Under the pieces are notes generated by a model. That model saw only the letters and a program-made list of their open reading frames with translations, did no database searches and had not been told where the DNA came from. Positions 1 through 34,007 of a DNA stretch of 34,007 bases are shown piece by piece. The stretch is taken from NCBI GenBank assembly GCA_949294665.1, contig CASFID010000011.1, positions 1 to 34,007 on the forward strand, read 5' to 3'. The translations under genes and the position numbers were made by a program. This DNA is from an uncultured Eubacteriales bacterium. GTDB taxonomy: Bacteria > Bacillota > Clostridia > Lachnospirales > Lachnospiraceae. Numbering within the stretch: position 1 is the first letter of the stretch; every line of letters starts with the position of its first letter.

Positions 1-38
1 GCGTTCATCCTGAGCCAGGATCAAACTCTCGTTAAAAA
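1..38 (-). rRNA. 16S ribosomal RNA, 5' end (partial)
   Basis: The reverse complement of the first 30 bases contains the universal bacterial 16S 5' sequence AGAGTTTGATCCTGGCTCAG followed by GATGAACGC. Only the first few dozen bases are present; the gene runs off the left edge. The mature 5' end is placed about ten bases upstream of AGAGTTTG by analogy with other 16S genes, so the right boundary is approximate. The leader, two promoters and a tRNA-Ser gene lie upstream on the same strand. Confidence 0.95.
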
Positions 39-100
39 TGTTTGTTCCAAGTTCAGAACTAACTACTAGCTAATTCTTCCCTTTTTACTGTGTTTGGTTG

Positions 101-178
101 ACATTGAACACTTGATGAGGTCTTTCACGAATCCAGCGTGAAAACCGTTCGACGGAGTCGAACCTCATTGTCCAATGA
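101..178 (-). other. rrn leader: nested inverted repeats before 16S
   Basis: ATGAGGT (115-121) pairs with ACCTCAT (162-168). Two hairpins sit inside this stem: TTTCACG (123-129) with CGTGAAA (137-143), and GTTCGAC (147-153) with GTCGAAC (156-162, overlapping the outer arm by one base). ACATTG and CAATG just outside can extend the outer stem. The structure lies in the transcribed leader between the promoters and 16S, where processing stems are expected. Its exact role, RNase III processing or antitermination, is inferred. Confidence 0.6.
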
Positions 179-278
179 CGTTCTTAGAAATTTTCTCTTC
201 AAAGAAATTTTCAAGGGTTGTTGTCTATTGTTCAGTTATCAAGGTTCCTGTCGTTCTCTCAAAAGCGACAGCTTGGAT

Positions 279-307
279 ATTCTATCAAACATCATCTGCT
301 TTGTCAA
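279..307 (-). promoter_or_regulatory. rrn promoter proximal to 16S (P2)
   Basis: On the minus strand TTGACA (rc of 302-307) is followed after exactly 17 bases by TAGAAT (rc of 279-284). This is a near-consensus sigma-A promoter about 240 bases upstream of 16S. Confidence 0.85.
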
Positions 308-351
308 GAACTTTTTTATTTTTTTGCCGGCCCCAACGAGTCAGCTTAGAT

Positions 352-381
352 ATAGTACCACTTATTTCTACCATCTGTCAA
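352..381 (-). promoter_or_regulatory. rrn upstream promoter (P1), weaker -10
   Basis: On the minus strand a perfect TTGACA (rc of 376-381) is followed after 18 bases by TACTAT (rc of 352-357). With the downstream promoter this gives the tandem arrangement common for rRNA operons. The -10 is less convincing than that of P2. Confidence 0.6.
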
Positions 382-482
382 CCATTTTTTACAAGTTTTT
401 TCAACTTTTCTCCTGGTCGTTTTTCCGGTACTATATGTGGTATTTTTACATGATATTATCCACAAGTTTACATCGAATATAC

Positions 483-511
483 AAAAACTACTGGGTTTTC
501 CAGTAGTTTTT
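483..511 (-). terminator. Rho-independent terminator after tRNA-Ser
   Basis: AAAAACTACTGG (483-494) and CCAGTAGTTTTT (500-511) form a perfect 12-bp stem with a five-base loop and U-rich flanks. It lies 15 bases past the tRNA-Ser 3' end and separates that transcript from the rrn promoters. The A/T symmetry would let it work in both directions. Confidence 0.85.
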
Positions 512-525
512 AGGATAATATCAAA

Positions 526-613
526 CGGAGAAAGAGGGATTTGAACCCTCGCGCCGGTTTCCCGACCTACACCCTTAGCAGGGGCGCCTCTTCAGCCTCT
601 TGAGTATTTCTCC
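526..613 (-). tRNA. tRNA-Ser (anticodon GCU)
   Basis: The 88-nt reverse complement folds as a class II tRNA. The acceptor strands are GGAGAAA and TTTCTCC with discriminator G, the T loop is GGTTCAAATCC, and a long variable arm is typical of serine tRNAs. The anticodon loop CTGCTAA gives GCU, reading AGC/AGU. CCA is not encoded. The gene has its own promoter (680-708) and a terminator (483-511), so it is probably a single-gene transcript beside the rRNA operon. Confidence 0.95.
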
Positions 614-679
614 CGATTCTGAATGCGGCTGTGCATATACACAGCAAATATTCAGTTCTGCACTAATAATGCGAAACTT

Positions 680-708
680 ATTATACTAAACAGGGTTTGT
701 AATGTCAA
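680..708 (-). promoter_or_regulatory. Consensus promoter of tRNA-Ser
   Basis: Minus-strand TTGACA (rc of 703-708), 17-base spacer, TATAAT (rc of 680-685): a perfect match in both hexamers and spacing. The start would fall about 60 bases before the tRNA 5' end. Confidence 0.9.
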
Positions 709-782
709 CGACTTTTTAAACTTTTTCCGATCTTTTCGCTGCGACTGTCAGACAGAGAGTTATATATACTCTCATCGACGAA

Positions 783-1493
783 TCAGACATTTGCATCGAT
801 AACAGACTGTATGCGTTCCTGGACCATCAAAGCGATCTCCGTCGTCTTCATATCTTTATATTCTTCGTAATAGATCGGCTCCAGAAAATGCACCTGTACT
901 GTCACCGGCTTGATCGTGTTGGTGTCAAACGGTTTGAAAGAATCGATCAGAGCCACCGGAACGATGGGACACTGTGCCTTTGTTGCTGATTTGAAACTGC
1001 CTCCCTTAAAACTGCCGACTTGGTTTCCATTCCTGGAGCGTGTTCCCTCTGCGAAGATCAGATAGTTTCTGCCCTTTTTCACTTCTTTTGTTACATTAAT
1101 GATGACCTGCATCGCCTGCCTGACGTCATCGCGGTCGATCATATATGCTTTCATACATGCAAACACCTGTTTTAAAAACGGGATGTTGGCGATTTCCTTT
1201 TTGGCGACTACCGCAAACGGTCTCGGACAGGCTTCGATTACTGCCAATACATCGTACAGTCCCTGATGATTCGGGAAAAACATAAAGCCGTTTTTCTCGG
1301 GAAGATTTTCCACGCCATGCGCATCGATATGAACATTCCCCCCTCTATTGGCGCGAAGATCTATCCACTTAAGAAATGCATACATATCCTCTTCTGAATA
1401 TTTATCCACATGAGCGGCCCGATAGCACAGTCGAATCCATCCGTAAGGCACTATGAATAGGTTTCTCAACACCATCATCAAAATACGTTTCAT
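783..1493 (-). CDS. plsC: 1-acyl-sn-glycerol-3-phosphate acyltransferase (PlsC family)
   Basis: 236 aa. The protein carries the two signature blocks of the PlsC/LPLAT family: NHQGLYD, the NHx4D catalytic motif (about residue 76), and FAEGTRSRNG (about residue 148), the phosphate-binding block. A hydrophobic N-terminus (residues 5-25) fits peripheral or single-pass membrane attachment. The family transfers the second acyl chain to lysophosphatidic acid to give phosphatidic acid, the central phospholipid precursor. The start is supported by AGAGGAG about 8 bases upstream of ATG. It is the last gene of a minus-strand run but a hairpin at 1537-1553 separates it from the dCMP deaminase gene, so it may be transcribed partly on its own. 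Confidence 0.9.
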   Translation of the reverse strand: MKRILMMVLRNLFIVPYGWIRLCYRAAHVDKYSEEDMYAFLKWIDLRANRGGNVHIDAHGVENLPEKNGFMFFPNHQGLYDVLAVIEACPRPFAVVAKKEIANIPFLKQVFACMKAYMIDRDDVRQAMQVIINVTKEVKKGRNYLIFAEGTRSRNGNQVGSFKGGSFKSATKAQCPIVPVALIDSFKPFDTNTIKPVTVQVHFLEPIYYEEYKDMKTTEIALMVQERIQSVIDANV

Positions 1494-1536
1494 TATATGT
1501 TACTCCTCTGTTCTTTTGTTTTCTGCACATGGAAAT

Positions 1537-1553
1537 GCTCCCGCAAGGGGAGC
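1537..1553 (-). terminator. Short hairpin after dCMP deaminase gene
   Basis: GCTCCC (1537-1542) and GGGAGC (1548-1553) form a compact GC-rich stem 8 bases past the dCMP deaminase stop codon. The following U tract on the minus strand is poor (ATTTCC), so termination may be partial. Confidence 0.5.
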
Positions 1554-1560
1554 CTTAAGC

Positions 1561-2049
1561 TTAGAGTCTGATCTCTACCTTCCTGGCCGTGCGTTGATAC
1601 TGGTGATACTTCACCCCCGCGGCATCCATCATACGTTTTGACGCCTGAACGCTTACCGTATCGGCATATTTATCGCAGTCATAGATAACTTCTCTTATCC
1701 CCGACTGTATGATCGCCTTCGCACATTCATTGCAGGGAAAAAGCGTTACGTAGAGTTTCGCCCCGGCGAGACTTCCGCCGCTGTAGTTCAATATCGCGTT
1801 CAGCTCACTGTGTGTAGAATACGCATATTTTGTCTGTAAAGGATCTTCCCCGTCTCTGTCCCACGGGAATTCATCATCAGAACATCCGTTAGGGAAACCA
1901 TTGTACCCCATAGACAGGATCTTATTTTCCTGGCTGACAATACAGCATCCCACCTGTGTATTCGGATCTTTTGACCGCATGCCCGACAGCATCGCGACTC
2001 CCATAAAATATTCATCCCACGACAGATAGTCTGTTCTCTTTTCTGACAT
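1561..2049 (-). CDS. dCMP deaminase (ComEB-like, cytidine/deoxycytidylate deaminase family)
   Basis: 162 aa from the chosen start. Zinc-site motifs are visible: the H-S-E of THSELNAIL (histidine ligand and proton-shuttle glutamate) and FPCNECAKAI, the PCxxC cysteines. The family converts dCMP to dUMP and so feeds dTMP synthesis. Reading could open further upstream, but that would run back into upp. AGAAGGAG lies 8 bases before the ATG of MSEKRTDYLS and only 2 bases before the next ATG upstream, so 2049 is the likely start. It follows upp closely (58 bases), forming a pyrimidine salvage pair. Confidence 0.9.
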   Translation of the reverse strand: MSEKRTDYLSWDEYFMGVAMLSGMRSKDPNTQVGCCIVSQENKILSMGYNGFPNGCSDDEFPWDRDGEDPLQTKYAYSTHSELNAILNYSGGSLAGAKLYVTLFPCNECAKAIIQSGIREVIYDCDKYADTVSVQASKRMMDAAGVKYHQYQRTARKVEIRL

Positions 2050-2107
2050 ACTCATATCTCCTTCTGATGTTCGAGCCTGCATGAGCGCCTTTCTCAGCAT
2101 CCCGCTT

Positions 2108-2740
2108 TTATTTTGTACCGAATATACGATCGCCGGCATCCCCCAGGCCGGGAACGATATAGCCGTGGTCGTTAAGTTTCTCGTCGAGCGCTCCTATATA
2201 AATATCCACGTCGGGGTGCTCCTTCTGCATTCTTTTGAGCCCCTCGGGTGCAGCCAGAACGCATAGAAATCGAATGTGTTTTACCCCTTTGTCCTTTAAC
2301 ATGCGTATCGCCTCTACGCTGGAGCCGCCGGTCGCGAGCATTGGATCCACGACGAACACCTCTCTGTCTTCACAGTCTGCCGGGAGTTTGCAGTAATACT
2401 CCACCGGCTCAAGGGTATCCGGATCTCTGTAAAGCCCGATATGCCCGACTTTCGCCGTGGGGATCAGTGAAAGCATGCCGTCCACCATGCCAAGGCCGGC
2501 TCGAAGTATCGGCACGATCGCAAGTTTCTTTCCTGCAAGGACCCGCCCCGTCATTTCCGCAATCGGCGTCTTTATCTTCACTTCCTGCGTCTTCAGATCT
2601 CTTGTCGCTTCATAACACATGAGCTGGGCGATCTCACCGATCACTTCCCGGAACTCTTTCGTTCCAACGCTCTCCTGCCGGATGTAACTGATCTTGTGAG
2701 CAATCAAAGGGTGATCCATCACTACTGTTCTTCCTGCCAT
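2108..2740 (-). CDS. upp: Uracil phosphoribosyltransferase
   Basis: 210 aa, the normal length for Upp. The PRPP-binding loop [13 protein letters not shown] and the C-terminal uracil-binding block [17 protein letters not shown] are intact. The enzyme makes UMP from uracil and PRPP in the cytoplasm. Its start codon lies 19 bases inside the end of the upstream Sua5-fusion gene, so the two are probably translationally coupled, and the dCMP deaminase gene follows. This order (Sua5, upp, dCMP deaminase) indicates an RNA-modification/nucleotide housekeeping operon. Confidence 0.97.
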
Positions 2741-4263
2741 TTTTCTTCCTCCGTAAGTGAATTTAATTTTACTGCAAGCTTTTTGATCAGCCTGTTCAGC
2801 ACTTCAAAGCATTCGCCGTACGCTGTCAGCGGTTTCCCGTATGGATCCGGGATCTCTGTGTCGTCCTCCGTATATTCATTTAAAGTGAATACATGATCAG
2901 GATGACCGTATTCGGATAATATCTTTTCTTTCTGGCTCTCTTCGATCGTCAGTATCAGAGCATCCTCCTGGATATCTTCCTCGTCGAACTGGAGCGAACT
3001 GTGATCTTCCAGCGTCATCTGTGCGCTCTTCATAATGGCCTCTGCTTTCTGATTGGCCGGTTCCGGAAAGAGAACCACCATCCCTCTGGAATTTATTACA
3101 TACTCCTGCGCAAGGTCACAGTGCCTGAGAAGTTCTGCCGCCATCGGCCCCCTGGCCGAATCCGTACCGCTTACGAATGTGATCCGCCTGTATTTCTGGA
3201 GCTTGACAACATCTGCCGCAGGGATATGAAGATGCCCGGCCGCTTTCTCCAGCCGGTTCATGATCGCTTCTCCAATGCCCTGCCCGGCAAACGACTCACT
3301 GTAGATAGTATCTATATTTTCTTCATCAAACTCGCGAAGCACCCTGTAGAGGCCGCGTGCAATCGTCTTCTCATTCTCCCTTGTACCGACATTTTTGACA
3401 ACGCCATATTTATAGAAAGGAAGCGTCTCGCTCGTTGCAATGATCCCCACCGGATGGCCTTTTCTGTCCGCCTCAAATGCAAGCTGCCGTATTGCCAGTA
3501 TCTCCTCGCGCAGATCTCCCTCAACGATGATCAATTCCGCATTCGGAGCATAGTGCCTGTATTTCATTCCCGGCGCTTTGGGCGCCTGCGCACTGTCCGC
3601 GCTTATCAGCGACTCATCCATCCTCACCGGGCCGATCACTTCTTCAATCATATCCATTGTGATCGCACCCGGCCTCAGGATCATCGGAGGGATGACCGTC
3701 ATATCAAGAATGGTAGATTCCAGTCCGATATCCACAGCGCCGCCGTCCAGTATCATATCTATCTTTCCGCCCAGATCCTCCAGCACATGTTCTGCTTCTG
3801 TAGGACTTGGCCGTCCCGACGTATTGGCGCTGGGGGCTGAGACGAAACCGCCGGCAGCGCGGATGAGCGCCTGAGCGACAGGATCTTCCGGCATCCTCAC
3901 AGCAACTGTATCGAGACCGCCTGTAGTTTCATAAGGAACGGCTTCACTTTTTTCAAAGATCATAGTAAGCGGGCCCGGCCAGAAATGCGCAGCCAGCATA
4001 TCTGTTTCTGGCGGAATATTTACAGCGATCTCCCGGAGATCCTCATAGTCCGCGATGTGGATGATCAGTGGATTATCCGACGGCCTCCCTTTCGCCTCAT
4101 AGGTGCGCCGGGCCGCTTCTTCCTGAAGCGCGTCCGCCCCAAGGCCATATACCGTCTCTGTCGGAAATGCGACAAGCCCTCCCTGTTTCAGGAGTTCGCC
4201 GGCTTCATTTATGATATTTTCATCTATCTGATTTTTATCTATTTTCCTTATTTTTGTTTCCAT
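2722..4263 (-). CDS. Sua5/YwlC threonylcarbamoyl-AMP synthase fused to an LMW-phosphatase-like domain
   Basis: 513 aa, about 150 longer than a normal Sua5. Residues 20-210 are the YrdC-type domain with [20 protein letters not shown] and [14 protein letters not shown]; residues 230-345 match the Sua5 C-terminal domain ([11 protein letters not shown] at the linker). This enzyme makes threonylcarbamoyl-AMP from threonine, bicarbonate and ATP for t6A at position 37 of ANN-decoding tRNAs. Residues 360-500 resemble low-molecular-weight tyrosine phosphatases, including the DPYG acid loop (Asp473). The phosphate loop, however, reads VSGTDSAR: Ser365 stands where the catalytic Cys of CX5R belongs, while Arg371 is kept. 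The second domain is therefore probably not an active phosphatase. No good ribosome site precedes the ATG; an extended -10 lies 7 bases upstream. Confidence 0.9.
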
Positions 4264-4270
4264 AAATTTT

Positions 4271-4279
4271 ATTATACCA
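4271..4279 (-). promoter_or_regulatory. Extended -10 element directly before the Sua5-fusion gene
   Basis: TGGTATAAT on the minus strand ends 7 bases before the ATG at 4263. No clear -35 is visible, only a T-run. A start 6-7 bases past the -10 would coincide with the start codon, implying a leaderless mRNA. Confidence 0.45.
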
Positions 4280-4317
4280 TCATTTGTATTAAAAAAAAAC
4301 TTTTTTTACCCGCTCCT

Positions 4318-5040
4318 TCATCCGGCGTTCGTCTGCTGTCGGATCTCTTCTATATATAGGAGAATTCCATCCGACACGGCCTCTGCGATTTCTTCCTGGT
4401 ACTCGTCGGAAGATAGTTTCTGCGCTTCCTCATAGTTGCTCAGGAAACCGCACTCCACAATAATCACAGGGACTTCCGTATTCTTCAATATATAATATGT
4501 ATCGTTCGATTTTATTTTCTTTTTATTATCCGGCTGCAGTTCGTTGAGTTTTTCCTGTATCGCCTCTGCCGCCCGCTCTCCCTCTTCAGAGCGGGAATGA
4601 TAAAACACCTGCGCTCCACTTACATTTTCTTCGCTGTAACTGTTCTGGTGGATACTGACCGCGATAACGGGACTTTCTCTGTTCATGAGCGCAACTCGTT
4701 CTCTGAGATCTTCAACCTGAGAATCCGCAAGTCTGTCGTCTGTTTCTCTGGTCAGAATCACTTCCATATCCGCTTTATCCAATTTGTTTTTCACTTTTAA
4801 GGCAATCTTCAGATTCACTTCCTTTTCTTCGGTTCCATTGACGCCCAGTTTGCCCGCGTCTATTCCGCCATGTCCCGGATCAAGTACGATCACCCGGTCA
4901 TTTTGCACGGCAGCCGACGTTTCTTCTGCTCCCCCTCTTCCTGTGAATCCCATTTTCAGATGAGTCCCCAGCATCTGGCAGACCAGTATCAGCATGATCA
5001 GCCCAACCAACGCCGCCACAGGCACAGCTTTCTTCCACAT
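4318..5040 (-). CDS. cwlD: N-acetylmuramoyl-L-alanine amidase, CwlD-like (Amidase_3)
   Basis: 240 aa from the chosen start. One N-terminal hydrophobic segment (VPVAALVGLIMLILVCQMLG) acts as signal or anchor. The Amidase_3 zinc motifs follow in order: DPGHGGIDAG, the glutamate of the EVNLKIALKV segment, SIHQNS, and VECGFLSN with the catalytic glutamate. The family cleaves the bond between muramic acid and L-Ala; CwlD does this while spore cortex muramic lactam is made. A GH18 spore-wall type gene lies upstream. AAAGGGGGA is spaced correctly for the ATG of MWKKAV at 5040 and contains the next in-frame ATG six codons earlier, so 5040 is preferred. That ribosome site is buried in a hairpin (5045-5088). 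Confidence 0.85.
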   Translation of the reverse strand: MWKKAVPVAALVGLIMLILVCQMLGTHLKMGFTGRGGAEETSAAVQNDRVIVLDPGHGGIDAGKLGVNGTEEKEVNLKIALKVKNKLDKADMEVILTRETDDRLADSQVEDLRERVALMNRESPVIAVSIHQNSYSEENVSGAQVFYHSRSEEGERAAEAIQEKLNELQPDNKKKIKSNDTYYILKNTEVPVIIVECGFLSNYEEAQKLSSDEYQEEIAEAVSDGILLYIEEIRQQTNAG

Positions 5041-5044
5041 AAAG

Positions 5045-5088
5045 AATCCCCCTTTCACATATATCTAAATATATGCAAAAAGGGGATT
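5045..5088 (-). terminator. Hairpin overlapping the cwlD ribosome site
   Basis: AATCCCC (5045-5051) pairs with GGGGATT (5082-5088), and CATATAT (5058-5064) pairs with ATATATG (5069-5075) at the tip. On the minus strand the 3' arm contains the AAAGGGGGA ribosome site of cwlD, followed by TTCTTTATG. It could serve both as a weak terminator of the upstream GH18 gene and as a translation lock. Confidence 0.6.
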
Positions 5089-5125
5089 TCCGTTTCCGCT
5101 CATTTACTGTATCCTGTGTAAAATT

Positions 5126-7069
5126 TCAATTCACATATTGCAGGATCAGATCCCAGACGCCGGAGTTTTCCATTCCCAAACTCCATTCCGCCACGCCGGC
5201 AAGATTATTTGCCGAAATGACTTTCAGCTTTTCTTCCAGCGACTGGGCATCTTCGAGCCAGATCTTATAGGTTCCGCCGTCAGCTTCCCATTGCGCATAA
5301 TTCTGCTTCGTCTCTTCGTCCCACTGCAGGTCAGCGCCCGCAGCGTCCACAACAGCGGCAGCAGCATCCATGCTGTATGCAGTGCTGGTCACTTTGTTGG
5401 GGTATGACGCAGCCTCCGTTCCTTCTTCTTCAGCAAGTTCTTCTTCGGTTTTAGGCGTCTCAAACCACAGCCGCGTAAAGAACGGCACTCCGGCGATCAA
5501 TTTGTCGGCAGAGACTGACTCCAGTGCATCTGAGATTCCATTCTCAAGATATCCGATGGATGCCACGGACCCGGCTTCATAAGAACCGTCCGTATGCTCA
5601 TCATATCCCATGATCACGACATAATCCGCCACTACCCCCTGCTCTTCGATATCATAGTGCGCATTGTAAGGCTGCGGCACATAATTATCTATCGACAGCA
5701 CAAGGCCATTCTGCCTGCACCGCACCGACAACTCACGGACAAATTGTATATAATGCTCTCCGCATTCTGTCGATATCAGTTCAAAATCCAGATTGATACC
5801 GTCTACGCCGGTCTCGATCGCCGAAGCGATCACCTGATTGATAACCCGTGTCCTTTTGGATGTATAACTGAGGACTTCATATGTTTCTTCATAGGAATTA
5901 ATGCCGCCGTGGAAATCTCTCAGTACAGCCCATACTTCCAGATTCGACTGATGCGCGTAATTCACATAATCCGAATCTGCCAGAGAACTGATATTCCCAT
6001 CCGTATCGGCAAGATTATACCACGTCGGAGCTATCGTCGTAAGTCCTTTTGTCCCGGCTATTGTCTCCAGCACATAATTATTTGCATCTCCATTGGATAC
6101 ATTATGCCACGCCATATTGATGGTGTAGCCTTTGGAAATATTTGAATAAACCGGCTCTTCAAACTCTCTTGAAGTTGTCTCCGGCGCAATATTTCTGAGC
6201 GTGCTCGTCTTGACATATCCGATAAATCCATCGCTGGTGCCGACTTTCATCCAGTCATTCTCATCCTCAAGAACCGTAACCTTGTCATTCTTTGCTATCT
6301 CCGTAAGGATCGGGCTCTTCACGCCTCCCCGATAGCGCACCTGTGTATCACGCCGGATCTCTGCGGTCTGTATCTCGCCCCACTCAGAGGTTATCACCGC
6401 TCTTGTCGGTTCGTCATACACTTCATATTCCATATTTGTATACTGTTGAATGAAAGGAAGGGCGATGTATGCGGTTCTTCCCTCCGTCTTCAGGATCGTA
6501 TAGTCTGCGCTCTTCTGTTCGTTTACGTCTGTATACTCATTGCTGCCAACTTCTACAGTGACATTTCCGTCCGGTAAAGTGTACAGCAGGACATTTTCAT
6601 TGGGATCCCAGTAAAACCGTTTATTGATCTTGTTTCTGACCACAGAATATTCGATATAATACTGACCGTCATACGTTTTTCCCGCAGGTGGAACCTCTGT
6701 TTCTTCCGATGAAGCCTCTGTACCGTCATGCTCACGGATCACTTCATTATTGATGACCACCGCGATCTCGTCTTCCGAATCCAGCTCATAATATTGTTCC
6801 AGGTCCGCCTTCTCATTCGATGCACCGTATCTCTGCCAGATCAGGAAACCGCCGACCGCCGCCAGGATCAGTATAAAAAATATCATCCAGCGTATCACTG
6901 TGTTGCGCCGTCTTCTCCTCGCTCTGCTGCTCCGTCTCATCGGCCTCTGCCTGCGCGGGGGATGACTGCCGCCTGCCGGTCTCTGGGCGTATCTGTCGGG
7001 GCGCTGCCTTCGGACGCCGTCCTGTCTGCCGCGTCCCGGGGCTCTGCCCTTTCTTTCTCTTTCGTCCAT
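5126..7069 (-). CDS. Membrane-anchored SH3 / glycoside hydrolase family 18 protein
   Basis: 647 aa. Residues 1-57 are a very Arg/Pro/Gly-rich cytoplasmic head, followed by one membrane span (about 59-78) and a Glu-rich stalk. A copper-amine-oxidase-N-like region (around LPFIQQYTNMEYEVYDE) and an SH3 domain (about 240-295) come before a GH18 domain (about 315-645). The GH18 signature appears as GVDGINLDFE, with the catalytic glutamate kept. This architecture matches spore-germination/cortex N-acetylglucosaminidases (YdhD/SleL relatives), so action on peptidoglycan outside the cytoplasmic membrane is likely. AGGAGGTGC five bases before ATG fixes the start. cwlD lies 85 bases downstream. Confidence 0.85.
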   Translation of the reverse strand: MDERERKGRAPGRGRQDGVRRQRPDRYAQRPAGGSHPPRRQRPMRRSSRARRRRRNTVIRWMIFFILILAAVGGFLIWQRYGASNEKADLEQYYELDSEDEIAVVINNEVIREHDGTEASSEETEVPPAGKTYDGQYYIEYSVVRNKINKRFYWDPNENVLLYTLPDGNVTVEVGSNEYTDVNEQKSADYTILKTEGRTAYIALPFIQQYTNMEYEVYDEPTRAVITSEWGEIQTAEIRRDTQVRYRGGVKSPILTEIAKNDKVTVLEDENDWMKVGTSDGFIGYVKTSTLRNIAPETTSREFEEPVYSNISKGYTINMAWHNVSNGDANNYVLETIAGTKGLTTIAPTWYNLADTDGNISSLADSDYVNYAHQSNLEVWAVLRDFHGGINSYEETYEVLSYTSKRTRVINQVIASAIETGVDGINLDFELISTECGEHYIQFVRELSVRCRQNGLVLSIDNYVPQPYNAHYDIEEQGVVADYVVIMGYDEHTDGSYEAGSVASIGYLENGISDALESVSADKLIAGVPFFTRLWFETPKTEEELAEEEGTEAASYPNKVTSTAYSMDAAAAVVDAAGADLQWDEETKQNYAQWEADGGTYKIWLEDAQSLEEKLKVISANNLAGVAEWSLGMENSGVWDLILQYVN

Positions 7070-7145
7070 GCCGCACCTCCTATCAGGCTTTATTATAACA
7101 TATTTTTATTATACGTCATTAATTATTTGCCTGTTTCAGAAGTTT

Positions 7146-7577
7146 TTAAACATCTGTATCATGATATATACATCCGTTCGTCCTGCCGGTCATTTCAGGG
7201 GTATCGTCTGCCCGGCCATGAATATTGATGTTATGAAACCTGAGCTCTTCTATATTCCCCTCGTGGCTGATAATATAGTCCCGCATATATGTACCCTCTT
7301 CTCTTGTCATATGAGCAGTCACGATCTGAAGAGGACTGGCTTTATATCCGTCGATCGAAATATCGATGCCGTCCCTCTCATATTTCTCCAGTTCTGTAAA
7401 CAGCTCTCTGTATCCTGTCTCATCCATTTTCATCTTGCAGTATACTCCTTTCCCCTGCGGATTGCGATAAATAGTGGACTCCGTCTCTGATCTTCCAAAG
7501 GAGAGCGCCATGACGTACTGCCGCATCCCGGACGGAGCAAAAGACAGCAGAATCCGCTTCAGGTTCTGTTTGTTGAT
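7146..7577 (-). CDS. Small conserved-looking protein of unknown function, start uncertain
   Basis: I do not recognise the family. From the first ATG (7526) the protein has 126 aa, is acidic and soluble-looking, and ends in CIYHDTDV. The frame, however, stays open upstream through protein-like sequence (NLKRILLSFAPSG), and the only strong ribosome site, AAGGAGG (7583-7589), lies about 57 bases before that ATG. Five bases after it is an in-frame ATC (7575-7577), which would add 17 codons. No ATG, GTG or TTG lies at a suitable distance. The boundary given assumes initiation at this rare codon; the conservative alternative is 7146-7526. The gene is divergent from mecA. Confidence 0.6.
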   Translation of the reverse strand: MNKQNLKRILLSFAPSGMRQYVMALSFGRSETESTIYRNPQGKGVYCKMKMDETGYRELFTELEKYERDGIDISIDGYKASPLQIVTAHMTREEGTYMRDYIISHEGNIEELRFHNINIHGRADDTPEMTGRTNGCIYHDTDV

Positions 7578-7743
7578 ATATGCCTCCTTTCGTCAGATTT
7601 ACTTATCAGGCGATGCCATCTTTTGTAAGTGCCATTATATGTGCGGCGCACTGAGATTTCAATGTGTTTATTGTTCATAACCCTATGGGATTTGTTGATA
7701 AGTACCTGCAGACCTGTATCCACGCACAAACCGCATATTTGTC

Positions 7744-7772
7744 TTTACATCTTTTATTTTTTTGTATATACT
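7744..7772 (+). promoter_or_regulatory. Promoter of mecA
   Basis: TTTACA (7744-7749), 17-base spacer, TATACT (7767-7772); each hexamer matches consensus at five of six positions. It lies about 65 bases before the mecA ribosome site. The rest of the divergent gap (7590-7743) shows no other clear feature. Confidence 0.7.
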
Positions 7773-7842
7773 AATCGTGAGAATATGTATCTAAATCTAT
7801 TTGATGTGCATATTATCTTATATAGTATAAGGATGTGATCAT

Positions 7843-8565
7843 ATGAAGATTGAGAAACTCAATGAGAATCAGATTCGTTGTACGTTGACACATGCTGATC
7901 TGGCGGCACGCCATCTGAAACTGAGCGAGCTCGCCTATGGAACTGAGAAAGCAAAATCTTTATTTCGGGATATGATGCAGCAGGCTTCTTTTGATTTTGG
8001 ATTCGAGGCAGAGAATATCCCCCTTATGATAGAAGCGATACCGTCCTCCGCGGACTCTATCGTCCTGATCATCACCAAGGTGGAAGATCCCGAAGAACTG
8101 GATACGCGTTTTTCCAAATTCACTCCCGCGGGCGAGAATGATCCTCTTAATATGGAGACACTGGAAAAACTCGAGGGTGCAGACGAATTTCTCAACTTGT
8201 TAAATAAAGTAAAAGAAGCCGCCGTAGGTACCAGAGTACCGGAGACTGTCGAAGCAGCCGCTCCGTCGTCATTTTCAGTCCGGCTCTTCGCCTTTGAGGA
8301 TCTGGACGGCGCGATACGGGCTTCCCACCTGATCGCCCCGGTTTACCAGGGTGCGAATACGCTTTACAAGGATGAGAGTAATGGAACATTCCTTCTCGCT
8401 CTCGCCCCATCGGAGCACTCCACGAATGAGTTCAACAAAATATGCAATATGCTTTCTGAGTATGGTTCCCCGGAAAAAGCGGATTCTTCCGTCCTTGCGT
8501 TTCTGGAGGAGCACTGTGATACGCTTATCCCAGCAGACGCCGTACAGAAATTATCCACATTGTAA
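7843..8565 (+). CDS. mecA: Adaptor protein MecA
   Basis: 240 aa, close to the usual 220-250. The N-terminal segment MKIEKLNENQIRCTLTHADL and the acidic middle are typical of MecA; the C-terminal half (from about residue 140, SFSVRLFAFEDLDGAIRASH) is the ClpC-binding domain. MecA delivers substrates to the ClpCP protease and activates ClpC. AAGGATGTG precedes the ATG. The gene is single, with its own promoter (7744-7772) and a strong terminator (8575-8621). Its last codons include a DnaA-box sequence (TTATCCACA, 8551-8559), most likely by chance. Confidence 0.92.
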   Translation: MKIEKLNENQIRCTLTHADLAARHLKLSELAYGTEKAKSLFRDMMQQASFDFGFEAENIPLMIEAIPSSADSIVLIITKVEDPEELDTRFSKFTPAGENDPLNMETLEKLEGADEFLNLLNKVKEAAVGTRVPETVEAAAPSSFSVRLFAFEDLDGAIRASHLIAPVYQGANTLYKDESNGTFLLALAPSEHSTNEFNKICNMLSEYGSPEKADSSVLAFLEEHCDTLIPADAVQKLSTL

Positions 8566-8574
8566 GGATGAAAT

Positions 8575-8621
8575 AAGGGCGTGCCGCATGAGGAAAATAT
8601 CTCCTCGTACGACACGCCCTT
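8575..8621. terminator. Bidirectional terminator between mecA and the DUF1858 gene
   Basis: AAGGGCGTG (8575-8583) pairs with CACGCCCTT (8613-8621), and GAGGA (8590-8594) with TCCTC (8602-8606) nearer the tip. A T-rich tract follows on the plus strand. It sits between two convergent genes. Confidence 0.85.
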
Positions 8622-8658
8622 CATTTTTCTATCCTGCTCTGACCGTCAGACTGTCGGC

Positions 8659-8868
8659 TTAGTTCCCAGCTGCCGTCATAGCCGCATTGATCTTCTCCAC
8701 GAGAAGATTACTGTCAATGCCGTGTACCATAGCGGCCTCCTCGATCGTCTCCATCTGCGATGCCGGGCAGCCGAGGCAGTGCATTCCGATCTCCATCAGA
8801 ATCGGTGCAGAATCCGGAAAAATGTTGAGAAGTTCTCCGATTTTTGTATCTTTAGAAATCTGTGCCAT
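8659..8868 (-). CDS. DUF1858 domain protein
   Basis: 69 aa, a single DUF1858 domain: it opens with [21 protein letters not shown] and contains HCLGCPAS, a CxxC pair typical of this family, which is often annotated as a hybrid-cluster-associated redox disulfide domain. The cysteine pair suggests redox or metal chemistry, but no function is established here. TAAGGAGG lies 8 bases before ATG. A good promoter is at 8922-8950, so the gene is monocistronic. Confidence 0.88.
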
Positions 8869-8921
8869 TTCTATTTCCTCCTTAAAAATATAAAATATGA
8901 TTAATATCTTCAGCGGCTTCT

Positions 8922-8950
8922 ATTATAATCCCTGTCAATTAAATTATCAA
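8922..8950 (-). promoter_or_regulatory. Promoter of the DUF1858 gene
   Basis: Minus-strand TTGATA (rc of 8945-8950), 17-base spacer, perfect TATAAT (rc of 8922-8927), about 55 bases before the start codon. Confidence 0.8.
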
Positions 8951-9140
8951 CCTGTGTTTTCTATTTTATACAGCACTTGTACACATATCTTTTTCTGAAT
9001 TTTCTGAAATGTTCTCCCTGTATTTTTTGTTTTTTTGAATACTCAAAAGTCAAGAATCAATCTGATTTTTTTCGACAATTTTATATTTTCATAACAACTC
9101 ACCAAAACGTTCGTTCTTTTTTTACCGCCGAGTAATTCAC

Positions 9141-9230
9141 CAAAAACATATGTTTTTGTGTGGATAATGTGGATAACTTTATAAAAACGCTCACTTTTTC
9201 CACGTTTTTCATCCCATCACATGTGGATAA
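9141..9230 (+). promoter_or_regulatory. DnaA-box cluster with adjoining perfect palindrome
   Basis: Three perfect TGTGGATAA 9-mers (reverse complement of the DnaA box TTATCCACA) lie in the same orientation at 9159-9167, 9168-9176 (directly abutting) and 9222-9230. An 18-bp perfect palindrome, CAAAAACATATGTTTTTG, occupies 9141-9158, immediately before the first box. All sit in the AT-rich non-coding gap 8951-9415, which otherwise shows no gene. No dnaA, dnaN or rpmH is nearby, so this is not the standard chromosomal origin context. A DnaA-titrating or regulatory cluster is possible. Confidence 0.6.
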
Positions 9231-9415
9231 GTTGAAAACTTCCTGATTTCCGATTTCGACGCATTTTTACAAATAAAAACATTTTTGTGCATTTTGCTTA
9301 TTATATCGACGGCTATGTCGAAAACGGGAAAACTGCATTTTCAATGAAATACAATCTTCCCGTTCCTATTATAATATATTATCATTCGGTATTACATTTC
9401 TCACCGGATTTTCTG

Positions 9416-10510
9416 TCAGAGTACGCGCCTCACAGAATAGATATTGGAATATGTGGCGCTGCATATGCAAATGCCTTTTTCCGCATTCAGAGCATTGACG
9501 ATATTTCCGTCGCCCATATACAACCCTACATGCCCTGCATCCCCATACAGGATCAGATCTCCCGGCTGGGCTTCCTCGTAGCTTACCGCATAGCCCGAAT
9601 TTACCATATCATATGTCGTTCTCGGAAGACTGACTCCAAAATGTGCGTACACCGACTGGACGAAACCCGAGCAGTCCGCACCGTTCGTAAGACTTGTCCC
9701 GCCCCACACATAAGGGTTTCCGACAAACTGACAGGCGTAATCGATAACTGCCTGTCCCGATACGCCATCACTGTTTACCGGGATTCCCGAGGCTTCGGCC
9801 TCTGCCTGTTCCTGACGCGCTTTCTCTTCTTCGATCCGTTCCTCTTCTTCCTCTTTTGTCTCCCCGTAGGAATAAGAGGTTTCTTCTGTAACGTATTCAC
9901 CCGATACCCAGCCGTCTATATCTCCGACTTTTACCGGATACCAGCCGTCCACCGGATCGCCGGTCACCTGATATTGTTCGTCCATGGCAATCTGCGTCAG
10001 GATCCCGGAGTCCGTACCCTGTCCGTTTCTGACATTCAGAACAGATGCCGTGACCGTGACCGTATCATTTTCATAATCACCGGCGCATTCTTCCGCATCG
10101 CTTCCCGTGATAAGCGTGTCTGCCGGGACATACCCTTCAGCAGATCCTGACCGGATCTTCGTCCAGCCGTCCAGATATTCGAGCACCTGGGCTGCGGAAT
10201 CTTTATATAGCTTTCCTACCCATTCGCTCTCCTCATCCGGGGCACTTCTGATATAGGTATAATCTCCTGTATCAGAAAATGCCATATTCAAATACTCACC
10301 CTCTTCTGTTGGCACCAGATAGAGATCAATATTCTCTTTCACCTCTGTCTCATAACATTCTTCCAGTACCGATTCGATCCCCGACGCCTGCACAAACGGC
10401 TGCTCATCCGTGTCTCCGGCCGCCGTTACGTGGAGAGCGCTCCCCGGGATCATGATCATTCCCGCCACTGCGGAAAGGACCATCTTTTGCCTGATGTGTG
10501 TCTTACCCAT
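9416..10510 (-). CDS. Secreted SH3 / NlpC-P60 cell-wall endopeptidase
   Basis: 364 aa. A signal peptide (residues 1-31, ending VTAAG) is followed by two bacterial SH3 domains (about 78-135 and 150-208), a charged helical linker rich in Glu (215-240) and an NlpC/P60 domain (250-364). The catalytic pair is Cys280 in GADCSGFVQ and His327 in AGHVGLYMGDG; the third polar position reads Asn339 where His is common. Such enzymes cut the D-Glu-diaminopimelate bond in peptidoglycan stem peptides outside the cell. AAGGAGG 8 bases before ATG fixes the start. A promoter lies at 10593-10621. Confidence 0.9.
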   Translation of the reverse strand: MGKTHIRQKMVLSAVAGMIMIPGSALHVTAAGDTDEQPFVQASGIESVLEECYETEVKENIDLYLVPTEEGEYLNMAFSDTGDYTYIRSAPDEESEWVGKLYKDSAAQVLEYLDGWTKIRSGSAEGYVPADTLITGSDAEECAGDYENDTVTVTASVLNVRNGQGTDSGILTQIAMDEQYQVTGDPVDGWYPVKVGDIDGWVSGEYVTEETSYSYGETKEEEEERIEEEKARQEQAEAEASGIPVNSDGVSGQAVIDYACQFVGNPYVWGGTSLTNGADCSGFVQSVYAHFGVSLPRTTYDMVNSGYAVSYEEAQPGDLILYGDAGHVGLYMGDGNIVNALNAEKGICICSATYSNIYSVRRVL

Positions 10511-10592
10511 ATAAAACCTCCTTGATATCTATGTCTTTATCTTTTGTAGGAAGTTCTAAATGTTACACATTTGTTAAATTTGTTACGCTGAT

Positions 10593-10621
10593 ATTGTATC
10601 AACTATACACCGATGTGTCAA
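10593..10621 (-). promoter_or_regulatory. Promoter of the NlpC/P60 gene
   Basis: Minus-strand TTGACA (rc of 10616-10621), 17-base spacer, TACAAT (rc of 10593-10598). The 5' untranslated region would be about 75 bases. Nothing else clear is seen in 10622-10811. Confidence 0.8.
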
Positions 10622-10811
10622 CAGTATTTATCAGTGTTTTCGTTGACAACGCTCGACATATTATCTATTTCTTCATGTCGCAATGTGTCCCATATGATTA
10701 ATCCGTTAATTATTTTGTAACATTCTGCCCCATATATACTTCTCTGCGTCATTCTTTACAGATCGTTCATCCCCCGGCTATATTTTTTACGATTTTTTTA
10801 TGAAATAACGG

Positions 10812-10840
10812 TTGACAACCGGCTGCAAATGTATTATATT
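10812..10840 (+). promoter_or_regulatory. Promoter of the perR operon
   Basis: Perfect TTGACA (10812-10817), 17-base spacer, TATATT (10835-10840). A Fur/PerR-type box begins 8 bases after the -10. Confidence 0.85.
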
Positions 10841-10847
10841 TTAATCA

Positions 10848-10862
10848 CAGTAATCGTTATCA
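10848..10862 (+). promoter_or_regulatory. PerR/Fur-type operator at the perR start site
   Basis: CAGTAATCGTTATCA (reverse complement TGATAACGATTACTG) fits the 7-1-7 Fur-family pattern TGATAATnATTATCA at 11 of 14 positions. It covers the expected transcription start, so repression of its own operon is the likely effect. Confidence 0.55.
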
Positions 10863-10915
10863 TTATTATTTTAATAACTATTCTCATTTAGTTAGTTTTG
10901 AAAGGGGGATTCCCA

Positions 10916-11311
10916 TTGGCAGCTTTAAAATATAGTAGACAACGAGAATCCATCAAACATTTTCTGATGACAACCAGAGATCATCCTACAGCCGACGAGG
11001 TGTATATGCATGTAAAGAAGGATTTCCCGAATATCAGTCTGGGTACTGTATACAGGAACTTAAACCTCCTTACTGATATCGGCGAGGCGATCAAGATCGC
11101 TACACCAGACGGCGGAGACAGATTTGATGGAAGGATTGAACCGCACAATCATTTTTTGTGCAAAAAATGTGGACGATTACTGGATCTGGAACTTGATATG
11201 CAGAGTATCGAGGAAGTCAATCAACTGGCAGCTGAAAATTTTGACGGACTGATCGAATCCAGTTCCACATTATTCTATGGTGAATGCAGTGACTGCATTA
11301 AAAAGTCTTAA
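10916..11311 (+). CDS. perR: Fur-family regulator, PerR type
   Basis: 131 aa starting at TTG (10916): AAAGGGGG lies 7 bases upstream, whereas an earlier in-frame TTG at 10898 would precede the ribosome site. A winged helix-turn-helix with SLGTVYRNLNLL (recognition helix) is followed by the metal and dimer domain: DRFDG, HNHFLCKKCG and a second CSDC give the Cys4 structural zinc site. PerR senses peroxide through metal-catalysed histidine oxidation and derepresses peroxide defence genes. Two rubrerythrin genes follow immediately, which is why PerR is preferred over Fur or Zur. Confidence 0.85.
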   Translation: MAALKYSRQRESIKHFLMTTRDHPTADEVYMHVKKDFPNISLGTVYRNLNLLTDIGEAIKIATPDGGDRFDGRIEPHNHFLCKKCGRLLDLELDMQSIEEVNQLAAENFDGLIESSSTLFYGECSDCIKKS

Positions 11312-11344
11312 CAATACATTTTATAAGAAAAGGAGACAAGAACT

Positions 11345-11887
11345 ATGAAAAAATGGGTATGTACAGTATGTGGTTATGTTTATGAAGGAGAAGCTGCACC
11401 GGCAGAATGTCCGGTATGCCATGCACCGGCTGAGAAATTCCAGGAGCAGTCAGGCGAGATGACATGGGCTGCCGAGCATGTAGTAGGCGTTGCAAAAGGC
11501 GTAAGCGAGGACATCCTTGCAGACTTAAGAGCAAACTTCGAGGGAGAGTGCTCCGAAGTCGGAATGTATCTTGCAATGGCAAGAGTTGCTCACAGAGAAG
11601 GATATCCTGAGATCGGTCTTTACTGGGAGAAAGCTGCTTACGAAGAGGCTGAGCACGCTGCTAAATTTGCTGAGCTGCTCGGAGAGGTCGTTACAGACAG
11701 CACAAAGAAAAACCTTGAGATGCGCGTAGAGGCTGAGAACGGCGCTACAGCCGGAAAATTCGACCTTGCGAAACGTGCGAAAGCAGCTAACCTGGATGCG
11801 ATCCACGACACAGTTCACGAGATGGCAAGAGACGAGGCTCGTCACGGAAAAGCATTTGCAGGTCTTCTTAAGAGATACTTCGGCTAA
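11345..11887 (+). CDS. Reverse rubrerythrin (rubredoxin domain first)
   Basis: 180 aa. The rubredoxin domain is at the N-terminus ([12 protein letters not shown], then CPVCHAP), followed by a four-helix di-iron domain with [24 protein letters not shown] and DEARHGKAF ligand motifs. This reversed order is typical of clostridial oxygen-inducible rubrerythrins, which reduce peroxide (and oxygen) to water with electrons from NADH-linked or rubredoxin donors. GGAGAC about 11 bases before ATG. It starts 33 bases after perR with no promoter between, so it is probably co-transcribed and PerR-controlled. The terminator at 11932-11978 ends the unit. Confidence 0.92.
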
Positions 11888-11931
11888 TCCGGGCCTGATC
11901 CAAACTGTAGATAAGTAATATATAAACTCAT

Positions 11932-11978
11932 GAGACTGTCTTTGAGAATTTCATACAAGATTCCCGGAGACAGTCTCT
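11932..11978 (+). terminator. Rho-independent terminator of the perR-reverse rubrerythrin operon
   Basis: GAGACTGTCT and AGACAGTCTC form a perfect 10-bp stem with a long loop, followed by TTTT. Confidence 0.85.
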
Positions 11979-11995
11979 TTTCAACTGACGCAATG

Positions 11996-12038
11996 TTGTG
12001 CTGATATAAAGTAACTGATATACAGATAATGATTTCAA
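11996..12038 (+). promoter_or_regulatory. Rubrerythrin promoter with PerR-box-like site
   Basis: TTGTGC (11996-12001), 17-base spacer, TATACA (12019-12024), then AGATAATGATTTCAA (12024-12038), which matches the 7-1-7 Fur/PerR pattern at about 10 of 14 positions. The box sits just past the -10, as at the perR promoter. Confidence 0.5.
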
Positions 12039-12050
12039 GAGAGGTGTACT

Positions 12051-12587
12051 ATGTCTAAATATGCAGGAACAAAAACTGAGAAAAACCTGATGGAAGCTTT
12101 TTCCGGAGAGTCACAGGCGCGCAATAAATATACTTACTACGCATCTGCCGCAAGGAAAGCGGGATTCGTCCAGATGGCGAACATCTTCGAGGAAACTGCA
12201 AATCAGGAGAAAGAGCATGCGAAAATGTGGTTCAAAGAGTTCCACGGCATTGGAAACGTAGAGGAGAATCTGGCGGACGCTGCAGCCGGCGAGAACTATG
12301 AGTGGACGGATATGTACAAACGCATGGCTGAGGAAGCCGAGGCCGAGGGCTTCGCCGAGCTGGCTGCGAAATTCCGCGGAGTAGCCAAAGTGGAAGCCGC
12401 TCATGAGAAACGCTATCAGAGACTGCTCGATCACTACCGCGAAGGCAGGACTTTCAAAGACGAGGCTCCTCTCGGCTGGAAATGCGGAAACTGCGGTTAC
12501 ATCTATGAGGGTGACGAAGCGCCGGAAGTATGCCCGGTATGCGCACATCCGAAAGCTTACTTCGAGAGAAAGGCTGAGAATTACTAA
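12051..12587 (+). CDS. rbr: Rubrerythrin
   Basis: 178 aa with the classical order: a di-iron four-helix domain ([38 protein letters not shown] carry the Glu/His ligands) followed by a C-terminal rubredoxin domain ([12 protein letters not shown], then CPVCAHP). It is an NADH-linked peroxide reductase of anaerobes in the cytoplasm. AGAGAGGTG lies about 6 bases before ATG. A terminator separates it from the upstream operon and it has its own promoter with a PerR-box-like site, so both rubrerythrins probably belong to one peroxide regulon. Confidence 0.95.
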
Positions 12588-12628
12588 GAATCGTGTTTAT
12601 CGGGGCGACTTCCCCGGTAGATCATCCG

Positions 12629-12733
12629 AAATAAAGCGGATACATCAGTATGTCTCGCATGTTCAGAGCCGACGGCATTGTAATGCTTTCGGCCCCGCAA
12701 GATGCATCATATCAGCTGTATCCGCTTTATTTT
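12629..12733. terminator. Long stem-loop between rbr and the GIY-YIG gene
   Basis: AAATAAAGCGGATACA (12629-12644) pairs perfectly with TGTATCCGCTTTATTT (12717-12732), 16 bp. A second hairpin lies inside: GCCGA with TCGGC and GCATT with AATGC between about 12668 and 12693. The A/U-rich outer ends give U tracts in both directions, so it can terminate both convergent genes; the 73-base structured loop is larger than a normal terminator needs. Confidence 0.7.
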
Positions 12734-12974
12734 ATAAGGTTTCTATCATTTTCACTTTCTCTTCTCTGCTCATATGCTTGATCTCCCACTCCCGGCGCAT
12801 GGCTTCTTCTTTCGTCCGGAATCCCTCGTAATAAGCCAGAGAGACCGGGCGGCGGGACTTCGTGTACTTCGCGCCCTTTCCGTCGTTGTGCGCCCGGATC
12901 CGCTTCTCCAGATCATTGGTCCAGCCGGTATAGAGCGAACCGTCACTGCATTGAACGATATATGTATAATTCAT
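12732..12974 (-). CDS. GIY-YIG domain protein (UPF0213/YhbQ-like)
   Basis: 80 aa from the chosen start. The GIY-YIG fold is seen as [29 protein letters not shown], with [11 protein letters not shown] and the [13 protein letters not shown] tail typical of the small single-domain family. Related proteins are small DNA nucleases of poorly known role. The family normally begins MNYxYIxxC, so the ATG at 12974 is chosen over 13019, although the ribosome site (GGTGGTG) is weak. The gene lies between two long inverted repeats, 12629-12733 (overlapping its stop codon) and 13061-13196. Confidence 0.85.
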
Positions 12975-13060
12975 AAACAACACCACCATTATTTTATTCC
13001 ATCCGTGAGGATTTGACAATCATTAATTCGTGTTTGCCGGCGGGGAAGGCGACTTCGCAA

Positions 13061-13196
13061 TAATCTGTCAGAAAAAGTTAAGGATCCGTAAGCTGATGTT
13101 AAGCCGCAAAATGGACTGTCTGAGCCAAAGGCAAGTTGTCCGTTTTGCGGCTTTGCTTTTCATCAGATTTCAGATCCTTTTGTTTTTCTCAGATTA
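13061..13196. repeat. 136-bp imperfect long inverted repeat (MITE-like or structured RNA)
   Basis: The two halves are imperfect reverse complements for about 60 bases each. Matched blocks in order are TAATCTG/CAGATTA at the ends, AGAAAAA/TTTTTCT, AAGGATC/GATCCTT, CTGATG/CATCAG, AAGCCGCAAAA/TTTTGCGGCTT and GGAC/GTCC next to the loop. It encodes no protein and lies between the GIY-YIG gene and spoIIQ. The defined termini, with TA at both ends, suggest a miniature inverted-repeat element; a very long terminator or small RNA cannot be excluded. Confidence 0.6.
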
Positions 13197-13311
13197 TAAA
13201 GCTGAGCCGGAAGCACATACCGCTCATCTCAAAAAAGTATTTCCGTGCCTCATCTCCGCCCGTTTTCGGACCTCATATTATCGGCATTCACTCCGTCAAA
13301 CACGAATCGAT

Positions 13312-14130
13312 CTACTCCATAAAGTTCATCGGATCTACCGGATCTCCGTCTTTGAGTACCTCAAAGTACAGATTCGGCCCCTCCACACTGTAATATTTTG
13401 TGGGCTCCGCTAAAGATCCGATCGTCTCCCCCGCGCTGACATAATCGCCGATGCTGAGCGCCACATCGGCCAGCTGACCATAGACGGCAGTGTAGCCGTT
13501 GCCCATATCGAGGGTGACCGTTGTTCCTGTCTGCGCCGTCTCTTCAATGTTTGTAACGATTCCGGCAGCCGATGCGCTGATCGGTTCTCCTACTTCACCG
13601 CCGATGATCATGGCAGGATTATACTGGTACTGTTCCAGCGTCTGGAAAAATACTGTCTGATCCATGCTGTAACTCATGATCACTGCGCCGCTGGCCGGCC
13701 ATGCAAGAATGCTGTCTTCACTGAACCACACGCCTGATGTATCTTCTGCCGACACTTCCGAACCGTTGTCTGTTCCCGCATTTTCGTCTGCAGTTTCGCC
13801 TGTGCTGTTCTGAGTTCCCGCAGTATCTCCGGTCTGTTCATCCGTTTCAGCCGGCAGGCCGCCTTCCGACGTCCCCGGATCGATGTCCGTTTCCGGCAGG
13901 ATAATATCGTCTGTAGTCGTTTCTTCTGATGTGCTCTCCATATTTGACCCGGTATCTTCTGTAAATTCTTCTGCCTGTTCCTCTGCCTTTGCCATCTGCT
14001 CTTCAATGTCTCTTTGATAATTGTTGAACGTATATACTCCAACCAGCGCTATGACAGCTACAAAGCAGATTACAATGCCTACGGCAGCGCCTTTTCCTTT
14101 CAGGAAAGACGGTCTTTCATTCTTATTCAT
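13312..14130 (-). CDS. spoIIQ: SpoIIQ-like degenerate M23 peptidase domain protein
   Basis: 272 aa. One N-terminal membrane span (GAAVGIVICFVAVIALVGVY), a long acidic Thr/Glu-rich linker (about residues 45-135) and an M23/LytM-fold domain (about 140-272). All usual zinc ligands are replaced: the HxxxD region reads YNPAMII, the GH motif reads VYGQL, and HxH reads NLYFEV. The domain is therefore a structural LytM fold, as in Bacillus SpoIIQ, which binds SpoIIIAH across the engulfing membranes. It follows spoIID, the same gene order as in Bacillus. GAGGTG is 8 bases before the ATG at 14130; an upstream in-frame GTG (14139) is too close to it. Confidence 0.82.
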   Translation of the reverse strand: MNKNERPSFLKGKGAAVGIVICFVAVIALVGVYTFNNYQRDIEEQMAKAEEQAEEFTEDTGSNMESTSEETTTDDIILPETDIDPGTSEGGLPAETDEQTGDTAGTQNSTGETADENAGTDNGSEVSAEDTSGVWFSEDSILAWPASGAVIMSYSMDQTVFFQTLEQYQYNPAMIIGGEVGEPISASAAGIVTNIEETAQTGTTVTLDMGNGYTAVYGQLADVALSIGDYVSAGETIGSLAEPTKYYSVEGPNLYFEVLKDGDPVDPMNFME

Positions 14131-14225
14131 TGTCATCACCTCTGGCTATATTTTTGCCAGAAAACAATCGTATTATTCTGCGTATTTCAAAAGATCGTCA
14201 CAAAATATTTTCCTGTTGCAACGCA

Positions 14226-15215
14226 TCAAAAAAATTCCGTTTCCTGAATATCATTTCTCACTTCCGTTCCCTCAAAGAAAAATGCAAGGATCTCCTGACA
14301 GGTCCTTCCCTCTTTCGCCATCTGATCCGCAGTCCATATGCTCATCCCCATCCCGTGTCCCTGTCCCGTTGTAGTGATCTTTACGCCGTTTTCTCCATCT
14401 TCGCTGAGCGAAAATGCGCTCGACGGCAAAGAGAGCGCATCCCGGAACTGATCTCCGGTGCACACAGTATTGCCGATCCTCATCTCGCTTACATATCCCG
14501 CGGAATCACAGGATACGATCTCAAGATCTTCAAAGGTGTATCCCTGCGCCGCTTTCTCACCGTCTTCCTCCGCCACAAGAAAATCCCTGCACAGGCTCTG
14601 GATTTCCCCAAAAGAAAAGGTAAATGTCTGGATTTCACCGTCCGCTTCTTTATCCAGCGGACACTCTCTCACCGCAATATACGGATATTCTTTACTTCCC
14701 ATCACTTCGGCTGCGCTCCGCGTCATCCCGGCACTCGACTGATGGAACGGCGTCCAGGCGTAGGCGTCATTGTACAACACTGCCATATCGTCTGTCTCCT
14801 CCACAGCACGGATATACTTTTCGTAGTATTTCCGGTAATCTTTCGCGCCCCACTTCTCTTCCATCTCTTCACGGGACAGATAGGTTTCTGTGAGAATCTT
14901 GTCCTCCGATCCTTCAAGCAGCCTGTATATCTGAGTACGGATGAGTACGGCCTGTGCTTTCATGGCCTCCAGTCCGCAGTCCTCCGGTATCTCTTCCGCA
15001 AGTATTCCCGCAATATAGTCTGTCCACCTGACCTCTGTCACTCCGTCGGCCTCTTCGGCATCAGATACTTTCACTTTTACATAGAAATCCTCGCCGCCCT
15101 CTTTTCTTACATCCGCGCCATTCACAAATACCGATACGATATATGGAAGCAGGATAAGGATCACGAGAAATGCGGCAACCGATTTAAATTTTTGTTCTAT
15201 GGCATATCGATTCAT
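14226..15215 (-). CDS. spoIID: Stage II sporulation protein D
   Basis: 329 aa. One N-terminal membrane span (SVAAFLVILILLPYIVSVFV) and a SpoIID/LytB domain: DYIAGILAEEIP with the catalytic-type glutamate, LEAMKAQAVLIRTQ, HQSSAGMTRSAAEVMG and the C-terminal GQGHGMGMSIWTADQMAKEG are diagnostic. SpoIID is a lytic transglycosylase that, with SpoIIM and SpoIIP, drives engulfment of the forespore. The ATG of MNRYAIEQ at 15215 is chosen because GGAGGG lies 9 bases upstream; an open frame continues 29 codons further back into the upstream gene. The ribosome site is part of a terminator-like hairpin (15222-15253). Confidence 0.93.
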   Translation of the reverse strand: MNRYAIEQKFKSVAAFLVILILLPYIVSVFVNGADVRKEGGEDFYVKVKVSDAEEADGVTEVRWTDYIAGILAEEIPEDCGLEAMKAQAVLIRTQIYRLLEGSEDKILTETYLSREEMEEKWGAKDYRKYYEKYIRAVEETDDMAVLYNDAYAWTPFHQSSAGMTRSAAEVMGSKEYPYIAVRECPLDKEADGEIQTFTFSFGEIQSLCRDFLVAEEDGEKAAQGYTFEDLEIVSCDSAGYVSEMRIGNTVCTGDQFRDALSLPSSAFSLSEDGENGVKITTTGQGHGMGMSIWTADQMAKEGRTCQEILAFFFEGTEVRNDIQETEFF

Positions 15216-15253
15216 AAAAAACAGCCCTCCATAATCTAATATATGAAGGGCTG
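15216..15253 (-). terminator. Terminator overlapping the spoIID ribosome site
   Basis: On the minus strand CAGCCCTTC (rc of 15245-15253) pairs with GGAGGGCTG (rc of 15222-15230), followed by TTTTTT and directly by the spoIID ATG. It is a normal-looking terminator for the ileS-glgP operon, but its 3' arm is also the only ribosome site of spoIID. Confidence 0.8.
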
Positions 15254-15267
15254 CTCCTGATTTATTC
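15238..15267 (-). promoter_or_regulatory. Possible sigma-E promoter of spoIID
   Basis: CATATATT (rc of 15238-15245) resembles the sigma-E -10 CATACAnT, with GAATAAA (rc of 15261-15267) 15 bases upstream as a weak -35. A transcript starting here would lack the 5' arm of the hairpin that hides the spoIID ribosome site. The motif match is modest. Confidence 0.35.
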
Positions 15268-16038
15268 TGTTTTATCAGTTGGCTGCTCCGGAGTGGGAAC
15301 ATTCGGCTGCTCCACAGCCGGGCTGCCCGGCGCAGGACCGCCCGTCGGATATACCGGCGGGACCGGCGGAGGCGTGAGCTCTGGCTCCATCCCCGGCATG
15401 AATGGTTTATTTCGCATCACGAACAGGCAGATTGCTTCATAGAAAGGGATAAACCCCGAAAGTACAGCATGCACTACTGCCATGTTACGTGTGGTAAACC
15501 GCTCGAAAATCTGGATATTGATCAGTATCCGCAGCACGGAATATACCGCTGAATATACGACGGCGACAATAACGAGCGCGATATAGAGACCGAGAAATGT
15601 TGTAAAGAACGCTGCCATCCCGCTCATGCTTCCTCCGTTTATGCCGGTCGCCGCTCCGATCCCCATCGCAACTCCCATCAGAAATACGCCCAGGACTCCC
15701 ATCACAGCGCTGTATATGATCGGCACGATCAGGTTCCATATCCCCGGATTCCTGATGCTCTTGTTCTTCAAAGGAATCTCACCGGCGAGTTCACCGTGGA
15801 AATAATCTCTCGCAAACGGAATGAACGCAAGCCACGGACTCTTTCTTCCCATACGTTTTCCGATCGTATAAAGACCGATGGACTGGAAGATATAATTCGC
15901 CAGTACGGCGGCAAGGCACACCGCCAGCACGACCAGATAAACTGTCAGGACCAAAGTGAGCATCCCGCTGTCTCCACTCCCCTGCCCGATCGGATAGTCA
16001 TAACTGTATTCATAGCTGTAATTATGTCCAAAATCCAT
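15262..16038 (-). CDS. Multi-pass membrane protein of unknown function with Pro-rich tail
   Basis: 258 aa. I do not recognise a named family. The N-terminus is rich in Tyr, Ser and Gly (YSYEYSYDYPIGQGSG). At least four membrane spans follow (about residues 27-50, 100-125, 140-170 and 185-210). The C-terminal 45 residues are rich in Pro (ELTPPPVPPVYPTGGPAPGS) and probably disordered. AGGAGGTGCC lies 6-8 bases before ATG. It begins 10 bases after glgP, so it is the last gene of the ileS-glgP transcript, ended by the hairpin at 15216-15253. Confidence 0.75.
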   Translation of the reverse strand: MDFGHNYSYEYSYDYPIGQGSGDSGMLTLVLTVYLVVLAVCLAAVLANYIFQSIGLYTIGKRMGRKSPWLAFIPFARDYFHGELAGEIPLKNKSIRNPGIWNLIVPIIYSAVMGVLGVFLMGVAMGIGAATGINGGSMSGMAAFFTTFLGLYIALVIVAVVYSAVYSVLRILINIQIFERFTTRNMAVVHAVLSGFIPFYEAICLFVMRNKPFMPGMEPELTPPPVPPVYPTGGPAPGSPAVEQPNVPTPEQPTDKTE

Positions 16039-16048
16039 AAGGCACCTC

Positions 16049-18523
16049 CTATTCGTCCTCTCCGGACGGAACTTCTACTTTTTTCAGTTTCCAGATATCA
16101 GCCACATACTCCTCGATCGTCCTGTCTGACGAGAACTTGCCGCTGCAGGCTGTCTGAAGCATCGCCATCCTCGACCATCTCTGCTGGTCTCTGTAAGCCT
16201 CTTCCACTCTCTTCTGCGCATCTGCGTAAGAACGGAAATCTTTCAGGATAAAGTACATATCCGCCCGGTCTGTAGACTGCGTATTGAGAAGAGAATTGTA
16301 CAGATCGGCATACATGTTATGGTCGCCGTGCGAATAGGTTCCGTCCATGAGCTGATCCACAACGCGCTTCAGTTCCCAGTCATTGAAATAGATATCCTGC
16401 GGATTGTAGCCGCCGTTGTTCTCATAATTAATAACTTCTTCTGAGCTCAGCCCGAAGATGAATGCATTCTCCTCTCCGACTTCCTGTACGATCTCCACAT
16501 TTGCCCCGTCCATGGTTCCCAGCGTAGGAGCTCCATTGAGCATCAGTTTCATATTTCCCGTACCTGACGCCTCCTTGGACGCCGTGGAGATCTGTTCGCT
16601 TACGTCAGCCGCCGCGAAGATGATCTCTCCATTGGACACACGATAGTCCTCGATAAATACGACTTTCAGTTTGCCGTTGATACTGCGGTCGTTATTGACG
16701 ATATCGGCAACCGAGTTGATCAGCTTGATCGTCTCTTTTGCCCTTAAGTATCCTGCCGCCGCCTTTGCGCCGAAGATAAATGTCCTCGGATAAAACGAGA
16801 TCTCCGGGTGCTCCTTGATCTGATTGTACAGATACATGATATGCAGGATATTCAGAAGCTGACGCTTATACTCATGGAGACGTTTTACCTGTACGTCAAA
16901 GATAGAACGCGGATCTACGTCGATTCCGTTGTGCTCTTTGATGTATTTTGCAAGACGTACTTTGTTCTTATACTTGATCTCCATAAATTCACGCCTTGCA
17001 CTCTCATCCTCCACATATGGTTTCAGTTTCGCGATCTGCGACAGATCCGTGATCCAGCCGTCGCCGATCTTATCAGTGATCCAGTCTGCGAGCAGCGGAT
17101 TGCCATGCGCCAGGAATCGTCTCTGAGTGATACCGTTTGTCTTGTTGTTGAACTTCTCCGGCATCATCTCATAGAAATCTTTCAGTTCCTGATGCTTCAG
17201 GATCTCTGTGTGAAGTTTTGCAACGCCGTTTACGGAAAAACCAGCAATGATCGCCATGTTCGCCATGCGCACCTGACCGTCCATGAGGATCGCCATTTTC
17301 CTTACTTTCTCCTCGTTGCCCGGATACATCTCGCGGACTTTAATAAGGAAGCGGCGGTCGATCTCCTGTACGATCTGGTAGATACGCGGAAGCAGTTTGG
17401 AGAACAGGTCGATGGGCCATTTCTCAAGAGCCTCCGCCATGATCGTATGGTTCGTATATGCACATGTCTTTGTCGTTACATCCCATGCCTCATCCCAGTT
17501 CAGTCCTTCCTGATCGATCAGAAGACGCATCAGTTCCGGAACCGCAACTGTCGGATGTGTATCGTTCATCTGGATCACGACTTTTTCATAGAGTCTGCGG
17601 ATATCGATATGTTTCTTCTTGTATTTTGCGATCATCGCCTGAAGGCTTGCAGAGATGAAGAAATACTGCTGTTTCAGGCGAAGTTCTTTCCCCGAATAGT
17701 GATTGTCGTTCGGATAAAGGACATCGACGATCAGCTTTGCAAGGTTCTCCTGCTCTACCGCTTTGTGGTAATTGCCTCTGTCAAATTCATCCAGTTTAAA
17801 ATCTGTGATCGCTTTCGCATCCCATACGCGAAGCGTATTTACTACATGGTTTCCATATCCCACGATCGGCATATCATAAGGGATCGCAAGTACAGACTCA
17901 TAATTCTCCTGTATGAAGATATCCTTTCCTGTGGAAGGATCTTTTTCAAAACGGATATTTCCGCCGAAACGGACCTCCTTGGCATACTCTTCTCTGCGGA
18001 GTTCAAATGGATTGCCTTCTTTCAGCCAGTTATCGGGCACTTCTACCTGATAGCCGTCCTCGATCTTCTGCTTAAACATACCGTACCGATAGCGGATACC
18101 GCAGCCGTATGCGGGATAGTTCAGAGTAGCCAGAGAGTCGAGGAAGCAGGCTGCAAGTCTTCCAAGACCGCCGTTTCCAAGCGCTGCGTCCGGCTCCTGA
18201 TCCTCGATCACATTGAGGTCCAGCCCCATCTCATCCAGCGCTTCCTTAACTTCTTTGTAAGCTCTCATGTTGATCAGATTGTTCCCCAGGGCACGGCCCA
18301 TCAGAAATTCCATAGACATATAATAAACAGTCTTTGCATCTGCCTCGTCATACGCTTTCTGTGTGGCGAACCAGTCGTCAAAGATCACGTCTTTCACCGC
18401 ATAGGAAACCGCCTGAAAAAGCTGCTGCGGCGTGGCTTCATCGATTGTTTTCCTGTAAAGCGTCCTGATGTTGTCTTTTACTGTCTGTTTGAATGTTTCT
18501 TTCTCAAATCTTTTGCTGAACAT
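16049..18523 (-). CDS. glgP: Glycogen/alpha-glucan phosphorylase
   Basis: 824 aa, the usual size for the GT35 family. The pyridoxal phosphate site EASGTGNMKLMLNGAPTLGT is intact (Lys of GNMK), as are the N-terminal DEADAKTVYYMSMEFLMGR and ALGNGGLGRLAACFLDSLA blocks. The enzyme releases glucose-1-phosphate from storage glucan in the cytoplasm. The start at ATG 18523 (MFSKRFEKETF) is chosen by AAGGAAGG about 11 bases upstream; a longer frame would run back into ileS. Only 4 bases separate it from the ileS stop codon, so the phosphorylase is probably co-transcribed with the T-box-controlled ileS, an unusual pairing. Confidence 0.95.
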   Translation of the reverse strand: MFSKRFEKETFKQTVKDNIRTLYRKTIDEATPQQLFQAVSYAVKDVIFDDWFATQKAYDEADAKTVYYMSMEFLMGRALGNNLINMRAYKEVKEALDEMGLDLNVIEDQEPDAALGNGGLGRLAACFLDSLATLNYPAYGCGIRYRYGMFKQKIEDGYQVEVPDNWLKEGNPFELRREEYAKEVRFGGNIRFEKDPSTGKDIFIQENYESVLAIPYDMPIVGYGNHVVNTLRVWDAKAITDFKLDEFDRGNYHKAVEQENLAKLIVDVLYPNDNHYSGKELRLKQQYFFISASLQAMIAKYKKKHIDIRRLYEKVVIQMNDTHPTVAVPELMRLLIDQEGLNWDEAWDVTTKTCAYTNHTIMAEALEKWPIDLFSKLLPRIYQIVQEIDRRFLIKVREMYPGNEEKVRKMAILMDGQVRMANMAIIAGFSVNGVAKLHTEILKHQELKDFYEMMPEKFNNKTNGITQRRFLAHGNPLLADWITDKIGDGWITDLSQIAKLKPYVEDESARREFMEIKYKNKVRLAKYIKEHNGIDVDPRSIFDVQVKRLHEYKRQLLNILHIMYLYNQIKEHPEISFYPRTFIFGAKAAAGYLRAKETIKLINSVADIVNNDRSINGKLKVVFIEDYRVSNGEIIFAAADVSEQISTASKEASGTGNMKLMLNGAPTLGTMDGANVEIVQEVGEENAFIFGLSSEEVINYENNGGYNPQDIYFNDWELKRVVDQLMDGTYSHGDHNMYADLYNSLLNTQSTDRADMYFILKDFRSYADAQKRVEEAYRDQQRWSRMAMLQTACSGKFSSDRTIEEYVADIWKLKKVEVPSGEDE

Positions 18524-18527
18524 TGTC

Positions 18528-21500
18528 TTATTTTCCTTCCTTTTCCACACCCATTGTAACTGCTTCACCGTTGATCTTCCACTCCTTTACGTAGCCTGCC
18601 GGTTCTGCCTTCGCCACTTCATTGGCGAGCACTTCCCCGACAATCTCACCGGCATACTTTGCGAAGATCGTCTCTGCCTTGTCACTGCCGTCATAAGTTA
18701 CGCGGATACGGTCCATCACTTCAAAGTCTGCCTCTTTTCTCATGGTCTGTACTTTGCTGATGATCTCGCGGACAAATCCTTCTTCCAGAAGCTCCGGCGT
18801 CAGATTTGTATCGAGGACCACGGTAATTCCATTGTCATTCTCCGACACATACCCTTCGATCTGTGCCGTCTCAATGAGAAGATCCTCGCGGAACAAAGTG
18901 ATCTCCTGTCCGTTCACATCCAGTTTGAGAGCGCCAGTCTCATTTACTTCATCCATAGCTGCATTTCCGTCTACGCTGTCAAGCGCAGCTTTGATGCCAC
19001 CTAACATCTTACCATATTTCGGGCCCACTGTCTTTAACTGAGGTTTAAAATTGTATGAAGTAAATTCTCTTACATCTTCCGTAAATTTAACATTCTTCAC
19101 ATTTAACTCATCGGCTACGATATCCTGGTAAAACTCCGGCAGAGTAAACGCCGCTTTTACAAACATCTGCCCGATGGGCTGGCGGTTTTTAATATTCGAT
19201 GCATTTCTGCAGGCACGTCCCATAACGACAAGCTTCAGGACATTGTCCATGTTCTGCTCCAACTCTGCGTCGATCTGTTCTTCATTTACTTCCGGGAACA
19301 GGCACAGGTGGATACTCTCCGGCGCATCCTTGTCAATACTGCAGACAAGATTCTGATAGATCTCCTCTGTCATGAACGGGATCATCGGGGCAGCCGCCTT
19401 GGATACGGTCACAAGCGCTGTATACAGTGTCATGTATGCATTAATCTTATCCTGCTCCATGCCCTTTGCCCAGAAACGCTCACGGCTTCTTCTTACATAC
19501 CAGTTGCTCATGTCGTCCACAAACTCCTGCAGCGCACGTGCAGCCTCCGGAATGCGGTAATTCTCAAGATTGCTGTCAACGGCTTTCACCATCGTGTTCA
19601 TCTTGGACAGAAGCCATTTGTCCATTACGGTAAGTTTATCATATTCCAGTGTATATTTTGTCGCGTCAAAATTGTCAATATTCGCGTAGAGAACAAAGAA
19701 TGCATAGGTATTCCACAGAGTTCCCATGAATTTTCTCTGCCCTTCTGTCACGGCTTTCCCGTGGAAACGGTTCGGCAGCCACGGCGCGCTGTTGATGTAG
19801 AAGTACCAGCGGATCGCATCTGCTCCGTATGTCTCAAGAGCTTCAAACGGATCCACAGCATTCCCTTTGGACTTGCTCATCTTCTGTCCGTTCTCATCCT
19901 GAACGTGTCCGAGGACAATAACGTTCTTGTAAGGAGCCTTGTTGAAGATCAGCGTGGAGATCGCAAGCAGGGAGTAGAACCATCCCCTTGTCTGGTCCAC
20001 CGCCTCGGAAATAAAGTCTGCCGGGAACTGCTGCTCGAACAGCTCCTGATTCTCAAACGGATAATGATGCTGTGCAAACGGCATGGAACCACTGTCAAAC
20101 CAGCAGTCGATCACTTCCGGCACGCGGTGCATCTCTTTGCCGCACTTCGGACACTTGATGGTCACTGCGTCGATGTACGGGCGGTGCAGCTCAATGTCGT
20201 CCGGACAGTTATCGGACATTTCCTTCAGCTCTGCAATACTTCCGATGGAGTGCATATGTCCGCACTCACACTCCCAGATATTGAGCGGAGTACCCCAGTA
20301 ACGGTTACGGCTGATACCCCAGTCCTGAACATTCTCGATCCAGTCGCCGAAACGTCCTTTTCCGATGCTCTCCGGGATCCAGTTGATCGTGTTGTTGTTT
20401 GCGATCAGGTCATCGCGTACCGCTGTCATCTTGATGAACCATGACTCGCGCGCATAATAGATCAGCGGTGTGTCACATCTCCAGCAGTGCGGGTAGCTGT
20501 GCTCGAACTTCGGTGCGTCGAAGAGCAGTCCTCTGCCATCCAGATCTTTTAATACTTCCGGATCTGCTTTCTTTACAAACAGCCCTGCGAACGGAGTAGA
20601 CTCCGCCATGTTTCCTTTTTCATCTACGAGCTGTACGAACGGAAGATTATATTTTCTTCCCACATTCGCATCGTCTTCACCGAATGCCGGCGCGATGTGT
20701 ACGACTCCGGTACCATCCGTCAGGGTAACATATGTGTCACATGTCACATAGAATGCCTTCTTGTTCTGTTTTGCAGCAGCGTCTGCGGCACACTGGTAGA
20801 GCGGCTCATATTCTTTGCCCTCAAGATCTGTACCTTTGTATGTCTCAAGGATCTCATATGCCGGCTTTCCTTCCTCTGCCAGTCTTCCAAGAACTGTATC
20901 AAGAAGAGCGCACGCCATATAATAGGTGTATCCGTCTGCCGCCTTTACTTTCGCGTAATCCTCGCTCGGGTTTACGCAGAGTGCGAGGTTGGAAGGCAGT
21001 GTCCATGGTGTTGTCGTCCATGCAAGGATGTATGCATCCTCGTCCTTTACTTTAAATCTTACAACTGCGGAGCGCTCCTTCACGTCCTTGTAGCCCTGAG
21101 CCACTTCCTGCGCGGACAGCGGCGTACCGCAGCGCGGGCAGTAGGGAACGATCTTAAAACCCTTGTAGAGCAGGCCTTTGTCCCAGATCTGTTTCAGCGC
21201 CCACCACTCTGACTCGATAAATGTATTGTGGTATGTTACATAAGGATGCTCCATATCAGCCCAGAAACCGACGGTAGCAGAAAAATCCTCCCACATCCCT
21301 TTATATTTCCAGACGCTTTCCTTACATTTATCGATAAACGGCTCCAGACCGTATTCCTCGATCTGATCTTTCCCATCCAGTCCGAGAGCTTTCTCCACTT
21401 CCAGCTCTACCGGAAGTCCGTGGGTATCCCATCCGGCTTTTCTCGGAACCATATAGCCCTTCATCGTGCGGTATCTCGGGATCATATCCTTGATGACACG

Positions 21501-21683
21501 GGTGAGCACATGACCGATGTGCGGTTTTCCATTTGCAGTCGGCGGTCCGTCGTAGAAGATATATTCCGGACATCCCTCGCGTTCTTCGATACTCTTCTCG
21601 AAGATGTGGTTCTCGTCCCAGAACTTCTCGACTTCCTTCTCACGGCCGACAAAATTCATATCTGTGGGAACTTTCTTATACAT
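18528..21683 (-). CDS. ileS: Isoleucyl-tRNA synthetase
   Basis: 1051 aa. The class I signatures are present: PPTANGKPHIGH (HIGH at residues 55-58) and GQKMSKSKGN (KMSKS), separated by the large editing domain (WTTTPWTLPSN). The length and the PPTANGKPHIGH form resemble the second, eukaryote-like IleS type rather than the 920-aa type. It charges tRNA-Ile in the cytoplasm. AGAAAGGAAAA about 8 bases upstream supports ATG 21683 (MYKKVPTDMNF); a further 48 open codons upstream run into a palindromic repeat and are not protein-like. Expression should follow the T-box leader at 22208-22542. Confidence 0.95.
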   Translation of the reverse strand: MYKKVPTDMNFVGREKEVEKFWDENHIFEKSIEEREGCPEYIFYDGPPTANGKPHIGHVLTRVIKDMIPRYRTMKGYMVPRKAGWDTHGLPVELEVEKALGLDGKDQIEEYGLEPFIDKCKESVWKYKGMWEDFSATVGFWADMEHPYVTYHNTFIESEWWALKQIWDKGLLYKGFKIVPYCPRCGTPLSAQEVAQGYKDVKERSAVVRFKVKDEDAYILAWTTTPWTLPSNLALCVNPSEDYAKVKAADGYTYYMACALLDTVLGRLAEEGKPAYEILETYKGTDLEGKEYEPLYQCAADAAAKQNKKAFYVTCDTYVTLTDGTGVVHIAPAFGEDDANVGRKYNLPFVQLVDEKGNMAESTPFAGLFVKKADPEVLKDLDGRGLLFDAPKFEHSYPHCWRCDTPLIYYARESWFIKMTAVRDDLIANNNTINWIPESIGKGRFGDWIENVQDWGISRNRYWGTPLNIWECECGHMHSIGSIAELKEMSDNCPDDIELHRPYIDAVTIKCPKCGKEMHRVPEVIDCWFDSGSMPFAQHHYPFENQELFEQQFPADFISEAVDQTRGWFYSLLAISTLIFNKAPYKNVIVLGHVQDENGQKMSKSKGNAVDPFEALETYGADAIRWYFYINSAPWLPNRFHGKAVTEGQRKFMGTLWNTYAFFVLYANIDNFDATKYTLEYDKLTVMDKWLLSKMNTMVKAVDSNLENYRIPEAARALQEFVDDMSNWYVRRSRERFWAKGMEQDKINAYMTLYTALVTVSKAAAPMIPFMTEEIYQNLVCSIDKDAPESIHLCLFPEVNEEQIDAELEQNMDNVLKLVVMGRACRNASNIKNRQPIGQMFVKAAFTLPEFYQDIVADELNVKNVKFTEDVREFTSYNFKPQLKTVGPKYGKMLGGIKAALDSVDGNAAMDEVNETGALKLDVNGQEITLFREDLLIETAQIEGYVSENDNGITVVLDTNLTPELLEEGFVREIISKVQTMRKEADFEVMDRIRVTYDGSDKAETIFAKYAGEIVGEVLANEVAKAEPAGYVKEWKINGEAVTMGVEKEGK

Positions 21684-21712
21684 ACTGATTTTCCTTTCTG
21701 TCTCTGGTCCGC

Positions 21713-21836
21713 CGCAGCTATGTATCGATTGCGGACGCGCTCTCGCTCGGGACGGAACGCAGCGGCACATAAGGCTGCAAAAAAACAGCCTAAGTGCCGG
21801 CGTTCCTTTACGGTCCTTAATCGACACATAGCTGCG
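21713..21836. repeat. Palindromic element copy A in the ileS leader
   Basis: The core 21729-21820 opens with TTGCGGACGCGC and ends with GGTCCTTAA. Flanking arms GCAGCTATGTATCGA and TCGACACATAGCTGC pair at 14 of 15 positions. Inside, GGAACGC/GCGTTCC, CGGCAC/GTGCCG and GGCTG/CAGCC form a long hairpin with a poly-A loop. The core matches copy B (22039-22173) in inverted orientation, while the arms and tip differ and still pair. Confidence 0.8.
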
Positions 21837-22038
21837 CCAGACCTGTCCAGAACGGAACCTGAATCAAAACCGGGAGAGATGAGGACTTTCTGCCTTTTAT
21901 CGGTGCTTTATCCTTCCTGAAAGCATATTGCTAAAAGCATATGTGTTTTTAGCGGAGCCGAAGCACCTGCCGGTCTGAACCGGATTCCCGGGAGTCCTTT
22001 TTATCTGCCGGATCAGGGAACGCTCCGGTTTGCGTGAA

Positions 22039-22173
22039 CCTGAATGAACAATGTATCTGTTAAGGACCGTAGAGTAACGCCGGCACTTAGACCGCGTCTT
22101 TTGCGGTCTTATGTGTCCGCTGCGTTACGGCCCGAGCGAAAGCGCGTCCGCAACAGATGCATTGTTCATTCAG
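22039..22173. repeat. Palindromic element copy B in the ileS leader
   Basis: The core 22060-22152, read on the minus strand, repeats copy A: TTGCGGACGCGC, then CGTAACGCAGCGG, TAAGTGCCGGCGTT and GGTCCTTAA. The flanking arms (22039-22059 and 22153-22173) pair at 20 of 21 positions but differ from those of copy A. The tip stem reads GACCGC/GCGGTC instead of GGCTG/CAGCC. Between the copies (21837-22038) no gene is seen, only a small GCTAAAA/TTTTAGC hairpin (21930-21953). Confidence 0.8.
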
Positions 22174-22207
22174 GCTCTGTAAAACATTCGCATTTCTGAT
22201 GTGGCAG

Positions 22208-22542
22208 AAAAAAAGGCTCCCGTCCTGCAAAAGGACGAAAGCCATCTCTCTCGTTTTAACCACCTGTTACAACATACTTGAACTTCCTTCACCCGTATAC
22301 ACACTGTCTGATTCTGTGGTAAAAGCAATTCAGTTCGCATATGGTATCCTCTAACGCGGGATCCGCGTCAGCCCTTACTCTCTCATGCTGTCTGTATCTT
22401 CCGTAGACTTTGGGGGCTGCGGTTCGGGAGTGATCTTCGGAACTATTCTACTGATACCGGGCTCGCACCGTTCCCGGCTCGCTGGGATGTTCGAATAAAA
22501 CCTACTGTCTCCGTCATAACCTTTGCTGTTGAAATTCATTCA
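22208..22542 (-). promoter_or_regulatory. T-box riboswitch leader of ileS (isoleucine)
   Basis: Reading the minus strand from about 22542, the stem I features appear in order: the loop-E AGTA (rc of 22503-22506), the distal CCCAGCGAGCCGGGA and GGTGCGAGCCCGG, then GAA and the specifier ATC (rc of 22432-22434) followed by A. The T-box sequence AACAGGTGGTT (rc of 22258-22268) carries UGGU to pair with the ACCA end of tRNA-Ile. A terminator GGCTTTCGTCC/GGACGGGAGCC (22215-22243) ends in seven U (22208-22214). Uncharged tRNA-Ile should stabilise the antiterminator and switch on ileS-glgP. Confidence 0.88.
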
Positions 22543-22548
22543 AAGGTA

Positions 22549-22577
22549 ATTATAAGAAGAATCTCCCGGTTCGTCAA
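22549..22577 (-). promoter_or_regulatory. Promoter of the ileS T-box transcript
   Basis: Minus-strand TTGACG (rc of 22572-22577), 17-base spacer, perfect TATAAT (rc of 22549-22554). The start is near 22542, just before stem I of the T-box. Confidence 0.88.
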
Positions 22578-22645
22578 GAGTTTTATAGGAATCCAACGGC
22601 ACCCACGCATAATAGAACACCGGGAGCAAAAGCAGAATCATTCTG

Positions 22646-23485
22646 TCACTCAAGAATCTCCTTTACCTGATCTAATGAAACATTGCATTTCTCTGCTATC
22701 ATTTCCGGGGCATCTCCCTGAGATGCAAGCTTTAAGACCTGTTTTGTAAGCTGGACTCCCTGCCGCATACCTTCTGTTCGCCCTCTGCTGTCCGCCTCTT
22801 TCAATTCTTCTGCAAATAATTCTTTCAATGCGTCACACATTTTCTTTTCCACCTCCATCTGTTCCCAGTTCGCCCGTGTGATCAGATCCATCACCGCAGC
22901 ATAATCTTTGGATTTCCTGTGTTTTTCATATTCGCTCATTAGTTTCCGTATCTCTTCTCCGGCCCGCAGATCAGTCCGCATGCTCTGCAGCCAGTAGTTC
23001 TCCTTATCAGACAGTTCCGGGAGAACCAGAAGCTGTATCGGAATGGGATCCCCTCTTAAATAGTAGATACCGCTCCCCTGACACTCCGTGCGGATTCCTC
23101 GTATGCGCTTCAGATGTTGGAGCATATTTCTAGGATAGTGGCTGCACACAAAAGTCAACGTCAACTCTTCCGGCTTAATTTCTCCAATCCTGTTCGTATC
23201 AGATTGATAAATACAGGCATAGCCGTATACTTTATAAAAATCATTTATGCTCAAACTGTCACTGGGTGATTTATATTCTATGATATTATGTTTTCGGAAT
23301 ATCCGGCCAATATCCTTTCTTATTGGAATATCCTTCAATTTTTTAATGATAAGGATATCCATCTGCAACGGTTTTTTACTCAACAGATATTCTTCATGCA
23401 TCTCCAGATATCTCATCTCGGCCTGCAAAGTAATGCGCAGAGCGGCTCCAAAGGCGGGATGCCACTGTAGTTTTGTTTTCTCCAT
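22646..23485 (-). CDS. Rpn/PD-(D/E)XK nuclease-like protein
   Basis: 279 aa. A PD-(D/E)XK core is suggested by QMDILII (Asp) and NIIEYKSP (E-x-K) within residues 40-95. The C-terminal 80 residues form a charged helix ending in a small helix-turn-helix-like tail (DAPEMIAEKCNVSLDQVKEIL). This resembles Rpn-type recombination-promoting nucleases/putative transposases that are multicopy in Clostridia. AAGGAG lies 7 bases before ATG. A second copy with a near-identical C-terminal block begins at 33736, in the same orientation. Confidence 0.7.
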   Translation of the reverse strand: MEKTKLQWHPAFGAALRITLQAEMRYLEMHEEYLLSKKPLQMDILIIKKLKDIPIRKDIGRIFRKHNIIEYKSPSDSLSINDFYKVYGYACIYQSDTNRIGEIKPEELTLTFVCSHYPRNMLQHLKRIRGIRTECQGSGIYYLRGDPIPIQLLVLPELSDKENYWLQSMRTDLRAGEEIRKLMSEYEKHRKSKDYAAVMDLITRANWEQMEVEKKMCDALKELFAEELKEADSRGRTEGMRQGVQLTKQVLKLASQGDAPEMIAEKCNVSLDQVKEILE

Positions 23486-23752
23486 TTTTTCTCCTTAAGT
23501 ATAATACATCTTGTTTCTCTGGTGCAACTTTATATTTCTACGGTTACTTCTGCAATGGCATCACTCCGTTCTTCTCTTATAGTCATGTGAAATCTGCCCT
23601 GAATATACGGGCACGAAGGATGAAACAACATGCGGATGGAACTGCTGAATGCATTCCGCATGAGATAGAAACAGAATAACATACTTATACAGAAAAGAAA
23701 ATAAAAAGTTCTTATACTCCTTACATCTTCTCTTAACTTAATATATAAATCT

Positions 23753-23780
23753 TTGAAATTGTACAGAAAAATGTTATATT
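23753..23780 (+). promoter_or_regulatory. Possible promoter of the helD remnant
   Basis: TTGAAA (23753-23758), 16-base spacer, TATATT (23775-23780). The rest of the AT-rich gap 23486-23843 shows no gene. Confidence 0.55.
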
Positions 23781-23843
23781 ACGCAGTAGGCATATCTATC
23801 GCACCAATAGTGACAGAACAGCGGGAAGGAGAGATGAATTTCA

Positions 23844-24569
23844 GTGGACCGGCAAAAGACAAAAGTATCCCGCCCTGTTCCGGGACTGAGCAGGGAAGCC
23901 GAGGAGGCACAGCTTTCCAGGATTATCGGGATTGCGCAGGCCAATCTTGAGAAGACGGAAAAGAGCGGCGCACAGTTATCCGATGAGCTGCATGAACTGA
24001 TGGAAACTTACGGGACAAAGGACAAGGAAGCCCTCTCGCTCTTCCACAACACGCAGTCCCAGTTGAGGGAGAATCAAAGAGATCTCATCCGGTGCAGAAA
24101 AGCGAGGAAAAAACCGTATTTCGGAAGGATTGATTTCCGGGATCCGAAGCTTCCCTGCGCGGAATCCTATTATGTAGGGCGTGTGGGAATTTCTGAAAAC
24201 AGTTCCGAACCTGCTGTCATAGACTGGCGCGCTCCTGTTGCTTCTGTTTATTATGAAAACACAGCAGGACATTGCAGTTACACTGTAAAGAACGAGAGCC
24301 GCTGTGAGATCGACCTGCAGCGCAAGCGGACCTATGAAATTGCAGACGACCGTCTTCTTGACTTCTATGATTCAGATGTAGTTGCAAATGATGAACTCCT
24401 GACCAAATATCTTGCCAGAAACAAAAGTGCCGTTCTAGGTGAGATCATCGCCACGATCCAGAAAGAGCAGGACGCGGTAATCCGGCGTTCCCCGAAAATG
24501 AACCTGATCGTACAGGGAGCTGCCGGTTCGGGGAAGACAACTGTGGCAATGCACCGCATTTCTTATATA
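23844..24569 (+). pseudogene. helD: Truncated HelD/UvrD-like helicase, N-terminal third
   Basis: About 242 codons of homologous sequence: an N-terminal coiled-coil (AQLSRIIGIAQANLEK), RKKPYFGRIDF, YYVGRVGI, PAVIDWRAPVASVYY and the Walker A motif GAAGSGKT (residues 225-232), followed by TVAMHRISYI. This is the standard HelD opening, but full proteins are about 700 aa and everything after Walker A is missing. The frame continues for 19 codons of antisense to the neighbouring transporter gene, giving a meaningless His-rich tail. The start is GTG, preceded by AAGGAG 13 bases upstream. The break lies about 10 bases from the transporter stop codon, pointing to an insertion or deletion junction. Confidence 0.85.
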
Positions 24570-24578
24570 CCGGTCTCT

Positions 24579-25760
24579 TTACACAAAGATCACCATCACG
24601 CTGACGATCACGATAGAAACCGCATTTGAAATAAGCATCGTCCCCATACCCAGTACAGGACCGATCTGACTTTTGATGTATCCTCTCTCCGCGTCTGTCT
24701 CCTCGATGGACGCAGCCTGTTCAGTCAGCATGCTGTTGACCGGGAATCCCATCATACAATTCATAGTAAGAGCAATTCCTCTCTCCGGACTGAAATGGCA
24801 GATCCTGGCCCCGACGATCCCGCAGAGGATGAGGAGCAATGTGGAAACAGCAAATACCAAAAGCAGCGGCGGGAGGAATGACACCAGCTCTTTCCATGTA
24901 TAACCCGCCAGGGTATTTGCCATCAATCCCATCAGGCCGAGGATCAGCAGCCCGTAGGAATCCGACTTAAAAAGAGGAGCTTTATCCATCAGCCCCAGGC
25001 TTCCCAGGATGCATCCGAAGATCAGCGCCGTCAGGTTCGGATTGATATTAAGGCCTGACAGGACCGTGGCGTGGAGAACATTATTGATCACCGTCACGAT
25101 CATGATGATTCCCAGATAATACGCTGTACTTTTGTATCTGGACGGTATCTTCTCACAGAAGGCCGTACGCTCCCTGCTCTCCGGCCGCCCTCTCTTTTCC
25201 TGGCGGTCCGCCGACCGGAACTCGCCCAGCAGCCTGCGGCTTTCTCTCTTCAGCGCCCAGGTCACCACCGGAACGCTGAACAATCCCTGGAACATAAAGA
25301 TCAGCCAAGGAAATACCGAGATCCCAGGATTTTTGTCGACCACCCATCTTGACGCGATGGCGCAGGACGCCCCGCCTCCGATCACAGACCCCGGAGATAC
25401 CATAGCAAGATCCTTCCCGATCACCGGAATCAGCGCCATACCGCCGATCACCAGGATCAGCGCGGAGACAAGGCATACCATGGCTTCCTTCTTTTGCACT
25501 GCCAGCATCTTCAGGTCGATCATAGTGCCTGAATGGATGACGAGCACGTTAAAGGCTATGGTCCCTACAGCAATCATGTTCGCCGAGAGCAGCATGTCTG
25601 CCGGCAGGAGTTTCAGGGCGAACCCTGCGGCGAACAACACACCGTAGATGAGCGGCATAGGGATCAGGGACCTGACCCGCGCGGCTATGGCAATGGAGAC
25701 AAAAGCGATCATCAGGAACACGAGGAAGCTCCGATCAAATGCCCATGTATACTCTGTCAT
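24579..25760 (-). CDS. Multi-spanning transporter of unknown substrate
   Basis: 393 aa with about ten to eleven hydrophobic segments and a hydrophilic loop (about residues 175-215). Two similar halves each carry a Gly-rich re-entrant-type stretch (SPGSVIGGGASCAIASRW; NCMMGFPVNSML). This resembles sodium-coupled organic-anion carriers such as the GltS group, but I cannot assign a family with certainty. It follows aspA, so aspartate, glutamate or a C4-dicarboxylate are sensible guesses only. AAAGGACGG lies 11 bases before ATG and is inside a hairpin (25768-25809). The 3' end abuts the truncated helD. Confidence 0.65.
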   Translation of the reverse strand: MTEYTWAFDRSFLVFLMIAFVSIAIAARVRSLIPMPLIYGVLFAAGFALKLLPADMLLSANMIAVGTIAFNVLVIHSGTMIDLKMLAVQKKEAMVCLVSALILVIGGMALIPVIGKDLAMVSPGSVIGGGASCAIASRWVVDKNPGISVFPWLIFMFQGLFSVPVVTWALKRESRRLLGEFRSADRQEKRGRPESRERTAFCEKIPSRYKSTAYYLGIIMIVTVINNVLHATVLSGLNINPNLTALIFGCILGSLGLMDKAPLFKSDSYGLLILGLMGLMANTLAGYTWKELVSFLPPLLLVFAVSTLLLILCGIVGARICHFSPERGIALTMNCMMGFPVNSMLTEQAASIEETDAERGYIKSQIGPVLGMGTMLISNAVSIVIVSVMVIFV

Positions 25761-25767
25761 AATAAAA

Positions 25768-25809
25768 ACACCGTCCTTTCTACTTTATTTTAGTATAAAA
25801 GAACGGTGT
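25768..25809 (-). terminator. Hairpin overlapping the transporter ribosome site
   Basis: On the minus strand ACACCGTTCTTT (rc of 25798-25809) pairs with AAAGGACGGTGT (rc of 25768-25779): 12 bp with one G-U. It is followed by TTTTTATT and the ATG. The 3' arm holds the ribosome site AAAGGA. It could end the aspA transcript or control translation of the transporter. Confidence 0.75.
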
Positions 25810-25857
25810 TTATTTTGCTGTCACGCATGCGACATTAAAGCTGTATCCCCCGACAGT

Positions 25858-27297
25858 TTATTTATTCAGAAGTTCCCTCCCGGAGATGCCGGGCTCAGTC
25901 ATCTTCTTGATATCCAGGATCTGGTTCAGTTCATCCTCCGTGAGGATCTTCTGTTCAAGCACCAGCCTGCGGACCGGCGTTCCTGTGCGGAGAGCTTCTT
26001 TGGCCAGCTGCGCGGATCTGGAATACCCCAGATGAGGAGACAGAGCGGTCACAATGCCCACTGAATTTTCTACCAGTTCCCGACACCTGTCCTCATTTGC
26101 GGTAATCCCCGTCACACAATTGTCCACGAAAGTCTCCACAGCATAGGCAAGTGTGTCAATTGACTGGAACAGGCAATAAAACGTGATCGGTTCAAATGCA
26201 TTGAGCTCCAGCTGCCCTGCCTCGGCCGCCATCGTAATGGTCACATCATTCCCTATAATATTGAAAGCCACCTGATTGACGACTTCAGGGATGACCGGAT
26301 TCACCTTGCCCGGCATAATGGAAGATCCATTTTGTTTCGCCGGAAGATTGATCTCGCCGAAACCGCATTTCGGGCCCGAAGACATAAGCCTGAGATCATT
26401 GGCAATCTTCGACAAGGTGACAGCGCAGGCCTTCACTGCCCCGGACACCGCCACGAAAGGATCCAGGTTTTGAGTAGCATCGATCAGGTCATAGGCCTGG
26501 ACCAGATGCATCCCCGTGACCTTGGCAAGATTCGGTACGATCCGCCGGAGATATTCTTCATCGGCATTAATCCCGGTACCGATCGCCGTACCGCCCATAT
26601 TCAGCGTATGCATCTCTTCCTGGGCTTTTTCCATACGGTTGATGTCTCTTTGCACCGCGGCTGAGTAAGCCATAAACTCCTGCCCGAGACGAATCGGCAC
26701 CGCATCCTGCATCTGCGTTCTTCCCATCTTAATGACAGTGTCAAATTCTTTCCCTTTTTTCCGGAAAGCCTCATCCAACCGGTACAGCTCTTTCTCCGCG
26801 TTTTTCAGCAGCTTCAGCGAAGTAATCTTTCCTGCCGTAGGAATCACATCGTTGGTAGACTGCCCGCAGTTCACGTCATCATTTGGATGTATGACAGAAT
26901 AATCCCCCTTCTCGCCTCCGAGGATTTCAATCGCGCGGTTCGCTATTACCTCATTGGCGTTCATATTAATGGATGTACCGGCGCCGCCCTGGATCGGATC
27001 GACAATAAATTCGCTGTGGAATTTTCCGGATATGATCTCATCGCAGGCTTTCACGATCGCTTCCGCCTTCTTCTTCTCCAGCATCCCGATCTCGCAGTTG
27101 GTAACAGCCGCCGCCTTCTTGATCTGTGCGAGACTGTTAATGACCTCCGGATGCATGGACAGTCCCGTGATGCGGAAATTCTCCGCCGCCCGCAGGGACT
27201 GCACGCCGTAATACACATCCTCCGGGATTTCCTTTTTTCCTATGGAATCCTGCTCTGTCCTGAATTCTTTTCCTTTAACTATCTTTTTTTCAATCAT
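25858..27297 (-). CDS. aspA: Aspartate ammonia-lyase
   Basis: 479 aa from the chosen start. The fumarase/aspartase superfamily signature GSSIMPGKVNP is intact, as are PIQGGAGTSINMNANEVIANRA (aspartase-type) and GRTQMQDAVPIRLGQEF. The enzyme deaminates L-aspartate to fumarate and ammonia in the cytoplasm. Aspartase is favoured over fumarase by the first signature, though the two are hard to separate by eye. GGAGGC lies 5-6 bases before the ATG of MIEKKIVKG at 27297. It starts 43 bases after the CocE-like hydrolase gene, so the two are probably co-transcribed. Confidence 0.9.
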   Translation of the reverse strand: MIEKKIVKGKEFRTEQDSIGKKEIPEDVYYGVQSLRAAENFRITGLSMHPEVINSLAQIKKAAAVTNCEIGMLEKKKAEAIVKACDEIISGKFHSEFIVDPIQGGAGTSINMNANEVIANRAIEILGGEKGDYSVIHPNDDVNCGQSTNDVIPTAGKITSLKLLKNAEKELYRLDEAFRKKGKEFDTVIKMGRTQMQDAVPIRLGQEFMAYSAAVQRDINRMEKAQEEMHTLNMGGTAIGTGINADEEYLRRIVPNLAKVTGMHLVQAYDLIDATQNLDPFVAVSGAVKACAVTLSKIANDLRLMSSGPKCGFGEINLPAKQNGSSIMPGKVNPVIPEVVNQVAFNIIGNDVTITMAAEAGQLELNAFEPITFYCLFQSIDTLAYAVETFVDNCVTGITANEDRCRELVENSVGIVTALSPHLGYSRSAQLAKEALRTGTPVRRLVLEQKILTEDELNQILDIKKMTEPGISGRELLNK

Positions 27298-27340
27298 AAC
27301 ATGCCTCCGTTTGTATCTGCAGATGCAGACAGAACACATA

Positions 27341-29164
27341 TTATTCGTCTTCTACTTCGATCTCGTAGTCATCCTCAAAGGGCTGCAGCCAGTTCTCCTG
27401 GTCTGTGTGCGGGATGATCGGGAGCAGCAGATAAGACGGATGATTATTGTCTCTGTAAATCTTATAGGAGGTCGTTGTATTTGTAGGAACGACATTCATA
27501 TTACCCACTTTTCCAGTCCAGGATTCCTTGTGGCACTCGTTGGGGCACTGACTCGTGATCTCAAGCTCCAGCCAGTGGCCTGCCGGTATCACCATGGATG
27601 TGGGGTTCATCTCGATAACATACTCGCGGATCTCACCCGGTGTAACAGGGATAGATACACTGTTGTCATGGACCGGACGTCCGATCTTGCTCTTCTCCTC
27701 ATCAAGCGGATGGGAAGCTCTCAAAGCGCCGTAGCGTAAGAGCGGCATCCTTGTCCCGTCAGGAAGCACATCGAAAAGACTGCACACAAAGTTGGCGTCC
27801 TCTGCATCGATGGAAGCCCACAGATGCAGCTCGATCGGTCCTGTGATCTCCTTCGCCTGCGGGAACCGTGACGACTTGTACACGATCTTGTTGACTTCTG
27901 TGGAGATGGAAGGCGGAAGATGGGTAAATCCATCCGGCGGGAGGTCCTTGTCCGGCTCTCTGTCCCAGCGCAGCCTGTTGAAGGAGCGCAGGTACATCTT
28001 CTTCCACTCAGTCCTCTTCAGCGGCCACTCATTCTCATATCTCATACCGCCATTGATAACGCCGAACTTGTAAAGCGGCTCATCCATGATCCCTGTGTCC
28101 ACACCTTTGAGCCAGTGGTCATACCATCTCAGGCACTCTTCGTTCAGGGCGCGGTACGGAAGCTCCAGTCCGTCGTAGCCTTCCAGCACGCCAAGGCGCT
28201 TGGGCACATCCAGTCTGTCGTCGTTCATCGCCGTAAAGATCGGCGCGCTCCATCTTCCGATAGGCGACCATGCGCAGTGCAGATATACCGGGATTTTGAC
28301 CTTGTCATACATCTGGTTCGCCGAACGCTGTTTCCAGTATTCGTCATCCAGCGGATGGAGCAGGTAATCCAGATAGAATGTATGGTAGGTCGGCGGCCAT
28401 GTGGTCAGAATCTTGGTAAAATAAGAATTTACCGCTATATCCGGATCTTTCAGGCGCTCCTCCATCATCTCTTTCGTTTTCTCCGGTCCGTACATCTTAA
28501 GCGTCCATGGCATCGGCTTATTGGATGGGCAAAGCTCCCAGTAAATGCTCATGTATGTAGACGGAACACCGCCATAGTAGCCGTGCTGATAATAATCATC
28601 CACGTAAGAACACGGCATGATGCATTTCAGGTGGGGCGGCTGCTGTGCTGCTGCCAGGATCTGACAGACCCCGAAGTAAGAATATCCGACCATGCCCACA
28701 TTGCTGTCACACCAGTCCTGTTCTGCGGCCCACTCGATCAGGTCGTAGATATCCTTGTGCTCCTGCGGATTGTAGACGCCGTAGAATTCGCCTTCGCTCT
28801 TTCCGATTCCCCGCGGGTCCGGAATAATATACGCATATCCGCGTTTTACAAAATATTCAATATCGCCTGCCTCCAGACTGTGGTCAAAGAGCAGTGACTC
28901 CGGCGGGATCGCACCTCTTTTAATCCCCTGCATTTCTTTGCTGTATGCGGACCAGCTTACGAGAGCAGGAACCGGGCCGGCATCTTTCGGAAGATAAACA
29001 TCTACACAGAGACGGACACCGTCGCGCAGTGTCATCCAGACATCCTGATGGAGTTCTACCTCATAGCGCGGTCTTGAGAGTTTATCCAGGTTTTTGACAT
29101 AGCGTTTGTCCCAGTAGTTGGGCAGCACATCTATGCCTAGGACTTCTGTCAGTCTTTTTTTCAT
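27341..29164 (-). CDS. CocE/S15-like alpha/beta hydrolase, atypical (copy 1)
   Basis: 607 aa. The N-terminal alpha/beta-hydrolase part shows DPRGIGKSEGEF and the nucleophile elbow GYSYFG (Ser162), with the oxyanion-type Tyr74. A C-terminal jelly-roll (from about residue 400: GPIELHLWAS, IPVTPGEIREYVIEMNP) is typical of the X-Pro dipeptidyl-peptidase/CocE family. The usual catalytic Asp motif GWYD reads CAWSP (297-301) and the GPWxH histidine motif reads LEGYDG (327-332), so two triad residues are absent from their normal places. There is no signal peptide; the protein is probably cytoplasmic. AAGGAGG is 10 bases before ATG. It lies between the permease and aspA genes. Confidence 0.82.
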   Translation of the reverse strand: MKKRLTEVLGIDVLPNYWDKRYVKNLDKLSRPRYEVELHQDVWMTLRDGVRLCVDVYLPKDAGPVPALVSWSAYSKEMQGIKRGAIPPESLLFDHSLEAGDIEYFVKRGYAYIIPDPRGIGKSEGEFYGVYNPQEHKDIYDLIEWAAEQDWCDSNVGMVGYSYFGVCQILAAAQQPPHLKCIMPCSYVDDYYQHGYYGGVPSTYMSIYWELCPSNKPMPWTLKMYGPEKTKEMMEERLKDPDIAVNSYFTKILTTWPPTYHTFYLDYLLHPLDDEYWKQRSANQMYDKVKIPVYLHCAWSPIGRWSAPIFTAMNDDRLDVPKRLGVLEGYDGLELPYRALNEECLRWYDHWLKGVDTGIMDEPLYKFGVINGGMRYENEWPLKRTEWKKMYLRSFNRLRWDREPDKDLPPDGFTHLPPSISTEVNKIVYKSSRFPQAKEITGPIELHLWASIDAEDANFVCSLFDVLPDGTRMPLLRYGALRASHPLDEEKSKIGRPVHDNSVSIPVTPGEIREYVIEMNPTSMVIPAGHWLELEITSQCPNECHKESWTGKVGNMNVVPTNTTTSYKIYRDNNHPSYLLLPIIPHTDQENWLQPFEDDYEIEVEDE

Positions 29165-29213
29165 CTTGTTGTTACCTCCTTTGCTTTTCTGGTCTTAATT
29201 ATATAGAAAAATA

Positions 29214-29238
29214 GTGTGTACAATTGTCGTGTACACAC
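29214..29238. promoter_or_regulatory. Perfect 8-bp inverted repeat between permease and hydrolase 1
   Basis: GTGTGTAC (29214-29221) and GTACACAC (29231-29238) are perfect inverted repeats nine bases apart. On the minus strand TATTTTTC follows, so it may be a terminator of the permease gene, or an operator before the hydrolase. The rest of 29165-29293 is AT-rich with no gene. Confidence 0.5.
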
Positions 29239-29293
29239 CATTTTTGCAAATAATTTTATTTTTTTGTTCTGTTTTTTTGATAACGGGAAATGC

Positions 29294-30687
29294 TTACTCT
29301 TTCTCAAAAGAAGCTTTCGCCTGCTCCTCCAGCTCTTCCCATGGCTGATACGTCTCCCGCATCCTGGTGAAGATATCATACCCGTCATTTTTCTTTACAT
29401 AATTCTTCCGGACGATCGTATAGACGATAGCGAATACATAATAACAGATCATCATGATCCAGTTATGAGGAGCCATCTCAAAGAGCACATAATATCCCAG
29501 AAGAACGGACAGTACAATCGCGGCCACAGTCAACACACAGTTCAACGGGTGAGGGGTCTTCATAAAGCGGGCGCGGTACGCGTTGGGATATTTCTTTGGC
29601 AGCATGAACACGCTGAAAAACGCGATAGGAAGCAGCAGAAGGCCCGGGATCGTAGTGACCTTTACTACATCGTCCAGATTGAAGCCCGCGATGATCAGGA
29701 TGATCGCCAGGATTGAATTCAGCCACAGGGATGCCCCGGTGCACCGTGTTTGTTTGTCTCGAAAATCTTCTTCGGGAACAGTCCGTCTCTTGCCGCTGCA
29801 AAGTTGATACGTGAGAACATCATCATAGCGGAATTGATGCTGGTCACGATTGCCAGAAGAGCTCCTCCTGCGATGAAGAATACCCACACTGCCGGGCTCA
29901 TGAACTTCTCAGCCACAGTCGCCAGATTGTCGATCTCGTAGAAGTTCGGCTCTACCCCCACTGTAATGTATGCCATCAGACCATAGATAATCGCAACTGC
30001 CAGTGTGCTCACAAGATATGCGATGGGAACCGTCCTGCCGGGATTTTCGATATCATCCGCAGAGTAATACAGTGCGTTTGCCCCGATCAGACTTCCATGC
30101 ATGATTCCCATTGCCGCCCAGAGTGCGCTTAAATGGATCGTAGATGTGATAACTTCCTTGAAAGATACCACAGTCGCGCCCCAGCCGCCGATGATATACA
30201 CCGCAAGCGCGATCAGAAGGACAACTACGCAGACATTCTGTACCGTGGAAGAGAATTTCACACCGTAACAGGAGATCACTGTGAAGACAACGATACAGGC
30301 ACATGCGGCAAGCCAGTCCGGACACATGGGGACGAGCATGCAGAAATATGTAGAAAATGTCAGTGCCATGGTCCCGATCTTCAGCACGCCGACCGCCAGT
30401 TCATTGAACGCGTCCCATGTTCCCATGACCGGATGTACCAGACGAGTCAGGTACATGTAAGAACCGCCGCTGGCCGGCAGCGCCGATATCAGGATCATCT
30501 CAGGGATACTTCGCAGGAACACGAACAGCGCGGCACAGATGAAACCGATCACAATGCCGTTGCCTCCGATAATCTTGATCGCGATCGGAGTAGAGGCAAA
30601 TACGCTTGCTCCGATAATGCTCCCGATTGCCATCAGGATACTGGAAAATAGATTCATTTTCTGACCTTTCATCTTCTGTTCTTTCAT
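29294..30687 (-). pseudogene. APC-family amino-acid permease, broken by a frameshift
   Basis: Two overlapping frames together make one APC-type permease of about 465 aa. The first (30687 to about 29735) starts MNLFSSILMAIGSIIGASVFAS after a short lead and carries about nine spans; the second (about 29735 to 29294) continues ASLWLNSILAIILIIAGF with the last spans and a charged tail. The join lies at a run of four G (minus strand, 29734-29737): one extra G would restore HGAPGASLWLN. GAGGTAGG precedes the ATG. Whether this is a true mutation, a sequencing error or a -1 slippage site is open. The gene heads the leftward arm of the island. Confidence 0.8.
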
Positions 30688-30879
30688 CTACCTACCTCTT
30701 TTCTTTTTTTTGTAGATTACTATAAACAGTTTCGGTCTCTTTTACTGTCATCTCCCTGACACTTTCTTAATTTTCTATAAATTTATATAAAATTACTATA
30801 TTTGCAGAAACTTTCTTTTGCCAAAAGTATGTGTTAGAATAATCGATATCACAAACTGTACAAAAGAAAGGATGGTCTT

Positions 30880-31611
30880 ATGGCAGAAAATATCTCAAAA
30901 CTGGGTGATCTTCCTGAAACACAGCAGAAAATATATAAAACACTCAGATCGACAGATCTGTTCAAGGAGCTGACGGCGGAACAGCTTGTCGCGCTTGCTT
31001 CCCACTGTCAGTTCAAATATTTCAAAAAAGGAGCCACGATCTACCGCAAGGGTGATCTGGCATCGCATTTCTATGTGATACATTCCGGCTACATTATAGA
31101 ATCCGTCTACTATGGGAGCAGTGTGGACGTCATTGTAAAGATCCGCGGCGACAGGGAATATTTCGGTGAGATCGGACTTCTTTCCTCCAGCCCTTATCCG
31201 AACACAGTCCTCGCTCTTGAAGACTGCTGTCTGATCGACCTGCCCAAGTCTTATTTTCTGAACGCGGTAAACGAATACACTTCCGTGTGCAAGGTTATTA
31301 TTCTGGAGCTGATCGACCGTCTCCTGAACTCAGCCCAGAACATGGTAAATTCCATGTATCTGGACGCTCCCGGCCGACTTGCATCCACCATCATCAATCT
31401 GACGACCAACAGCCGGCAGAAGATCATGACAATCCGCATTACACAGAGCGCGCTGGCGTTCTCCTCAGGTATGGCAAGGCAGACTGCAGCCAAAATTCTT
31501 GGTGAATGGCGCCGGGAAAAGATCATCTCTACCGAGCGCGGCCGTTTGAAAGTGCTGGATTTCAACAGGCTTCTGGACATTATTCTTGACAGTGAGATCA
31601 ACAGTTTTTAA
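30880..31611 (+). CDS. Crp/Fnr-family transcriptional regulator
   Basis: 243 aa. Residues 25-145 form a cyclic-nucleotide-binding-type beta-roll (FKKGATIYRKGDLASHFYVIHSGYI, GEYFGEIGLL-like EYFGEIGLLSSSPYPNTVLA). A long dimer helix and a C-terminal winged helix (SALAFSSGMARQTAAKILGEWRREKIIS) follow. There is no N-terminal cysteine cluster like that of FNR, so an iron-sulfur oxygen sensor is unlikely; the effector is unknown. AAAGGATGG lies about 7 bases before ATG. It is divergent from the permease and upstream of the second hydrolase, and so is the obvious candidate regulator of both arms. Confidence 0.88.
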   Translation: MAENISKLGDLPETQQKIYKTLRSTDLFKELTAEQLVALASHCQFKYFKKGATIYRKGDLASHFYVIHSGYIIESVYYGSSVDVIVKIRGDREYFGEIGLLSSSPYPNTVLALEDCCLIDLPKSYFLNAVNEYTSVCKVIILELIDRLLNSAQNMVNSMYLDAPGRLASTIINLTTNSRQKIMTIRITQSALAFSSGMARQTAAKILGEWRREKIISTERGRLKVLDFNRLLDIILDSEINSF

Positions 31612-31719
31612 TTTTCAATTTTTTTAATTTTTTTCTCCTATATGTCACATTTCAGACAGACAGGTCTTTTTATTTTCTGTATACTTTGCGTATCAATAAA
31701 CGAAACAGGAGGTACGCTT

Positions 31720-33564
31720 ATGAACCAAGAAGAATTCTGCAGAGAGACCGGTCTTGACAAAGTTCCCGTATACTGGGACCGAAGGTACACAAAGAATCTG
31801 GACAAACTCTCGAAGCCCGTCTATACGGTCAAACTTGAAGAAGATGTAGAAGTATTTTTAAGAGATGGTACAAAAACTTATGTAGATGTATATCATCCCG
31901 CAGAGCTGGACAAAGCTCCCTCTCTGATCGCATACTCCGCATACGGCAAAAAGATGCAGCGCATGCGCCATGGTTCTCTGCCGGGAACATCTAATTACTT
32001 TGACCACAGTCTGGAAGCCGGGGATATTGATTTCTTCGTACAGAGAGGATATACATTTATAATTCCCGACGGACGCGGCATCGGGCGCAGCGAAGGGGAA
32101 TATCTGGGTGTATACAATCCTCAGGAACAGGAAGATGTCTACGACTATGTGGAGTGGGCAGGCACCGAATGCCAGTGGAGCACGGAAAAGGTAGCTCTCC
32201 TGGGATACTCTTATTTCGGAATCATCCAGGCTCTCGTAGCTGCCCTCCAGCCTCCCCATCTGGTCTGCATCATGCCGCTGAGTTTTACTGATGACTACTA
32301 TCAGCACGGATATTACGGCGGAGTAGGAAATACCTACATGAATATGTACTGGGAACTCTGCCCGTCCAACAATCCGACCACATGGACCAGCAAGATGATG
32401 TCGGAAGAAGAGATGAAAGATCTTATTGAAGAAGTCCAGAAGGATCCGGATATAGCCATCAATACTTATTTCAACAAGATGTTTAACGTATGGCCGCCGA
32501 AATATCATACATTCTATCTGGATTATCTGCTTCATCCCCAGGAGGATGATTTCTGGCGTCCCCGTTCCATGAAATATAAATACGACAAAATCAAGGTTCC
32601 CGTATACCTTAAGTGCGGATGGTCTCCCAATGGCCGCTGGTCTGCTCCAGTGTTCAACGCCATGAATTCCAAGGAGCTCAGCGTATATAAACGCTGCGGC
32701 GTTATGGAGAACTACAACGGAATGGAACTGCCTTACCGCTTTATGAACGAAGAGATGCTCCGCTGGTATGATTACTGGATGAAGGGCATAGACACAGGTA
32801 TCGTGGACGAGCCTCCGATGAAGCTCAACATCATCGGCAGAGGGTACCGGTATGAGCACGAGTATCCGCTGGCCAGAACCCACTGGAAGAAACTGTATCT
32901 GCACACGTTTGGAAACCTGCGCTGGGAGCCTGTCCCGGAAGGCAGTCTGCCGCCTGACAGCTTTACCCACCGTCCGCCTCACATTACAACGGAAGTGGAG
33001 AAACTGATTTACCGCACAGACAGACTGAGCCGTCCGACCGAGTTCACCGGCCCGATCGAACTCCATCTGTGGGCATCGATCGACAGCACAGACGCTAACT
33101 TTATCGTGAAACTCTGGCAGATCACACCGGGCGGAACACGACTTCCAATCTCCCGCTATGGCTCGCTGAAAGCAAGTTATCCTCTTGATGAGGAAAAGAG
33201 CGAGATCGGACGTCCGGTGCACGATTACACGAAGAGGATTCCTGTCACACCGGGTGAGATCCGCGAATACGTAATTGAGATCAACCCCATCGGCATGGTA
33301 TTTCCGCCTGGATCCTGCATCGAGCTGGAGATCAAGGCGATGGATAACTATGAACCCCAGAGCGGCGCATGGCAGGCAAAGATGGATCATCTCGGACCAA
33401 TCCCGAGCGCGACCACGATCAACTACAAGATCTACCGCGACAAAGATTATCCTTCCTATATCCTTATGCCATATATCCCTGAAACACCGGATGATCTCTG
33501 GCTGCAGCCTATCGTTGACGATGATATTGTCATCGGAGGCAGTGGAAAAGGAAGCACCCACTGA
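31720..33564 (+). CDS. CocE/S15-like alpha/beta hydrolase, atypical (copy 2)
   Basis: 614 aa, a clear full-length paralogue of the gene at 27341-29164 (shared VYWDRRYTKNLDKLSKP-type opening, FDHSLEAGDI, GVYNPQE, DDYYQHGYYGG, WELCPSN, TFYLDYLLHP). Nucleophile elbow GYSYFG (Ser164) and Tyr75 are kept. The Asp motif reads GWSPNG (300-305) and the His motif MENYNG (329-334), so the same triad residues are missing as in copy 1. The C-terminal jelly-roll is complete. The start at 31720 follows AGGAGG by 7 bases; upstream in-frame codons are hydrophobic but lie before the ribosome site. It has no signal peptide. Confidence 0.85.
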   Translation: MNQEEFCRETGLDKVPVYWDRRYTKNLDKLSKPVYTVKLEEDVEVFLRDGTKTYVDVYHPAELDKAPSLIAYSAYGKKMQRMRHGSLPGTSNYFDHSLEAGDIDFFVQRGYTFIIPDGRGIGRSEGEYLGVYNPQEQEDVYDYVEWAGTECQWSTEKVALLGYSYFGIIQALVAALQPPHLVCIMPLSFTDDYYQHGYYGGVGNTYMNMYWELCPSNNPTTWTSKMMSEEEMKDLIEEVQKDPDIAINTYFNKMFNVWPPKYHTFYLDYLLHPQEDDFWRPRSMKYKYDKIKVPVYLKCGWSPNGRWSAPVFNAMNSKELSVYKRCGVMENYNGMELPYRFMNEEMLRWYDYWMKGIDTGIVDEPPMKLNIIGRGYRYEHEYPLARTHWKKLYLHTFGNLRWEPVPEGSLPPDSFTHRPPHITTEVEKLIYRTDRLSRPTEFTGPIELHLWASIDSTDANFIVKLWQITPGGTRLPISRYGSLKASYPLDEEKSEIGRPVHDYTKRIPVTPGEIREYVIEINPIGMVFPPGSCIELEIKAMDNYEPQSGAWQAKMDHLGPIPSATTINYKIYRDKDYPSYILMPYIPETPDDLWLQPIVDDDIVIGGSGKGSTH

Positions 33565-33598
33565 TATTATAAGAATCATTGGCCGGTATAATTCCTCT

Positions 33599-33688
33599 AT
33601 CGAGCAGGAGGGGAGTAATTCACTCCCCTCCTCTCACAGAACCGTACGGTTCTCATATATGGCATTCTCGTATATGGCGCTTTCAATA
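33599..33688 (-). mobile_element. Group II intron 3'-end-like remnant (domains V/VI)
   Basis: The minus strand reads TTGAAAGCGCCATATACGAG, then ACCGTACGGTTCTGTGAGAG, a 10-bp GGAGGGGAGT/ACTCCCCTCC hairpin and CTCGAT. This strongly recalls the domain V-VI end of bacterial group II introns, including GTGAGAGG and the terminal CTCGAY. The domain V part is altered: an imperfect 15-base direct repeat is inserted (33652-33681). No reverse transcriptase gene or 5' end is present, so only a fragment remains. Confidence 0.55.
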
Positions 33689-33735
33689 GCTGACGCTTAC
33701 GTTCCACTCTGTAAGCAAAAACATCAGGATTCTAC

Positions 33736-34007
33736 TTACTGCAGTATTCTCTTCACCTGTTCGATCGACAGCTCACATTTTTCTGCGATCTGTTCCGGCG
33801 AATCGCCCTGAGCGTACAGACGCAGCGCTTCTTTTGCAAGACGGATGCCTTTGTCCATACCCTGTCGCATACCTTGCTGCATACCCTGTCGTACGCCCTC
33901 TGCCCTTCCTCTGCTGTCAGCCTCTTTCAATTCTTCTGCAAACAATTCTTTTAATGCATCGCACATCTTCTTCTCCACCTCCATCTGTTCCCAGTTTGCC
34001 CGCGTAA
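33736..34007 (-). CDS. Rpn/PD-(D/E)XK nuclease-like protein, C-terminal part (runs off window)
   Basis: At least 90 codons; the frame is open to the right edge (TRANWEQ precedes the first Met), so the gene starts beyond the window. The block TRANWEQMEVEKKMCDALKE and ELFAEELKEADSRGR is essentially identical to the C-terminal region of the gene at 22646-23485. Copy 2 differs by a short repeated segment (RQGMQQGMRQGMDKG) where copy 1 has RQGVQ. The tail DSPEQIAEKCELSIEQVKRIL has the same small helix-turn-helix-like form. The nuclease core lies outside the window. Confidence 0.75.
   Translation of the reverse strand, partial: TRANWEQMEVEKKMCDALKELFAEELKEADSRGRAEGVRQGMQQGMRQGMDKGIRLAKEALRLYAQGDSPEQIAEKCELSIEQVKRILQ

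Follow-up and report, generated by a model that had tools for sequence, protein, structure and literature searches.

A pair of inverted palindromic elements in the ileS leader belongs to a dispersed, structured repeat family of Lachnospiraceae that is possibly mobile as RNA

Two palindromic elements, A and B, lie in opposite orientation upstream of ileS in the window (the whole stretch of 34,007 nucleotides analyzed here), and the question is whether they serve ileS or only reside beside it. The original prediction had put both downstream of the T-box terminator and ahead of the start of ileS, had noted differences between the copies that preserve pairing in the outer arms and hairpin tips, and had implied a function as part of the ileS mRNA. 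The placement was correct, the inverted pair is real, although its extents proved slightly wider than first given, and the paired differences are present in the sequence. We put the probability at roughly 50% that A and B are resident copies of a non-autonomous mobile element, similar to REPINs and ERICs, that folds as RNA; the RNA-level reading itself has about even odds. The features of the locus are as follows, R1 being a covariance model of the element that is described below.

18528..21683, minus strand: ileS, 1051 codons plus stop, counted from the ATG at 21683-21681.
21706..21841, minus strand: copy A, model match (R1, 139 bits); the core-sense strand is the ileS sense strand.
21706-21736 and 21813-21843: arms of copy A, 84% complementary; pairing spans 21706 to 21843.
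21729..21819, minus strand: conserved core of copy A, 86% identical to the core of B by blastn.
21741..21744, minus strand: GNRA loop of copy A (GAGA), read from the sequence, with its position from the model.
21844..22035, strand not applicable: spacer of the outward inverted pair A/B.
22036-22067 and 22146-22177: arms of copy B, 88% complementary; pairing spans 22036 to 22177.
22039..22176, plus strand: copy B, model match (R1, 148.6 bits); the core-sense strand is opposite to the ileS mRNA.
22061..22154, plus strand: conserved core of copy B, which served as the blastn query.
22138..22141, plus strand: GNRA loop of copy B (GAAA), read from the sequence, with its position from the model.
22206..22251, minus strand: T-box terminator-like hairpin and T run, read from the sequence, with a sub-threshold Rfam hairpin match on the same stretch.
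22228..22526, minus strand: T-box leader of ileS, upstream of B, recognizable but sub-threshold in Rfam (RF00230, 58.9 bits, E = 4.9e-12, gathering score 93).

Reading from the T-box terminator, one comes to B, whose 3' side points at the terminator, then to the spacer, to A, and to the next gene, which we take to be ileS after the name given in the original prediction; the model end of A is 22 nt from its ATG. Minimum free energies of the core-sense strands were -89.4 (A) and -78.4 kcal/mol (B), with z scores of -10.3 and -10.0 and none of 200 shuffles as good, and those of the other strands were -76.1 and -77.1 kcal/mol, respectively. Folding energy by itself thus prefers one strand for A and neither for B. 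Long-range pairing between A and B was discarded, because the minimum-energy fold of the leader consists of two separate hairpins.

We compared the ileS leaders of relatives, in which the N terminus of ileS is 94 to 99% identical. An ileS match was present in 53 genomes, and leaders were taken from 52 of them (G011 is split and was left out); 21 carried A and B, 7 A only, 2 B only, and 22 no model match, where a weak partial B (31.8 bits, L170) was counted and a weak partial sense match (27.1 bits, L174) was not, so that L174 stands as B only. Among the 22 match-free leaders, one lies at a contig end and another (L032) keeps half of A; 21 of them show a T-box motif by a short string match, 85 to 265 nt from the ATG. 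The site is occupied in some genomes and without a match in others, as would fit a mobile element. The model end of A lay 19 to 22 nt from the ATG in 25 of the 28 leaders with A and 89 to 160 nt in the other 3. In the leader of one relative (G007; L130/L022), two further copies of the 3' half of copy A were seen by eye, in tandem, in the stretch from A to the start of ileS.

These leaders bear on the reading that A and B together serve as a cis-regulatory element in the ileS leader and affect attenuation, stability, or translation in the mRNA. The retention of both copies in 21 leaders and of A alone in 7, the narrow distance of A from the ATG in most of them, and long-term paired change in place (see below) are what such a role would leave behind, whereas the 22 leaders without a match, 21 with a T-box motif, the arms of B, which keep their fold on the strand opposite to the mRNA, and the presence of the same element and of outward pairs at other loci all argue against it, and we regard it as very unlikely. 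On the same grounds, the function within the ileS mRNA that the original prediction implied found no support, and a link of the element to ileS function is not supported; any effect of A on ileS translation, at 22 nt before the ATG, would be secondary and is putative.

Copies were found at many loci besides ileS. Of 61 genomes searched by blastn with the core of B, 26 had copies, and each of these belongs to the window's genus; none of the 24 genomes of other families had one (14 best candidates scored). The covariance model R1 was built from 41 congeneric copies (alignment A1), from which blast matches that spanned fewer than about 70 query bases, lay near locus ends, or were duplicates had been left out. 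R1 matched 44 of 58 congeneric genomes (57 best candidates scored), with up to 48 matches per genome, a number that differs from an exact copy count because a palindromic copy may match both strands (the window's genome has five matches and four copies). Besides, R1 matched 110 of 299 Lachnospiraceae genomes, one being drawn per genus (11 best candidates scored). A wider model, R2, matched 30 of 295 genomes of the order, all 30 within the window's family (11 best candidates scored), and 5 of 398 genomes of the phylum (8 best candidates scored), where a genome of another class (G984) has four matches. Two loci of the latter that we read (L357 and L362) keep the core and the GNRA loop, and reflect either transfer or old ancestry. 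The covariance-model search that the original prediction had proposed was thus strongly positive, and the core belongs to a dispersed multicopy family, widespread in Lachnospiraceae. The four copies in the window's genome are A, B, one in the fabG-fabF spacer, and one in the spacer between a sigma-factor-like gene and pckA; these gene names, as well as ABC-F and RAYT-like below, are assumed from the translations.

A scan of named records with the core pattern gave at least 80 loci. Among the 80 matches listed, 36 are titled Lachnospiraceae; 20 are titled Mediterraneibacter, Ruminococcus turbiniformis, Blautia, Acetatifactor, Roseburia, or Lachnoclostridium, which we take to be members of the same family; and 15 are titled Clostridiales, Clostridium, Eubacterium, or Bacillota. 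The other 9 among those listed are titled Gastranaerophilales, Muribaculum, or Muribaculaceae and all come from the NALB series of metagenome-assembled genomes (L186, L202, L204, L227, L232, L251, L256, L257, and L261); these titles look doubtful, and they may be wrong or the bins mixed. A phage or plasmid origin was set aside, since B matched nothing in phage or plasmid collections and the core pattern matched nothing in viral_contigs.

Rfam 15 gave no family at or above the gathering threshold on the element copies in the window, in a set of 20 loci, and in a set of 13 loci, in agreement with the earlier statement that no named family with such a core is known. No paper that we saw names the family either; an excerpt of PMC8040213 reports 250 palindromic candidate RNAs, with which an overlap is possible as far as that excerpt goes. 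Two other RNAs were seen next to element copies, namely, a TwoAYGGAY RNA (99.6 bits) at L045:1090-1256 and a sub-threshold Clostridiales-1 RNA at L041:1151-1293. Besides, one genome (G170; L077, L079, L080, and L081) holds tandem arrays of two to four element copies at a spacing of about 142 to 187 bp.

Fixed sites other than ileS also vary in occupancy. The fabG-fabF spacer had a model match at 14 of 30 loci, and at the other loci, read by eye, the spacer is short or holds a remnant that lacks an arm; some copies there have lost arms or core, which indicates that not every copy is maintained, and loss by deletion is common at this site. In five of these spacers (L136, L144, L145, L149, and L165), from several species, another sequence, shared among them and opening with TGATTTAAGTGAGACC, starts at the stop codon of fabG. 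Behind an ABC-F gene, the element was found by eye at 3 of 30 loci (L339, L342, and L346), and several other ABC-F loci have a different sequence starting at the stop codon; in about 10 of the 30 (L317 to L346), AATTCGTGTTTG or a close form of it, or another repeat, stands directly behind that codon. This looks, by eye, as though insertions were generally accepted behind stop codons. Beside the element, at L097:2252-2638 and L102:2428-2696 (G020) and also at L329, lies another repeat that looks structured; its arms are long and variable, its frame of GGCGACTTTGGAAG and CTGTAACCGGAGCCGG is conserved, and it had no Rfam match. At L101 and L102, the element and this second repeat are parts of one 686-bp repeat.

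The element has a defined architecture. In core-sense order (the plus strand of B), it consists of a P1 stem of at least 20 pairs, a short inner stem, an asymmetric junction, a conserved stem, a variable tip stem, and a side hairpin, in a unit of about 140 to 280 bp. The side hairpin has two pairs and a GNRA loop in all 41 congeneric copies, 5 of which show a G-C to A-U compensation. In a wider set (96 copies, minus 7 too short and 5 without a hairpin, leaving 84), the loop was GNRA in 79 of the 84 located cases by a search that favors GNRA and in 66 of 73 under a stricter first-match rule, and the stems were GC/GC in 67, GT/AC in 12, AC/GT in 4, and GT/GC in 1. Double-sided changes were present at 35 of 51 pairs in A1 and at 47 of 51 in alignment A2 (96 copies). 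The covariation score of A2 was 0.730 against 0.183 for shuffled alignments and at most 0.105 for slid structures, where fitting to the model biases A2 towards the structure and relatedness among sequences can by itself raise a score above that of shuffles; the slid-structure control is the stronger of the two. One core pair is C.A in 10 of the 41 congeneric copies. Covariation thus exceeds both controls, and the proposal of a selected structure rather than a decayed repeat, judged here by a covariation count and not by R-scape, is correct and stronger than first put.

The arms require separate treatment. They differ widely between loci and species with pairing retained, and recent copies within one genome mostly share them (G028, G170, G166, G226, and G020), so that the arms are part of the dispersing unit; in G226 the repeat extends even past the arms. 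Insertion into ready-made palindromes can be dismissed, because the arms move with recent copies. We counted changes on a tree of the ileS coding sequence by one parsimony assignment, which does not distinguish stepwise compensation from tract-wise copying: double-sided changes with pairing kept, single changes with pairing kept, single changes with pairing broken, and double changes with pairing broken numbered 96, 31, 10, and 4 in P1 of A; 84, 22, 4, and 1 in P1 of B; 48, 15, 17, and 1 in the core of A; and 26, 6, 7, and 0 in the core of B. Single changes in the core of A broke a pair slightly more often than they kept it.

Near-perfect palindromes are prone to template switching, and the paired changes might have arisen by such copying of arm onto arm, with no selection for the fold. 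The excess of double-sided over single changes is as expected from this process, but the asymmetric internal loops, the GNRA loop, and the junction persist across genera, and the intermediates in the arms are G·U and not A·C, which template switching does not predict; we hold it to be a long shot.

A G·U pair on one strand corresponds to A·C on the other, and the ratio of the two therefore reports which strand is folded. In P1, the core-sense ratio of G·U to A·C was 37:5 for A, 29:2 for B, and 124:36 in the wider set of 96 copies, the cells being non-independent because they come from related species. The excess of G·U on the core-sense strand in both A and B indicates that what is retained in the arms is the fold of the element itself. 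A locus-wide mutation bias between strands cannot explain both, since A and B are inverted at one locus and such a bias would act on them in opposite ways. In the core, the ratio was 133:35, but 81 of these G·U cases belong to a single near-invariant pair, and the strand signal is less clear there than in the arms. As read from these sequences, the G·U excess in the arms and the GNRA loops point to RNA, and less probably to single-stranded DNA. Promoter-like sites numbered 22 to 26 against 16 to 19 in shuffled sequences on all four sides and strands (74 of 96 copies). A dedicated promoter or terminator was rejected, the promoter signal being specific to no side and a T-run peak being absent at the element ends. 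Because no clear promoter or terminator signal surrounds the copies, the RNA form is one that we infer.

It is conceivable, though somewhat unlikely, that the folded form is single-stranded DNA, recognized by a transposase or recombinase in the manner of attC sites or IS200/IS605 ends, with no involvement of RNA. An element that is mobile and palindromic, with a strand preference in its arms, would fit this account, and its fixed side towards gene 3' ends (see below) recalls attC. A GNRA loop with a variable second base and the tolerance of G·U suit RNA better, although GNNA-type DNA hairpins are also stable; replication would expose A and B unequally, as they lie on opposite strands of one locus, yet both keep the core-sense fold; and no linked Y1 gene was found in 58 genomes and at 20 RAYT-like loci.

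The element also has a polarity towards its neighbors. In 79 rows, which count two copies twice (L052 is L075, and L055 is the plus copy of L105) and thus represent 77 distinct copies, the core-downstream neighbor was convergent in 55 and co-oriented in 24, and the core-upstream neighbor was co-oriented in 41, opposed in 35, and without assignment in 3; neighbor open reading frames were called mechanically, and one stop codon was missed (L102). In a second set of 96 copies, 45 gene 3' ends face the 3' side of the element, 30 of them within 60 nt (median, 39), and 39 face its 5' side, 7 of them within 60 nt (median, 209). This asymmetry (30/45 against 7/39) has a Fisher p of 8e-6 with copies treated as independent, where genomes contribute several copies each and the two sets overlap at least once (L041 and L190 are apparently one contig). 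For gene 5' ends, the 5' side of the element has 7 of 42 within 60 nt and the 3' side has 10 of 40. In one genome (G020), each of the nine copies read by eye starts right after a stop codon (TAA, TGA, or TAG), and the mechanical reading frames agree in eight of the nine. A replication-strand bias behind the polarity is disfavored, the core-upstream neighbor having no strand bias.

Close pairs have a preferred arrangement as well. Among the 11 close pairs listed from named loci, 9 are outward inverted, 2 are direct, and none is inward; the gaps of the 9 outward pairs are 52 to 207 nt, with one of 943. A gene end adjoins several of the outward pairs, not all, and an ileS probe matched none of the 11 loci. 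The ileS pair fits this outward arrangement, and copy A violates the gene-end rule, its 3' side facing the ileS start.

A search for a mobilizing enzyme among the 58 congeneric genomes found none. The Y1 transposase domain (PF01797) is present in 49 but had no match in G370 (28 model matches) and G372 (14 model matches), where a Y1 gene has possibly been lost or has diverged; the reverse transcriptase domain RVT_1 (PF00078) is present in 28 but had no match in four draft genomes (G002, G359, G372, and G378) with 11 to 32 model matches. G372 thus lacks a match to either. Around 20 RAYT-like loci, which are weak Y1 matches of about 255 to 310 amino acids (7 of the 20 translated), no element was found at an E value of 1 or less (about 3 kb in either direction, as far as the contig reached; 119,641 bases). 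A RAYT was accordingly rejected as mobilizer, since PF01797 is missing in two well-covered, copy-rich genomes and none of the 20 RAYT-like loci holds a copy, and a reverse transcriptase was rejected because PF00078 is missing in several copy-rich genomes. One RAYT-like gene, of about 260 amino acids (L379; G000:C48:137173-137502), is present in the window's genome without an element copy nearby, and it is similar to those of two relatives that were translated. Inspection of the flanks by eye established no target-site duplication, and the ends of the unit pair within a genome and differ between genomes.

Taken as a resident copy of a mobile element that folds as RNA, each palindrome would have the following history. 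The core-sense strand folds into one long hairpin, in our view as RNA. A variable P1 is followed by a three-way junction, where the side hairpin with its GNRA cap branches off, and then by the conserved stem and the tip, which varies. This folded strand might be what a mobilizing enzyme recognizes during spread. Insertion would be directed to transcript 3' ends, with the 3' side of the element facing them. An outward pair may have settled at ileS, past the T-box terminator but ahead of the Shine-Dalgarno site, and may have been retained with its fold in part of the genus. A further proposal, which we consider quite unlikely, is that the family represents, in Lachnospiraceae, a new class of mobile element based on structured RNA, whose RNA is inserted with its 3' end against a gene 3' end, behind the stop codon, and whose copies evolve their own arms with the fold kept. 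If this were true, this geometry would be expected either from priming of RNA copying by a 3' end on the coding strand or from a coupling of insertion to the termination of transcription or translation. Indeed, with the core-sense RNA as the mobile form, the side observed, that is, the RNA 3' end against the coding-strand end, would be the side of target-primed copying, which is a geometric remark only.

Whatever its mode of spread, the element makes up a considerable share of common gut genomes that has had no name, with matches in 110 of 299 sampled genera and up to tens of matches per genome. It combines, unusually, arms that are private to a locus and yet paired, a fold preferred on one strand regardless of the direction of the host gene, and a preferred side towards gene ends, and it lends itself to tests of how bacterial repeats that carry a structure spread and arrive behind stop codons.

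Among known systems, integron attC sites follow stop codons, keep structure while sequence varies, and have one strand folded. The element resembles them in its position behind stop codons, in structure prevailing over sequence, and in its one folded strand, in a comparison of anatomy only; it differs in being conserved in the middle, whereas attC sites are conserved at the ends. REPs and BIMEs often occur in inverted pairs, and ERICs are palindromic. The element shares with REPIN/RAYT systems that it is an intergenic palindromic repeat near gene ends, often in inverted pairs; the flanking of a RAYT gene and the constant company of a Y1 transposase, both features of REPINs, were not seen at the 20 loci and in G370 and G372, respectively. 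REPs measure 20 to 40 bp, and GTAG REPs often provide the flanking open reading frame with its stop codon (PMC3733652); the element, in comparison, measures 140 to 280 bp, is branched, and has a GNRA loop and arms specific to each locus. The ERIC/RU elements, like other MITEs of bacteria, are small mobile intergenic repeats of 100 to 200 bp (PMC2759123), and the element is similar to that extent, but its arm sequence turns over with pairing kept, its fold prefers one strand, and no target duplication was established. STAXI, in the excerpt of PMC2864571, is likewise a repeated structured motif for which RNA and single-stranded DNA were argued from the type of tetraloop; it is built of pseudoknots, and its structure is unrelated. 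The Clostridiales-1 RNA (RF01699), a gut motif of Clostridiales in the same excerpt, gave only sub-threshold matches at 2 of 20 loci (adjacent to one copy and overlapping a second; scores of 40.9 and 24, the gathering score being 48) and none at an E value of 1 or less at the other 18. We class the element with the dispersed palindromic mobile elements, as an addition to those known.
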